A stretch of 64,000 bases of DNA from Actinomycetota bacterium (GCA_026393575.1 JAPKZX010000023.1:31528-95527), one strand, 5' to 3'. Shown: positions 1 through 64,000, numbered from the stretch's first letter. Made by a program: numbers and translations. The notes: generated by a model not told the origin, from the sequence alone.

Positions 1-594
1 ATTGATTTTCCATCGCAAGGCGATCGTTTCAAAGTTCTCGAAGGACAATTACAGGCCATCAATAAGTGGCGAAATGGTGAGCGTGTTACACAGAGTTCAC
101 CTGGCGTCGAACTGCGTGACGCATCGATGGTGCCAACTGCAATGGGCGCATTGCCGTTGTGGCTTGGTGGGCTCGGCCCAAAGCAAACATTGCGTATGGC
201 CGGTGCATATGCAAATGGATGGAATGCTGCGTATGCGAGCCCCGCACAGTACAAAGAGTTAAACGGCATCTTGGACGATTGGTGTGAGAAAGCGGGACGT
301 AAGCCGACAGATGTTGAACGCAGTATCAATCTTTCTTTCGGCCTCAGCAGCGAAGACATCGGCGTCGTCACTCAGCAGTTGCACGAACAGTGGGGTGCAG
401 CGTCAGAGCGCATCATTGCCGGTTCGTTACTAGGCCGCCCCGAAGATGCGATGGAACAGATTGCGCCGTTCGTTGAGGCAGGCGCTCAACTCATCAATAT
501 CGCGATTCGTCCACCATGGAATCAAGAAATCTTGGCCGAGTACATCGAGGCCGTAGTTCCGATGATGAAAAAGGAATGGGGTACGGTTCTGTAA
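1..594 (+). CDS. LLM-class (luciferase-like) F420/flavin-dependent oxidoreductase, C-terminal part; 5' end outside window
   Basis: Frame 1 is open from base 1 (IDFPSQGDRFKVLEGQLQAINKWRNGERV...) to the stop at 594; LLM-like C-terminal sequence (LWLGGLGPKQTLRMAGAYANGWNA). Confidence 0.75.
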   Translation: MDFPSQGDRFKVLEGQLQAINKWRNGERVTQSSPGVELRDASMVPTAMGALPLWLGGLGPKQTLRMAGAYANGWNAAYASPAQYKELNGILDDWCEKAGRKPTDVERSINLSFGLSSEDIGVVTQQLHEQWGAASERIIAGSLLGRPEDAMEQIAPFVEAGAQLINIAIRPPWNQEILAEYIEAVVPMMKKEWGTVL

Positions 595-607
595 GAACCG
601 AGGTCAC

Positions 608-1411
608 ATGGATTTTGAAACTGTTTTGTATGAGGTAGCCGACGGCGTTGCCACTATCACTTTGAACCGTCCGCAAGCAATGAACGCATGGACTCCACAA
701 TTGAGTGACGAGTTGTCTTTGGCCATGGGTGCTGCTGACGCAAACGACGATGTGCGCGCAGTGGTGCTCACTGGCGCAGGAAAAGCATTTTGTGTTGGCG
801 CTGACCTCAGTGATGGTGAAGAGGGTTTCAGGGCGGGCCAACAAAGCCGTCGCGAAGGCCCACGATGCATGCCGTACAAAGTACGAAAGCCCGTCATTGC
901 GGCCATTAACGGGCATGCGGTCGGAGTTGGCATCACATACCCAATGCTGTGCGACATCCGCATAGTTTCTGAATCAGCCAAGATTCAATACGCCATGGTT
1001 CGCCGTGGCATTTTGCCTGAATTGGGTTCACACGTTCTTCTGCCTCGCGTCATCGGATTCTCTCGTGCAGCAGATTTGTTGTTAACTGGTCGACTCATCA
1101 TGGGCACAGAAGCTGCAGAGATGGGATTAGCTTCACAAGCTCTTCCCACCGAAGAGGTGTTACCTGCTGCGATGACAATTGCTCGCGATATCGCAGAAAA
1201 TGTGGCGCCTGTGTCAGCGGCTCTTGCAAAACAACTGATGTGGAATGGACTCACTGTCGGTATCGACGAAATGATTGCAGCCGAGGGGCGATTGTTGCCT
1301 GGTCTCATCAAAGCTCCTGACTCCGGTGAAGGCGTTCGTGCGTTTTTTGAAAAGAGAACACCGAAGTGGCAGATGCGAGTTTCGACCGACGTGCCAGATC
1401 TCGGTATATGA
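608..1411 (+). CDS. Enoyl-CoA hydratase/isomerase family protein (crotonase fold)
   Basis: YEVADGVATITLNRPQAMNAWTPQLSDEL, GAGKAFCVGADLS, AAINGHAVGVGI motifs. Confidence 0.9.
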   Translation: MDFETVLYEVADGVATITLNRPQAMNAWTPQLSDELSLAMGAADANDDVRAVVLTGAGKAFCVGADLSDGEEGFRAGQQSRREGPRCMPYKVRKPVIAAINGHAVGVGITYPMLCDIRIVSESAKIQYAMVRRGILPELGSHVLLPRVIGFSRAADLLLTGRLIMGTEAAEMGLASQALPTEEVLPAAMTIARDIAENVAPVSAALAKQLMWNGLTVGIDEMIAAEGRLLPGLIKAPDSGEGVRAFFEKRTPKWQMRVSTDVPDLGI

Positions 1412-3108
1412 CCTCGTCGCGCCGTGTAACGATCCTCGCCATCCTTTGTATGGCTGTATCTCTCATTATTGCTTTGGTGACTGCGGCGCGAATCTCAGGG
1501 CCATCTATACGTCCGGACGAATGGGGTTATCTGCTGAATGGTCAGGTGCTCATTGGGCATGAAGAAGTGCGACTTCCTTTTTCATCTATGTACCCAGCAG
1601 GTTTTGGATTAATCACTGGTGCTTGGGCTTGGGTGGGTGGCTCATTGCACATTGCATATCGACTAACACTTTTTACGAACATCGCATTGATGGCCGTACT
1701 TGGTTACTTGGTATTTACGTTCACGGTGAGCACATTGAAGGCCAACCGCACGACTGGGTATCTCGTTGCGGCCCTTGTCATTGCATCGCCCGGCACCTTG
1801 GCTGGTTCGCTGTTTGCGCTACCAGAGACATTGTGCAAAGCGGTCTTCATGTTGCTCGTGGTGTTGATTGGTTCCATGGTTTCTCGACCTCGCCTGATGG
1901 TGGTTGTTCTCTTTGGTGCCGTGGCTGGGCTTGCACCGATTTTTTCGAGTCGACTCGTGGCAATCACAGTCAGTGCTGTTGTTGTGCTCATTGCGCTTGC
2001 ATGGAATGGCATTGTGAGTCGTTCAGCAGCGCTACTTGGTGCGGTATCCCTCGTGGTTGGTTATGTCATCACAAGAAGCGTGAACTCAATTGTTCGCGAT
2101 GTGTTGTATTTCGGACGGCGTTCAGGCGAGAGCCGAATCCTGAATCGTGCCTTCACAGTGCATTTATGGCCAGAAGTCATTCGTGAAGTAGCAGGCCAAA
2201 TTTGGTACGTATCTGCTGCGACTGCGTGTCTGGGTCTCGTTGGTTTGGTTGCAATGGTTCGTGCCGTGAGTAAGAAGGCGCGCGCGTACAAGCGCAGTGA
2301 TGAGCAATCGCCCGAGCGATTTGCATTCGTTTTTATTCTGATGACCTTTGCCTTCTTGATCGTGCTTGGTGCACTCCAATTGGCATTGGGCAAAAGGGCC
2401 GACCATTACATTTACGGTCGATACGTAGAGATGTGTGTTCCTGCTTTGTTCGCAGTTGCATGTGTAACGCTCGAGCGAACAAAGTTGCTCGCAGAGCGTT
2501 TGTGGCGTTGGTCAATTGTGTTTTTCGCTTTTCTGACTGCGATGTACGTCTTGTTGGTTGGTGCAGATGCCGTATGGCGCGCCATTTCGATTGATGGTCC
2601 TATGCGTACAGCCAATGTTCTGGCCATCGACGCATTGAGCCATGCGGTGCGTCGCCCTGGCCTCTTGACTATGACGCCGGTTCTGTGCGCCGTCAGCATT
2701 GCCGTTGTTTATTTGTATATGCGCAAAAAGGAGGTGGCACTCGTGGTTCTTGCCTCGCTATTGCTGGTCTCATCTGCATGGACTACTTCGTCGACTCTCA
2801 TCAACAGGTCGTCGCCTGACAGAGGTGTCGGTGTTGCTTTGCAGGGCGTGAGTCATGCAGATTCGTCTCGCATTGCCTACGACGGCCTGAAGCCTCAAGA
2901 TCGTAACTATTACACCTTGCGATATGCATCCCATCCGTCGCTCATTGTGTGGGTAGATACTCGAACCGATATTCGCATCCCAGAATCATTCGCTTGCCTC
3001 TATGGGTACGCGGATCGCAAGCCGATTGATGGGGAGTGGGAAATTGTTGGTCGCGAAATCTCCATCGAGAGGGTGTTGTGGCGTCGTGTGGGGCAGTCCT
3101 CCTGCTGA
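1408..3108 (+). CDS. Polytopic membrane protein, possible GT-C-like glycosyltransferase; paralogue of 11250..12980
   Basis: Multiple hydrophobic helices; ATGA overlap with the upstream stop suggests start at 1408; shares GPSIRPDEWGYLLNGQ and the C-terminal IDGEWEIVGREISIERVLWRRVGQSSC with the 11250 protein. Confidence 0.75.
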   Translation: MTSSRRVTILAILCMAVSLIIALVTAARISGPSIRPDEWGYLLNGQVLIGHEEVRLPFSSMYPAGFGLITGAWAWVGGSLHIAYRLTLFTNIALMAVLGYLVFTFTVSTLKANRTTGYLVAALVIASPGTLAGSLFALPETLCKAVFMLLVVLIGSMVSRPRLMVVVLFGAVAGLAPIFSSRLVAITVSAVVVLIALAWNGIVSRSAALLGAVSLVVGYVITRSVNSIVRDVLYFGRRSGESRILNRAFTVHLWPEVIREVAGQIWYVSAATACLGLVGLVAMVRAVSKKARAYKRSDEQSPERFAFVFILMTFAFLIVLGALQLALGKRADHYIYGRYVEMCVPALFAVACVTLERTKLLAERLWRWSIVFFAFLTAMYVLLVGADAVWRAISIDGPMRTANVLAIDALSHAVRRPGLLTMTPVLCAVSIAVVYLYMRKKEVALVVLASLLLVSSAWTTSSTLINRSSPDRGVGVALQGVSHADSSRIAYDGLKPQDRNYYTLRYASHPSLIVWVDTRTDIRIPESFACLYGYADRKPIDGEWEIVGREISIERVLWRRVGQSSC

Positions 3109-3143
3109 TTTTTAGACACCTGCTTTGCGTCTAAGGTGTAAAT

Positions 3144-3920
3144 ATGAAAACAGCAAATGTCAATGGAATAACACTCGCGTTTGAAGATTCGGGCGGTTCT
3201 GGTCCCGTCGTCATCTTGAGTCACGGCTTCCTCATGGACCATTCCATGTTTGATGCCCAAGTTGCAGCACTCAAGAATTCGTACCGCGTGATCACCTGGG
3301 ACGAAAGAGGCTTCGGCGGAACTCGCGCAGAAGCGGACTTCACATATTGGGATTCAGCGAATGACGTTCTAGCTCTCATGGACCACTTGAATATTGCTTC
3401 TGCTGTTGTGGGTGGAATGTCGCAAGGGGGCTTCTTGTCTCTTCGTGTAGCGCTAACATCTCCTGAGCGAGTGAAGGCCCTCATCCTTATTGATACGCAA
3501 GCAGGCACAGAAGACCCAGCAACTATCGAGCCGTATAACCAACTGCACGCAGCATGGTTGGAACATGGCGCAGTTGCTGTGCAAGACATCATTGCCGGCA
3601 TCATTCTTGGCCCAGGCGAGTGGAGCGAGTGGTTCGCCAAGTGGGGCGCTATGCAGCCTGATCAATTCTCAAAGGCATTCAACTGCCTCATGCATCGTGA
3701 TGACATCACTAGTCGTCTGGGAGAAATCAAATGTCCATCCCTCATCGTGCACGGAACTGCAGATGTGGCCATCGGAATGGAAAAAGCAGAGGTGCTGCGT
3801 GACTCCATTGCGGGAACCACAACTTTGGTGGCCATCGAGGGCGGGCCACACGCCGCCAACATGACTCATGCAGAGCCCGTGAACGCAGCGATTCTCCAAT
3901 TCTTGGGGTCACTCGCATAA
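3144..3920 (+). CDS. Alpha/beta hydrolase
   Basis: VVILSHGFLMDHSMF, VVGGMSQGGFLSLR nucleophile elbow, C-terminal GGPHAANMTHAEPVN. Confidence 0.88.
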   Translation: MKTANVNGITLAFEDSGGSGPVVILSHGFLMDHSMFDAQVAALKNSYRVITWDERGFGGTRAEADFTYWDSANDVLALMDHLNIASAVVGGMSQGGFLSLRVALTSPERVKALILIDTQAGTEDPATIEPYNQLHAAWLEHGAVAVQDIIAGIILGPGEWSEWFAKWGAMQPDQFSKAFNCLMHRDDITSRLGEIKCPSLIVHGTADVAIGMEKAEVLRDSIAGTTTLVAIEGGPHAANMTHAEPVNAAILQFLGSLA

Positions 3921-3956
3921 CTGAAAGACTGTCGTTCTCAACCATCAGGGGGAACT

Positions 3957-5189
3957 ATGCCGTTGGAACTAGATTTCGGACCAGCAGCTCAGGCTTTTCG
4001 CGCCGAGCTACGTGAATGGCTCGAAGCCAATAAGCCAGCAGAACTAATTGGTGTTTCTGCAGACGCACTTGCCCGAGGAAAAATGACTCCTGCTGCGCGT
4101 GAGTGGGTGAAGAAACTCTCCGACAACAAGTACATGTGCGTGTCTTGGCCAAAGGAATACGGCGGCCGTGGTTTGAGCGGACTCGAAGTGGCCGTGATGA
4201 ATGAAGAGTTCGCTCGGGCAAACGTTCCTCGCATCACTCGCGGCATGGGTGAGTGGCTTGTGGGGCCATCCATCATTGTGTGGGGAACAGAAGAGCAGAA
4301 GAAGAGATTCCTGCCGCGCATTATCGATGGCACAGATCGTTACTGTCAGGGATTCTCCGAACCAGATGCCGGCTCTGACTTGGCCGCACTCAAAACTCGA
4401 GGCGTCATTGACGGTGAAGAAGTGGTGATCACCGGACAAAAAGTGTGGACTTCAGGTGCAACTGAAGCAAACATGATGTTCTGCTTGTGTCGCACAGATT
4501 TCAACGTGCCGAAGCACCAGGGAATTTCGTATGTTCTCTTGCCTATGTTCCATGATGACAAATCATCTAATGGGATTGAGTTGCGTCCCATTCAGCAACC
4601 TCATGGTGCTTCGCACTTCACGGAGACCTTTCTCACTGAATCTCGCGCACCTGTTGCAAACATCATTGGCGGCATGAACAACGGTTGGCGTGTCACCATG
4701 ACAACTCTTGGTAACGAGCGCGGTGGAAATGCCACTACGCAGCATGTGGAGTTCACACGTCAATTCTGGGACGGCGTGAAACTTCTCAAGGAATCTGGCA
4801 AGACCGCGGACCCCGTTGTTCGTCAGCAACTTGCGTGGGCCTTTACCCATGTGGAAATTATGCGGTTCCAAGGCTTGAAGTTGCTTTCCGAAGTTATTGC
4901 TCGCAAAGAACCGGGACCAGCTGCGTCTATCAACAAGATGTTCTGGTCAGAGTACGCCCAAAAGTTCAGCACGTTCATGGTCAACGCGCGTGGAGCAGAT
5001 TCGCTTCTCATCGAGAACGACAAAGACGGCAAGTACGAAGTTGATCGCTGGATTGGTTCAATGTTCCAACATCGATCATCGACAATCTGGGGTGGTACAG
5101 CCCAAGTGCAACGCAACATTGTGGGAGAACGGGTACTCGGGCTCCCGAAGGAGCCCGACCCGAACAAGCCTCGCCCACAAGTGGACTAA
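3957..5189 (+). CDS. Acyl-CoA dehydrogenase family protein
   Basis: YCQGFSEPDAGSDLAALKTRG, ITGQKVWTSGA, C-terminal STIWGGTAQVQRNIVGERVLGLPKEP. Confidence 0.92.
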   Translation: MPLELDFGPAAQAFRAELREWLEANKPAELIGVSADALARGKMTPAAREWVKKLSDNKYMCVSWPKEYGGRGLSGLEVAVMNEEFARANVPRITRGMGEWLVGPSIIVWGTEEQKKRFLPRIIDGTDRYCQGFSEPDAGSDLAALKTRGVIDGEEVVITGQKVWTSGATEANMMFCLCRTDFNVPKHQGISYVLLPMFHDDKSSNGIELRPIQQPHGASHFTETFLTESRAPVANIIGGMNNGWRVTMTTLGNERGGNATTQHVEFTRQFWDGVKLLKESGKTADPVVRQQLAWAFTHVEIMRFQGLKLLSEVIARKEPGPAASINKMFWSEYAQKFSTFMVNARGADSLLIENDKDGKYEVDRWIGSMFQHRSSTIWGGTAQVQRNIVGERVLGLPKEPDPNKPRPQVD

Positions 5190-5197
5190 CGGTTGTT

Positions 5198-5214
5198 CCT
5201 CAGCATTGCTGAGG
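5198..5214. terminator. Possible weak bidirectional hairpin between convergent genes
   Basis: CCTCAG-CATTG-CTGAGG inverted repeat in the 31-nt gap; no clear U-tract. Confidence 0.3.
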
Positions 5215-5220
5215 GGATGA

Positions 5221-5892
5221 TTATTCCTGTTCTTCTGCGTCTTTGCCGGTCTCAAACGCGCTGCCGCGTTGAGTCTCTTCGTAGCGACGCTTTTTGTCAC
5301 GGATGTTCTTAATTGCAGTGGACGTGCTGCTGAATGCAAGACGTGCATTTGCACCGTCGCGCTTCCATTGCTGAGTGTCTCCTGCGTGAATACCCATGCG
5401 CTCTGCATCGTTGTATGCATCAAGACCTGCTGAAAGGTAGATGAAACTCCAGCCAGCTTCGGTGCGCTCCGCGATGAGTTGACGAATCTGCTCAAGCGTG
5501 AACTCACGACTCTGGTTCTCTTCACCGTCAGTGATCGCCACAAAGATGACGTCTTGTGGTGCAAGACCTGCTGCTACGCGAGCCTCGCCGTCTACCTTTG
5601 CGCGACCAATTGCTAATCCCGTTGCGTCGAGCAGGGGAGTGCCGCCGCGCGGTTGAAAGGTTTGACCGGTGAGATGGGTGATCTCTGCCAACGGAGCGCC
5701 CCAGACTGTGACGTCTTGGGGGTCTTGTGAGTCGAACTGGATGATGGACATGCGTGCATCGTTTCCATTGCTCCGTTGGTCATCGACAAAGGTGTTGAAC
5801 CCTCCGATGACGTCTGACGCAATTGTCGCCATTGAACCTGAACGGTCAATGAGGACCACGATGTGGGTGCTGTTTTCTATTGATGGGGCCAT
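5221..5892 (-). CDS. von Willebrand factor type A (VWA) domain protein
   Basis: HIVVLIDRSGSMA is a DxSxS MIDAS motif; FVAITDGEEN; start at MAPSIENS preceded by AAGGAG. Confidence 0.88.
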   Translation of the reverse strand: MAPSIENSTHIVVLIDRSGSMATIASDVIGGFNTFVDDQRSNGNDARMSIIQFDSQDPQDVTVWGAPLAEITHLTGQTFQPRGGTPLLDATGLAIGRAKVDGEARVAAGLAPQDVIFVAITDGEENQSREFTLEQIRQLIAERTEAGWSFIYLSAGLDAYNDAERMGIHAGDTQQWKRDGANARLAFSSTSTAIKNIRDKKRRYEETQRGSAFETGKDAEEQE

Positions 5893-5909
5893 TGTTACTC
5901 CTTGTAAGG

Positions 5910-5930
5910 ATGTCCTCCGATTAAGGACAT
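5910..5930. promoter_or_regulatory. Inverted repeat just upstream of the VWA gene
   Basis: ATGTCCT-ccgatta-AGGACAT, perfect 7-bp arms, in the nrtR-like/VWA intergenic region. Confidence 0.35.
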
Positions 5931-5984
5931 ATGTACAAGATACCAAGGGGGTGGGTCGTAATTACCCTAAATGGCTGAGACGGG

Positions 5985-6734
5985 CTATCGACGTGTCTTT
6001 GTGTCTTGTGATCGGCGAAACCGAATAGGTGAGGAGAGGGTCGTGGTTCGACCAGCTTTGTACATCTGTGCGGGTCTGCCTGGCAGCGATCCGAAATCTG
6101 AAAGCTCGTCGATTGGAATTACAAGTCCGTCGACGGCGTCTACCTTGCGACGGAAGTTGGCGGGGTCGACTCTGTATTGAAGGAATGCCTCATACACGCC
6201 GCGCAATTCGCTGATTGTAAATTTCGGGTTACAGAAACTGAGAGCCACATTCGTGTCTTCAAGCAGCTGGCGTGCTGCTTTGCGAGCGTCATAGATGATG
6301 TTTGAGTGGTCGAACTCTAAAAGCCGTTTATCTCTCAGTCGCCTGTAGGGAATAAAACTGGCCTCATCTGAGTTAAACGCGGGCTTCAATTGTTCGGGGT
6401 GGGGAACAAGCGCCATGTAGGCAATGGCGATAGCACGAAAACGGTCGTCTCTGTCTGGGTCGCCGTATGCGCCTACATGGTGGAGGTCGCTTGTCTTCAG
6501 ACGAAGGCCAGTTTCTTCACCAACTTTTCGAATGGAGGTATCTGTCAGCTTTTCGTCTTCACCGACTAGCCCACCAGGGAGGGCCCATTTGCCGGCTTTA
6601 CCCTCTGGACGCTTCATCACAAGGACTTCGAGGCGATCCCCGGGTTCTACATCACGGTCAGGATTAATTGTGAAGACAACGGTGTCTACGTACACAAAAA
6701 AGTTCATTTGTTTCGTGCGTTTAAAGGTGGCCAT
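5985..6734 (-). CDS. NrtR-like NUDIX-domain transcriptional regulator (start may be 6707)
   Basis: GKWALPGGLVGEDEKLTDTSIRKVGEETGL NUDIX-box region; C-terminal TISELRGVYEAFLQYRVDPANFRRKVDAVDGLV resembles the NrtR winged helix. Confidence 0.8.
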   Translation of the reverse strand: MATFKRTKQMNFFVYVDTVVFTINPDRDVEPGDRLEVLVMKRPEGKAGKWALPGGLVGEDEKLTDTSIRKVGEETGLRLKTSDLHHVGAYGDPDRDDRFRAIAIAYMALVPHPEQLKPAFNSDEASFIPYRRLRDKRLLEFDHSNIIYDARKAARQLLEDTNVALSFCNPKFTISELRGVYEAFLQYRVDPANFRRKVDAVDGLVIPIDELSDFGSLPGRPAQMYKAGRTTTLSSPIRFRRSQDTKTRR

Positions 6735-6751
6735 ATCGCAATTCTACTCAT
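6704..6751 (-). CDS. Putative 15-codon leader ORF (MSRIAIWPPLNARNK) upstream of the NrtR-like gene
   Basis: GGAGGTGA 5 nt upstream of the ATG; its TGA overlaps the ATG at 6707 of the NrtR-like frame (ATGA). Confidence 0.35.
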   Translation of the reverse strand: MSRIAIWPPLNARNK

Positions 6752-6793
6752 TTTGGTCACCTCCACCCTTATTTATCAACGAAAAAACACCCC

Positions 6794-6812
6794 TGTGTTA
6801 TATTATGTCACA
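6794..6812. promoter_or_regulatory. Imperfect palindrome, candidate operator in a divergent promoter region
   Basis: TGTGttATAtTATgtCACA: 7 of 9 arm pairs match around a central T; lies between the divergent NrtR-like and ADP-ribosylglycohydrolase genes. Confidence 0.45.
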
Positions 6813-6826
6813 TCTACCCTAATCCC

Positions 6827-8362
6827 GTGTTTCGAGAAATTGAGCACAGAAAGCAGAACAACATGGCCCCACACCAAACTCACAAAGCAATAGAGGGTGA
6901 TGATCTCGATTATCACCAGTCCGGACGAGCGCTTGGCTCAATCATTGGTTCCGCAGTCGGAGACGCCACAGGCGCTCCATTTGAGTTTGGTCCTGGTGGA
7001 CAATGGCTTCGTAGGTTTCCAAAACCAGTTCTTGGTGGCATGGGTGAGATGGTGGGCGGTGGCTCTTTCGACTGGGAGCCTGGCGAATTTACGGACGACA
7101 CACAGATGGCTATGGCCCTGGCCGAGTCCCTCATCTCGAGTGGCGGCTTCGATGTTGACTCTGTTTGGGAGTTTTTCCGTGCTTGGTACAAAGAGGCAGT
7201 AGACGTTGGCATCAACACTGGTCGCGTATTGCGCCAGACACGTCACGAGGGGGCAGCAGAGGCTGCTCATCGTGCTCACGGACAAAGTGCCAGCAATGGC
7301 AGCATCATGCGCATTGCACCAGTAGGCGTGTTCGGAGTTCGTCTCGGACGTGCAGACACCATTCGTCTGGCGATTCAGCAATCTGATGTCACTCATTTCG
7401 ATCGTGCTGCTGCAACTGGAGCTGCAATCGTCGCTGAGGTGATTCGTCACTGCATCGTTACCGGCGATTTTGAGTCCGCTCTCAGTGAGGAGACTTTCGT
7501 AGCAGTGGCTCATGAACTTGGGGCCGAGGGCGAAGCACTTGTGGCTCCATATCGCCAGTTGTTGTCTTCGAACTTTGATCCATTCAGTTATGAAGGACAT
7601 TCCAATGGCTCAGCCTGGGTAGCAACGGCACAAGCAGTGTGGGCTATTCGTTCAACGTCTAATTTTCACGATGCGATTGTGGCCGCGATTGAACTCGGAG
7701 GCGACACCGACACTGTTGCTGCGATTGCAGGGTCCATGGCTGGTGCGTTATACGGCATTCAGGGAATTCCGGTGCGCTGGACAACTCATGTTCATGGGTA
7801 TCTCACATTGCCAAACGGAGAAAAGAAGCATTACCGCACTCAAGATTTATTGAATGTTGCACGCTGTCTTCTTGGTTTGGGAAATGCACGTATGTCTCGT
7901 CCAGACACCAAGTTTCCAGCCAAAGAAGTGCATGAGGCTGGAGTGCTGGCGGCAAGTCTCGAAGGAGCTGCCGACGTCGATACGTCGGTAGCCGTGGTGT
8001 CCTTGTGCTTGGTTGCAGATCGTTTCGTTAACCACTCTCATCGTCGTTTGGTGTTTCTTCGCGACGAGCCTCGCATATACAACCCGAACTTGCATTTTGT
8101 GGTTCGCGACGCCGTAGACGCGGTGAATGCGTTCCTGCACGAAGGTAAGAAAGTGGTGGTGCATTGCCATGGTGGACGAAGCCGCACGGCACTCGTGCTC
8201 AAGGCGTGGTACATGCAGCACGAGAACAAAACCCATGACGAGGCCCACGAGTGGCTCTCTGACACATGGCCGCACTATGAAACATGGAACGACTCTTTTT
8301 GGGATTATCTCGAAAACGAGTGGACCGCGCATTTGGCTAGCAGCCTGAAGGAGAACAAGTGA
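6827..8362 (+). CDS. ADP-ribosylglycohydrolase (DraG family) fused to a C-terminal CX5R Cys-phosphatase domain; start may be ATG 6863
   Basis: DraG motifs IGSAVGDATGAPFEF, GEFTDDTQMAMALAESL, NGSIMRIAPVGVF, ELGGDTDTVAAIAGSMAGALYG; C-terminal VVVHCHGGRSRTALVLKAWYM is a PTP/DSP HCX5R loop. Confidence 0.88.
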   Translation: MFREIEHRKQNNMAPHQTHKAIEGDDLDYHQSGRALGSIIGSAVGDATGAPFEFGPGGQWLRRFPKPVLGGMGEMVGGGSFDWEPGEFTDDTQMAMALAESLISSGGFDVDSVWEFFRAWYKEAVDVGINTGRVLRQTRHEGAAEAAHRAHGQSASNGSIMRIAPVGVFGVRLGRADTIRLAIQQSDVTHFDRAAATGAAIVAEVIRHCIVTGDFESALSEETFVAVAHELGAEGEALVAPYRQLLSSNFDPFSYEGHSNGSAWVATAQAVWAIRSTSNFHDAIVAAIELGGDTDTVAAIAGSMAGALYGIQGIPVRWTTHVHGYLTLPNGEKKHYRTQDLLNVARCLLGLGNARMSRPDTKFPAKEVHEAGVLAASLEGAADVDTSVAVVSLCLVADRFVNHSHRRLVFLRDEPRIYNPNLHFVVRDAVDAVNAFLHEGKKVVVHCHGGRSRTALVLKAWYMQHENKTHDEAHEWLSDTWPHYETWNDSFWDYLENEWTAHLASSLKENK

Positions 8363-9783
8363 CAACACTTTTGCAAGAAGAAGAACGCCTTGGGCAACTT
8401 TTGTTGCAGCTCGCAGATGTCGATGCTGATCTTGTTATTCAACTAGACCCTGAGACGGGTGGTGAGACAACGGTGTGGCCAGTGAACTTCACTACGCCTG
8501 GAAATTCTGTGCAGTGCACAGCCACGTTGTACGAGCGCTTTAACGGCACAGTGGTCTTGCGTATCGATGCAGATGTGCAAACTGTTGTCGATTCTGCCGA
8601 AGTGCGTCGCTGGGTGACTTCGTATACGGGTTGGATGCCATTCGTGCAGGCACGCATCGATCATGTGAATCGTAAGAAAGTGAAAATCATCGCGACGCAT
8701 TCATTTTTGGCAAACGAAGTTACTCGTGCTCAACTCGAACAAACACTTGGCTCTCTCGACTATGTCGCGGCCAAGTGGGGAGTTGCTTTGCTGGAGTTAG
8801 AGCAGGCTCGTGAGTCCGCCGAAAATGACACGGCGCAAGAAGAAGCAGATGATGAAGATCCTTTTGCAGTTGACACATCAAAGAATGAGTCTTCGACTCC
8901 TGTAGTTGCTCCGTCAGTTGCTGGGCTCGAAGAGGCATTGAAGAACATCGATGATTTGGTTGGGCTCGGGCCTGTGAAACGTCTGGTGCATCAGTTTGTC
9001 GCTGTGCAACGTGCCCAGTTGGTGCGTAAAGGCGCCGGTTTCAAAGTGTTAACGCCTTCGCCACACTTGGTTTTCAAAGGTAACCCCGGTACGGGCAAGA
9101 CAACTGTGGCACGCCACGTTGGACGTTTGTATCGCGAGCTGGGTCTTTTGTCGCGTGGTCACCTTGTAGAGGTTGATCGTTCGGGTTTGGTTGGCGGTTA
9201 TGTCGGGCAAACCGCACTCAAGACCAAAGAAGTTCTTGATTCTGCCAAAGGTGGCGTTTTGTTTATCGACGAGGCATATGCGCTGAATCGTCCACACGCA
9301 AACGACTACGGACATGAGGTGATGGAAACAGTTCTCACGTACATGGAGAACAACCGCGGCGACTTAGTCGTAGTTGTCGCTGGGTATCCGGCCGAAATGG
9401 ACGATTTCTTGAAGATGAATCCGGGCATTGCTAGTCGTTTTGACTACACACTTGATTTTCCTGATTTCTCAGATGACGAACTTGTGCAGATCTTTAAGGA
9501 GATGGCCGCCGAACATGACTACACGCTGGATGAACTTGCAGTTGACGCTCTGAAAGTGGTGTTGTCGTCATGGGGACGTGAAGAGGGGTTCGGTAATGCG
9601 CGTGATATCCGCCGTTTGTTCCATGGTGTGGTTGCAGCCCATAGTGAATGGGTCGTCGAGTCTGAATTGAAAAGTGGTGCAGAACTCTCGCGTATCCAGT
9701 CCGTGCATGTCCCGCTTGGGGAGGCCTTGGCGGCGTTAGGCGAGATGGAACAGATCAAGAATCTTGGGCCTGGTTACCTCTAA
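8359..9783 (+). CDS. CbxX/CfqX (SpoVK-like) AAA ATPase with about 190-residue N-terminal domain
   Basis: Walker A GNPGTGKTTVARHVG, Walker B GGVLFIDEAYAL; GTGA overlap with the upstream stop and AAGGAG SD. Confidence 0.88.
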   Translation: MTTLLQEEERLGQLLLQLADVDADLVIQLDPETGGETTVWPVNFTTPGNSVQCTATLYERFNGTVVLRIDADVQTVVDSAEVRRWVTSYTGWMPFVQARIDHVNRKKVKIIATHSFLANEVTRAQLEQTLGSLDYVAAKWGVALLELEQARESAENDTAQEEADDEDPFAVDTSKNESSTPVVAPSVAGLEEALKNIDDLVGLGPVKRLVHQFVAVQRAQLVRKGAGFKVLTPSPHLVFKGNPGTGKTTVARHVGRLYRELGLLSRGHLVEVDRSGLVGGYVGQTALKTKEVLDSAKGGVLFIDEAYALNRPHANDYGHEVMETVLTYMENNRGDLVVVVAGYPAEMDDFLKMNPGIASRFDYTLDFPDFSDDELVQIFKEMAAEHDYTLDELAVDALKVVLSSWGREEGFGNARDIRRLFHGVVAAHSEWVVESELKSGAELSRIQSVHVPLGEALAALGEMEQIKNLGPGYL

Positions 9784-9842
9784 CAATCCGTGGTGTTGAG
9801 CCACTGATCCAGAGGCGGTTCATGCTGAATTAGTCTGCGGGT

Positions 9843-11213
9843 ATGAGCATCATCGACTCTTCATCCGATATGGCATCTCGACCTTGGCACCTGCAGGGCA
9901 ATTGGGAGCCAATGCAGCAAGAAATTCATAGCACCGATTTACGGGTCATCGGTCAGATTCCTCGCGAACTCGACGGTGTTTATGTTCGAACTGGTCCAAA
10001 CCCTGCATCTGGATCTTCTCCGCATTGGTTTTATGGTGACGGCATGTTGCACGGTGTGCGTTTGCGAGACGGCCGTGCCGAGTGGTATCGAAATCGTTAC
10101 ATAGAGACGCCAAGTGTTGCCAAGGTTCGCGGAACCGCATACGAACGCGGACCCGAGTTGGGGCGGGGAACAGGTAACACGCACGTGGTTCCACACAACG
10201 GTTCACTCCTCGCTTTAGAAGAGGGTCATTGGCCGTGGAAGATCAATAGTTCGCTTGAAACAATGGGTTATGAAAACTATGGCGGTGCTCTCACGTGTTC
10301 CATGACTGCTCACCCAAAGGTGTGTCCAGATACTGGCGAGTTATTGGCGTTCAGTTATTTTTCTTTTGAACCGCCATATGTTCACTACATCCGTATTGGA
10401 GCCGACGGAGAGCTGAAGCAGTTAGATCCCATTGATGTTCCAAACATGGTGATGATGCATGACTTCAATGTCACGCGTAACAACATCGTGTTCATGGACT
10501 TGCCTGTTCTGTTCGATCTTGGACAACTGTCAACAGGATTTCCTTTTAAGTTTGATCGCAATGCCGGAGCACGGTTATGCGTGCTGTCACGCAATGGGCG
10601 AGGCTCCGATACACGTTGGTTCGACATTGATCCGTGTTACGTGTTCCACCCTGTTAACGCATATGACGACGGTGACAACATCGTGCTCCACGTCTCTCGT
10701 CAGAACGAAGCATTCGGTTCAAGTTCCGATGACTACGCAGAAGTGGGACGTTTGTATCGATGGACCATCAATCCGGTGACAGGGAAAGTGTCAGAGGAAA
10801 TGGTGGATGAGCGTCCCGGAGATTTTGGTCGCGTGAACGATGCGTATGTTGGAAAGAAAGCTCAATACGCATACCTAATGTCGCTTGCTGGTGAAGGAGA
10901 TTCCGAAGAACCGGTGTATGGCTCGTCATTGTGGAAGTACGACCTTCACACAGGTGAGTGTTGGGAGCATCATCTCGGACCAACTACACGTGGCGGTGAA
11001 CCAGTTTTTGCTGCTCGCGAGAATTCATCTGCCGAAGACGATGGCTACGTAATGACAATTGTGCACGACACGCAATCCGGTGTCTCACGGCTTGTGATTA
11101 TTGATGCACAGGATTTTTCTTCTGCACCCATCGCAGAGGTGTATTTGCCTCAGCGAGTCCCATATGGGGCCCATGGCAACTGGGTGCCCAATGGCGTCAT
11201 CGTCATGCAATAG
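9843..11213 (+). CDS. Carotenoid oxygenase (RPE65/CCD family)
   Basis: GVYVRTGPNPASGSSPHWFYGDGMLHGVRLRDGRAEWYRNRYIET, MTAHPKVCPDTGELLAFSY, MMHDFNVTRNNIVFMDLP. Confidence 0.93.
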   Translation: MSIIDSSSDMASRPWHLQGNWEPMQQEIHSTDLRVIGQIPRELDGVYVRTGPNPASGSSPHWFYGDGMLHGVRLRDGRAEWYRNRYIETPSVAKVRGTAYERGPELGRGTGNTHVVPHNGSLLALEEGHWPWKINSSLETMGYENYGGALTCSMTAHPKVCPDTGELLAFSYFSFEPPYVHYIRIGADGELKQLDPIDVPNMVMMHDFNVTRNNIVFMDLPVLFDLGQLSTGFPFKFDRNAGARLCVLSRNGRGSDTRWFDIDPCYVFHPVNAYDDGDNIVLHVSRQNEAFGSSSDDYAEVGRLYRWTINPVTGKVSEEMVDERPGDFGRVNDAYVGKKAQYAYLMSLAGEGDSEEPVYGSSLWKYDLHTGECWEHHLGPTTRGGEPVFAARENSSAEDDGYVMTIVHDTQSGVSRLVIIDAQDFSSAPIAEVYLPQRVPYGAHGNWVPNGVIVMQ

Positions 11214-11249
11214 CCCACGAGGAAAATCCAGCACGACTACTATGTAGAA

Positions 11250-12980
11250 GTGTTCTCCCGAATCGCGACCGTGATCGCTGATGGCCCCAAGGTAGAGGCA
11301 CGGCGACTGCAAGCACTGATTTCGGTGGTGGCAGCTGTAGCTGTCGGAGTATTCATGCTCACGATCGTTTGGCGGATGAAGGGCCCAACTGTTCATCCAG
11401 ACGAGTTCGGTTTCTTGTTGAATGGGCAGATTTTTCTTGGTCATCACGAAGCTGTCGTGCCAACGGGAAGTTTCTATCCGGTGGGGTATGGGGTAGTCAC
11501 CGCAATAGGTTCTGCAGTGCTGGGTGGCATTAGTGGTGGTTACAGATTCGCTCTCTTTTTTAACTTTGTTTGTGCCGTAGGTGTAGCCGGTGTTATTTAT
11601 GTTCTTGCACGTCGCGTCTTTCAGTTGCCTACCTATGTTGCGGTAATCGGTGCGTGTTTGGTGTACGTGGCGCCAGGGACTGTCGTTAGCTCGGCTTATG
11701 CATGGCCAGAGACTGCAGCACGTTTGATGGCCCTGGTGTGGGTGTTGTTGCTTGCTCGTGTTGCCGAATCAATGAATGTTCGCCTCATGATGGCAATCGG
11801 AGTTCTTGTTGGAATCTTGCCCGTGTTGCATGGCCGATTCACTTTGTTTATTCCCATCACGTTCTTGCTCTTCGGCTGGTGGTTTCTCACGAAGCAGTGC
11901 TCACGAGTGGTTCTATGTATTAGCGGTGCTCTCGTCTTTATTGCCTACTTTGTTTCGTACAGTCTCAATACATTTGTCAAGACACTCGTATACACCACCT
12001 CGTATGACCAAGAGAATCGATTGTTATTGCGACTGCTCAAGCCCGAGTTATGGACGGCATTAGTTCGCACCACGGCTGGTCAAACCTGGTACTTACTGGC
12101 AACATCTGCTGGTTTGGTTGGTATCGCACTCATGTTTATGGTCGCAAATATTTTTGCTCCTTCAACGCAGAAAAAGTCTCGAGACCCACAGACCATTGCC
12201 ATGATTGCAATCTTGCTTGGCACGATTTCCATTCTCTTCACCGGTGGATTGCAGTTGCTCTACGGACGTCGTGCTGATCATCTGATTTATGGCCGTTACG
12301 TGGAAGTGATGGTTCCTGCGCTTTGGTTGGTGGGGATTGTGGCACTGTATAAGGCTCATCGTTTTGTCTTGCGAGTGTGGCCTGTATCTGTGGCGGCATT
12401 CATCGGCATCTGTTTTGCTTATCAAATCATTGATGGGTTGGACCGCGTGAAAGATGGCTATCAACGCAACACTTTGGTGTTTCCCAATACCGTCGGTGTT
12501 GATGCGATGAGCAAACTGGTATCGCCTGGTTTTGTCTCGTTCACGATTGCTTTTTCTCTTGTCTCTGCGGTTCTGTATGTGGTGTATGTGAAGCGAGCAT
12601 CTTGGGCTCTTGCCCTGTTGGCACTGTTGCTCGCTGCAGGCTCAATTACTTCTGCGCAAGATTCTCTGTTGCCGCGCGGTGATTATCTGGAGGCAGCTGG
12701 GTCATCGCGTGCAGTTGCATTGATGCCTGGCGTTGAAGAGATCGGTTTCGATAAGGGTATTTCTAACGATGCGTTGTACTACTTCCTACGATACAAATTG
12801 CACCCTGTTCGCTTGACTTATTTTGATGCCTCAACACCTGATGCTGTGATTGACGCCTCTTATGCATGTATTTACGGATGGCGTGAGAGGCCTCCAATTG
12901 AAGGATCCTGGGAGATCGTCGCTGAAGAGCCGGGGTTCCAGCGAGTATTGTTTAGACGAGTGGGTTCAACTCACTGTTGA
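11250..12980 (+). CDS. Polytopic membrane protein, possible GT-C-like glycosyltransferase; paralogue of 1408..3108
   Basis: GPTVHPDEFGFLLNGQIFLGHHEAVVPTGSFYPVGYGVVTA and C-terminal IEGSWEIVAEEPGFQRVLFRRVGSTHC match the 1408 protein; many hydrophobic helices. Confidence 0.75.
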   Translation: MFSRIATVIADGPKVEARRLQALISVVAAVAVGVFMLTIVWRMKGPTVHPDEFGFLLNGQIFLGHHEAVVPTGSFYPVGYGVVTAIGSAVLGGISGGYRFALFFNFVCAVGVAGVIYVLARRVFQLPTYVAVIGACLVYVAPGTVVSSAYAWPETAARLMALVWVLLLARVAESMNVRLMMAIGVLVGILPVLHGRFTLFIPITFLLFGWWFLTKQCSRVVLCISGALVFIAYFVSYSLNTFVKTLVYTTSYDQENRLLLRLLKPELWTALVRTTAGQTWYLLATSAGLVGIALMFMVANIFAPSTQKKSRDPQTIAMIAILLGTISILFTGGLQLLYGRRADHLIYGRYVEVMVPALWLVGIVALYKAHRFVLRVWPVSVAAFIGICFAYQIIDGLDRVKDGYQRNTLVFPNTVGVDAMSKLVSPGFVSFTIAFSLVSAVLYVVYVKRASWALALLALLLAAGSITSAQDSLLPRGDYLEAAGSSRAVALMPGVEEIGFDKGISNDALYYFLRYKLHPVRLTYFDASTPDAVIDASYACIYGWRERPPIEGSWEIVAEEPGFQRVLFRRVGSTHC

Positions 12981-13005
12981 ACCTTTTGAACACCTAGGAA
13001 TAAGA

Positions 13006-13905
13006 ATGACAAGCGAGTCTGAATATGACATCAGTGTGGTGTTGCCCATCTTCAATGAGAAAGGGCATCTAAAAACTGAGATCGAGCGAATTCGAGTCGC
13101 GCTTGATGCGTCGAAGTATTCCTACGAGTTGATTGTCGTGGACGATGGATCCAATGATGGGTCTGAGCAAGAGCTTGCTGCAATTCCCAACATTCGTTTG
13201 ATCACTCACCGGGTGAATCAGGGAAGTGGTGCTGCACGGCGCACAGGTACAACAGCGGCGCGTGGCAGGGTCGTGGTGTGGACCGACGTTGATATGACGT
13301 ACCCAAATGATCTCATCCCAGAGTTAGTTGACTCGATGGAAGGCTTCGATCACATTGTTGGTTGGCGTCAAACCGAAGAGGGAACCCACAAGATTTTGCG
13401 TACCCCTGCCAAGTGGCTGATCCGCAAATTGGCCAGCTACTTGTCGGAAACTGATATCAAAGATCTCAACTCTGGGCTTCGGGCATTCCGTCGTGATGTG
13501 GCCATGCAATATGTGCATCACCTTCCCAAAGGTTTCTCCTGTGTCACAACACTTACGATGTCGTTCCTCGGTAATGGTTATTCAGTTGGGTTTTTCCCCA
13601 TTGAGTATTTCCCTCGCGCGGGACGTTCCAAGTTTCATTGGCTAAGCGATACTCGCCGTTATGTACTGCAAGTAGTGCGCATGACCCTTTCATATAATCC
13701 GCTTAAGGTGTTCTTGCCTTTGGGCTTATTGCTTCTTGGTGTTGGCACTGTAAAACTTGGTATCGACTGGGCTGGTCGCGATTTCAAACTTGCCGCCAAT
13801 ACGTTGCTGTTGTTCTTTGCCTCCCTTCAGGTGATCACTGTTGGTTTGTTGGCAGATCTTGTAGTACGCGCAACAAAGAGCCCTGTTTCTATTCCACCCG
13901 TGTGA
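13006..13905 (+). CDS. Glycosyltransferase family 2 (dolichyl-phosphate mannosyltransferase-like)
   Basis: DISVVLPIFNEKGHLKTEIERI, ELIVVDDGSNDGS, VVWTDVDMTYPND; two C-terminal hydrophobic helices. Confidence 0.9.
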   Translation: MTSESEYDISVVLPIFNEKGHLKTEIERIRVALDASKYSYELIVVDDGSNDGSEQELAAIPNIRLITHRVNQGSGAARRTGTTAARGRVVVWTDVDMTYPNDLIPELVDSMEGFDHIVGWRQTEEGTHKILRTPAKWLIRKLASYLSETDIKDLNSGLRAFRRDVAMQYVHHLPKGFSCVTTLTMSFLGNGYSVGFFPIEYFPRAGRSKFHWLSDTRRYVLQVVRMTLSYNPLKVFLPLGLLLLGVGTVKLGIDWAGRDFKLAANTLLLFFASLQVITVGLLADLVVRATKSPVSIPPV

Positions 13906-13915
13906 TTTTGTAGCC

Positions 13916-15145
13916 ATGTCTGCAAAGAAATTTGTCATTGTTGGTGCCGCATTGTCGGCTAACAAGGGTGCTGCCGCTATGGCGGAGTCTGTAGTTGAGC
14001 ATCTACACGAGTACGTGGGGCCGGCTCAATTCACGCTTCTGACCACTTATCCCAAAGACGACGTGAGTAAGACCCGAGATATGCAAGATGTGAATGTGCT
14101 CGGTCTCGAGCCATTACGCCTTGCCTGCGTGGAATTTCCACTTGCATTGCTTGGGGCTATCTCGCGTGCGCTTCGTATCCCTCGTGCATGGATTCGTTCA
14201 CGTGGTTGTAGGGCCATTCTTGATTCTGATTGCGTCATTGATGTTGCTGGCATTTCATTTGTCGATGGTCGTGGTATTCCAATCACGGTGTACAACGCAT
14301 TAATGACTGCAGTTCCGCTTCTGCTGGGAACGCCCACAGTGAAGGCTGCGCAGGCCATGGGGCCATTTCGTACACAGCCAAATAAAACTCTTGCGAAATT
14401 GATTTTGCCGCATCTTGCAGCAATTTGTGCCAGGGGTGCAGGAACCCGTAAACATCTCGACGAATTGCGATTGAAGAATGTGCATGACGTGGCTGATTTG
14501 GCATTCACGTTGCCCACTGCCAACGCACTTCCTGCTTCTATTGAAGAAAGAATTGCTCATTGTAGAAATCAATACGTTTTGGTTATGCCTAGTTCTGTGG
14601 TCAAGGGGCTGTATGAAAAGCAGGGCGGCGACTACGTGAACGCGATGGTGAAACTGATTGAAGAGATTCGCGGCTCGACTGGGCGCTCTGTTGTGGTAGC
14701 GCCACATTCACTACGCGTTGGCAAACCAGAAGGCCGTATGAATGATGGCCCTGTGTGTGATGAAATCATTTCCCGTCTAAAAGGCGATCCCGAGGTGATT
14801 GGCATTAGTGAAGACTTGTATTCGGCTGAGTTGCGGCGACTTGTTGCCGATTCACGCGTGCTGGTTACATCTCGTTTCCACGCAATGATCTCCGGCCTCG
14901 CGACTGCGACACCAACGATTGTGCTTGGTTGGAGCCATAAATATCGCGAGGTGCTCGACTTATTCGATGCAACTGAATACGGATTAGATGCAATGGCTCT
15001 GTCTGACACGTCACGTGTGGTTGACATGGTTAACGATGCGCTAGATCGTCATGATGATCTGGAGAAGCAGTTGAAGGCGGCGCTTCCTTCGGTGATTAAT
15101 CAGTCGGAAGAGAATTTCCGCATCATTGCGTCGGTGCTTCGCTAA
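13916..15145 (+). CDS. Polysaccharide pyruvyl transferase family protein
   Basis: IVGAALSANKGAAAMAESVVEHL; VLVTSRFHAMISGLATATPTIVLGWSHKYREVL. Confidence 0.85.
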   Translation: MSAKKFVIVGAALSANKGAAAMAESVVEHLHEYVGPAQFTLLTTYPKDDVSKTRDMQDVNVLGLEPLRLACVEFPLALLGAISRALRIPRAWIRSRGCRAILDSDCVIDVAGISFVDGRGIPITVYNALMTAVPLLLGTPTVKAAQAMGPFRTQPNKTLAKLILPHLAAICARGAGTRKHLDELRLKNVHDVADLAFTLPTANALPASIEERIAHCRNQYVLVMPSSVVKGLYEKQGGDYVNAMVKLIEEIRGSTGRSVVVAPHSLRVGKPEGRMNDGPVCDEIISRLKGDPEVIGISEDLYSAELRRLVADSRVLVTSRFHAMISGLATATPTIVLGWSHKYREVLDLFDATEYGLDAMALSDTSRVVDMVNDALDRHDDLEKQLKAALPSVINQSEENFRIIASVLR

Positions 15146-16064
15146 CTGTTGGCTTTAACTTTCTGGCAATCACGTTGAAGATAAGTGCGCCGAGAAAATC
15201 CACGCTTACAAAAATCATTCGGCTAGCAACTGCTAACGAAAGCGCAGTTGATGTGCCAATGGATGCCGACAAGAGTCCGGTGAAGATCGATTCGCGCACG
15301 CCGAGACCGCCGGGTGCTCCAATGACGAGAAAGCCGATCAGCCACGACAACGAGCTCACAAAGAACATATGAAGAACTCCAACCTCTGCGCCAAAGGCAT
15401 GTGCAGTGATTGTTGTTGAGAGTGAAATCATGATCCATGCGGGCACTTGAACGATGGTTAAGGCAAGCATGTCTTTTGGGGCAGTGAGTTCGTTGGTGCC
15501 TGAGGTGACTTTGCGTAATAAACCCATGAGGCGCTGTCGCAGTGGTGCGATTGCGTACACAGATAGTCCGAATACAAGGGCCAGTAGAAGTGCTGCGCCA
15601 ATAATGGGTCGTTCCCACGACAACAGAGACCCAAGTGCAGCACAGAGTGCAGCTGCGCTGTAGGTGGTGAACATTGAGAGGCCAGTGACCGAGTATGCAT
15701 CTGCACGTGGGACACCTCCGCGAACGGCCATCTCTGCGCGGCCAACTACCGCCCAAACCCCACCAGGCACATACTTTCCCAATTGGCCCGTGTAGTACCA
15801 AGACACCAATTGCGCGCGCGGCACTTTGTATCCACGTCGTAGAAGTAGGCGACCCCACATCCAGCCGAGGTAACTCATTGACATGAACGCAAAGAACACG
15901 GCCCCAACTAGAGATGACCATGTGAGTTGAGAGAAGGAATCTTTCATCTCGTCTCTGTGTGTCCACATGGTGCGAAGCAGGAATGCCATTCCAGCAAGAC
16001 CGATAATCAGTCCGATAGAAGAAACTAATGCTCGTATAGAGAATGGCTTCATAGTTTTACGCAC
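15123..16064 (-). CDS. Lysylphosphatidylglycerol synthase TM region/UPF0104-like integral membrane protein
   Basis: Polytopic; WYYTGQLGKYVPGGVWAVVGRAEMA and GFLVIGAPGGLGVRESIFTGLL motifs. Confidence 0.8.
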   Translation of the reverse strand: MRKTMKPFSIRALVSSIGLIIGLAGMAFLLRTMWTHRDEMKDSFSQLTWSSLVGAVFFAFMSMSYLGWMWGRLLLRRGYKVPRAQLVSWYYTGQLGKYVPGGVWAVVGRAEMAVRGGVPRADAYSVTGLSMFTTYSAAALCAALGSLLSWERPIIGAALLLALVFGLSVYAIAPLRQRLMGLLRKVTSGTNELTAPKDMLALTIVQVPAWIMISLSTTITAHAFGAEVGVLHMFFVSSLSWLIGFLVIGAPGGLGVRESIFTGLLSASIGTSTALSLAVASRMIFVSVDFLGALIFNVIARKLKPTVSEAPTQ

Positions 16065-16085
16065 GTATAGATAGTACGAGATGAA

Positions 16086-16850
16086 CTAACGGCGGTCTTG
16101 CAGAAACGGATACTTTGTCCGAACATCTGAGACGAAAGCGGGTTCTATGTCTGCATAGAGAATGCATGCTTCAGACTGGCCCTGCGCAAGCACTGTCCCG
16201 AGTGGATCAATGACGAGACTGTCGCCTGAATAGTTGAGGCCGCCCCCGTCTCCCACGCGATTGCAGCCCACGACATATGCCTGGTTCTCGATCGCGCGAG
16301 CACGCAAGAGGGCCATCCAGTGTTCGCGACGAGCAGTTGGCCAGTTTGCAGGTACTAGGTAGATGTCTGTGTTGTGTGCGCACGCCCAGAATTCATCGGC
16401 GAATCGAAGGTCGTAACACACGAACAATGATGTGCGAAGTCCGTCGATATCGATAGTGACATGTTCTTGTCCGGCGCGAAAATGTTTGTCTTCGCCCCCA
16501 TAGGTGAAGGGGTGGATTTTTGAATAACGATGCTCTGAGCCATCGGGCGAAGTAATGACGAAGGTGTTGAAGGGGCGAGGATCGTCCGGTGCAACCTCGG
16601 GACAACTGCCACCGATATACACGTTCAACTCTTGGGCCATCGTTGACAAAAATGCGCTACTTGGTCCACCGATGGGCTCTCCAGTGTCGTCACGGTCGAC
16701 AACGAATCCGGTGGAGAACATTTCGGGGAGAACAATCAGACGTGCTCCGTTGTGCGCCGCTTCATTGATGAGTGGTCGAAGGGCATTGAAGTTGGCTTGT
16801 CTGTCTACCCAGGCGATGTCGTACTGAATAACTGCGATTTTCATTTCCAA
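16086..16850 (-). CDS. Carbon-nitrogen hydrolase, omega-amidase-like
   Basis: LIVLPEMFSTGF (Glu), YSKIHPFTYGGE (Lys), SLFVCYDLRFADEFW (Cys) triad contexts. Confidence 0.9.
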   Translation of the reverse strand: MEMKIAVIQYDIAWVDRQANFNALRPLINEAAHNGARLIVLPEMFSTGFVVDRDDTGEPIGGPSSAFLSTMAQELNVYIGGSCPEVAPDDPRPFNTFVITSPDGSEHRYSKIHPFTYGGEDKHFRAGQEHVTIDIDGLRTSLFVCYDLRFADEFWACAHNTDIYLVPANWPTARREHWMALLRARAIENQAYVVGCNRVGDGGGLNYSGDSLVIDPLGTVLAQGQSEACILYADIEPAFVSDVRTKYPFLQDRR

Positions 16851-18019
16851 TTCACCAGTCGTTCTGACGCTTCATGAATTGTGGACAGTTGTTTGCAAAA
16901 CGCGAAGCGAACGAGATGTGTTCCTTCTGCAGCATGTGTTGGATGGTAAAGCACTGAAGATGGAATAGCCACCACCCCACAAGCATGCGGTAGCTGTTGA
17001 CAAAACTCGAGGCTATTCAAGTGTGACCACCTGCTGCTGATGTCTGCAGTGATGAAATATGTGCCCTCTGGCTTGATGGGCGCAAGGCCTGCAGCAGTCA
17101 AAGCGTTCGTGAGTATGTCCCGCTTCTCTTGTAGATCTGCAGCAAGTGTCGAGAAATACTCGTCAGGGAGGCGCAGTCCAGCGGCAATGGCAACTTGGAA
17201 AGGTGTTCCACCGGCAAATGTAAACAACTGCTTCGCCATTCGTACCGCGTTAACAAGGTGTGCTGGTGCACAGGCCCAACCAATTTTCCATCCCGTCACA
17301 TTGAACGATTTGCCACCTGAAGAAATAGTGATGGTGCGTTCGTGCATGCCGGGAAGAGTTGCGATGGGGACATGAACTGCGTTGTCAAACACAAGATGTT
17401 CATACACTTCGTCCGAAATAACAATGAGGTCACGTTCAATTGCGTGCCGAGCAATGATTCTCAATTCTTCAGTGGTGAAGACTGTGCCCGTTGGGTTGTG
17501 CGGTGAGTTGAGAAGAATGACTCGCGTCTTGCCTGAAAATGCTCGTGCTAGTTCTGCTTCATCAAATGTGTATCGACCATCATGCTGCGGGCGAAGTGTG
17601 ACGGGTCTAAGCACTGCGCCACCAAGTGATGTGAGTCCTGCATAGGTATCGAAGAGCGGTTCAAAGACCACGACTTCGTCTTCGTCATTGAGAAGCCCTA
17701 ACAACGATGCGGCAATGGCCTCACTTGCGCCGACTGTAATAAGAATTTCAGTGTTGGGGTCGTACTCAAGTTCCCAGAACCGTTTTTGGTGTTCACTCAC
17801 TGCTTGTCGTAGGTCGGCGACGCCAATGCCAGGCGGATACTGATTGTTTCCCAGTGCTATTTGTTCTTGCGCAGTTAGCAGTACCTCGGGTGGACCGTCG
17901 TAGTCCGGGAATCCTTGCCCCAGGTTTATGGCGCCAGTCTGTAACGCGAGCGCAGTCATCTCAGCAAAGATGGAGGCTCCAAAGCCTTCCAATCGATGGG
18001 CGAGAGGCGAGTTGGTCAC
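16841..18019 (-). CDS. Class I PLP aminotransferase (kynurenine/glutamine/methionine aminotransferase-like)
   Basis: INLGQGFPDYDGPPEVLL, LLNSPHNPTGTVFT, ISSGGKSFNVTGWKIGW. Confidence 0.93.
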   Translation of the reverse strand: MTNSPLAHRLEGFGASIFAEMTALALQTGAINLGQGFPDYDGPPEVLLTAQEQIALGNNQYPPGIGVADLRQAVSEHQKRFWELEYDPNTEILITVGASEAIAASLLGLLNDEDEVVVFEPLFDTYAGLTSLGGAVLRPVTLRPQHDGRYTFDEAELARAFSGKTRVILLNSPHNPTGTVFTTEELRIIARHAIERDLIVISDEVYEHLVFDNAVHVPIATLPGMHERTITISSGGKSFNVTGWKIGWACAPAHLVNAVRMAKQLFTFAGGTPFQVAIAAGLRLPDEYFSTLAADLQEKRDILTNALTAAGLAPIKPEGTYFITADISSRWSHLNSLEFCQQLPHACGVVAIPSSVLYHPTHAAEGTHLVRFAFCKQLSTIHEASERLVNWK

Positions 18020-18040
18020 ATCTCTAGCGTATGCGTTGAG

Positions 18041-19042
18041 TTAAGCGGTCCATCCAGCGAACGCATCGATCATGGCGGTGACATCGCCCAGTGGGTACAA
18101 GATGGGGCAGGTTGCTCCGTCTTTCATGTATTCACGCACTTTTGCGCGTGCATCATCTGGTGTTCCTGATGCGGTCAACATCTGAACAATCTCATCAGGT
18201 ACCAATTTGGATGCAGCCACAACTTGTTCGTGAGTGGCTGGCCATGTGAGCACTTCGCCGACCTTGTCGAGCAAAGACTGCGGCACACCTGAGGCCTTCA
18301 TGATGTGTGGCTGCTGGCCGAGATATTGGGTCACCATCAGACGAGCCATGTCGAGTGCGGTCTTGCGATCTTCGTGAACACTGCATACAACAAGTTGTGG
18401 GCGGTCAATGTTTTCCCACTTACGACCTGCTTTGTCGGCGCCAATGGCAAGGTGTTCGAGAGCCTTCTTGTTGTAATCAGGTGAAACCAAATAGTTGAGT
18501 ACTACGCCATCGCAAATCTCTCCGGCTAATTCCATCATTTGCATGCCTGTGGCGCCGAGGTAAATAGGAACATCCTTCGGACGACGGTCTTGATATACGT
18601 AATCAAGTTCAACACCATCAAGTTGTACAAACTCGCCATTCATAGTGACTGTCTCGTTTGCTAACAATGCTCGAACAGCAGTCACAATCTCGCGCATGGC
18701 ACGAAGTGGTTTGTTGCGAGTGATGCCAACTTTTGCAGCAAGCGGATCCCACCACGCGCCAATTCCAAGTATCACTCTGCCTGGAGCAAGATCGTCGAGT
18801 GTAGAAAACGTTGCAGCGAGGCGTGCTGGGTTACGTGTCCAACAATCAACTACACCAGAACCAATCTTGATCTTGTCCGTGACTGCGGCAAAGGCAGACA
18901 TAGGAACAATTGCATCACGTACGAGGCGGCTATCGGCTTGCCATACGGCTTCGAAACCTTTTTCTTCTGCGTACTTGGCGTACTGCATGCCTTCAGAGAT
19001 TGGGTGAGCGTCTTGAAGATAGAGAGCGGCTGGACTTGTCAT
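18041..19042 (-). CDS. LLM-class F420-dependent oxidoreductase
   Basis: [64 protein letters not shown]. Confidence 0.88.
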
Positions 19043-19060
19043 GGATTCTCCTAGGAAGTA

Positions 19061-21658
19061 TTAATCGGCAGTATCGGAAGTTTTAGGTTTCATCGGCAAT
19101 CGTGTCCGCCATATTCCGTCTGCGGCGTGAAGAGCTGCAGCCACAGCTGGGGCAGTGGGAACAAGACCAATCTCGCCGACTCCCTTAATGCCGTACGGGC
19201 TTCGTGGCTGAGGACACTCAACCATGATCACGTCGATTGGTGGCATGTCTTTCGGGCGAATAATGCCGAGAGAACGCAATGTCATATTGGTGGGGAAGCC
19301 GTTTTCATCGCTAGGGAAGTCTTCAGTGAGTGCATAGCCAAGACCCATGTGAACGGCGCCTTCAATCTGTCCTTCACACAGGGTGGGATTGACTGCTTTG
19401 CCCACATCGTGAACTGCAACAACTTTTTCGATTGCTTGAGTTTCTTTATCCATCACCACGAGCTGTGCTGCATAGCCAAACGCTGAGTGAATGGTGGGGT
19501 TCACAACACCTGGTTCACCAAGATGTTGCGTCCAATCCACTACATATTCGCCCATGTAATCCACCCCAACTTGCCGTCCGCCTTCGTCGGCCTTCAAACA
19601 TGCTTCCCGCACGCTTGCTGCAGCCATGAGTGTTCCTCTGCTGCCAGTGGTCTGGCCAAAGCCGAGTTGTCGTGTGGTGTCAACGATGACGCGAATAGAT
19701 GCTGGATCAATTCCGAGTTCTTCTACTGCAACCTGAAGCGCCACAGTGTGAACTCCTTGTCCCATTTCGGTCCAACCATGGCGCACTTCAACGAGTCCGT
19801 CGTTACGGAAGTGGATAACCGCTCGAGTGACTTCTCTAAATCCATTACCAAGGCCAGAGTTCTTTAGGCCAAGTCCAAGTCCGACTGCTTTGCCTTCGCT
19901 GATTGCTTTGTCGTAGGCAGGCTTGATCGTGTCGAGGCATTCTTCAGCGCCTAAGCAACCATCGTCCATGATTTGACCAGGACCCCATACTTCGCCGGGG
20001 TGAATAACGTTTTGTTTACGAATGTCCCAACCGGAAATTCCCGCCATCTCTGCGAGGCGGTCGAGGCAACCTTCCATAGCAAACTGTGCTTGGTTCGCAC
20101 CGAATCCACGGAAAGCACCACAAACGGGGTTGTTAGTGCGCACTGCGACAGAGGAGACATCAACTGAAGGTGTGTGATACGGGCCAGTGGCATGGCCAGC
20201 TGCGCGTTCAAGAACTTTCATACCGACAGATGCGTATGCGCCAGAGTCACCAATCATGCGAGCGCGCACAGCAGTGAGTTTGCCATTTGCGTCGCAGCCA
20301 ACTGTGTACTCCATGCGAATGGGGTGCCGTTTGGCGTGCATTAGCAAACTCTCTTCGCGAGACAGCGTGCACTTGACAGGCTTTTGCATCAGCCATGCGG
20401 CTAACGCTGTTTGTCCTTGGTTCGACATGTCTTCTTTGCCGCCGAATGCGCCACCATTGGAAACCAATTCAACTGTGACGGCTTCGGTTGGAACATTCAA
20501 GATGGCACAAATCTGATCGCGGTCGTCCCACACACCTTGACCACCGGAATACACGTGCATTGTGCCATCAGTTGCATTGGGTACTGCGAGTGTTGATTCG
20601 GGTTCAAGGAAAGCGTGTTCAATTCGCTGAGTATGGAAAGTCTCTGTAACAACATGCGCGCTATTGGCTAATGCATGTGTGGCGTCGCCACGTTGGTACT
20701 CGCTACGCGAAAGGACATTTGAGTCTGTTCCCCATACAGCGATCTCTGAACTCTCGACTGCTGCAACAGCGTCTACAACAGGTGTAAGCGGGGAGTAGGC
20801 AACATTGATTAGCTCTGCAGCAGCCCGTGCTTGTCGACGCGTATCGGCAACCACAATTGCCAGAACGTCTCCTGCGTAAGAAGTGCGCTCACCAACGCCA
20901 ATGAAGACTGGCCAGTCCTTGTAGATGATTCCAACTCTGATGTCACCGGGCACATCGTCGGCGGTAAAGACTGCGTGGACACCAAGTGCCGCTAGTGCTG
21001 CACTGGTGTCTATTGACAAAATATCTGCGCGGGTGTGTTGCGTGAGGTGAAGTGCGGCGTGCAACATGCCTGGCACACGAATGTCGTCCACATATCCGCG
21101 ATCTCCAAGGGCGAGTTCAGCGGCCTCGTATTTGCTGCCGCGAGATCCAACACCTTGCGGCAGCGAGATATCGACTGGCGTACCTTTCGCAACAGACTCA
21201 ATGGCGTCAAGAACTTTCACATAACCGGTGCAACGACACAGATGTGCACCAAGGTGACGTGCCATGTCTTCACGCTTTAGGTCGGCGCCTTTTTTATCAA
21301 TCTGAGATTTTGCACGCATGACAATGCCTGGAATACAAAAACCGCACTGCAGACCGCCGCAAGACGCAAAGGCATCGGAGAACTTCTGACGTTCTTCATC
21401 AGGAATTCCTTCAAGGGTGACAATGTCTTTGCCTTGCGCCTTAGCAACGGAATACTGACACGAGACTTGTGCTTTGCCGTCGATCATGATGGTGCAGCAA
21501 CCGCACTGACCCGTAGGGGAACAGCCATCCTTGGCGGAGGTGACATTGAGTTCGTCGCGTAGCGCGGCCAACAAGTGTGGGTGATCGCTGTCCACTGACA
21601 CTTCTGCGCCGTTCACGCGAAACGAAATGCGGGTTGCAGGGGCGGCTAGGTCAGTCAT
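19061..21658 (-). CDS. Molybdopterin-dependent aldehyde/xanthine oxidoreductase with fused N-terminal [2Fe-2S] domains (Mop-like, no FAD domain)
   Basis: N-term CSPTGQCGCC and CGGLQCGFC..CRCTGY clusters joined to a molybdopterin subunit (NGGAFGGKEDMSNQ, GAFRGFGANQAQFAME, KGVGEIGLVPTAPAVAAAL). Confidence 0.92.
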   Translation of the reverse strand: MTDLAAPATRISFRVNGAEVSVDSDHPHLLAALRDELNVTSAKDGCSPTGQCGCCTIMIDGKAQVSCQYSVAKAQGKDIVTLEGIPDEERQKFSDAFASCGGLQCGFCIPGIVMRAKSQIDKKGADLKREDMARHLGAHLCRCTGYVKVLDAIESVAKGTPVDISLPQGVGSRGSKYEAAELALGDRGYVDDIRVPGMLHAALHLTQHTRADILSIDTSAALAALGVHAVFTADDVPGDIRVGIIYKDWPVFIGVGERTSYAGDVLAIVVADTRRQARAAAELINVAYSPLTPVVDAVAAVESSEIAVWGTDSNVLSRSEYQRGDATHALANSAHVVTETFHTQRIEHAFLEPESTLAVPNATDGTMHVYSGGQGVWDDRDQICAILNVPTEAVTVELVSNGGAFGGKEDMSNQGQTALAAWLMQKPVKCTLSREESLLMHAKRHPIRMEYTVGCDANGKLTAVRARMIGDSGAYASVGMKVLERAAGHATGPYHTPSVDVSSVAVRTNNPVCGAFRGFGANQAQFAMEGCLDRLAEMAGISGWDIRKQNVIHPGEVWGPGQIMDDGCLGAEECLDTIKPAYDKAISEGKAVGLGLGLKNSGLGNGFREVTRAVIHFRNDGLVEVRHGWTEMGQGVHTVALQVAVEELGIDPASIRVIVDTTRQLGFGQTTGSRGTLMAAASVREACLKADEGGRQVGVDYMGEYVVDWTQHLGEPGVVNPTIHSAFGYAAQLVVMDKETQAIEKVVAVHDVGKAVNPTLCEGQIEGAVHMGLGYALTEDFPSDENGFPTNMTLRSLGIIRPKDMPPIDVIMVECPQPRSPYGIKGVGEIGLVPTAPAVAAALHAADGIWRTRLPMKPKTSDTAD

Positions 21659-21747
21659 CAGGGTCTAACTTATACGATTTGTAAAACTAAAAGCCATAAA
21701 AATCAAGGGTTCACGCCTACTGGGGAGTAAGAGAATAGGGTTCAGCC

Positions 21748-22731
21748 ATGAAATCTGCTTGGATCCGTCGGCCTGTCATGGGCCTTGCCGTCCTGCTGAT
21801 GGCAGTTGTTCTCACCGTTGTAAGCCCGCTGTGGCTGGTGGTGACCGTTCTGGTTGATGCTGTTCGTGGCCGTTGGAGACTCCCACTAGCGCGCTTCGTG
21901 GCATTCGGAACCTTCTGGGCATGGCTTGAAACTTCTGGAATTGCCATTGCACTGTTTTTCGTTATCACCGGCAGGGGCCACAGCGTGAAGGCCCACTACA
22001 AGCTTCAAAAGTGGTGGACGCGCAGTATGGTGCAGGCACTGGGGTTCACGGTGGGCTTAAAGATCACAGTGGAAGGTGCTGAAGAGATCGGGACCGGCCC
22101 AGTGATTGCCTTGTGTCGGCACGCAAGTTTGGCGGACTCCATCATGAGTGCATGGGTGGTTGCCACTCATTGCAAACTCAACCCACGCTACGTGTTGAAA
22201 AAAGAATTGAAGATGGATCCATGTCTCGACATTTTGGGTCACCGACTCCCGAACTACTTCGTTGACCGTGGGTCTTTGAACATCTCTGCAGAGTTGCAGG
22301 GTATTGAACAAATGGCTTCAGGACTAGGCGTTGGTGATGTTGCCGTCATATTCCCCGAAGGCAGTCGAGCAAGTGGCAAGAAACGCACGCGTGCAATCGA
22401 ACGACTGCGTGAGCGTGCTCCAGAACGCGCAGCTCGACTCGAGGGTTTGCGCTACTTGATTGCGCCAAAACCTGCGGGCGCATCGGCTTTATTGAATGCG
22501 GTCCCGCACGCGAACATCGTGACGATGTGGCACAGCGGATTTGATGGCCTCGACACTTTCTCTGGCATCGTGCGTCATCTTGGCAATTCCAAGGCGCGTG
22601 TCCATGTGCGAGTGCAGGAGTACGAGCGTTCTACTATTCCTACAGGAGATGCGTTCACCGAATGGCTCGACAATCGTTGGGTTGAGATGGATGCAGCAGT
22701 AGCGAATCAGTTACAAATAGAAAAGAGTTAA
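21748..22731 (+). CDS. 1-acyl-sn-glycerol-3-phosphate acyltransferase-like (PlsC family)
   Basis: ALCRHASLADS (HX4D-like), VAVIFPEGSRASG motifs. Confidence 0.82.
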   Translation: MKSAWIRRPVMGLAVLLMAVVLTVVSPLWLVVTVLVDAVRGRWRLPLARFVAFGTFWAWLETSGIAIALFFVITGRGHSVKAHYKLQKWWTRSMVQALGFTVGLKITVEGAEEIGTGPVIALCRHASLADSIMSAWVVATHCKLNPRYVLKKELKMDPCLDILGHRLPNYFVDRGSLNISAELQGIEQMASGLGVGDVAVIFPEGSRASGKKRTRAIERLRERAPERAARLEGLRYLIAPKPAGASALLNAVPHANIVTMWHSGFDGLDTFSGIVRHLGNSKARVHVRVQEYERSTIPTGDAFTEWLDNRWVEMDAAVANQLQIEKS

Positions 22732-22734
22732 GCC

Positions 22735-23511
22735 ATGGCAGATGCAATGTTGGTAGCGGCAATCACAATTCTGTGCATCATGGTTGCTACCTGGTTACTG
22801 AGTTTGGTTCTGAAGAATGCTTCAATCGTCGACATTGTGTGGGGTCTCGGTTTTGCAATTACGTCATGGGTTTTAGCCATCACAATTGACGGCGATAACA
22901 CCCGACAGATTTTGCTTGCAGTCATGGTGGGGTCATGGGGGCTTCGACTAGGTGGTTACCTCGCCAAGCGCAATATTGGTCATGGGGAAGACTGGCGCTA
23001 CAAAGCGATGCGCAAAAAGAAGGGTGCACGCTTTGGTTTGATCAGTTTGGTCACTGTGTTTGGTCTGCAGGGCGTTCTCATGTGGGTCGTCTCGCTTCCT
23101 GTCATGTTTGGAAATTCCGATGCAACACCAGGAGTTGGGCCACTTGCAGTCATCGGTGTCATGGTGTGGGCTGTTGGGCTTTCTTTCGAAGCTGTTGGTG
23201 ATTGGCAACTGGTCCAGTTCAAGAAGGATCCGAATAACGCTGGAAAGGTAATGCAAACCGGTTTGTGGAGCCTGACGCGTCACCCGAATTATTTTGGTGA
23301 TGCATTGTTGTGGTGGGGCATTGGCATTGTGGGTGCCGAGACCGGCATCGGAGTCATCGGCTTCATCGGGCCAGTCGTAATGACTGTGTTCTTGTTGCGC
23401 GTATCAGGTGTTCCCATGTTGGAGCGTTCGCTGATGAAGCGTCGTGAGGGATACGCAGAGTACGCCGCTCGTACAAGTGCATTTATTCCGCGGCCGCCGA
23501 AACGAATCTAA
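22735..23511 (+). CDS. DUF1295/steroid 5-alpha-reductase C-terminal family membrane protein
   Basis: GLWSLTRHPNYFGDALLWWGI; ASIVDIVWGLGFA. Confidence 0.9.
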   Translation: MADAMLVAAITILCIMVATWLLSLVLKNASIVDIVWGLGFAITSWVLAITIDGDNTRQILLAVMVGSWGLRLGGYLAKRNIGHGEDWRYKAMRKKKGARFGLISLVTVFGLQGVLMWVVSLPVMFGNSDATPGVGPLAVIGVMVWAVGLSFEAVGDWQLVQFKKDPNNAGKVMQTGLWSLTRHPNYFGDALLWWGIGIVGAETGIGVIGFIGPVVMTVFLLRVSGVPMLERSLMKRREGYAEYAARTSAFIPRPPKRI

Positions 23512-23520
23512 GGTTCGAAT

Positions 23521-24678
23521 TTAAAGAGCGGCAAGGGCCTGATGAATGTCGTCAACGAGATCGTCGGCGTCTTCAAGCCCAATGGAGAATCGCAATAGAC
23601 CAGCGGTGACTCCGAGAGATTCAAGTTCACTTGGAGGAAGCCCTACGTGTGTACTTGTTGCTGGGTGGCACACCAAGGTCTCTGGACCACCGAACGATGT
23701 TGCAATGTGGGCAATACGAAGTTTCGATACAAAGGCTTCACAAGTTGCGAAGTCGCCATCTAGTTCTAAGGCGAACACTGTTCCGCCAAACCGCATTTGT
23801 CGCCGCGCAAGTTCATGTTGTGCGTGTGACTCAAGAAATGGGTGCTGCACTGAAACAACTTTGGAATGGCTCTCGAGAGACCGTGCAATGGTGAGAGCAG
23901 ATGTGTTCTGGTGTTGCAGTCGAACGCCGAGCGTGCGTAACCCACGAAGAGCGTTCAGTGCGTCATGCGGTGATGGCGATGCGCCGTGCATGACTGAATA
24001 AGCCCACACCGCGTCAATGAGGTCTTTCTCTCCGGCAATGACGCCGAGCAACGCATCGTTGTGTCCGCCAATTCCTTTGGTCGCAGAATGCAAAACAATG
24101 TCTACGCCAAAGTCGAGTGGACGCTGACCAAGAGGTGTTGAAAGTGTGGAATCAACAATGGTGAATGGTCCGTTGATTGCGCCAAGCTCTTCAAGGTTGG
24201 TGACGGAGAGGCGGGGATTGGAGGGAGTTTCTGCAAGCACAAGCATGGTGCGTCCTGGTTGAACAGCTGCTGCAAATGAGCCCGGAACGGTTGGGTCCAC
24301 AAAAGTTGTTTCAATTCCAAGGCGCTGACACGGGCCCTGCAGGAAAGAAAGCGTGGCGCCGTAAATGTTGTTCTGCGCAACGATGTGAGATCCCTGACTA
24401 CAGAACGCCAAGATGACAGACGAGATGGCTCCCATGCCAGAGCCGAACGCGAGTGCGCTTTCAGCACCCTCAAGAGTTGCGATGGCATCTTCAAATTGAG
24501 TCACGGTGGGGTTTGAGAATCGCGAGTAAAACGTCTCGGAGCGAAGCCCTGTGGCGCGACGAGTGGCGTCGAGAAGGCTCTCGGACTCCCACACGGTGTT
24601 TGGCCACAGCGCAGGCGCAAGTGACCGAGATGAGTCTCTTCCGGCAGTGATTGCTGTGGTTTCGGGCTTATTCGGCAC
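23521..24678 (-). CDS. Cys/Met metabolism PLP enzyme (cystathionine gamma-synthase family)
   Basis: LRSETFYSRFSNPTVTQFEDAIATLEGAESALAFGSGMGAIS; VLHSATKGIGGHNDALLG. Confidence 0.88.
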   Translation of the reverse strand: MPNKPETTAITAGRDSSRSLAPALWPNTVWESESLLDATRRATGLRSETFYSRFSNPTVTQFEDAIATLEGAESALAFGSGMGAISSVILAFCSQGSHIVAQNNIYGATLSFLQGPCQRLGIETTFVDPTVPGSFAAAVQPGRTMLVLAETPSNPRLSVTNLEELGAINGPFTIVDSTLSTPLGQRPLDFGVDIVLHSATKGIGGHNDALLGVIAGEKDLIDAVWAYSVMHGASPSPHDALNALRGLRTLGVRLQHQNTSALTIARSLESHSKVVSVQHPFLESHAQHELARRQMRFGGTVFALELDGDFATCEAFVSKLRIAHIATSFGGPETLVCHPATSTHVGLPPSELESLGVTAGLLRFSIGLEDADDLVDDIHQALAAL

Positions 24679-24767
24679 GATTTGATGCTAACCACGAAAA
24701 CCCGACTCAAAAGGGGGTATTTAGAGGTTTCTGCCTTCAACTACTTCAGTGGGGTACCCTGATAAGC

Positions 24768-24938
24768 ATGTTCTCATACTTAGATGCCGGTACAGGCAGC
24801 ATGTTGGTCTCAATTCTTGGCGGTGGCCTTGCCGGTATCGGAGTTTTCTGGAAGATGATGCGCGCGAAGATCACGGGCAAGCCAATGCCGATCAGCGACG
24901 TTGACGAAGACGACACTGACGACTCCTCTCATAACTGA
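24768..24938 (+). CDS. Small single-TM protein with YLDAGTGSM N-terminus
   Basis: MFSYLDAGTGSMLVSILGGGLAGIGVFWKMMRAKITG plus acidic tail; immediately upstream of and codirectional with the methyltransferase. Confidence 0.65.
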   Translation: MFSYLDAGTGSMLVSILGGGLAGIGVFWKMMRAKITGKPMPISDVDEDDTDDSSHN

Positions 24939-24941
24939 CCC

Positions 24942-26342
24942 ATGTCGCAACTACATCAGGATTCAGGTTCTTTTCGTGACCCTCTGAGCAGAGTTTTTGT
25001 GGGCAACGGTGAAGTTGTCCGTGCCTTTACTGCAATCGGCGCAAAAGACATTGAAAAGGTATGGAAGAAAGCTTCTATTCAGAACGCTTTGGCTTCTGGG
25101 GAACTCATCGAGTCGAACCTTGTCTCGCCAGCGTCGGTAGGGCTAAACGACCCGTGGGTGACTGCAATGACGCACCCACTCATTCCATTTATCTCATATC
25201 CGTACGAGTGGACATTCAGCATGCTGAAAGACGCTGCACAATTGCAATTGAAACTCACTCGTGAGACTTTGGCAGATGGCATTGGTCTGAAAGATGCAAC
25301 GCCGTACAACGTTCAGTTCATCGGATCACGCCCTCAGTTCATTGATGCTGGCTCCTTCGAGAAGCGCCGCAAGGGTGACCCGTGGTACGGATATCGCCAG
25401 TTCTGCGAGATGTACTTGTATCCACTGATGATGCAGGGCTACTTGGGCGTGGGATTTCAACAGTTTCTACGCGGTTCAGTGAATGGCATAGCGCCAGACA
25501 CCATGCGCAAACTGTTGCCAGCAAGTATTCGTCGCCCGCGTAAAGGTCGTCTGACTCACGTTGTGTTGCATGCAGCTGCACAGAATCGCTTTGCCGACAG
25601 CGATAACAACATGAAGAGCGATGCAGCAAAGGCTGGCATGAATGCTCAGGTGCTCGATGCAACATTGCGCAAACTGCAAGGCATCGTGAAAAAGATTTCA
25701 CTTGGCGATAAGAAGTCCACCTGGTCTGAGTATTCAGAGCGTGGGCACTACATCGAATCAAGTCTCGATGAGAAGCAAAAGTTTGTGCGTGACGCTGTGG
25801 CATCTGCACCGCGTAAACAAGTGTGGGATATTGGTTGTAACGATGGTGTGTTTAGTCGCATCGCAGCTGCTCACTCTGACTATGTTGTCGCAATGGATGC
25901 TGACCCGCTTGTGGTCGACCGTTTGTACAACACGTTGAAAGCAGAGAAGAACGAACAAATTCTTCCGTTGTATGTCGATCTCACCGACTCTGGTGGTGGC
26001 GTTGGTTGGCGTGGACAAGAACGTCCAGGAGTTTTTGATCGCGGTCGTCCCGACATCGTGATGGCTCTTGCAGTTATTCACCACATGGCAATTACTTTCC
26101 ATGTTCCACTCGCATCTCAGCTAGATATGTTCCGTGACCTCACTCCAGAACTCATCATTGAAATGCCTCATGCGGACGACCCAATGGTGCGTAAATTGCT
26201 CACAAACAAGCGCGATGGAATCCACGACGATTTCACGCTCGAGGAGTTTGAACGCCTCTTGAATGAGCGCTTTACCGTGAAGTCAAAGATGCTTCTTTCG
26301 AGTGGAACTCGCACGATTTTCCACGCTGTTCGTAAGCCCTAG
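24942..26342 (+). CDS. Class I SAM-dependent methyltransferase with N-terminal extension
   Basis: KQVWDIGCNDGVFSRIAAAHSDYVVAMDADP motif I; IVMALAVIHHMAI. Confidence 0.85.
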   Translation: MSQLHQDSGSFRDPLSRVFVGNGEVVRAFTAIGAKDIEKVWKKASIQNALASGELIESNLVSPASVGLNDPWVTAMTHPLIPFISYPYEWTFSMLKDAAQLQLKLTRETLADGIGLKDATPYNVQFIGSRPQFIDAGSFEKRRKGDPWYGYRQFCEMYLYPLMMQGYLGVGFQQFLRGSVNGIAPDTMRKLLPASIRRPRKGRLTHVVLHAAAQNRFADSDNNMKSDAAKAGMNAQVLDATLRKLQGIVKKISLGDKKSTWSEYSERGHYIESSLDEKQKFVRDAVASAPRKQVWDIGCNDGVFSRIAAAHSDYVVAMDADPLVVDRLYNTLKAEKNEQILPLYVDLTDSGGGVGWRGQERPGVFDRGRPDIVMALAVIHHMAITFHVPLASQLDMFRDLTPELIIEMPHADDPMVRKLLTNKRDGIHDDFTLEEFERLLNERFTVKSKMLLSSGTRTIFHAVRKP

Positions 26343-26402
26343 TCCGACGGGAGCGAAGGAGCGCCGATAGCATTACCGAGTCGTGGTGTTCGCACCGCTA
26401 CT

Positions 26403-26474
26403 GGCGACGTGGCCGAGTGGTTTAGGCAAGGGCCTGCAAAGCCCTGTACCTGGGTTCGATTCCCAGCGTCGCCT
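26403..26474 (+). tRNA. tRNA-Cys (anticodon GCA); CCA encoded at 26475-26477
   Basis: Cloverleaf read by eye: acceptor GGCGACG/CGTCGCC, anticodon arm AGGGC-CTGCAAA-GCCCT, T arm CTGGG-TTCGATT-CCCAG. Confidence 0.93.
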
Positions 26475-26485
26475 CCAATATGGAG

Positions 26486-26515
26486 ATTGATTCACACAAG
26501 AATCAATGGTTTTTT
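26486..26515 (+). terminator. Intrinsic terminator downstream of tRNA-Cys
   Basis: ATTGATTC-ACACAA-GAATCAAT followed by GGTTTTTT. Confidence 0.8.
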
Positions 26516-27396
26516 ATGCACATAGCGGGCACAACACGCGCTCAGTCTTTGCCTCACATGTAGGGCACAGCAGCAAGCGCACGCGACAGGTGGAAACATC
26601 GCAGTTGTGGAAGTGGTTATCTGCTTCGCCGCAACTTTGGCATTCACCGATGACTGCTGCGTCTTGAGCGAATTCCATTTTGAGGCGACGATCGAACACG
26701 TAGAGGGACCCTTCCCATAGGCCATCGTTGCGAAAGGTTTCTACATATCGAACGATGCCACCATCAATTTGGTACACCTCTTTGAAACCGCGTTTCTTCA
26801 TGATGGCTGACAACACTTCACAGCGAATTCCGCCGGTGCAATAGGAAATGATTGCCTTGTCTTTGAGGTGGTCGTATTTGCCGCTCTCAATTTCAGAAAC
26901 AAATTCTGGAGTAGTGGCGATGTTTGGCACCACAGCATTTTTGAAACGACCAATGCGCGCTTCAAATTCGTTACGTCCGTCGAAGAACACAACATCGTCA
27001 CCTCGTTGCGCAACCAGTTCATTGACTTCGACGGGGGAGAGATGTTGACCTCCACCAATGACGCCATTCTCGTCAACTTGAATTTCGTCTGGTACGCCGA
27101 AAGTAACTATTTCGTCTCGTACGCGAATTTGTAAGCGTGGAAAATCGTCTGCTCCGCCTTCAGACCATTTGAAATCGATGTCTTTGAATGGCGCATACTC
27201 GCGAGTGAGACGGCGGTACATCTTGACGGAATGAATTGAGCCGCCGACAGTCCCGTTAATGCCATGACGCGAGATGATGATGCGACCCTTGAGGTCGAGT
27301 GATTCACATATGTTGCGCTGCCATAGCCGAATCGCTTCTGGATCGGCTATAGGGGTGAACTTGTAATACAGGAGAATCTTGTCGTCGTTGATGACT
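26514..27396 (-). CDS. trhO: tRNA uridine(34) hydroxylase TrhO-like (rhodanese family); 5' end anomalous, only in-frame ATG at 27221
   Basis: [38 protein letters not shown]; in-frame N-terminal domain [53 protein letters not shown] lies upstream of the called ATG; C-terminal Cys-rich segment. Confidence 0.85.
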
Positions 27397-27418
27397 CAAT
27401 TTTACCTGTCATCAGGGT

Positions 27419-28168
27419 TTACAGCCCTAATAACTCAGTAATCCCCTCGGGTACGAAGTTGTTCTCTGATGTTGTTTCTGCTTCAACAAGTTCAACTAGG
27501 CGCTGTACTACTTCGTCTGGGTCCATCTGGTTCGTGGTGACCATTTGTCCGACCATCTTGTGAATCTCTTTAGCGGGTGCATTGACCGCAGAGTCGTCGA
27601 ACCACTCCCACATGGAGTCGGCCATGCGGTCATTGAAACCAGTGTTGTAGGGCGCAGGGTTAATGAGGCAGACGTCAATGCCTTGTGGAGCCAGTTCAGC
27701 TCGCATGGCTTTGCCCATTGCTTCTAGTGCGTGCTTGGTCATTGCGTACGGGCCAAATCCGGGAGCAGCGAACTTGCCTGCGATGGAAGACATGATGATG
27801 ATTCTTCCGGAACCTTGTTTAGCCATTGCTGGCAAAACTGCCTGTGTAATCGCCACAGTTCCAAAGACGTTTACTTCAAAAACTTTACGTAGACGATCGT
27901 CTGGCACGTCTGACATCGGCCCGGTCTGGCCGTATCCGGCGTTGTTGATGAGTACATCAATCTTCCAGTTGGAGACACGAGCAACATCGGCGGCATTCGT
28001 AATGTCAAGTTTTTCTACTTGTAGCCCAGGCTGTTCGGCTTGAAGTGCAGAAGCTTGTTCCGCCGTCTCGGTGGTGGCGATGACTGTGTGCCCTCGTTCA
28101 AGCATGGCAATCGCTGCACCCTTGCCAAAGCCAGAACCGGCTCCTGTAATGAGAATGTTTTTCGACAT
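27419..28168 (-). CDS. SDR family oxidoreductase
   Basis: NILITGAGSGFGKGAA, INNAGYGQTGP, SSIAGKFAAPGFGPYAMTKHALE (YxxxK). Confidence 0.9.
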   Translation of the reverse strand: MSKNILITGAGSGFGKGAAIAMLERGHTVIATTETAEQASALQAEQPGLQVEKLDITNAADVARVSNWKIDVLINNAGYGQTGPMSDVPDDRLRKVFEVNVFGTVAITQAVLPAMAKQGSGRIIIMSSIAGKFAAPGFGPYAMTKHALEAMGKAMRAELAPQGIDVCLINPAPYNTGFNDRMADSMWEWFDDSAVNAPAKEIHKMVGQMVTTNQMDPDEVVQRLVELVEAETTSENNFVPEGITELLGL

Positions 28169-28260
28169 GAATGGTCTCCTTGATTGACCCAAACCTTAGG
28201 TGTTCTCGTGGCCCTCTGTTCGGTCGCGTCAGTATGTTCTGTGTTCAGTAGTCTCATGGC

Positions 28261-29934
28261 GTGGGGGCACGCGAAGATATACAGACAGAGCTGGTTTCTG
28301 CTGGACAAGTCTTTGAGCTAGAGACGGTTTCAGTACATGGGAATCCATTGCGGGTATTCAAAAATGCACCACGAACGTTGGGTGAAGTCTGGCTAACCGC
28401 CGCGAAACGTGGGGACATTCCGTATCTCATATTTGACGATGTGGTGACCACATTTACTGAGGCCGATAAGCAGGTGCGCTCATTAGCGGCTTGGTTGCAG
28501 GCGCAAGGCATTCAACAAGGCGATCGCGTGGCTGTAGGAATGCGTAACTATCCCGAATGGGTTATTGCGTACTGGGCAACACAATGCATTGGCGCTGTGC
28601 TTGTGAGTCTGAATGCGTGGTGGGTGGCTGATGAATTGAAATATGCGCTCACAGATTCTGGTGCTCGTGCTGTAGTGGTCGACGGTGAACGGCAAGATCG
28701 TTTGAGCAATGAAGTTCTGCAAGAACTTGGGATCAATATTGCTGTTGTTACACGCGGTGAGGATCGAGAAGGTTGGGCAACGTGGCACGAGGTAACCGCA
28801 AATGAGAAGCCTGATATTCGTGACGTTCGTATAGACACCGATGACATTGCAACAATTTTGTATACGTCAGGAACGACTGGTTTTCCCAAAGGTGCTGCCG
28901 GAACACACCGTAACTACATCACGAACATGTGGAATGGATTGTTAGGCGTGGCTGTAGGTGCGCGAATGGCCGGCGTAGTGCCAACGTCTGCACCCAAGCC
29001 ACAAACCATTGCGTTGTCAACGTTCCCGTTCTTTCACATCGCTGGCTTGTGTGGAATGAATGCCAATACAAACAATGGCGTGTGCATCATTACTCAATAC
29101 AAGTGGGATGCAGCTGATGCACTGCGGCTTGTCGAGAAGTACAAGGTCAACACTTTGGGTGGTGTTCCCACCGTTGTGCGTTCGTTCCTTGAGCATCCCG
29201 ACTTTGGCAAGTACGACTTATCGAGTATTGCTGCGATTTCACAAGGTGGCGCGCCTGTTCCGCCAGACTCTGTCGCCACGATTGAGAAAGAGTTTGCAGG
29301 AAAGGTTGGAGCCGCAAATGGGTATGGCCTCACTGAAACAACTGCTGCAGTAATCGGAAACAGTGGTGCTGCGTACTTTGCAAAGAAGGACAGTGTGGGT
29401 CTGCCTTTCGTTGGAACTGATATTCGTGTTGTCAATGAAGACGGAGTTGATTTTCCTGTTGGTTCTATTGGTGAAGTGTGGATCTATGGGCCGAATAATG
29501 TTCAGGGTTATTGGAATAAGCCTGAAGAGACAGCTAAAGCATTTACAGATGGCTGGTTTCACTCAGGCGATGCTGGTTTTGTAGATGAAGACGGCTTTGT
29601 GTACATCGTGGACCGCATCAAAGACATGGTGTTACGTGGCGGTGAAAACGTGTATTGCGTTGAGGTGGAGACCGTTCTGTTTGAGCATGACGCTGTGAAG
29701 GACTGCGCAGTTATTGGGCTACCGCACGAGAAACTTGGCGAAGAGGTGGCTGCGGTCATTGTCCCTGCCGATGGTCGTGGCGCACAAGATGCAGAAGCGT
29801 TGGTGGCATTTCTAAAGTCGCGACTGGCTGGTTTCAAGGTGCCGAGCAAAGTGTTCTGGCAGGTCGATGAACTTCCTCGCAATGCGACAGGAAAGGTGCT
29901 GAAAAAGGACCTCCGAGATCGTTACTTCGAATAG
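28261..29934 (+). CDS. AMP-forming acyl-CoA synthetase/ligase
   Basis: ILYTSGTTGFPKGAAGTH, NGYGLTETTA, YIVDRIKDMVLRGGENVYCVEVE. Confidence 0.92.
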   Translation: MGAREDIQTELVSAGQVFELETVSVHGNPLRVFKNAPRTLGEVWLTAAKRGDIPYLIFDDVVTTFTEADKQVRSLAAWLQAQGIQQGDRVAVGMRNYPEWVIAYWATQCIGAVLVSLNAWWVADELKYALTDSGARAVVVDGERQDRLSNEVLQELGINIAVVTRGEDREGWATWHEVTANEKPDIRDVRIDTDDIATILYTSGTTGFPKGAAGTHRNYITNMWNGLLGVAVGARMAGVVPTSAPKPQTIALSTFPFFHIAGLCGMNANTNNGVCIITQYKWDAADALRLVEKYKVNTLGGVPTVVRSFLEHPDFGKYDLSSIAAISQGGAPVPPDSVATIEKEFAGKVGAANGYGLTETTAAVIGNSGAAYFAKKDSVGLPFVGTDIRVVNEDGVDFPVGSIGEVWIYGPNNVQGYWNKPEETAKAFTDGWFHSGDAGFVDEDGFVYIVDRIKDMVLRGGENVYCVEVETVLFEHDAVKDCAVIGLPHEKLGEEVAAVIVPADGRGAQDAEALVAFLKSRLAGFKVPSKVFWQVDELPRNATGKVLKKDLRDRYFE

Positions 29935-30675
29935 TTATTTTCTTAGGATTGAATAACCGAAAATCGTTTGTTTAGAGAACCAGGTACGCCATACCACTAT
30001 TACGAGTAAGTACGCGGGGGTGACCATGATGACATTGCGAGCCCATGTTGGTCCATTGGGATATTGAGCCGACAACAAAGTGAATGCTGCGAAATACACG
30101 ATGGTGATGCTGTACGTGGGTATGCGTAAAGCTTCAACTCTGACTAGGTGTGGAAACTTAACAACTGTGAGTTGTGTCAGACAAAGAAATACACAGATAA
30201 TCGCTGCAGTCTTTTGGCCAATTCCCAGAATCAAGAATGTAGGAATCACAATGTTCCACATTGCGGGAAAGCCATTGAACCACACATCCTCAGTTTCTTG
30301 ATCGGTGCGGGCAAACCACAATGCACTGGAGATGAGGATGAGTCCGGCAATTGTCATTGTAAAAGCTGGTGTAACAACATCAAGTCGAATAAGTAAGACG
30401 GTCGGCACGACTACACAAGTGACGTAGTCAATGACGAGGTCTAGGACGTGGCCGTCGATGTGTGGAGCATGGATGCCCACATCAAATTTTCGGGCAATGG
30501 GTCCATCGATCCCGTCAAGAATTTGGCAGGCAATGAGCCACAAGAGTGCAGTTCGAATGTGCCCATCGATAACCGATTGAAGCGCGATGAGCCCGGCGAG
30601 GGCGCCACTAGCAGTGAGTAGGTGAATACTGAATCCAGTGCGACGCTGCGATTGGCTGGTGCCTGTGTTACTCAC
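29935..30675 (-). CDS. pcs: CDP-alcohol phosphatidyltransferase, probable phosphatidylcholine synthase
   Basis: QILDGIDGPIARKFDVGIHAPHIDGHVLDLVIDYVTCVVVPTVLL; WFNGFPAMWN; VKFPHLVRVEALR; polytopic. Confidence 0.72.
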   Translation of the reverse strand: MSNTGTSQSQRRTGFSIHLLTASGALAGLIALQSVIDGHIRTALLWLIACQILDGIDGPIARKFDVGIHAPHIDGHVLDLVIDYVTCVVVPTVLLIRLDVVTPAFTMTIAGLILISSALWFARTDQETEDVWFNGFPAMWNIVIPTFLILGIGQKTAAIICVFLCLTQLTVVKFPHLVRVEALRIPTYSITIVYFAAFTLLSAQYPNGPTWARNVIMVTPAYLLVIVVWRTWFSKQTIFGYSILRK

Positions 30676-30724
30676 TGTGCAAGTCTATTGCTGATACGAA
30701 GAACATAGGGCGTACGCTGATTTT

Positions 30725-31126
30725 GTGTCTGCGCAACGTCAAGTTCTCGAACGAACGTGGTTATTTCTCTCAATCTTGTATGCAGTGTGTCGAATTGTGT
30801 TCGTTGGAGTCTTTCTCCGCACTTATGGTGTGTCCCCTAGGGTTTTTGCTGTGGTGGAACTGTCCTCTTCGCTGGTGTGGGGCGTGGGAAGTGCGAGATG
30901 CGTTGGCTTGGTAGTAGATCGCCAGTGGCGTAGTTTGCGCCTTTGGGGCCTGGTCACGTTGGTAGGGTACGTAGCGCCTGATGCGTATGTATTTAGTCGT
31001 GCTGGTCGCATGCCGACATCAATGATTGTGGTGCTTGTGGCCGTCGTTGTGATCTCGCTTGTGTCCACCGCGGTGTGGCTACTTCGCAGTGTTCGAGGGG
31101 CTCGGCGCCCTGTCGCCGTTGCGTAA
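30725..31126 (+). CDS. Small hypothetical membrane protein (133 aa)
   Basis: GTG start, about four hydrophobic helices, fits between neighbouring genes. Confidence 0.55.
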   Translation: MSAQRQVLERTWLFLSILYAVCRIVFVGVFLRTYGVSPRVFAVVELSSSLVWGVGSARCVGLVVDRQWRSLRLWGLVTLVGYVAPDAYVFSRAGRMPTSMIVVLVAVVVISLVSTAVWLLRSVRGARRPVAVA

Positions 31127-31160
31127 AAGCGTCAAGCTCTAGACCATCTACGGTAGGGAT

Positions 31161-32693
31161 ATGAAAGTAGACCTCACCATCGTGGATCACCTCCGTCGCG
31201 CCGAGCAGGTGTATGGAGACCGGATAGCAGTCATCGATGAGCCTGACCAGCCTGCTAGTTCCTGGGGCACTTTGACCTACGCAGAGATGGCACGGCGAGC
31301 ACGCGCTCAGGCTGCAGGCCTAGACGCCATGGGAGTGCCGCAGGGGGCTCGAGTGGCCGTAGTGAGTCATAACAGCGCTCGTTTGCTCACAGCGTTCTTT
31401 GGCGTGAGCGGCTACGGCCGTGTGCTTGTTCCCATCAACTTCCGTCTGGTGGCCGAAGAGATTTCCTACATCATCGAACACTGTGGTGCGGAAGTACTAC
31501 TCGTCGACCCAGAGCTTGAAGAATCGCTTGCGTCAGTGACCGCCAAGCACAAGTTTGTGATTGGTGCCGAGTCTGACGCCATCTTGTACAAGTACGACAC
31601 CGAGCCTGCCGCATGGGTGCCAGATGAAGATGCCACTGCAACTATCAACTACACCAGTGGAACAACAGCGCGTCCGAAGGGTGTGCAACTTACGCATCGC
31701 AACTTGTGGATCAATGCTGCAATCTTTGGTTGGCAGATGAACGTCAACGACCGCGATGTTTATCTGCACACGCTCCCACAGTTTCATGCAAATGGATGGG
31801 GCATGGTGTTCTCAGTAACGGCGATGGGTGGCATGCATATCGTGTTGCGCAAGGTAGATGGCGCAGAGATTCTGCGACGTATCGATGCGCACGGCGTGAC
31901 ATTGCTCTGTGGAGCACCTGCTGTAGCAAACATGGTTCTCGACGCCGCTGCAGACTCTGGATTATCCACATCGCGTGACCAAGTGAGAATGGTTGTTGCT
32001 GGAGCACCTCCACCAACAAAAACGATTGAGAGAATCGAAACTGATCTTGGGTGGGAGTTCGTGCAGATTTACGGACTAACAGAAACCTCTCCACTTCTTA
32101 CGATGAATCGCACCCGTGCTGAATGGGATCATCTGTCGCCTGCAGATCGCGCCGCAAAACTGGGGGCTGCGGGTGCGCCGTCTCTCGGTGTTGAAATGAA
32201 GGTGGATGCTGAGGGTGAAGTGCTTGCACGAGGCAATGTGGTGATGTCTGGTTACTGGCAGCAGCCAGAAGAGACATCTAAGGCAATCGTTGACGGTTGG
32301 TTTCACACAGGCGATGGGGGTTCCGAAGGCGAGAATCATTTCATCACTATTGCTGACCGTAAGAAAGATGTGATTATCTCGGGTGGCGAGAATGTGTCAT
32401 CTATCGAAGTAGAAGATGCTGTCTTCTCTCATGCAGATGTTGCTGAAGTAGCTGTGATTGGAATTCCAGATGAGAAGTGGGGCGAACTTGTGATGGCGCT
32501 TGTGGTGAAGACACCCGGTTCTGCACTCACAGAGGACGAACTGATTGCGTATGTGAAAACAAAGTTGGCTGGCTACAAGTGCCCGAAGCGAATCGAGTTC
32601 AGAAACGAACTCGCTCGCACCACAACTGGCAAACTTCAAAAGTTCAAGTTGCGTGCACCATATTGGGAAGGCCGCGAGAAGCAGGTCAACTAA
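31161..32693 (+). CDS. AMP-forming long-chain acyl-CoA ligase family protein
   Basis: INYTSGTTARPKGVQLTHRN, QIYGLTETSPL, ITIADRKKDVIISGGENVSSIEVED. Confidence 0.92.
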   Translation: MKVDLTIVDHLRRAEQVYGDRIAVIDEPDQPASSWGTLTYAEMARRARAQAAGLDAMGVPQGARVAVVSHNSARLLTAFFGVSGYGRVLVPINFRLVAEEISYIIEHCGAEVLLVDPELEESLASVTAKHKFVIGAESDAILYKYDTEPAAWVPDEDATATINYTSGTTARPKGVQLTHRNLWINAAIFGWQMNVNDRDVYLHTLPQFHANGWGMVFSVTAMGGMHIVLRKVDGAEILRRIDAHGVTLLCGAPAVANMVLDAAADSGLSTSRDQVRMVVAGAPPPTKTIERIETDLGWEFVQIYGLTETSPLLTMNRTRAEWDHLSPADRAAKLGAAGAPSLGVEMKVDAEGEVLARGNVVMSGYWQQPEETSKAIVDGWFHTGDGGSEGENHFITIADRKKDVIISGGENVSSIEVEDAVFSHADVAEVAVIGIPDEKWGELVMALVVKTPGSALTEDELIAYVKTKLAGYKCPKRIEFRNELARTTTGKLQKFKLRAPYWEGREKQVN

Positions 32694-32718
32694 TGACTGC
32701 CGCCGACGAGCGTGTCAG

Positions 32719-33330
32719 TTAGGCATTAGTTATTAAATGACGAAAGGTCACGTTGATGCGTGGCTGAAGTACTCGCGTCGTTTTCGCTATTCGGTGAAGC
32801 CAGTAGGTCTGGCACGTACCTGACATGACAAGTAAAGACCCGTGGGGTAACGCCACGGAAATTATTTCGCGAGTTTGCTTATGGCGGAAGTCGAATCGGC
32901 GTTCTGCTCCCAAACTGACTGAGGCAATGACGGGGTTAGGGCCGTTGATTGCCTCATCATCTGAATGCCAGCCCATGGTGTCTTGGCCTGTTCTGTACAG
33001 ATTGAGGAGTGCGCCATTGAATGAGTGGCCAGTATGTGTCTCACACGCTGCTCTCAGAGATGCAAGAGGCTCTATCCATGGGTGAGGTGTACGAGGCACG
33101 CCTGAATATGTGTAGGGCAAATCTGCGTCGGCATGCCACGTGGACAATCGAGGTTCAGGAATCTGTTTTCCAAAAAGCTTGATGCTGTGCTCTTCCCATG
33201 GGGTCTTGCTGTGCAGGCCTGCGAAGAAGTCATCCGCTTCTGTTTCAGACAGGAATCCAGGAATAAGAACAGCTGATCCATCTGTGGGCAGTAACTCACC
33301 ACCAAAGGGAATGGATTGTTGGTTCGGCAT
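32719..33330 (-). CDS. AlkB-like 2-oxoglutarate/Fe(II)-dependent dioxygenase
   Basis: NLYRTGQDTMGWHSDDE (HxD), VSLGAERRFDFRHK, GSLLVMSGTCQTYWLHRI; start trimmed to avoid overlap with 33432+. Confidence 0.87.
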   Translation of the reverse strand: MPNQQSIPFGGELLPTDGSAVLIPGFLSETEADDFFAGLHSKTPWEEHSIKLFGKQIPEPRLSTWHADADLPYTYSGVPRTPHPWIEPLASLRAACETHTGHSFNGALLNLYRTGQDTMGWHSDDEAINGPNPVIASVSLGAERRFDFRHKQTREIISVALPHGSLLVMSGTCQTYWLHRIAKTTRVLQPRINVTFRHLITNA

Positions 33331-33431
33331 CTCTACATTCCAGGTATCTGTTGTTTGAAGGGGCCCTGTACCAACACGTTTCAACGGTACTAGAAGTAAT
33401 TGGGCTGGTTCAGTTTGAGGCAAGATAGGGC

Positions 33432-34019
33432 ATGACTTCACAGCCGTCTCCACTTGGTTCACTTCGCCCTACATCACCTCGCATTGCGCCGGTGCAACAC
33501 ATAGATGATGAAATTGCCGCCATCTTGGGCATGGGCATCAATGCGCCCGACGGAACTCCACTCAACATCTTCGGAACGATTGCGCATCATCCGCGACTAT
33601 TGAAGCGGTTCATGACTTTTGCTGGGCTGTTCCTCAACAAAGGGCTATTGCCTGCACGTGAACGCGAAATTGTGATCTTGCGCGTCGGTTGGAATTGTCA
33701 ATCGGTGTACGAATTCGGACAACACACGATTATTGGTGAGCGTGTCGGTCTATCTCTCGACGAGGTAGTAGCCCTGACGCGTGACGTTGATGCGGGGCAG
33801 TGGTCGGACAACGACTCGGATCTCATAGCAATGGCAGATGAACTATGCGCCGATAACTGCGTGAGTGATGCAACTTGGCAAGCGCTTACACAAACATGGA
33901 ACGAAGCAGAACTAGTGGAACTAGTCATGGTTGCAGGCGTGTACCGCCTTGTGTCTGGTTTCCTCAACACCATGGGTGTGGAGTTAGATGCTGATACTCC
34001 TGGCTGGCCAGGGCAGTAA
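33432..34019 (+). CDS. Carboxymuconolactone decarboxylase (CMD) family protein
   Basis: REIVILRVGWNCQSVYEFGQHTIIGERVGLS. Confidence 0.85.
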   Translation: MTSQPSPLGSLRPTSPRIAPVQHIDDEIAAILGMGINAPDGTPLNIFGTIAHHPRLLKRFMTFAGLFLNKGLLPAREREIVILRVGWNCQSVYEFGQHTIIGERVGLSLDEVVALTRDVDAGQWSDNDSDLIAMADELCADNCVSDATWQALTQTWNEAELVELVMVAGVYRLVSGFLNTMGVELDADTPGWPGQ

Positions 34020-35012
34020 CTACGCCTCGAGAGGGTGGTGGCAGGCCACAAAGTGACCCACTGCTACTTCACGAAGCTGTGGTTCTTCGCTTGCGCACTG
34101 TTCCGTTGCAGCTGGGCAACGTGTACGGAAACGACATCCTGATGGAGGATCGATGGTCGATGGGGGTTCGCCCTGCATGAGTCCGGCGCTGATCTTGCGA
34201 TCTGGGTCGGGAATCGGCACGGACCCAACAAGAGCCTTTGTGTAGTGGTGACGTGTACGGAGGTACACATCATCTGGTGGAGCCACTTCACACACTTTGC
34301 CCAGGTACATCACCATGACTCGTGTGCTCACTGCCTTCACCACAGCAAGGTCGTGGGAAATGAAGATGAGGGTAAGGCCGTATCGGTCCTTCATGTCTTG
34401 CAGCAGGTTCAGAATCTGAGCCTGGACGCTTACGTCGAGAGCTGACACTGGTTCGTCACAAATGATCATGGTTGGATCAAGAGCGAGTGCTCGCGCGATG
34501 CTGATGCGCTGGCACTGTCCACCTGAGAACTCGTACGAACGACGATCGCGAACTACTGCTGGGTCAAGGTTGGCAGCACGAAGAAGTTCATCAATCTTTT
34601 CATTGATTTCCACTTCGTTGCCACGGTTCCAGACGCGCAACGGCTCGGCTAATACTTCGCTAACGGGAAGACGTGGGTCGAGAGAGGAGATGGGGTCTTG
34701 GAAGATCATCTGCATCGCTGGACGCATTTCTCGCAGGTCGTGCTTATTCATGGTGGTGAGTTCCTTAGAGAGGAAATTCACGGAACCACTGGTGGGCTTT
34801 GGCAACTGAAGAATTGCCTTACCAAGTGTGGACTTACCGCAACCAGACTCGCCCACGATGGCGAGTGTCTCACCACGGATGAGGTCGAGGCTGATGCCAG
34901 AAACTGCCTTCACAACTTTGCCGCGTCCAAGGTTGAACTCGACTGTGAGGTCATTGATTTCAAGAATGCGGTCGCCATCGGGCCGCATGTGTGCTTTGCC
35001 GCTACCAGCCAT
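34020..35012 (-). CDS. Oligo/dipeptide ABC transporter ATP-binding protein (DppF/OppF-like)
   Basis: GESGCGKSTLGKAIL, FSGGQCQRISIARALALDPTMIICDEP, CRFRTRCPAA C-terminus; ATG overlaps upstream TAA. Confidence 0.93.
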   Translation of the reverse strand: MAGSGKAHMRPDGDRILEINDLTVEFNLGRGKVVKAVSGISLDLIRGETLAIVGESGCGKSTLGKAILQLPKPTSGSVNFLSKELTTMNKHDLREMRPAMQMIFQDPISSLDPRLPVSEVLAEPLRVWNRGNEVEINEKIDELLRAANLDPAVVRDRRSYEFSGGQCQRISIARALALDPTMIICDEPVSALDVSVQAQILNLLQDMKDRYGLTLIFISHDLAVVKAVSTRVMVMYLGKVCEVAPPDDVYLRTRHHYTKALVGSVPIPDPDRKISAGLMQGEPPSTIDPPSGCRFRTRCPAATEQCASEEPQLREVAVGHFVACHHPLEA

Positions 35013-35986
35013 TACTTTTCTCCTCCGATAGGGAACCAGCATCGATACAGATGGCCAGTTCCGGTGTCTTTCAATGGTGGCTTTTCCGCACGGCACTTGT
35101 CGGCAACGTACGGACAGCGATTTGCGAACGGGCAACCAGGCTCGTTCTTTGTTGGGTCTGGAAGACGTCCTTCAATCACGGGAAGGCGAGTGCCTGTTGG
35201 AGTCTCGAGACGAGGAATGGACTTCAACAGAGCCTCTGTGTACGGCATCTTCATGTTCTTGAAGAGTTCCCGGGTTGGGGCCATCTCGACGACGTCACCT
35301 GCGTACATAACAGCAATCTTGTCGGTGTGGCCTGCCACAACGCCAAGGTCGTGGGTAACTAGGATCATTGCCATGTTGAACTCTTTACGGAGTTCACTCA
35401 GCAGTTCCAATACCTGAGCTTGCACTGTCACGTCGAGTGCAGTAGTGGGCTCATCGGCAAACAGAAGTTCAGGCTTGCATGAAACAGCGATTGCAATCAT
35501 GATGCGCTGGCGCATACCACCAGAAAGTTGATACGGGAATTTGCGCATCATGCCTTCTGGGTCTGCAATACGAACGCGTCGAAGAAGTTCAATCGCTTGC
35601 TCGTGTGCTTCTTTCTTTGAAAGTTTCAGACGCACGGTGAGGCTCTCGGTGAGTTGAGCTCCAATGCGGCGCACGGGGTTCAGTGTGGTCATCGGATCTT
35701 GGAAGATCATGGCCATGCCTGTTCCCCAAAGTTCGCGCAATTCCTTCTCGGGAAGGTCTGAGATTTCTTTGCCCATGTATTTGATGGATCCGGAGCGCGT
35801 GGCAGTTCCGGGAAGCAGACCCATGATGGCGCGAGACAACACTGTCTTGCCTGAGCCTGATTCGCCTACAACACCAATGCTTTCGCCTTGATCCAAGGTG
35901 ATGGTTGCGTCATTGACTGCACGAAGGTTTCCTCGTGGCGTGTCGAACGTAATGGAAAGGTCAGTGACCTCTAGAACTTTGCTCAT
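35012..35986 (-). CDS. Oligo/dipeptide ABC transporter ATP-binding protein (DppD/OppD-like)
   Basis: GESGSGKTVLSRAIMGLL, LSGGMRQRIMIAIAVSCKPELLFADEPTTALD, GCPFANRCPYVADKC. Confidence 0.93.
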   Translation of the reverse strand: MSKVLEVTDLSITFDTPRGNLRAVNDATITLDQGESIGVVGESGSGKTVLSRAIMGLLPGTATRSGSIKYMGKEISDLPEKELRELWGTGMAMIFQDPMTTLNPVRRIGAQLTESLTVRLKLSKKEAHEQAIELLRRVRIADPEGMMRKFPYQLSGGMRQRIMIAIAVSCKPELLFADEPTTALDVTVQAQVLELLSELRKEFNMAMILVTHDLGVVAGHTDKIAVMYAGDVVEMAPTRELFKNMKMPYTEALLKSIPRLETPTGTRLPVIEGRLPDPTKNEPGCPFANRCPYVADKCRAEKPPLKDTGTGHLYRCWFPIGGEK

Positions 35987-36845
35987 ATCTTTGACTCTCT
36001 CTTGTCGAGGTTGGCTCTGATGTAGTCGCCAAAGTAGTTAGTGGAGATAACGGTGAAACCGATGCACGCAACGGGGATGTACACCTCGTGAGGGGAGTAC
36101 TCGAGGTTTGCTCGACCAATGGCGAGCAATGAGCCCCAACTAGCTCCACCGGGAACACCGATACCAAGAATGGAAAGTGAACCTTCGGCAATCATCACAA
36201 CACCAACGGCGAAGAAACCGATGGCCAAGATTGCTGGTGCGACGTTTGGAATGATGTGTCGGCGAATGATCTCGAGGTTCTTTGTGCCGATTGATTTCGA
36301 AGCCAAAACAAATTCACGGCTCGACCACTGAAGAGTTGAGCTGCGAGCGATGCGACCGAGAATTGGAATGATGACGATTGTCAACGAGATGGTAAGCACG
36401 AGAACACGACGGAAGTCAGAAGCTGGTTCGTTGCTGTTTCCGTTTGCAAGAACTGAAATAAGCGCAAGTGACATCACCAAGTTCGGAATAGCAAGAATCA
36501 TGTTAAATATCGAGCTCATGACCTTGTCGAACGTGCCTCTGTAGTACGCGGCTGCGATGCCCAACCCAGATCCGATGCCTCCGCCGATAATTACGGAGAC
36601 AAGCGCAACGAAGGTGGACATTCGTGCACCATGCATAGTGGCAGTGAACATGTCCATGCCGTCGTATGAAGTGCCCAAAATATGGCCCGGAACTTTGAAT
36701 GGTCCATCACCTTGTGAGAAATCGGAAATTCTGTCCCATGGTGTGAAAGGGAAGAGGTCGTAAGTGATTGTTATGAACAAAACGGCGAACAGCCACAATG
36801 CCGACAGTTTGAAACCAATTGGCTTCTTGAGAAAGTTCTTAAACA
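35983..36845 (-). CDS. Oligo/dipeptide ABC transporter permease (DppC/OppC-like)
   Basis: HILGTSYDGMDMFTATMHGARMSTFVALV, SSREFVLASKSIGTKNLEIIRRHIIPNVAPAIL (EAA loop); GTG start. Confidence 0.9.
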
Positions 36846-37592
36846 CGGCGCTCCCTTGTGCGTGGGTCAACAATATTGGCAATCACATCGACCATCGTGT
36901 TGAAGAACACGTAGAAGGCCGCGGTGACCGCAATAAAGGACATGAGTGAAATGACCTGGCGAGATGCGATTGCAAACGCAATCTGATATCCCAATCCAGG
37001 GAGGTTGAACAAGATTTCGGTGATGATGGTGCCGCCAACTAAGCCGCCCATATTCAGTGCGGCTGAAGTAAGCAGGGTGGTGCTTGAGGCTCGCAGAACG
37101 TGACGCCAGAGAACACGCGCAAATCAATACCAAGATGAGAGCAAGAGCAAACGATGGAATTGAAGAAAGAGCGAACAATGTGGTCTGGAGATAACGATCG
37201 AATCGTGAACCTTCGCGGTATGCGGAGATGAGACCAAGCGGCACGGAAACGAGCAACCCCACGATCTGAACATACAAGATGATGAGAAGAGTTGTTGGAA
37301 GCGCACGCTTAAGAAGAACGGTGACGCTAATGGTGTCGTTGTTGCTGTATTGGTTTCCGAAGTTTCCGTGCCACATGTCTGTGTACCACTTCCAGAAGAA
37401 GCCGAGTACGCCACGATCGAGGCCCATGTCTTTGCGCATGAGTGCGACGCGATCGGGCATTGCATTCGGAACTGCCATGACTGCTGGATCGCCTGGAAGA
37501 AGTTGAATCAGTAACGACAACAGGAATGTTGCGCCACTAACGACGATGAGTGCGATGAACACGCGTTGAAAAATGTATTTAAACGTTTCCAA
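36839..37592 (-). pseudogene. Oligo/dipeptide ABC transporter permease (DppB/OppB-like), split over two frames with an apparent missing internal segment
   Basis: N-part ETFKYIFQRVFIALIVVSGATFLLSLLIQLLPGDPA...SSIPSFALALILVLI in one frame; C-part ARVLWRHVLRASSTTLLTSAALNMGGLVGGTIITEILFNLPGLGYQ in another; junction about 37115-37130. Confidence 0.8.
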
Positions 37593-37630
37593 ATTTCCCC
37601 CTAAGAATAAATCAATGTTACACAAACGAA

Positions 37631-37660
37631 AAGGGCCACTCCCAATTAGGAGTGGCCCTT
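37631..37660. terminator. Strong hairpin between the SBP and permease genes (possible intra-operon terminator/mRNA stabiliser)
   Basis: AAGGGCCACTCC-CAATTA-GGAGTGGCCCTT, perfect 12-bp stem; T-run on the + side. Confidence 0.75.
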
Positions 37661-37712
37661 CCGTATGTTTTTTTGTAAAGCGTCTCACCTAGGTGAAGAC
37701 AAATCACTTACA

Positions 37713-39530
37713 TCACTTCTGGAGGTAAACGCCTGTCCAGTCGATACCCCAGTTGGTAACAACACGCTGAGTCTTGCCCGAAGGACCCTTCAGCTTGCCC
37801 ACGTTCTTCACGCTGTTCTTTGTAAACAAGGCGTAGTAACCGTGAGCAATTGATGTGATTAGGTGTTCGCCCTGAATGTACTCAGTTGCTGCTTTGTAAG
37901 CATCCTTTATAGCCTTCTTCTCGGCTGCAGTTCCTCCATTACCGGTTGCACCGTTTGGCAATGCCTGTGCTGCGTAGAGCAAGTCATCAACTTTGGTGTC
38001 GGTGTGGCGGGTAAGGCTCAAGATTGATCCAAGAAGACCCTTGAAGTAAGCAGTTGAGCCAGTGAAACCTGGGGCAAACGAGTTGGTCACAAGGAATGGC
38101 AAGTTGAAGCTCACATCGGTTCCTTCCATAAGAAGGATGAGGATTGCATCGTATTGGTTGCCCGCTGCAGCGTTGAATGCTTCACCAATGATGGTGTAGG
38201 ACTCTTTCTGCACGATATCCATTGTGATTCCAACGGCCTTGAGCTGTTGCGCGATCAACTTAACGTTGGCCAACGAAACGGCGCTCATATCTGCAGGAAT
38301 GGTGAACTTCAGCTCGGTCTTGCCAGTCTCTGACAAGCAGAGAGCCAAAGCATCTGTGGCCTTCTTCATATTGAAGGTTGCAAAGTTCTTCTTGCTGTAC
38401 ATCACGCTGGTTGGACCAACGATTGACGGTGCAGCAGTTGCTTCACCTGCTGTACGAATACGTACCCACGTTGCACGGTCAATTCCGTAAGAGACAGCAG
38501 CACGGCAGTTCTTGTTAGCGAACTGAGTCTGGATCTTCTGGTTGAACCAGAAAGATGGGTAGTACTCGTTCTTTGACTTGTATTCCGTAAGGTTCTTGTT
38601 GCTGCGAATGCTCTTGACGTACTTTCCTTCACCGGATGTAAACATCGCGGCGTCGTAGGTGCCCTTCATAATCGCGTTCTTACGCTGTTGTGAGTCCTTG
38701 ATGTTGTCGAATGTGATCGAGTTCAAGTATGGCAATTGCACACCCTTGGCATCTTTGCGCCAGTAGTTCGGGTTGCGAACAACCTTCAACTTGTCGGCGT
38801 CACGCACGTAGGTTGACTCAACCATGAATGGTCCGGAGCCCACTGGCTTTGCGCCGCATGAACCGGTTCCCGCTCCGCCTGACGCCTTTGATCCGCCTGC
38901 AGCCTGAATTTGTGCCTTCGCACGAATAACAGTACGACCTGATGCGTACAAAGTACCCAAGAAGTCGTTCTGTGAACGGAACAACTTGAACACAACTGTT
39001 CCAGCCGTGTTGTCAGCTGTGACGCTCAAAATGTTTGCAAGGAATGGAACAGCAGTTCCAAGGTATGAAGAACCTTGTTGGCCAGTGAGAACGCCAGCAC
39101 CACGACCTGCGTCGTAGTTGAACTTCACGAGTGAAGCATCGAGATCTGTGCCGTCGTGCATTTTGATGCCAGAACGAATCTTGATGGTCCATGTCTTAAG
39201 GTCGAGAGTGCCGTCGGCATTCTTGCCTGCTTGTCCAGATTCGGCGAGCACGGGAATCATGTCTCCACCGATTGACTTTTCAAACAATGTTTCGTAAATG
39301 GTACGAGCTGCCATCAAAGCCGAGTTGGCCAAGTTGTCAGGTCCGCACCAGCCGCCGAAGGTGTCGAAGATTGCAACTTTTGCATCTCCGCCGCCGCCAG
39401 CTGTCGGACCGGTTGCAGCACTTTTTGCGCTAGCACCGGTTGTGGCCAGAGTAGAAACGGCAAGCGAAGCAGCAAGAACTGCTCCGACTTTACGTAACAC
39501 TCGGGACCGTGTCGTATGACGTTGTGTCAT
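37713..39530 (-). CDS. Peptide ABC transporter extracellular solute-binding protein (SBP_bac_5 type)
   Basis: Signal-like N-terminus; TIKIRSGIKMHDGTDLDASLVKFNYD, GSGPFMVESTYVRDADKLKVVRNPNYWRKD. Confidence 0.9.
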   Translation of the reverse strand: MTQRHTTRSRVLRKVGAVLAASLAVSTLATTGASAKSAATGPTAGGGGDAKVAIFDTFGGWCGPDNLANSALMAARTIYETLFEKSIGGDMIPVLAESGQAGKNADGTLDLKTWTIKIRSGIKMHDGTDLDASLVKFNYDAGRGAGVLTGQQGSSYLGTAVPFLANILSVTADNTAGTVVFKLFRSQNDFLGTLYASGRTVIRAKAQIQAAGGSKASGGAGTGSCGAKPVGSGPFMVESTYVRDADKLKVVRNPNYWRKDAKGVQLPYLNSITFDNIKDSQQRKNAIMKGTYDAAMFTSGEGKYVKSIRSNKNLTEYKSKNEYYPSFWFNQKIQTQFANKNCRAAVSYGIDRATWVRIRTAGEATAAPSIVGPTSVMYSKKNFATFNMKKATDALALCLSETGKTELKFTIPADMSAVSLANVKLIAQQLKAVGITMDIVQKESYTIIGEAFNAAAGNQYDAILILLMEGTDVSFNLPFLVTNSFAPGFTGSTAYFKGLLGSILSLTRHTDTKVDDLLYAAQALPNGATGNGGTAAEKKAIKDAYKAATEYIQGEHLITSIAHGYYALFTKNSVKNVGKLKGPSGKTQRVVTNWGIDWTGVYLQK

Positions 39531-39700
39531 TGAGTTACCCCCAAAATTGGCACACCACTGTGATGTGACTAAGGGCACGATAGCAGTAAGAATCGCTGTG
39601 ACGCCAACCACACGCAACAGAAATAAATTGTCTTCAACAATTATCTGTTGAGTTATTTTGATGAGTGATTGTCACCAAAATGGGATCATCCGGGCTACTT

Positions 39701-40642
39701 CTAGTTAGTGAAAAAGTGCACTTTGATCGCCCCGCTGGCACGGTCGTTGGCTGTGTCAAAGGCTTTTGCAGCAGAATCAAGGGAATACCGATGAGTAATA
39801 AGGGCTTTGGCAATATGTGGATTGCGTGACAAAACATCTACCGCCTCCTCAAAATCATGGTGTTCGTGGTCGTGGCTATAGAAGATGGACGGAATCACGG
39901 AGATCTCTTTCAACATCAAGGTGTTCGACAGTGCCACGGGCGACCACACCATGCCGAACTCCACAATGGAGCCACGGGGTCTGGTGGCACTGACGCAGGC
40001 ATCGAAAGATTGTTGGGTGCAGACAGCATCGAATGAGAAGTCGTAGTTGTTGCCCGGGGTGGAGATGGGCCGTGCTCCTAGAGCCTCGGCCGCCTGGGTC
40101 TGACGGGGGTGGCGCGTCACGATGTCTACTTCTATGCCGCGATCGGCAAGAACAGCAGCTGTGAGAAGTCCGATAGAGCCGGCACCAACTACTACGGCTG
40201 TCATGTCACGTGAAATTGGAACGCGATTTATTCCGTGTACGACAACGGCTAATGGTTCTACAAGCGCAACAACTTCTGCGTTCACGCTTGCTGGTACCGC
40301 AATCAATCTGGATTTTTCCACACGTACAAATTCTGCGAGCCCTCCATCGATAGATGTGCCATGTAGTGATGCGGCCGCCATCTTGCAAGTGTGAGGTAGT
40401 GCGCGTTTGCATTCTTCGCAATGCCCACACTCGCCAGTGGGGCGCACGGCGACAAGTTGGCCTGACTCTGTGTAGCCACCGAATTCGTGACCTAAAACAA
40501 CTCCAGAGAGCCCAAGGCTGATGAGGTGCAAATCACTTCCGCAGATTCCAGAGGACGTCACGCGAATGAGTTCACCTTCGCCGGAAGGAATATCTCTTTC
40601 AACTAATGAAACTGAACCTTGGTGGGACACAACTGCGCGCAT
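39701..40642 (-). CDS. Zinc-binding alcohol dehydrogenase/medium-chain dehydrogenase family
   Basis: SSGICGSDLHLISLGLSGVVLGHEFGGY, CGHCEECKRALPHTC, AVVVGAGSIGLLTAAVLA. Confidence 0.9.
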   Translation of the reverse strand: MRAVVSHQGSVSLVERDIPSGEGELIRVTSSGICGSDLHLISLGLSGVVLGHEFGGYTESGQLVAVRPTGECGHCEECKRALPHTCKMAAASLHGTSIDGGLAEFVRVEKSRLIAVPASVNAEVVALVEPLAVVVHGINRVPISRDMTAVVVGAGSIGLLTAAVLADRGIEVDIVTRHPRQTQAAEALGARPISTPGNNYDFSFDAVCTQQSFDACVSATRPRGSIVEFGMVWSPVALSNTLMLKEISVIPSIFYSHDHEHHDFEEAVDVLSRNPHIAKALITHRYSLDSAAKAFDTANDRASGAIKVHFFTN

Positions 40643-40676
40643 GGCTGAACTGTAACCGTTTCGTGCAGTAGGCCGA

Positions 40677-41420
40677 TTACGGAGTGGTGGTTGGTGGAAC
40701 TGTTGATGTACTTGTTGACGTTGTAGTCGTAGATGTTGTGGTGGTTGTTGCATCAACAACCTGTGTGCCGTACACACGAAGAGCGTTCACAGTAAAACTT
40801 GCTCGCGTCTTGTAACCACTAACAGTGAGGTGGACGCCGTCTGCAATGAATCGGCTTGCGGCCTTGGGCACAAAAGATGTATTCCAGTCGGCGATACGAA
40901 GTTGTGGCCAGCGCGCTTGTGCTTTTACTAACGCCCTGTTGAATCGCACGGACCGACTAATCCAATCGCGTCTTCCAAGTGCTGAGAATTCTGTGTTGAC
41001 CCAAAGCACCGGAAGGTTCCTAGTTTTTGTCATTACCAAGTCAATGACATATTGCGGATACCACGACTCGGTGCGAGAGATCATGTCGTTCGTACCGAGA
41101 GCGATAACAATTGCTGTGGTATCTGCATTGAGCTGCTTCTCGAGGATGGGTGCGGCAAGAGATGCTTTTCGACCCGACTTGTCGTCAATGAATACAGATG
41201 GCCAAATTGCTAAGCGCTCAATGCGTGTTTGTAGTTTGCCGAAGTAATCGGTTCCCACGCTAAGGCTGTCTCCGATGATGAGTAGCCGACCTTGTCCGTT
41301 GGGAGAAATAGACACTGGAGGTGGAGCCGCTTGAGATAACTGCGGGGCAATGAATGCTGAAACACAGAGTGCCCCCACCAGCAACTGAGAGATTTTGGTG
41401 CGGGAGAGCAGGTTGGACAC
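40677..41420 (-). CDS. Secreted SGNH/GDSL-type hydrolase with Thr/Ser-rich tail
   Basis: RLLIIGDSLSVGTDYFGKL, VIALGTNDM, DGVHLTVSGY; C-term TTTTTSTTTTSTSTSTVPPTTTP. Confidence 0.82.
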   Translation of the reverse strand: MSNLLSRTKISQLLVGALCVSAFIAPQLSQAAPPPVSISPNGQGRLLIIGDSLSVGTDYFGKLQTRIERLAIWPSVFIDDKSGRKASLAAPILEKQLNADTTAIVIALGTNDMISRTESWYPQYVIDLVMTKTRNLPVLWVNTEFSALGRRDWISRSVRFNRALVKAQARWPQLRIADWNTSFVPKAASRFIADGVHLTVSGYKTRASFTVNALRVYGTQVVDATTTTTSTTTTSTSTSTVPPTTTP

Positions 41421-41445
41421 CGTTCTATTGTGGCAAGGTTGTGAG

Positions 41446-43488
41446 GTGATTCGTAAGCACTTCCTCACATATTTTGCCCTTTCGACTATTGCGATTGCTC
41501 AACCAATACTGGATTTGTACGGAAAGAACACGACGGTGTTCTCCGCGGCAAAGATGACGTCGCTGGAAGTATCGATCTTCGTATTGATGGTGCTCTTAGT
41601 TCCGGCATTGGTGGCTACGGCGATTGATGTCATAAGCAAAGCTTTTGGACCACGGGTGAATGAGTCAGTTCGTCTCTGGCAGATTGCGGTTTTTTCCTTC
41701 CTAGTGGGTCTAGCGATTGCTCGAATCGCGCAATGGAAGGGCAACGCTGTTCCCATTGCGGTGGGGTTACTTCTCGCGGTTGCAGTACCCATTTCTTTTG
41801 ATCGGTTCAAATCTGTACGTGAATGGTCACGCTGGTTATCTGCTTTGGGCGTCGCAGTCCTGGCCACAGCGTTGATTCAACTACAGCCAGTGATCTTGGG
41901 AACGTCAGGTCCTAAATCTGACGCCGTGATTGGTCGTACTGATGTCTCGGTATTGCAAATTGTGTTTGACGAATTTCCGTTATATGCCTTACTTGATTCA
42001 AACGGCGAAATTAATGCTGAACGATTTCCTGGCTTTGCACGACTTGCACAAGAGTCAACTTGGTTCAGGAACTCTGTAGCGGAATCAAACTTCACACACC
42101 AGGCAGTGCCAGCAATTCTGTCGTCACAGGTGCCGTCACAAACGGGGGGACCATTTCTTCAGCAGTATCCGAAGAACATTTTTACTTTGTTCGGTGGTAA
42201 GACAGCAATAGATGGAATTGAACCCGTCACGAGTCTTTGTCCCCACTCTGTCTGTCATTCGGATGTCGCTTCCTCTTTCGGATTTGATGTGGGTCGATAT
42301 GTGAAATTCGTTCGCGATGCGGGCTATGTATATGGTCACCGTGTGTTGCCCCCAATTGCGCGCACGAGGATTCCATCCATTGAAGGAACATGGGGCGGTT
42401 TTGGTGCTGTTGCCAACAAGTTCAAGGAACAGTTTGATACAGGTGCGTTCTCACAGGTAGATGCCATTAGTAATGGTGTTGCTGCGTTTGTAAATGACTC
42501 ATCGCAACGCGTGGAGGTGGTGCACGCACTAGTTCCGCATGCTCCATGGAGGTTGACGCCAGACCATCGCGTTGCTCCATTGTCTGCTTCTATTACTACT
42601 CAGAACCCAGACAATGAAGATGTGGTACGAGACACCTATCAAACATTTCTTGTTCAGGTGGGCGCTGCAGACAATGCAATCTCGGAGTTAATAGAAACCC
42701 TCAAACAAAAAGGGCGTTGGGACAACACGCTCCTTGTTGTCACAGCGGATCATGGTATTTCGTTTATGCCAACCCTGCCTCAACGTCACACGGACTTCTC
42801 TGACATTGGTCAATCAAATGATGTCTATCGAATTCCCACGTTCATAAAGTTTCCAAAACAATCCGCGGGAAAGATCAGCGATTGTGCAATATCTAACCTT
42901 GACATCTTGCCCACGATTATCGACGTGACAGAAACAGAAACTTCTTGGGAGTTCGCTGGACTATCAGTTGCAAATGAATGCCCAGCAGGTCGCACGCGCA
43001 CGGTGGTCTCGGCAACCGGAGAAACTGCTGTTCTGTCCGAGGGCTTTGAAGTAGTGAAGGAACGTTCTGATTATTACGACTCTGTAGTAGCCAGAGAAGG
43101 ATCTTTGCGTCGAGTTGCTGGCGTTGGACTGTCTGCATCACTGGTTGGCCAGGCGTTGCCCGCTGTTGCAAATTCAACAACTGTGACCGGGTGGTCGGTG
43201 ACCCAGAAGAAGATGTTTACGAACGTGTCGACGAAAAAGGGCGCCAGAGTTCCTTCGCTCATCACAGGCAACATCCAGTTGGCGAAACCACTGGATGTTG
43301 GAACAGAAGGTGTCGTTGCAATTGATGGCATAGCTGCAGGCGTGATTGGTGAACTATCTGGCGCACGTGATGTTGTGTCGTATACGGCGATCTTGGATTA
43401 CGGATTATTGACGGAAGGTGCACACACGGTGGAGTTGTATGTGCGTCTCCCTAATGGGCAACTAGAGCGGGTGGGCAAGCCGTCTTAG
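41446..43488 (+). CDS. Membrane-anchored sulfatase/alkaline-phosphatase superfamily protein
   Basis: N-terminal TM helices; VLQIVFDEFPLYALLD, TLLVVTADHGISF, NLDILPTIIDV; start uncertain (41395 or 41446). Confidence 0.8.
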   Translation: MIRKHFLTYFALSTIAIAQPILDLYGKNTTVFSAAKMTSLEVSIFVLMVLLVPALVATAIDVISKAFGPRVNESVRLWQIAVFSFLVGLAIARIAQWKGNAVPIAVGLLLAVAVPISFDRFKSVREWSRWLSALGVAVLATALIQLQPVILGTSGPKSDAVIGRTDVSVLQIVFDEFPLYALLDSNGEINAERFPGFARLAQESTWFRNSVAESNFTHQAVPAILSSQVPSQTGGPFLQQYPKNIFTLFGGKTAIDGIEPVTSLCPHSVCHSDVASSFGFDVGRYVKFVRDAGYVYGHRVLPPIARTRIPSIEGTWGGFGAVANKFKEQFDTGAFSQVDAISNGVAAFVNDSSQRVEVVHALVPHAPWRLTPDHRVAPLSASITTQNPDNEDVVRDTYQTFLVQVGAADNAISELIETLKQKGRWDNTLLVVTADHGISFMPTLPQRHTDFSDIGQSNDVYRIPTFIKFPKQSAGKISDCAISNLDILPTIIDVTETETSWEFAGLSVANECPAGRTRTVVSATGETAVLSEGFEVVKERSDYYDSVVAREGSLRRVAGVGLSASLVGQALPAVANSTTVTGWSVTQKKMFTNVSTKKGARVPSLITGNIQLAKPLDVGTEGVVAIDGIAAGVIGELSGARDVVSYTAILDYGLLTEGAHTVELYVRLPNGQLERVGKPS

Positions 43489-45752
43489 TTGGTGTTTGAT
43501 GCCCAGGCTTCTGGGTCTTGAATCTCGCGGACAACTCGCGGTACATCTTGTACATCAACTGGTGGGCTGATGAGGTAGCCCTGCGCGCGATGGCATTTCA
43601 CCGACTTCAGGGTCTGCAGCTGTTCTTTACTTTCTACACCTTCAGCAACAATGTCGGCTCCCATTGCCTCGGCCATTGCAATGATGGTGCGAACGATGTT
43701 TTGTGTGGCGCTATCCGTGGAGATGTCGTTGACAAACGCTCTATCAATCTTGATGCATTGAATGGGGAACTTCTGTAGAAGTGAGAGTGATGAATAGCCC
43801 GTTCCGAAATCATCGATCGCTATGCGAACACCCAGAGCGTTGAGTCGACGAAGTGAACTTAAGGCCTGCGTGGGTTCTGTGATCATGACGCTCTCTGTCA
43901 CTTCAAGCCATAGTTGTTCAGGCGACACCCCTGACGCATCGAGGGCGTTGCTCACAATCGTCACGAATTCAGGGTCGTGTAACTGTCGAGGGGACACGTT
44001 GACACTCATTGTCGTGCTAGGGGTACACACGCCAGTGTCTACCCATGAACGCAATTGCTGCAATGCATCGTTGATGGCCCAAGAACCAAGGGGAACGATA
44101 GTGCCAGTTTCTTCTGCGATAGGAATGAAATCGAGAGGGGACACCGTGCCTAAGTCTTTACGATCCCAACGCATGAGTGCTTCAAATCCGATAACAATTC
44201 CGAGATCGATATCAACAATGGGTTGATGAACAAGTCGCAACTCGTTGCGTTCGAGTGCACGGTACAACGCGGTCTCTACATCTAAACGCTTGGTCACGCT
44301 TTCAAGCATTGAATCATCGAACAATGCGATGCAATTACGCCCGGCCGACTTTGCACGGTACATCGCAGTGTCTGCGTGTTGCATGAGGTCTTCGGCAGAT
44401 AAGCGCAGGTTTGGCACTGCGTATGCGACGCCAATACTTGCCGTGACAAACATGTCGCCTGCATTTCCCTTCATGGGGTCTCGTAGCGCATCAAGAATAC
44501 GCTCGGCAAGCACAACAGATTGTGTAGGGCTTTCGGTGGTGCTGTCGAGGACTACGAATTCATCACCTGCAATGCGAGCCACTGTTGCGTGTGGCGAGAT
44601 GGCACTGGTTAATCGGCGCGCGACTTCGGTGAGTATGGCATCGCCTGTTGAATGGCCAAGGCTGTCATTGATGCTTTTGAATCGGTCAACATCGATAAAG
44701 AGAACAGTGGGACGTTGTGATGTTTTCCAGGAGGAGTGAATCGCTTTTTCTATATGTTCGAGCATGAGAATGCGATTAGGTAATCCGGTGAGAGAGTCGG
44801 TGAGTGCGTTTCTCACCAACGTGTCTTGAGTGGCGGCATTCAGACGGACCGACTGAATGACCCGAAGCATGACTGCGGCAGCAAGCACGATGACAGACAC
44901 TGTGCGAACCCAACGATCGGTGGAATCGTGTGGGTCTGTGATGGCCAACACAATGATTGGTGCGATAAGAGAAACGGTAGTTGTCATCAGTCGTGTCATC
45001 AGTGGTGCTGTTGAACGTGAGATGGCACCACTATTGATGTGGCGGATATTCGGATGCAGAAAACTGGCCCCAGCGAGAGCGAAGGCAATGAAGAAGGATG
45101 CATTGATGGTGGATGCTGATAGATGAGCGTCTGTTCGAACGATGACTGAGCGAAGAATGATGCCCACTAACCCCAGTGATACGGCTAATCCCAGGAACGC
45201 AACGGGCGCCGATGGCGCAGTGTTGGAGAAAAGCAATGTTGCGAGCAAGAACAACACAATCATCGCTACGCCTAATGTGGCGCTTTGAATCGCAGTGATG
45301 GCCGGAGTGTTGCTGGTGAGAGCAAGTGACGGTTGGATCAGGAAGATCCATACCAGTACCCACGCACCTAGGCCGACGATAATTCCGTCGGTCATTACGT
45401 TTGCTAACTGACCTAGTAGGCGACGACGCACAATCAGTAGCAATCCGATAACTAATCCCACCTGGCTCGCCAGAAGTAGTAACTCAACTGTGGGAGAGGC
45501 ATTGCTAGTTGATTGGCCCTCGATAATCCGAGACGCGGCGATGACAGCAACTGCAAATGCGGCAGTTGCGGAGACCACAACAGGTGGCTTATGGGCGAAC
45601 GAACCAATCAAGATCGCACCGATCGCTCCTGTGATGGCAATAGAAGCGGATGCGCTGGTGGTGCTGGCCTGAGTGATGCCGTGTATGGCGCCCAGTGCGG
45701 CAGCGCCGATGGCCGCCAGCCATGAGAGTGCTATGAAGGCTTTACGCAACAT
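43485..45752 (-). CDS. Membrane-bound GGDEF-EAL diguanylate cyclase/phosphodiesterase
   Basis: N-terminal hydrophobic domain; LTGLPNRILMLEHIEKA, RIAGDEFVVL, GFEALMRWDRKD, IDDFGTGYSSLSLLQKFPI. Confidence 0.93.
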   Translation of the reverse strand: MLRKAFIALSWLAAIGAAALGAIHGITQASTTSASASIAITGAIGAILIGSFAHKPPVVVSATAAFAVAVIAASRIIEGQSTSNASPTVELLLLASQVGLVIGLLLIVRRRLLGQLANVMTDGIIVGLGAWVLVWIFLIQPSLALTSNTPAITAIQSATLGVAMIVLFLLATLLFSNTAPSAPVAFLGLAVSLGLVGIILRSVIVRTDAHLSASTINASFFIAFALAGASFLHPNIRHINSGAISRSTAPLMTRLMTTTVSLIAPIIVLAITDPHDSTDRWVRTVSVIVLAAAVMLRVIQSVRLNAATQDTLVRNALTDSLTGLPNRILMLEHIEKAIHSSWKTSQRPTVLFIDVDRFKSINDSLGHSTGDAILTEVARRLTSAISPHATVARIAGDEFVVLDSTTESPTQSVVLAERILDALRDPMKGNAGDMFVTASIGVAYAVPNLRLSAEDLMQHADTAMYRAKSAGRNCIALFDDSMLESVTKRLDVETALYRALERNELRLVHQPIVDIDLGIVIGFEALMRWDRKDLGTVSPLDFIPIAEETGTIVPLGSWAINDALQQLRSWVDTGVCTPSTTMSVNVSPRQLHDPEFVTIVSNALDASGVSPEQLWLEVTESVMITEPTQALSSLRRLNALGVRIAIDDFGTGYSSLSLLQKFPIQCIKIDRAFVNDISTDSATQNIVRTIIAMAEAMGADIVAEGVESKEQLQTLKSVKCHRAQGYLISPPVDVQDVPRVVREIQDPEAWASNTN

Positions 45753-45869
45753 AAAAACCTGATTTTTTCATGATTGCACCGCCCAAGAGAACGATTGTGA
45801 CGGTACTACGCATCAGGTGACAGGGGTGGAATCATCTGGATTGCATGCAGGTAGATAGTCTTTCTCTAG

Positions 45870-46859
45870 ATGTCAACTGTTGCCCCCACCGTCACGGTCG
45901 TAGTGCCGGGCACCCATCTCATGGCTGAGCTGCTCGGGCCTCGAGACGAATACCTTCGTCGAGTGGAAGAATCCTTTCCCGATGTCGCAGTCACGGTGAG
46001 AGGTAACGAGATCACATGTAATGGTCCGCGCTCTCATCAGGTGGGTCGCCTGTTTGAGGAGTTGGTACTGCTGCTGCAAAGTGGTGAACGTCTCGACCAA
46101 TCTGTCATGGATAGAAGCATCGTGATGGTTCGTGCCGAGCAGCGGCCAAGTTCAGTTCTGACTGATGACATTTTGAAAGGGGCCAGAGGTCGCATGGTGC
46201 GTCCGAAGACAGCTGGTCAAAAGAGATATGTCGACGCCATTCGTGAAAACACGATCACCTTCGGCATCGGACCCGCAGGTACTGGCAAGAGTTGGTTGGC
46301 AGTCGCGATGGCTGTGCAAGCATTGCACGCTCGACAAGTGCAGCGCATCGTGTTGACTCGTCCAGCAGTGGAAGCCGGAGAACGTTTGGGCTTTTTACCT
46401 GGTGACTTAATGGCAAAGATCGACCCATACCTTCGTCCTTTGTATGACGCGCTGTATGACATGGTCGATCCAGAAGCGGCGATGAAACTGATTGAGCGTC
46501 AAACTATTGAAGTTGCGCCTTTAGCATTCATGCGCGGCCGTACATTGAACAACTCGTTTATCATTCTTGATGAGGCTCAGAACACCACTCCTGAACAAAT
46601 GAAGATGTTCTTAACTCGAATTGGATTCGGATCGAAAGTAGTTGTCACTGGAGATGTTTCACAGATTGACGTACCTGATGGTCGCAGCGGGCTGGTGGGA
46701 CTAGAGAAGAAGTTGGGAAGCATTGACTCTCTCGGTTTTGTTTACTTAGACGGATCCGATGTTGTGCGGCACCGTATTGTTGCCGACATTGTTGCCGCCT
46801 ATGAACGAGCAACAGTTGCCGATGCAAAACGTGCAAGTGCGCGAAAGTCATCCACATGA
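45870..46859 (+). CDS. PhoH family ATPase
   Basis: TFGIGPAGTGKSWLAVAMAVQAL, FIILDEAQNTTPEQMKMFLTRIGFGSKVVVTGDVSQID. Confidence 0.95.
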   Translation: MSTVAPTVTVVVPGTHLMAELLGPRDEYLRRVEESFPDVAVTVRGNEITCNGPRSHQVGRLFEELVLLLQSGERLDQSVMDRSIVMVRAEQRPSSVLTDDILKGARGRMVRPKTAGQKRYVDAIRENTITFGIGPAGTGKSWLAVAMAVQALHARQVQRIVLTRPAVEAGERLGFLPGDLMAKIDPYLRPLYDALYDMVDPEAAMKLIERQTIEVAPLAFMRGRTLNNSFIILDEAQNTTPEQMKMFLTRIGFGSKVVVTGDVSQIDVPDGRSGLVGLEKKLGSIDSLGFVYLDGSDVVRHRIVADIVAAYERATVADAKRASARKSST

Positions 46860-47449
46860 GTGACATGAGGCCTCGAATACAAACCCCAAAGCGCACGGGT
46901 GGCGATGGAGTACCGGAAGTGTTCTGTTCAGACGAACAGTCAGGCATAGATGTGGACCTTGTTCGCTGGCGAACATTGGCAGTGAATGCACTGATGCACG
47001 CAGGAGTTCGTGGTGGATGTGAGTTGTCGCTGTTTTTTGTGGACACTGAAACCATGACCGACCTCAACGCTGAGCACATGGGCAAAGTTGGCCCAACAGA
47101 TGTTCTCGCCTTCCCATTAGACGGAGTAGAGGTAACTGAGTCCCAAGGACCTGGCGCCCTGACTCGCGGGCCTTCCAGGCCGCACCCTGATCATGATGAC
47201 ATGCCTACGTTGTTGGGCGACGTGATTGTGTGCCCTTCGGTGGCCCTACAGCAATATGCCGAGCATGCGGGAACCATGGATGATGAGTTGGCTCTATTGG
47301 TAGTACACGGCGTACTTCATGTTTTAGGGTTTGACCATGACAGCCCAGAGACAACCGCTGACATGCGGACTCGCGAGTTAGACATCTTGACCACGCACCA
47401 CTGGAGCGGTCCTGCTCCGACAACCTTTAGACAGGAACACAAAGAATGA
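46856..47449 (+). CDS. ybeY: Endoribonuclease YbeY
   Basis: ADLNAEHMGKVGPTDVLAFPLD-type region; LLVVHGVLHVLGFDHDSPE zinc site; ATGA overlap with phoH-like gene. Confidence 0.93.
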   Translation: MSDMRPRIQTPKRTGGDGVPEVFCSDEQSGIDVDLVRWRTLAVNALMHAGVRGGCELSLFFVDTETMTDLNAEHMGKVGPTDVLAFPLDGVEVTESQGPGALTRGPSRPHPDHDDMPTLLGDVIVCPSVALQQYAEHAGTMDDELALLVVHGVLHVLGFDHDSPETTADMRTRELDILTTHHWSGPAPTTFRQEHKE

Positions 47450-48586
47450 TTGCAGCAACACCAACCAGTGCCGACTGGTGGATGCTCGTAGCAATTGCGT
47501 TGTTGCTGTGTGTTCTCATAGTGCTTTCGATTGCCGAGATGGGCTTGTCGCGAGTCTCGAAACCCAAAGCTCAAGCACTCGCTGATTCGGGTAGCAAGGG
47601 TGGGCAAGCTCTACTCGGTGGTCGTGTTCTTTGTCTTCGCCGAAGCAGTTCCGAAGACATATGCCGTACAACAGCCCGATCGCGCAGCGTTGTCTACATC
47701 AAAGCTCATTTCCCTTCTCGTCGGCTTTTGGCCACTCATGATGATTTCGAAAGGTTTGATCGGCCTGACGAACATTGTCGTAAAAGGAAAGGGCCTAGAA
47801 CAGGGTCCCTTTGTTGGCGAACAGGAATTCCTTGGGTTAGTTGAGGCAGCTGCTCAAGAAGAAGTGATTGAGCACGAAGAACGTGAACTCATTGAGTCCA
47901 TTATCGAGTTTGGTGACACAGTTGTGCGAGAGATCATGCGCCCGCGTCCTGACATCGTCAGTGTGGATTTCGGAAGCACTATCGATGCCGCTATTGACGA
48001 AGCCTTTGAACATGGCGTGAGCCGCATGCCAGTGATGAGTGAAGACGAAGATGGCAATCAAGACGTTGTCGGTATCGCATATACAAAAGATTTGATGAAA
48101 AGAATTAGGGCAGGCGAAGGATCTCAATCGGTTGATTCATTGATTCGCCCCGCTGTAGTTATCCCAGAAAACAAACCAGTTGCGAAGTTGATGCGGGAAA
48201 TGCAACGCGACCACTTTCATATGGCGATTGTGGCTGACGAATACGGAAGCATTACGGGTCTGGTCACTTTGGAAGATTGTCTTGAAGAGTTAGTTGGCGA
48301 GATTGTTGATGAGCACGACGACGAAGACCCGATGGTGCGTTCACTTCCAAACGGCGAGTCGCTCGTTGACGCCGGTATGGCCATCTCTGAATTCAACGAT
48401 CACTTTGAAACAAAGCTGGATGAGGACGAGTTCGACACAGTAGGCGGATTTCTCTTTGGCATCCTCGAACACGTCCCAGTCACCGGTGAATCCCTAGAGA
48501 TAGATGGTTGGCGCTTTGTTGTTGACGAACTAGAGGGAAGGCGCATCACGAAAGTCCGCGTGCTGCCCGTTGTGGATGTCGAGTAA
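47446..48586 (+). pseudogene. CNNM/CorC (HlyC) family transporter, split over two frames with an apparent missing internal TM segment
   Basis: N-part WWMLVAIALLLCVLIVLSIAEMGLSRVSKPKAQALADSGSKGGQALL (frame of 47446); remainder SVVVFFVFAEAVPKTYAVQQPDRAALS...CBS pair...CorC C-domain in the frame of 47531; junction about 47608-47625. Confidence 0.8.
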
Positions 48587-48620
48587 GTAGTTGCCAGTCT
48601 CGGGCGATTAGTTTTCCCGT

Positions 48621-49370
48621 ATGGAAATTTCACTTAAAGGCAAAGTAGCTCTAGTCACGGGAGCATCTCGCGGTATTGGTCTTGCTATCGCTAAGACATT
48701 CGCAGAATCCGGTGCAAGCGTGATGATGGTTTCGAGAAAGATTGATGCTTCTTCCATGGAGGGCATTGATGGAGATGTTGCTATCCGTCCCGCAAATGTT
48801 GGTGACCCAACTGCAGCCGCAGATGTTGTGCGTGAGACCATCGAAAAGTTTGGACGACTCGACATCTTGGTGAACAACGCGGCTACCAACCCGTACTACG
48901 GACCAACGCTTGGAGTTGATGAAAGTCGTTACGAAAAGACATTTCAGGTGAACTTGAAAGCACCGATTCAGTGGACACAGGCTGCGTACGAAGCATCGTT
49001 CAAGGACAATCCCGGCGTCATCATCAATATTGCATCAGTAGGTGGACTACGTACGGATGGTGGTGGACTTGGTATCTACAACCTCACCAAGGCCGCACTC
49101 ATTCACTACACACGCCAACTTGCAAGCGAGATTGGGCCAAACCGAGTTGTGGGCATTGCGCCGGGCCTCGTAAAGACAGACTTTGCGAGTTTCCTAGTTG
49201 AAAACTTTGGTGACAAGATTGCAAAAACAGTTCCTGTGCGCCGATTGGGTGAACCTCAAGACATAGCGAACCTTGCAACGTTTTTAGCGTCAGAAGCAGC
49301 CAGTTGGATTACGGGCGAGACGTACGTGATTGATGGTGGCGCTGGACTCAGCACATCAAATGCTGGCTAG
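48621..49370 (+). CDS. SDR family oxidoreductase (FabG-like)
   Basis: VALVTGASRGIGLAIAKTFAESGA, LVNNAATNPYYG, YNLTKAALIHYTRQLASE, WITGETYVIDGGAGLS. Confidence 0.92.
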   Translation: MEISLKGKVALVTGASRGIGLAIAKTFAESGASVMMVSRKIDASSMEGIDGDVAIRPANVGDPTAAADVVRETIEKFGRLDILVNNAATNPYYGPTLGVDESRYEKTFQVNLKAPIQWTQAAYEASFKDNPGVIINIASVGGLRTDGGGLGIYNLTKAALIHYTRQLASEIGPNRVVGIAPGLVKTDFASFLVENFGDKIAKTVPVRRLGEPQDIANLATFLASEAASWITGETYVIDGGAGLSTSNAG

Positions 49371-50479
49371 TTGGTAATTGAACTCACAAGAATGTTTCGC
49401 TGAGGTTTTCCCAGCGCCGTTCGTGGGATCTCTGCGACAACATGCACGGCGTGTGGCGCACTGTATGCAGGCAATGTTTCCTTCACCCATTCACGAACCG
49501 CCTCAATAGACAAACTTGCGCCTGGTTCCAAGACAACGAAGGCGTGGACGGCATGACCCCACTTGCTGTCCGGCACGCCAGCAACGCACACATCACGAAC
49601 CTCCGTCATCGCACTTAGGCGCGTCTCAACTTGTTCGGGCCACACGTTTTCGCCGCCTGTGACAATCAGATCTCCCTCGCGACCTTCCACATGTAGCAAT
49701 CCGTCGTCGGAGATGTAACCACGATCGCCTGTGTGTAGCCACCCATTAACGAGAGGATTTGTGCCGTCTCGATAAGAACGCAACAGCATTGGTGCACTAA
49801 GAAATACAACGCCATCCCGTATCTCAATCTCGACTTCGTCGAGTGGAAGCCCGTTGTAGACAACTCCACTTCCTGACTCGGTGAGTCCATAAGTAATCAC
49901 AGAGTTGGTGGGCCTGTGTAGTGGCGCTTTAGCTCCGCCGAGAACAATGGTGCGATACAGCGATGTGTCGACTTGCTGCATTGCAGTAGACACCAGCGAG
50001 ACGACTGTGGCGCCCTCCCTGGCTGCGTTGTTATAGGCCTCCACAGTGAACGATGGGGCAGTAATGAATTGCGTTCCCATGATTATTGATCGCAGGATTA
50101 CCGATAGCCCACCAATATGTGAGGGGGGAAGACAGGCAAACCAACAATCGTCTTTAGTGATTCCGAGGCGCGCACTACTGGCCTTGGCACTTGCTTGAAT
50201 TGCGTGATGCGTGAGTACAACACCTTTAGCGGCACCGGTAGTGCCACTGGTAGCGATAACTACAGCATCACCATCTGCAACCTTGTTGCCTCCTGTGCGC
50301 GTATCCCCACTGGCGTCGACGATGACTGTTGGTTGGATGGCTTGCAACACTTCGACTCGTGCCGCTGATGGCAAACGTTGATCCAGGGGAAAGATGGCGT
50401 CGCCAGCATCCCACGCAGATTTCAACCTCTTTACAAACGCATCACCCAGGGGTAAGTCGAGGCAGACGAGTTCGTTCAC
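49367..50479 (-). CDS. menE: o-succinylbenzoate-CoA ligase-like (MenE); start may be 50515
   Basis: VIATSGTTGAAKGVVLTHHAI, TYGLTESGSG, GLLHVEGREGDLIVTGGENVWPEQVETRL; adjacent to menA and menH. Confidence 0.87.
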   Translation of the reverse strand: MNELVCLDLPLGDAFVKRLKSAWDAGDAIFPLDQRLPSAARVEVLQAIQPTVIVDASGDTRTGGNKVADGDAVVIATSGTTGAAKGVVLTHHAIQASAKASSARLGITKDDCWFACLPPSHIGGLSVILRSIIMGTQFITAPSFTVEAYNNAAREGATVVSLVSTAMQQVDTSLYRTIVLGGAKAPLHRPTNSVITYGLTESGSGVVYNGLPLDEVEIEIRDGVVFLSAPMLLRSYRDGTNPLVNGWLHTGDRGYISDDGLLHVEGREGDLIVTGGENVWPEQVETRLSAMTEVRDVCVAGVPDSKWGHAVHAFVVLEPGASLSIEAVREWVKETLPAYSAPHAVHVVAEIPRTALGKPQRNILVSSITN

Positions 50480-50513
50480 TCTTTTAGCGTACGACCCGTG
50501 CGACACTAGATGC

Positions 50514-51416
50514 ATGACGAATCAACCGACCCCTGCATCTCTTGGCTGGAAGAAATGGATACTTGGTGCCCGTCCCCGCACTTTGCCGGCCGCTGTAGTG
50601 CCCGTTTTCATCGGTATGGCATGCGCCGCATCTAGTGAAAATTCAATTTGGTGGCGTGCAGCACTGGCGGGGGTTGTGAGCCTCGCTCTGCAGGTTGGCG
50701 TCAATTATGCAAACGACTACTCAGACGGCATCAAGGGAACCGATGCTGTGCGGGTGGGTCCACTTCGGTTGGTCGGATCCGGTGTAGCAAGTGCGTCGTC
50801 TGTAAAGAGGGCAGCATTCGTGGCTTTTGGTATTGCTGCTGTGGCTGGACTTGCTCTTGCGATTGTCACCACTTGGTTATTGATTCTTGTAGGTGTTGTG
50901 TCTATTGCAGCGGCGTGGACGTATACAGGCGGACCACGTCCCTACGGTTATGCGGGCTTAGGTGAAGTGTTTGTCTTTGTGTTTTTCGGAGTCGTAGCAA
51001 CGATCGGCACGGAATATGTAGTGGCTGAACAGATGTCATTGATGGGTTTGTTAGCAAGTGTTGTGGCCGGGTGTTTTGCTTGCTCATTACTTGTGATCAA
51101 TAACTTGCGTGATATTCCTGGTGACACTGTTGCGGGGAAGCGGACGCTTGCTGTGGTCTTGGGCGATGTGAAGACCCGCTATTTGTTTGCATCTTTGATC
51201 GCAGTTGCTGGCATCGTGATTATTGTGACGTCGTTTGTGGCGGGCCCATTTGCTCTGTTTGGCCTGGTGGGCGTTATCGCAGTGAAGCCGGCACTTGATG
51301 CAGTGGCACGCGGTGCAAAGGGGAAAGACCTCATCATTGTTCTTGGTGCAGTCGGAAAGGCGCAGATGATTATGGGTCTCACGTACGCAGCAGGAATTGC
51401 TATCGCACTTATTTAG
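50514..51416 (+). CDS. menA: 1,4-dihydroxy-2-naphthoate octaprenyltransferase
   Basis: ARPRTLPAAVVPVFIGMACA, VNYANDYSDGIKGTDAVRVGPLRLVGSG, INNLRDIPGDTVAGKRTLAVVLGD. Confidence 0.95.
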   Translation: MTNQPTPASLGWKKWILGARPRTLPAAVVPVFIGMACAASSENSIWWRAALAGVVSLALQVGVNYANDYSDGIKGTDAVRVGPLRLVGSGVASASSVKRAAFVAFGIAAVAGLALAIVTTWLLILVGVVSIAAAWTYTGGPRPYGYAGLGEVFVFVFFGVVATIGTEYVVAEQMSLMGLLASVVAGCFACSLLVINNLRDIPGDTVAGKRTLAVVLGDVKTRYLFASLIAVAGIVIIVTSFVAGPFALFGLVGVIAVKPALDAVARGAKGKDLIIVLGAVGKAQMIMGLTYAAGIAIALI

Positions 51417-52149
51417 TTGCTGTAAAGCGAAGCAACTCTTCGATAAACCTTTTGGGTTGTTCTAGGTGCACTGTGTGTCCAGCACCTTCTATGGCTACAC
51501 AAGTTGCGTTGGGAATAATCGTCGCCATTTCCAGAGCGATGGAATGAAATTTTGTGTCTGTGGTTCCACACAGGAGTAACACTGGTATAGACAAGGCGTG
51601 TAGTTGGTCCCACAGTGGCTCTTGCGTGCCCGTGCCCGCGAAGCGCAGTGAATCAGCCAGTCCCCGCGGAGTGTTACGAAGGCGATCTTGTCGTTGATTA
51701 GTAGCGCTGTTGAGACCGGCAAAGAGTGGTTGAGATAACCATTCGTCTATGAATGCAGTGACGCCCACGTCTTCAATGTGATTGGCCAAAGTGTCATCAC
51801 TGTTCTTGCGAGCAGATCTTTCGTCATCGTCTCGAATTCCTGCTGTTCCGCTAATGAGCACGATCGAGGTGACTTTGTGCGGATGTTGTAACGCTGTGTG
51901 TAGAGCCATGCGTGCACCCATTGAGTATCCAACGAGACATCCGGTTGGCATGATCGCTGCAATGTCGTCGCCAATTTGAGTAAGCGAACGATGGCCATCT
52001 GCAGATTCGCCGTGACCAGGAGCATCAACCAACGTGCTGGCTAATGGCAAGTGTTCAACTAACTCCAACCAACTGTGTGATGTCTGTGTAAAGCCATGGA
52101 GAAATGTTGCAGGCGAACCGCTTCCGATGACGTGGGAGGAAAGCGTCAT
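51409..52149 (-). CDS. menH: Alpha/beta hydrolase, MenH-like (SHCHC synthase)
   Basis: TFLHGFTQTSHSWLELVEHL, VGYSMGARMALHTAL, GAGHTVHLEQPKRF; located in men cluster. Confidence 0.75.
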   Translation of the reverse strand: MTLSSHVIGSGSPATFLHGFTQTSHSWLELVEHLPLASTLVDAPGHGESADGHRSLTQIGDDIAAIMPTGCLVGYSMGARMALHTALQHPHKVTSIVLISGTAGIRDDDERSARKNSDDTLANHIEDVGVTAFIDEWLSQPLFAGLNSATNQRQDRLRNTPRGLADSLRFAGTGTQEPLWDQLHALSIPVLLLCGTTDTKFHSIALEMATIIPNATCVAIEGAGHTVHLEQPKRFIEELLRFTATK

Positions 52150-52814
52150 TTAGAAAGGACACGTTCCATGACGTTGATAAAAACGTCGATGTCCTGAGCG
52201 CCCGGAATGAGAAACTTGTTGTCAATTACAAATGAAGGCACTGCCGTTATCTCACGTGCAGCTGCACCTTGGAAATCTTCTAAGACTTCCGAGTTCCCTT
52301 CGTCGGTATCGAGCCACTGTCGAAGTGCGGATGAGTCGAGGCCCAGTGATTGTGCGCAGGAAGCGACCACATCTGCATCGCCCACATTGCGTCCTTCGGT
52401 GAAGTAAGCGCTCAGCAAGTTTTCTTTGAACGCCGATTGCTTCTCTGCACCATGATGAGACAGCACCCAATGAAGAGCTCGGTGGGCCAAGATGGTGTTA
52501 GCTCGGACTGCGATGTCCATATTGAATTCAATATTGTCCTGAGCGGCGACATCTGTGACATGGCGCAATATCTGTTCGGCCCGCTCGCGCCCACCGAATT
52601 TCTTGGCGTATGCGTCCACGACTGGGGTGGCCATGCCAGCAGGGGCGGTTGGGTCCAGCTGGAAAGCCTTGTACACCACCTCTATGGGCTCCGTGACACC
52701 TTTCTCGCGCAGACGGGCAATTGCAGCCTCAAAACGGCGCTTACCTATAAAGCACCATGGGCACACAACGTCGGACCAAATTTCCACTCTCACAGGTGAC
52801 ACGATAGGTGACAT
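52146..52814 (-). CDS. DsbA family/FrnE-like thioredoxin-fold oxidoreductase
   Basis: VEIWSDVVCPWCFIGKRRFEAAI, EITAVPSFVIDNKFLIPGAQ. Confidence 0.9.
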   Translation of the reverse strand: MSPIVSPVRVEIWSDVVCPWCFIGKRRFEAAIARLREKGVTEPIEVVYKAFQLDPTAPAGMATPVVDAYAKKFGGRERAEQILRHVTDVAAQDNIEFNMDIAVRANTILAHRALHWVLSHHGAEKQSAFKENLLSAYFTEGRNVGDADVVASCAQSLGLDSSALRQWLDTDEGNSEVLEDFQGAAAREITAVPSFVIDNKFLIPGAQDIDVFINVMERVLSK

Positions 52815-54495
52815 GAGTTCTATCGGCGACACCGCAGCCACCTTTTGTGCCACCTTGGTGGATGAGTGGATTCGACAAGGGCTTCGCCATGCGATGGTTG
52901 CCCCTGGAAGTCGGAGCACGCCTCTGGCAGTTGCACTCGCGCATCGAAACGAAATTGCAGTCCACATATTCCATGATGAGCGCAGTGCTTCTTTTGCAGC
53001 GCTCGGTATCGCTTTGGCGCAGGGCCGACCTGCAATTCTGCTGTGTACATCTGGCACTGCTGCCACTCATTTCCATGGTGCTGTTGTGGAAGCGCATCAG
53101 AGCAATGTGCCCATCATCGTATGTACGGCTGATAGGCCTCCCGAGTTGCGAGATGTTGGCGCTCCTCAAACTATTGATCAGACAAAACTGTTTGGGTCTG
53201 CTGTGCGATGGAGTCACGACCCCGGAGTTCCATCCGATGATGCACGCGGTTCGTGGCGTGCGCTCGCCGCGCGAAGTTATGCAGAAAGTCTCGGGGCTCG
53301 TCCCGGCCCAGTCCACCTCAACCTTCCGTTTAGAGAACCACTAGTCGGAAACGTTCAGGAATTACCAGTGGCACGTGATGGTGCATGGTCGCAAACTTTT
53401 CATGCTCAAGGCGTTGACCAATCCGTCATCGCAACTATCGCGGCCCAAGTGACCGACAAGACCGGCATCGTTATCGCCGGACGAGGTGCAACCCGAGATG
53501 TACTAAGTGTGGCGAAGGCTTTGAATTGGCCGGTCTTTGCAGACCCACGTAGTGGATTGCGTGAATGTGATGAGTCTGTTGTTTTGGCATTCGACAGCAT
53601 TGTGCGAGTGTCGCAATTTGTTTCCGCCCACAAGCCTGATGTGGTGTTGTGGGTTGGTGAACCACCGGCCTCCAAAGTGTTGGCGCAGTGGGTATCCACC
53701 CTTGATGCGTTCAAGATTCATATCTCTGGTGCGCCATCGGTGATAGATCCGCAGCACTCAAACAATCTGTCTGTGAATGGCGATGTTGGATTGATGTGTG
53801 AACGACTGATTCCGCTTGTTCGTGCAAGTAGTAAGGAATGGTTACTCAGTTGGCAAAAAGCCGAAACTGCTGCACAGAAAGCCATTGCTGCGTGGACTGC
53901 GGAAAACTTTTCCGAGCCAACTGTGGCGAGGGTATTGACATCGTCCTTGGCTGTAGGTGATCAACTCGTTATTTCGTCGTCTATGCCTATTCGCGATGTC
54001 GAGTGGTTTGGTTCGGTGACAGGTGGTGTCACAGTGCATTCGAACCGAGGAGCTAACGGCATTGATGGAGTCGTGAGTACAGCAGTGGGCGTCGCGCTCG
54101 GTTCTGGTTCGCCAACTTCATTGCTTATTGGTGATGTTGCCCTGTTGCACGACGTGAACGGTCTACTGGCATTGAATCGTCGCACCGTAGACATGTCCAT
54201 TGTGGTGACCAACAACGATGGTGGATCTATTTTTTCATTTTTGCCGCAAGCGGAACATCTAGACCGGGCCACGTTTGAATTGTTATACGGAACTCCACAC
54301 GGTGTCTCGTTTGAGCATGTTGCAAAAACCTATGGGCTTTCGTACTTCATCGCCACTGATGAAGAGTCTTTGCGTGACGCTCTCGCTCAATCTGGAACCA
54401 AGATTGTGGAAGTGGTGCTAGATCGCACTGTGAATGTCAGTCAGCACGACGAATTGAATCGCAGCATCGCCGCTGTCGTTGTTGCTACGGCCTGA
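52813..54495 (+). CDS. menD: 2-succinyl-5-enolpyruvyl-6-hydroxy-3-cyclohexene-1-carboxylate synthase
   Basis: WIRQGLRHAMVAPGSRSTPLAVALA, LCTSGTAATHFHGAVVEAHQSNVPIIVCTADRPPELRDVGAPQTIDQTKLFG, NRGANGIDGVVSTAVGVAL. Confidence 0.96.
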   Translation: MSSIGDTAATFCATLVDEWIRQGLRHAMVAPGSRSTPLAVALAHRNEIAVHIFHDERSASFAALGIALAQGRPAILLCTSGTAATHFHGAVVEAHQSNVPIIVCTADRPPELRDVGAPQTIDQTKLFGSAVRWSHDPGVPSDDARGSWRALAARSYAESLGARPGPVHLNLPFREPLVGNVQELPVARDGAWSQTFHAQGVDQSVIATIAAQVTDKTGIVIAGRGATRDVLSVAKALNWPVFADPRSGLRECDESVVLAFDSIVRVSQFVSAHKPDVVLWVGEPPASKVLAQWVSTLDAFKIHISGAPSVIDPQHSNNLSVNGDVGLMCERLIPLVRASSKEWLLSWQKAETAAQKAIAAWTAENFSEPTVARVLTSSLAVGDQLVISSSMPIRDVEWFGSVTGGVTVHSNRGANGIDGVVSTAVGVALGSGSPTSLLIGDVALLHDVNGLLALNRRTVDMSIVVTNNDGGSIFSFLPQAEHLDRATFELLYGTPHGVSFEHVAKTYGLSYFIATDEESLRDALAQSGTKIVEVVLDRTVNVSQHDELNRSIAAVVVATA

Positions 54496-55711
54496 CAATG
54501 GCTGACAGCATCGCTTGAAACTTTGCCTGAGTCTCGGCTAGTTCTGAATAGGGATTGCTGTCTGCAACTATTCCGCCTCCCGCGAACAAACGAGCACTCC
54601 GGCGATCGTTTGACAACTCTGCACAGCGAATGGTGACTGCAAAGCATCCGTCGCCATCTCTGTTCATCCAGCCAACGGCTCCGCCATAAAAATTGCGGTC
54701 CATCTCTTCATGTTCAGTGATGAAATCGATTGCTTCAGAAGAGGGAAATCCACCCAATGCGGGCGTTGGGCAGAGTGCTTGAACGAGAGTAAACACATGT
54801 GCTGGAGGGTCATGCAGTGCGCCTTCAATGGCCGTGCCAAGGTGCTGCACGTTTGCGACAGTCACGATGGATGGCTCTGCCTCCCAATCAAGATATGAAC
54901 AGTGGGGAAGCAGTGTGTCGTGCACCATGTCGATGACGACACGATGTTCCAGTTGATCTTTCGTGCTTGCAATCAATGCCTCGGCTAACGCTGCATCTGT
55001 CTCTGCATCGCCAGAACGTGGTGCAGTTCCTGCAAGCGGATGACTGCGAACTGTTCGGCCGGTTACTTCAACAAGCAGTTCTGGTGAGGCACCAATCATG
55101 TTGTTGATGCAGTATCGATAACTGCTACCAAATAGGGCGCGTAGGCGCAATAGAACTGCGTGAGTGTCAATAGGGTCGTCTGCGTGCACTTCAATGTCTC
55201 TGGCGATGACTGCCTTGCGCAACAAGCCAGCACGTACAGCGTCACGTGCGGCTGTGACCGTGTCTAGGTAGCGACCAACCGGCATCACAGGCGACACCCG
55301 ATAGGAGTTGCTGGACGGACGCGGTGGACGAGAATCATTGTTGCTCTCCAGAAGGGTCTGAAGTGATTCGTCTGTGAGGTCGTCTTCAGAATCGCTCACG
55401 ACAGTCATGGTTGCAGAACCATCAGAGTGCTTGGTGAACGTGGCACCCATAAGAAGAAAAACCGACGGATTCTGCGGCAGAAAGGGGACAAGACCAAACG
55501 CGATAGGTGTTGCCAAACTTGATTCCGTTGGTTGCGCATGACGAGACAAAGTCATGTCGTTTAGTACGGCACGCATGGCGTCAGAATCGGCTCGAAGATT
55601 CTCGTTTAGCCCTGCCGAACCAATTCCACTCTGTACGAACAGGACACCATCGCCGCCACATACTGCGTTCAAGTCGAACTCAGTAGAGACTGGGACGGTG
55701 CGGTAGATCAT
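54485..55711 (-). CDS. menF: Isochorismate synthase
   Basis: Chorismate-binding motifs LLVEVTGRTVRSHPLAGTAPR, PTPALGGFPSSEAIDFITEHEEMDRNFYGGAVGWMNRDGDG. Confidence 0.93.
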   Translation of the reverse strand: MIYRTVPVSTEFDLNAVCGGDGVLFVQSGIGSAGLNENLRADSDAMRAVLNDMTLSRHAQPTESSLATPIAFGLVPFLPQNPSVFLLMGATFTKHSDGSATMTVVSDSEDDLTDESLQTLLESNNDSRPPRPSSNSYRVSPVMPVGRYLDTVTAARDAVRAGLLRKAVIARDIEVHADDPIDTHAVLLRLRALFGSSYRYCINNMIGASPELLVEVTGRTVRSHPLAGTAPRSGDAETDAALAEALIASTKDQLEHRVVIDMVHDTLLPHCSYLDWEAEPSIVTVANVQHLGTAIEGALHDPPAHVFTLVQALCPTPALGGFPSSEAIDFITEHEEMDRNFYGGAVGWMNRDGDGCFAVTIRCAELSNDRRSARLFAGGGIVADSNPYSELAETQAKFQAMLSAIVRP

Positions 55712-56433
55712 GAGTTGCGTGTGCCGACCATTAACTGCGTGAGGCCACCAGATAGTTGCGTGTGTGTTGCGTCTGCAAAACCAGCGGTTTGCAACATCTG
55801 CAGCAACTCATGGCGTTCAGGTAAATACGCGACGCTGCGTGGCAGGTAACGGTATGCAGGCCCGTCGCTGAGAAGTGCCCCAATACGTGGCACAACTTTT
55901 CCGAAGTAGATGTTGTTCCCGAATCGGATGAGTCGGTTGTGCGGAACACCCACATCTAGTAACGCGACGCGACCGCCTGGCTTAATGGCGCGTGCGCACT
56001 CAGCAAAGAAAGTTGGCAAGTCAACCAGATTGCGCAACGCAAACCCACAAATGATGCCATCGACTGAATGGTCGGGCACAGGAAGTCGAAGGATGTCGGC
56101 TTGGGTGCGCGGCGCGTTGCTTCGATCAGCACACAACATGCCGAATGACAAATCCATGGCAATGGGACGCAATTTGGCGCGTCGAAGATCGATGCATAAG
56201 TCACCAGTGCCAGCAGCTAAGTCAAGTACGAGCGAACCTGCTGGGAGTTGAAGGTCTTTCACTGCACGTTTGCGCCACCGAACATCGAGACGAAATGTCA
56301 TCACTCGATTGACGAGGTCATAACGAGGCGCAATGGCATCGAACATGGACTGCACCATGCGCGCCTTGTCTTCTCCTTGGGGGAGGGATTGTGTGTCCCA
56401 CGTTGGACGAGGGTTGGGGTCTGGAGTGGTCAC
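55708..56433 (-). CDS. menG: Demethylmenaquinone/ubiquinone methyltransferase
   Basis: MFDAIAPRYDLVNRVMTFRLDVRWRKRAV, VLDLAAGTGDLCIDLRR, GFALRNLVDLPTFFAECARAIKPGGRVALLD. Confidence 0.95.
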   Translation of the reverse strand: MTTPDPNPRPTWDTQSLPQGEDKARMVQSMFDAIAPRYDLVNRVMTFRLDVRWRKRAVKDLQLPAGSLVLDLAAGTGDLCIDLRRAKLRPIAMDLSFGMLCADRSNAPRTQADILRLPVPDHSVDGIICGFALRNLVDLPTFFAECARAIKPGGRVALLDVGVPHNRLIRFGNNIYFGKVVPRIGALLSDGPAYRYLPRSVAYLPERHELLQMLQTAGFADATHTQLSGGLTQLMVGTRNS

Positions 56434-56540
56434 AGGGCAAGGCTATTGCTCTGAATCGGCACAGACAGACTCTTGACTCGCAGACATTGGTCACGGGGCA
56501 TAAGAATGATTGAAACCACTGTGTCAATTGGAGGCACCCC

Positions 56541-57779
56541 ATGATTGATTTCACCCTTGCACCAGAACACGAAGCAATTCGGCTCAAGGTCCGCGACTTT
56601 ATTGACAACGTAATCAAGCCAGCCATGGAACCATTCGGTCATCGCGACGACATGGCGCCCGAGATGCATGCAGAGTACGTGCGCGAATTGATTGGACTTC
56701 GTAAGAAGGCTGTTGAAGTTGGACTCTGGTTGCCACACATGCCAAAGGAGTGGGGCGGCATGGGCCTTGGGCACGTTGCTCTCGCAATGGTGCAGGCCGA
56801 GGCAGCAAAGACACGCGTGGGGCCATGGGTGTTCAACTGCCAAGCTCCCGATGAAGGCAACATGCATACGTTGCTGCACTGGGCTACTGATGAGCAAAAA
56901 GAAAAGTACCTAAAGCCATTAGTAAACGGAGTGTCATCTTCTTGCTTCGCGATGACAGAACCAGAAGTTGCAGGATCGGATCCAACATTAATTCGTACAC
57001 ACGGAATCAAAGACGGCGACGAGTGGATTATCAATGGTCACAAGTGGTTTATCTCTGGCGCGCGCCGCGCAAAGTTTGCAATCTTGATTGCGCGCACCGA
57101 AATGGATGTTCCTGAAGGTTCTCGAGGAGCAAACACCGCTTTCATCATCGACCTCCCAAGCAAGGGCTGGAATGACGTTCGCGAAGTGGAAACAATGCAC
57201 GGCGCGACGGGACACTCTGAAATTGTCCTTGAAGACTTGCGTGTTCATGACTCACAAATTCTTGGTGGCCGCGGAAATGGACACCGTCTTGGTCAGTACC
57301 GACTCGGACCTGCTCGTCTTGCGCACTGCATGCGTTGGGTTGCACAAGCAGAGACCGCGCTCGACATGATGGTGGAGCGTTCGCTTAACCGTTACTCGCA
57401 TGGGTCACTGCTTGCAGAGAAGCAAGGTGTTCAGTGGTTGATTGCAGACTCGGCTATGGAGTTGTACCAGTGCAAACTCATGATTCTTCACGCAGCATCA
57501 AAGATTGATGCCGGTACCGACTTCCGTCAAGAAGTTTCAATGGCCAAGCACTTTGTTGCTAATAGTTTGAACCGCATCATCGACCGTGCGATTCAAGTGC
57601 ATGGAGCATTGGGGTACTCAACTGATACGCCACTTGCTGGCATGGCACAAAACGCACGTTGGGCTCGCTTTGCTGATGGTGCAGACGAAATTCACCAAAT
57701 GCGCATCGCTGAAATCACAATCAAAGCGTTTACTGATACCGGTAGTACTCGTACCGCTACTGGCGATCTCCCGATCTAA
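56541..57779 (+). CDS. Acyl-CoA dehydrogenase family protein
   Basis: CFAMTEPEVAGSDPTLIRT, INGHKWFISGA, IQVHGALGYSTDTPLAGMAQNARWARFADGADEIHQMRIAE. Confidence 0.94.
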   Translation: MIDFTLAPEHEAIRLKVRDFIDNVIKPAMEPFGHRDDMAPEMHAEYVRELIGLRKKAVEVGLWLPHMPKEWGGMGLGHVALAMVQAEAAKTRVGPWVFNCQAPDEGNMHTLLHWATDEQKEKYLKPLVNGVSSSCFAMTEPEVAGSDPTLIRTHGIKDGDEWIINGHKWFISGARRAKFAILIARTEMDVPEGSRGANTAFIIDLPSKGWNDVREVETMHGATGHSEIVLEDLRVHDSQILGGRGNGHRLGQYRLGPARLAHCMRWVAQAETALDMMVERSLNRYSHGSLLAEKQGVQWLIADSAMELYQCKLMILHAASKIDAGTDFRQEVSMAKHFVANSLNRIIDRAIQVHGALGYSTDTPLAGMAQNARWARFADGADEIHQMRIAEITIKAFTDTGSTRTATGDLPI

Positions 57780-57788
57780 GCGTTCTGA

Positions 57789-59429
57789 TTACTTGGCAGC
57801 GTCGAGGGCGGTTTGTTTCGCCCATCGATAATCGGCTTTGCCGGCTGGTGATCTAACGATTGCGGGAACAAATACAAATGCTTTCGGCAATTTGTAGCGC
57901 GCGATGTGGTTCTCTGCCTCGGTGAGCAGTGATTGTTCGTTCTGTTGAGCGCCATCCTTTAATCGCACGACGGCTACTACTTCGTTACCCCAGCGTTCAC
58001 TCGGGCGTCCAGCAACGACACAGTCATACACATCGGGATGTGCTTTGACGGCGGCTTCCACTTCCTCGGCGAAGATCTTCTCTCCACCGGAGTTGATGGT
58101 GACAGAGTCACGCCCGTGTACTTCGATCATGTTGTCTGCTGTGAGTCGTGCGCGATCACCAGGAACTACATAGCGAACTCCGTTAACTACTGGATATGTC
58201 TTTTTGGTCTTTGCTTCGTCATGCAAATAGCCCAGGGCTAAGCGTCCGCTCTTGGCCAACCATCCAAGGTCTTCGTGACCAGCTTCAAGTTCACGAGTGA
58301 GATCTTCAGACAAGATGTGGTTTTGTGGTGCTAATGGAAATGCGCCAGTAGTTGATGATTCGCCCGTTGCGACTTGTGACAGTTGGCCTCCTGCTTCAGA
58401 TGAACCAAGTCCATCTACGACCATGACGTTCGGTAGGTACGAGTGGAATTCAACTTTCAGATTCGCAGAGAGGGGTGCGCCGCCCGACAATATGGAGAGC
58501 AGTGACGACAAGTCATGATGTGAAGTCGCAAGACCGTCTAACAGTGGTCGAGCAAAGGCGTCACCGACAATCAGTAGGAAGTTTGCACGCTCGGCTTCAA
58601 TGATTCCCCAGATGTCATCAGCATCAAGGCGGTCTGGCTGCGACTGAACGATGATGGTGCCACCTGACAACCACGTACGCATGGCGATCCAATGTGCAGC
58701 ACCATGCATGAATGGTGGGCTAGGAACAGCACGTAGCGCGCCCGTTGCCTCTGCAACGAATTCTTCAACAGTGTCGGCTGTCTTTGAGCCGCCAAAACAT
58801 TCAACAACTGCATCAGCATTACGCCACAGAACACCCTTCGGCATTCCAGTGGTGCCGCCCGTGTACAAGATGTATAAATCATCGCCGTGATAACCAGCAG
58901 CAGGTTTTGTGCTGGGAGATTGAGCGAGCGCATCTTCGTACCAAACCGCACCATCGAGCAATGGGTTGCCAGAGGAGTCTGGCACCTGAATAACAACGCG
59001 AAGATTCGGCAGCATGGGACGAACTGCCGCAAGCAGTGGTGCAAACCGCGAGTGCACGATGCAGGCAGAGGCGTTCGAATCCTTCAGTAAATACTCAAGC
59101 TCTTCTGCTACGTAGCGATAGTTCACGTTGAATGGCGCAACACGAGCTTTCCAAGAACCAAGCATTGCCTCGAGGTACTCATTGCCGTTGTGGAGATAGA
59201 TAGCTAGATGATCCTGGCCGGATTCCCAGTTCAGCAACGAATCACGTTCGGTCTGGCAACCAAGACCTTGCGATGCCAGGAAGTTGGCTAACTGGCGAGT
59301 GCGAAGTGTGATGTCATTCCATGTGAAACGCTTCTCGCGAAAAATGAGGCATTCTTCATCAGGTCGGGTGGCGGCGATTGCCTCATGTATTTCGGCGATG
59401 CTGAGAACTGCGGGTGGGAAGAGCGACAT
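57789..59429 (-). CDS. AMP-forming acyl-CoA synthetase
   Basis: LYILYTGGTTGMPKGVLWRNAD, VDGLGSSEAGGQ, VHGRDSVTINSGGEKIFAEEVE. Confidence 0.92.
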   Translation of the reverse strand: MSLFPPAVLSIAEIHEAIAATRPDEECLIFREKRFTWNDITLRTRQLANFLASQGLGCQTERDSLLNWESGQDHLAIYLHNGNEYLEAMLGSWKARVAPFNVNYRYVAEELEYLLKDSNASACIVHSRFAPLLAAVRPMLPNLRVVIQVPDSSGNPLLDGAVWYEDALAQSPSTKPAAGYHGDDLYILYTGGTTGMPKGVLWRNADAVVECFGGSKTADTVEEFVAEATGALRAVPSPPFMHGAAHWIAMRTWLSGGTIIVQSQPDRLDADDIWGIIEAERANFLLIVGDAFARPLLDGLATSHHDLSSLLSILSGGAPLSANLKVEFHSYLPNVMVVDGLGSSEAGGQLSQVATGESSTTGAFPLAPQNHILSEDLTRELEAGHEDLGWLAKSGRLALGYLHDEAKTKKTYPVVNGVRYVVPGDRARLTADNMIEVHGRDSVTINSGGEKIFAEEVEAAVKAHPDVYDCVVAGRPSERWGNEVVAVVRLKDGAQQNEQSLLTEAENHIARYKLPKAFVFVPAIVRSPAGKADYRWAKQTALDAAK

Positions 59430-59464
59430 AGATGAACGATAACCTCGATGTGCAAGGAGGGACT

Positions 59465-60439
59465 ATGTCGAACAATTCCCACAATCCAATTTTCGGAGTA
59501 TTCATTCCACAAGGCTGGAAGATGGAACTTGCTGGCATTGAAGGCGCTCAAGCCCAGTGGCAGACATCTGTAGATGTCGCAGTTCTCGCTGAAAAACTTG
59601 GGTATGACTCCATTTGGGTGTACGACCACTTCCACAATGTTCCAAAGCCGGCACAAGAAGCAGTATTTGAATGTTGGACCACTATTGCTGCAATCAGCCA
59701 GCGCACGAGTCGCATCAGGCTTGGTCAGATGGTGGGCTGCAACAGTTACCGCAACCCTGGTTTGTTAGCAAAGATCACATCCACTGTCGATGTCATCTCA
59801 GGCGGTCGCCTCGACTGGGGTATCGGTGCAGGTTGGTACGAAAGTGAATACAAGGGCTACGGATACGAATTTGCAAAGCCATCTGATCGCATCGGAATGA
59901 TGCGCGAGACTGTCGAAATCGTGAAGTCAATGTGGACAAACGCAGAGACAAACTACGACGGCAAGTTCTACAAGATGTCTCGTGCAAATTGTGACCCTAA
60001 GCCATTGCAGCAACCAACTCCGCCCGTGTGGATTGGCGGCGGCGGTGAGCAGTTAACCCTACGAGTCGTTGCCGAACATGCCGACGTTTCGAACTTCGGA
60101 AGCTCGCTCGAAGAGTTCACAAAAAAGCGTGCAATCTTGCAGGATCATTGCCGCATCATCGGCCGAGACGAAGACACCATTCGTAAGACCATCTCTAGCG
60201 AAGTATTCATTCGTGAAACTGAGAAAGAAATCATTGAGGCTGGCTCTAAGAATCTTTGGGGCGAACCCGCAGAGTCTTGGCGAGCCAAAGCCTTGGTGGG
60301 CACGCCAGAGCAAGTGAGCGAAAAGATTCAGAAGTATCTAGACGCAGGATGCACTGGGTTCATTCCGTGGTGCGCCGACTACCCATCAACTGAGACTCTT
60401 GAACTGTTTGCGACGAAAGTAATTCCCAACTTTCGCTAG
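59465..60439 (+). CDS. LLM-class F420-dependent oxidoreductase
   Basis: AGGAGG SD before MSNNSHNPIFGVFIPQGW; YDSIWVYDHFHNVP; SGGRLDWGIGAGWYESEYKGYGYEF. Confidence 0.92.
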   Translation: MSNNSHNPIFGVFIPQGWKMELAGIEGAQAQWQTSVDVAVLAEKLGYDSIWVYDHFHNVPKPAQEAVFECWTTIAAISQRTSRIRLGQMVGCNSYRNPGLLAKITSTVDVISGGRLDWGIGAGWYESEYKGYGYEFAKPSDRIGMMRETVEIVKSMWTNAETNYDGKFYKMSRANCDPKPLQQPTPPVWIGGGGEQLTLRVVAEHADVSNFGSSLEEFTKKRAILQDHCRIIGRDEDTIRKTISSEVFIRETEKEIIEAGSKNLWGEPAESWRAKALVGTPEQVSEKIQKYLDAGCTGFIPWCADYPSTETLELFATKVIPNFR

Positions 60440-60448
60440 AAGAGTTTG

Positions 60449-60910
60449 TTAGCCGGCGAAGTACTGGAAGATAACTTCCGCAACGCACGAAGGCTTTGAA
60501 GCGCCTTCGCATTCGAAGGTGGCCTCGAGAGTGACGCGTGCGCCGCCCGCTGTGTCTTCAACTGTAAGAAGCTTGAAGCCAGCACGAATCTGTGAGCCCA
60601 CTTTTACTGGAGCAATGAATCGAACCTTGTTTGCGCCGTAGTTCACTCCCATTGCAATGCCACCAACGGTGAATGCCTGAGGCAGAAGTACTGGTCCGAG
60701 GGACAAAGTGAGGTAACCGTGTGCGATTGGGCCGCCAAAAGGGCCAGCGTTTGCTTTTTCAACATCAATGTGAATCCACTGAAAGTCTCCGGTCGCTTCT
60801 GCGAACTTGTTGACGCGCTCTTGCGAGACATCCATGTACTCGGAATACCCGAGGTGTTCGCCGATAAGGCCTTTTAGTGCTTCGATGGATTCAATATGTC
60901 GTGGTGCCAT
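60449..60910 (-). CDS. MaoC family dehydratase
   Basis: FAEATGDFQWIHIDVEKANAGPFGGPIAHGYLTLSL. Confidence 0.94.
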   Translation of the reverse strand: MAPRHIESIEALKGLIGEHLGYSEYMDVSQERVNKFAEATGDFQWIHIDVEKANAGPFGGPIAHGYLTLSLGPVLLPQAFTVGGIAMGVNYGANKVRFIAPVKVGSQIRAGFKLLTVEDTAGGARVTLEATFECEGASKPSCVAEVIFQYFAG

Positions 60911-60944
60911 GTACTCAGTGTGTCACAGGGCAAGGGTCGAAGGA

Positions 60945-61385
60945 TTAACGGAGCCATCTTTTGACGTATTGCTGGGTCATGGAATGGAGCAAGAGAGCAA
61001 CCAGTGCCGCGTCGAACAGGAATCCGATGGTGTCGCCACCGGTGAGAACCCAGGTTGTGTCTCCGTAGTTCGTACTCAGGGTGATCAACTGACGTGCAAT
61101 AAACGGGGAGAAGGAGGCGGCTACGGCAATGATCCACCCAAGACGCTTGCCGTTGGCCATAAGGAATGCGCCCCCGATGTATGCGACCACCATGCATAAG
61201 GCAAAGAGCAGGTTGAGGCCACCGAGAAGGCGGAGAAAGCCGATTTCTCCCGACTGGTCGAGAAGTGCGACAACCGCGAAAGCCCCATCGATGTAGAGAA
61301 GGAACATCGCGATGGCAAGCGTTTGAGGGTGCATGCGGTCGAACCATTTTTTTGGATCCAAGTTTTTGAATGCATAAGAAAACAT
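60945..61385 (-). CDS. Hypothetical membrane protein (146 aa)
   Basis: Four hydrophobic segments; fits gene spacing. Confidence 0.6.
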   Translation of the reverse strand: MFSYAFKNLDPKKWFDRMHPQTLAIAMFLLYIDGAFAVVALLDQSGEIGFLRLLGGLNLLFALCMVVAYIGGAFLMANGKRLGWIIAVAASFSPFIARQLITLSTNYGDTTWVLTGGDTIGFLFDAALVALLLHSMTQQYVKRWLR

Positions 61386-61472
61386 GTCTTCAGTGTGTCA
61401 GGTGTGTTGGGTTGAAGTCATGCACCCTCGCTCATCTCAAGTCATCAAAAGAGTGAAGATTCATTATTTTGC

Positions 61473-61484
61473 ACACTGCAGTGT
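61473..61484. promoter_or_regulatory. Perfect 12-bp palindrome upstream of era, with TTGCAC and TACATT promoter-like hexamers
   Basis: ACACTGCAGTGT at 61473-61484; TTGCAC 61469-61474; TACATT 61494-61499; GTG start 61506. Confidence 0.35.
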
Positions 61485-61505
61485 AAAAGTCACTACATTG
61501 TTGAT

Positions 61506-62345
61506 GTGCGCAGTGGATTCGTGACCTTTGTTGGTCGACCAAATGTTGGAAAGTCAACATTGGTGAACGCAATTTGTGGAGTCAAGATCTCCATCGTCTC
61601 CAACAAGCCGCAAACGACCCGCACTCGTATTCGTGGTGTGTACCACGGAGGCGAAACTCAGATTGTTTTTGTCGATACTCCCGGTCTTCACAAGCCGGTC
61701 ACGCCACTAGGTGAGCGAGTGAATGCAACGGCTCTCGACAGTGTGAAAGATGTAGACATCGTGTGTCTCATTATTGATGCATGTAAACCGTTCGGCAAGG
61801 GCGACCAATGGGTTGCAGATCGCATCGATATCAAGAATGCATTTGTGATCGTGAATAAATCCGACAAAGCGACGCGAGAGCAATTGATGTCGCAATTGCA
61901 GGCTGTTTCTGCGCTTGAAGCTGCTGAGTATTTCCCAGTGTCTGCACGAACCGGCGAAGGAGTTCCTGAACTTCTTGCTGCACTTGCTGCACGCATGCCA
62001 GAGGGTCTGGAGTATTACCCAGCCGACATGGTCACAGACACTGATGATTCCCAGTGGGTGGCAGAACTAGTGCGCGAGCAACTTCTTGCAGTGTTGAAAG
62101 ATGAACTGCCGTATTCAGTTGCCACGAAAGTGACCGAGTGGGAATGGCCACGAGTGCGTTGCGAGATTTATGTGGAGCGCGAGAGTCAAAAGGGAATGGT
62201 CATCGGCAAGGGTGGTGAACTCCTGAAGCAAGTAGGCATACAGGTTCGTGCCCAGATGCCTGAAGGTGCCTTCATCGAGTTGCATGTGGTTGTCGACAAA
62301 GACTGGCAACAGAATCTGGACCGCCTGGAGCGACTCGGCTACTAA
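61506..62345 (+). CDS. era: GTPase Era
   Basis: FVGRPNVGKSTLVNAICG, FVDTPGLHKP, NKSD, C-terminal KH domain EIYVERESQKGMVIGKGGELLKQVGIQVR. Confidence 0.96.
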   Translation: MRSGFVTFVGRPNVGKSTLVNAICGVKISIVSNKPQTTRTRIRGVYHGGETQIVFVDTPGLHKPVTPLGERVNATALDSVKDVDIVCLIIDACKPFGKGDQWVADRIDIKNAFVIVNKSDKATREQLMSQLQAVSALEAAEYFPVSARTGEGVPELLAALAARMPEGLEYYPADMVTDTDDSQWVAELVREQLLAVLKDELPYSVATKVTEWEWPRVRCEIYVERESQKGMVIGKGGELLKQVGIQVRAQMPEGAFIELHVVVDKDWQQNLDRLERLGY

Positions 62346-64000
62346 TCCTGACGGTCGTCAGTGATGTCTTGAAGGAACTTTTCGATCTCTTCACGATTGC
62401 GCGTACGTGTCATGGGGGGAAGTGCCCCAATGAGTGTGCGCCAGTATCCGGCAACAGCCAGCCTGCGGTCAAGCACGGCAACGACTCCTTTGTCATTTGC
62501 GGTACGAATCAAGCGACCTGCTGCCTGAGCCAACGAAGTGGCAGCAATCGGTAAGTCGATTTGGCCAAACGCAACATCTTTGCCGACGGCCTCACGACGC
62601 GCCTCGAGTAATGGGTCGTCTGGACGAGGGAAGGGCAACTTGTCGAGCACGACCAGCGACAGTGTGCGGCCGGGAAGGTCTACACCTTGGAAAAACGACT
62701 GAGACGCAAAAATGCATGAGTTCTCGTCTTCAAGGAACATCTGGATGAGTCGTTGACGTGGATAATCCGATGGACTCAAGATGGGATAGGGAAGGCGCAG
62801 ACGCATTTCCTCGGTTGCTTGGTTGAGCGCCTTGTTGCTGGTGAACAGAGCCAATGTGCGTCCACCTGCAGCGCGAATGAGCGTTTCCAATTCGTCGTGA
62901 ACAAATGCAGTGAAATTGGGAGAGTTGCGATCAGGGAAATCAGGTGAGCAGTACAGTCGTGAGTTCTTCTCGTAATCGAACGGACTTTCTACACTGATGA
63001 CTTCGGTACCTTCAAGGGGTAGGCCAACTCGTGCAGGTAACGAATTGGGGATAGTGGCGCTAGTGAGCACTGCTGCAACATTTCCCCACACGGAACCCGA
63101 CAAAACATCACCAACGTGTAATGGACTAATGCGTAATTGCGGTCGCTCTGTGCTTCCCTCTACGTAGGCCACGTATCCCTCGTACTTGCCAAGTGCAAGG
63201 TCGAGTGCTTCAGCTAAACGATTGGCTTGAGTTTGAGCGCGTAGGTTTTTTTGGTTCGTGGCTTCGTTGTCTGTCTTTATGCCGCGAAGTTGGCCGATGA
63301 GGCCACCAATCTCGATACGAGCGATGGCGAGTGGTTCGGTGATGCTGGTGGGCATTGGCGTGGAAAGACGGTTGCCATGAAACGGTGTGAGTGCCGCAGA
63401 GAAACGAGTGCCTGCTTGTTCCATCTTTGAGGTGATTGTGGGATCGGCAATCACTTTCCTGATTGCGGATGCAAGCGAAGAGAAACGGCCCGCACTGAGA
63501 GCAACTCCCACTGTGTCGCTCATGACGGCTTCAAGTTGGTGGGCTTCGTCGAAGATGACTACTTCGTGTGGTGGCAACAAGGCGCCGCCACTAGCAATGT
63601 GCAGCCCGTATATATGCAAGTTCACAACGACCACGTCTGCTTCGGCGCCTCGTTCGCGCGCTTTCTCTGCGAAACATTCATTACCGACTGGGCAATTCTT
63701 TCGCCCTGGGCATTCGTCGCTGCCAACGGAGGTAGCACTGCGAGCACGGTCGCTAGGGAGGTGATCTAGTTCTTCAAAATCTCCGGTAGCAGTGGTGCGC
63801 GACCAAGCGATGATGGAATCGACTTCTTTTTTGTAGGACCCAGAGAGTTCTTCGAACTCAAGTTGTGCAGATTTGTCTGACAGTTCATTAACGCGCTGTT
63901 TGCAGACGTAGTTGCTGCGGCCCTTGATGACCGCCCAAGTGAAGTCGATACCGAGATGCTGCGCCAAAAGGGGTAAGTCATTGCGGTGCAACTGGTCTTG
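62342..64000 (-). CDS. DinG-like ATP-dependent helicase; N-terminus beyond window end
   Basis: FTWAVIKGRSNYVCKQRVNEL, VVIFDEAHQLEAVM, CIFASQSFFQGVDLPGRTLSLVVLDKLPFPRPDDP, QAAGRLIRTANDKGVVAVLDRRL; frame remains open to the window edge. Confidence 0.92.
   Translation of the reverse strand, partial: QDQLHRNDLPLLAQHLGIDFTWAVIKGRSNYVCKQRVNELSDKSAQLEFEELSGSYKKEVDSIIAWSRTTATGDFEELDHLPSDRARSATSVGSDECPGRKNCPVGNECFAEKARERGAEADVVVVNLHIYGLHIASGGALLPPHEVVIFDEAHQLEAVMSDTVGVALSAGRFSSLASAIRKVIADPTITSKMEQAGTRFSAALTPFHGNRLSTPMPTSITEPLAIARIEIGGLIGQLRGIKTDNEATNQKNLRAQTQANRLAEALDLALGKYEGYVAYVEGSTERPQLRISPLHVGDVLSGSVWGNVAAVLTSATIPNSLPARVGLPLEGTEVISVESPFDYEKNSRLYCSPDFPDRNSPNFTAFVHDELETLIRAAGGRTLALFTSNKALNQATEEMRLRLPYPILSPSDYPRQRLIQMFLEDENSCIFASQSFFQGVDLPGRTLSLVVLDKLPFPRPDDPLLEARREAVGKDVAFGQIDLPIAATSLAQAAGRLIRTANDKGVVAVLDRRLAVAGYWRTLIGALPPMTRTRNREEIEKFLQDITDDRQD

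Follow-up and report, generated by a model that had tools for sequence, protein, structure and literature searches.

An NrtR-like regulator divergent from an ADP-ribosylglycohydrolase-phosphatase fusion and an AAA+ ATPase with a predicted chaperone-like domain in an actinobacterium: a candidate variant of ADP-ribosylation-reversal systems

We analysed a 64,000-nucleotide stretch of DNA (the window) from a freshwater actinobacterium whose genome, assembled into 129 contigs, is 82% complete. Positions 5221-9783 hold four open reading frames in two divergent pairs; all four, and their domain assignments, agree with the original prediction for this locus (Table 1). The minus-strand arm encodes a VWA protein and a NUDIX/winged-helix regulator, the plus-strand arm a fusion of an ADP-ribosylglycohydrolase (ARG) with a Cys-phosphatase and a CbxX-type AAA+ ATPase.

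Table 1. Genes, domains and candidate regulatory elements of the locus (positions in the window).
Feature	Position	Strand	Basis
VWA protein, 223 aa, MIDAS intact	5221..5892	-	sequence; PF13519 E=2.6e-4; orthologues adjoin NrtR in sister genomes
Degenerate copy of the candidate element, CCACCCCCTTGGTATCTT, upstream of VWA	5937..5954	-	hexamer with one mismatch
NrtR-like regulator, NUDIX + winged helix, 249 aa	5985..6734	-	PF00293 5e-12, PF21906 7e-12
Divergent promoter region	6735..6862	.	between regulator and ARG starts
Conserved promoter/operator candidate, ACACCCCTGTGTTATATT	6787..6804	+	sole ACACCCN4-8TATANT match in 64 kb
ADP-ribosylglycohydrolase (DraG-type) fused to DSP-type Cys-phosphatase	6863..8362	+	PF03747 1e-62, PF00782 7.5e-11
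Predicted N-terminal TY-chaperone-like domain (type III secretion chaperone/YbjN fold) of AAA+ protein	8359..8832	+	AlphaFold, Foldseek
Linker + CbxX/SpoVK-type AAA+ core	8833..9783	+	Walker A GNPGTGKTT, Walker B VLFIDEAY, pore loop Y281, Arg finger SRF

The regulator aligned over its full length with BtAraR 5bs6 (6e-21) and with the 3gz5 NrtR regulator (1e-13), and its C-terminal match to NrtR_WHD bears out the DNA-binding domain that had been expected. Elsewhere in bacteria the NrtR family responds to ADP-ribose and controls NAD genes (PMC6800001, PMC4666351). The window regulator shares the NUDIX sensor and winged helix of SoNrtR, MsNrtR and BtAraR, but it is linked to ARG and not to NAD or sugar genes, and its operator is a candidate. 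Its Nudix box (G-x5-E-x7-RKVGEETGL) carries Lys in place of one Glu of REuxEE, and among relatives both intact and degenerate boxes occur; a degenerate box is likewise found in MsNrtR, whose hydrolase activity was undetectable and whose ADP-ribose response was kept (PMC6800001). Furthermore, Arg41 of SoNrtR, which contacts the ADP-ribose phosphate (PMC4666351), is retained as Arg42 here and in most homologues, and ADP-ribose binding is predicted for the window regulator. The VWA protein has the complete MIDAS motif ascribed to it (DRSGSM...GGT...TDGE), though its Pfam VWA_2 match is sub-threshold; its reading frame was called from an upstream TTG (5221-5946) and the likely start is ATG 5892, which is preceded by AAGGAG.

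In the plus-strand arm, the postulated joining of a DraG-type enzyme to a Cys-phosphatase was recovered as ADP_ribosyl_GH and DSPc matches in a single reading frame, open from GTG 6827 (6827-8362, +). ATG 6863 is probably the true start, since homologues begin there. The phosphatase motif reads HCHGGRSRT. Across 20 fusion homologues T89, D90, D91, D293, D295, H446, C447 and R453 (numbered from GTG 6827) are invariant, the last three keeping HCX5R intact in 20/20; the five ARG residues presumably form the metal site, after DraG/ARH. The fusion scored below the curated NCBIfam cut-offs for DraG (140 vs 337 bits) and Tri1 (149 vs 490 bits).

The AAA+ reading frame (8359-9783, +) begins with a GTG that overlaps the TGA stop of ARG by 4 nt, an overlap kept in most relatives, and matches Pfam AAA (3e-15) with SpoVK, CbbX and EccA as the nearest families, in line with the CbxX/SpoVK assignment made beforehand. 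The core, present as a single copy in the host genome, shares with these families the AAA+ fold, the Walker A and B motifs and the tyrosine pore loop, and retains the SRF arginine finger. It differs from them in its N-terminal domain, in scores far below the equivalog cut-offs (CbbX 231 vs 459, SpoVK 255 vs 423, EccA 221 vs 467 bits) and in its surroundings, where none of the Rubisco, sporulation or ESX context was seen. On its score, identity with the Rubisco activase CbbX was rejected. The analogy with MoxR-VWA pairs drawn in the original prediction was likewise given up: the best matches were CbxX/SpoVK, AAA_5 fell below its cut-off and MoxR models were unmatched.

Modelled by AlphaFold from nine homologues (pLDDT 86.7, pTM 0.81), the N-terminal domain has the element order alpha-beta-beta-beta-alpha-beta-beta-alpha, if the pair of short strands at the position of the first beta is taken as a single element. 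Its top Foldseek matches were 2plg, ExsC, YbjN and AmyR (probability 1.00, E ~2e-3). The best 20 PDB matches (probability 0.97-1.00, E from 2e-3, TM 0.4-0.7) were YbjN-family or type III secretion chaperones, including ExsC, YbjN, AmyR, SigE, VecA, SycH and SycN-YscB, save for the operon regulator 8q8o and the structural-genomics entry 2plg. These E-values slightly exceed 1e-3. The domain thus models as a TY-chaperone-like fold, which would place chaperone and unfoldase in one polypeptide. It was present in 4/298 genomes of the order, with ARG adjacent in 4/4, and among 397 sampled genomes of the phylum its profile matched none beyond the genus.

The arrangement recurs in sister species at regulator identities of ~42-75%, which shows that the layout is not due to chance. 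Genomes of the genus are mostly drafts, and many loci bearing two names are one contig. Within the genus the module is patchy. The syntenic site lies between an ECH-ABH-ACAD block and a glycosyltransferase block; all four genes were found there in the window and in G448, VWA-NrtR-ARG in three genomes (G093, G443, G445), NrtR-ARG-AAA+ in three (G070, G136, G440) and VWA-NrtR only in three others (G104, G126, G438), two of which carry ARG elsewhere, while in G447 the site is empty. Eleven copies of the AAA+ gene occur in 32 genomes of the genus: nine adjoin ARG, the tenth (G450) is divergent from NrtR-VWA with ARG absent, and the eleventh (G448:C378) stands on a short contig on which neither ARG nor NrtR-VWA was seen. 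In 78 parsed loci, whose counts are lower bounds as contigs are often cut, a regulator homologue was found within three genes of ARG in at least 22, and the other partners were an ARPP-1-like protein (at least 14), AAA+ (at least 8) and VWA (at least 5). The four genes had been taken as one unit, but the commonest pair is NrtR with ARG-phosphatase, to which AAA+ and VWA, both subject to gain and loss, are accessory.

The genes share a candidate regulatory element. ACACCC-N3-9-TA[ATG][AT] was present in 9/11 NrtR-divergent regions, against a mean of 0.18 and a maximum of 3 in shuffles; it had been picked after inspecting these same 11 regions. Out of sample, the pattern was fixed beforehand, with the last positions slightly widened, and applied to loci outside the derivation set; it was found ~67 bp upstream of an ARG match unlinked from NrtR (L065/L066) and upstream of an unlinked VWA (L145-L147). 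VWA has a canonical copy ahead of it in L069 and L145-L147; in G450, where AAA+ and NrtR diverge without an intervening ARG, the element stands before AAA+. Since it precedes ARG, unlinked ARG and VWA genes and the AAA+ gene of G450, the three behave as one regulon. A stricter pattern gave 27 matches in 450 kb of loci, several of which duplicate one genome; ~23 lay before ARG, AAA+ or VWA, and the reversed pattern gave 20, so that the signal resides in the positions and not in the total. Genome-wide, 11 matches were obtained vs 16 for the reversed control, and therefore we claim no additional regulon members. The element lies between the usual -35 and -10 positions and is palindromic in some, close relatives only; for these reasons it may be a shared promoter instead of an NrtR operator, and co-regulation is supported by the sequence comparison in either case. 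The genes, their association and this common promoter element form the established part of the system.

Systems of this kind have been predicted before. Iyer et al. 2022 (PMC9503650) described ARG with a fused rhodanese-type phosphatase, a Nudix-HTH regulator and a VWA chaperone; they list a Nudix-HTH or WYL factor and a peptide-binding chaperone (VWA, SseB or TY-Chap), with no genomically coupled ADP-ribosyltransferase or sirtuin, and predict that such systems counter viral ADP-ribosylation. The window resembles them in ARG, in a fused Cys-phosphatase of the rhodanese superfamily (DSPc), in a Nudix-HTH regulator, in VWA (sub-threshold in Pfam) and predicted TY-chaperone-like modules and in the turnover of its modules. 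It differs in its CbxX/SpoVK AAA+ protein carrying a TY-chaperone-like domain and in having no ARPP, Macro or nuclease gene. The ADP-ribose theme of the original prediction is likely; the kind of module was already predicted in 2022; new here are the TY-chaperone-AAA+ fusion, as modelled, and the conserved promoter element. In the description of ARG systems in PMC9503650 the TY-chaperone fold appears as separate chaperones, and neither AAA+ nor a TY-chaperone-AAA+ fusion is mentioned. Experiments that test ARG-centred systems were not found in the literature searched.

We favour the view that the locus is a variant of these ARG-centred reversal systems, with a probability of roughly 0.55. Its predicted role would probably be to remove ADP-ribose from the cell's own proteins after foreign, for example phage, modification; the surroundings of the module in the window are metabolic, with no defence island, which counts against this view, as do the three genomes that keep NrtR-VWA at the syntenic site without ARG. 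An NrtR-like dimer would repress the ARG-phosphatase-AAA+ arm, its own gene and VWA. Once proteins carry ADP-ribose, in all likelihood attached by an enzyme of foreign origin, a phage ADP-ribosyltransferase for example, the basal level of ARG would free it, and its binding to the NUDIX domain would lift repression; the same logic of induction and removal was put forward as a prediction for the wider group (PMC9503650). ARG would then take ADP-ribose off arginine, or off some other residue, while the phosphatase joined to it would process a phosphate on product or target. Of the supposed reversal of ADP-ribosylation and phosphorylation the first is thus likely and the second unneeded, since ADP-ribose products are possible substrates of the phosphatase. 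The predicted TY-chaperone domain could hand proteins that are modified or misfolded over to the AAA+ pore, where they would be remodelled, and VWA would be a partner that binds peptides. We infer ADP-ribose induction, the removal of foreign ADP-ribosylation and the AAA+/VWA remodelling of modified proteins. As a more tentative proposal, TY-chaperone-AAA+ and VWA might form an ADP-ribose-induced quality control that recognises and unfolds ADP-ribosylated proteins, whether a hydrolase is linked to it or, as in G450, is not. If true, this would be a previously undescribed unfoldase arm of the ADP-ribosylation response. The window version adds an unfoldase to a pathway hitherto drawn with hydrolases and passive chaperones only. 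It is compact, its divergent units having one candidate promoter element in common, and this makes both the proposed sensing loop, in which free ADP-ribose acts on NrtR and NrtR on ARG, and the ATP-driven remodelling directly testable.

It seems rather unlikely that the module serves endogenous regulation, in which the cell's own ADP-ribosyltransferase, encoded elsewhere, would modify a host protein and the module reverse it as in DraT-DraG. The DraG-type fold and catalytic residues of ARG would suit this, and the window shares an ADP-ribosylhydrolase as reverser with DraT-DraG and DarT-DarG/NADAR; unlike them, it has no cognate transferase that we found. None was found among the module genes or near them, in accord with the original prediction. 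DarT was matched in 0/32 genomes of the genus, which are incomplete, as was PF01129, whose control was silent and whose result is uninformative. In favour of this reading, a possible R-S-ExE ADP-ribosyltransferase pattern was noted by eye in an uncharacterised protein (cluster 28; L116:9850-11106, L135:10240-11490) of four Geodermatophilaceae ARG operons; this protein had no PDB or Pfam match and its structure model (pLDDT 51) is not interpretable. The scores far under the DRAG and Tri1 cut-offs and the patchiness within the genus also speak against endogenous control. Somewhat less probable again is small-molecule salvage, with ARG and phosphatase acting on soluble ADP-ribose derivatives and NrtR as a regulator of NAD homeostasis: this would fit the NrtR regulators that answer ADP-ribose and control NAD genes and a Macro gene near the ARG-AAA+ pair in L152, but NAD biosynthesis or salvage genes were not seen adjoining the module, and a chaperone-domain unfoldase with VWA points to macromolecular substrates. 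That AAA+ and VWA are a MoxR-VWA-type or CbbX-type metabolic chaperone merely neighbouring ARG is improbable: the core is nearest CbbX/SpoVK/EccA and in G450 AAA+ and VWA flank NrtR without ARG, but the scores are about half of the curated cut-offs, AAA+ nearly always adjoins ARG with translational coupling, and the G450 copy still keeps NrtR and the element. A chance neighbourhood of unrelated genes, suggested by the many ARG loci without AAA+ and VWA, is hardly credible, since the arrangement recurs in genomes that have diverged and its genes share the promoter element.

The fusion protein had matches in 34/151 genomes of the family, some of them partial or ARG-only. When genomes representing 85,462 species were scanned, it was matched in Acidimicrobiia MAGs, Blastococcus, Geodermatophilus, Kineococcus, Klenkia and Modestobacter. 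Another family of the same order has, downstream of ARG, first a sigma-like gene, then a small gene and then AAA+. Geodermatophilaceae loci with NrtR-like regulator and ARG hold ARPP-1 (PF20208), a family named after ARG-centred systems, inside the operon, and SRA-HNH and HNH genes adjoin some of these loci.

The protein encoded downstream of the ADP-ribosylglycohydrolase (ARG) gene in four Geodermatophilaceae operons carries an invariant GRG ... SLS ... ExE pattern, which recalls that of R-S-ExE ADP-ribosyltransferases and makes the protein a motif-based candidate for this activity. None of the four had a Pfam match, and the AlphaFold model was of poor quality. Were the resemblance real, a writer would be encoded inside these four ARG operons.

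Features in the window and in homologous loci (L-numbers)
Feature	Coordinates	Location
Membrane protein, ~580 aa	window 1366-3108	one side of module
Membrane protein, ~580 aa	window 11250-12980	other side of module
Carotenoid-oxygenase (RPE65-type)	window 9843-11213	between AAA+ gene and glycosyltransferase block
EVE/NucS-like, SRA-HNH, HNH_2	L127:7180-7995, L127:11015-13210, L137:11146-12039	adjoining ARG, Blastococcus/Klenkia
Candidate ADP-ribosyltransferase-like	L116:9850-11106	downstream of ARG, Geodermatophilaceae operon
Candidate ADP-ribosyltransferase-like	L117:10243-11502	as above
Candidate ADP-ribosyltransferase-like	L135:10240-11490	as above
Candidate ADP-ribosyltransferase-like	L136:9467-10447	as above

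The EVE/NucS-like, SRA-HNH and HNH_2 neighbours of ARG fit a conflict-system context. Nudix-HTH regulators of Geodermatophilaceae (L127, L117, L120, L131, L103; 365-399 aa) have an additional C-terminal domain that, compared by eye, resembles the small protein of cluster 39, whose gene directly follows ARG.

The two membrane proteins flanking the module are alike (...RPDEWGYLLNGQ... and ...HPDEFGFLLNGQ...). Among sister loci, the carotenoid-oxygenase gene was seen at the same position in L064 and in none of the remainder.

In L152:7702-11355 (genus genome G445), ARG lacks the phosphatase, the AAA+ N-terminus is of another kind and a Macro-domain gene lies close by on the opposite strand. In another family of the order (L142, L143), ARG and AAA+ are separated by two genes, one sigma-70 region 4-like and the other small and conserved.
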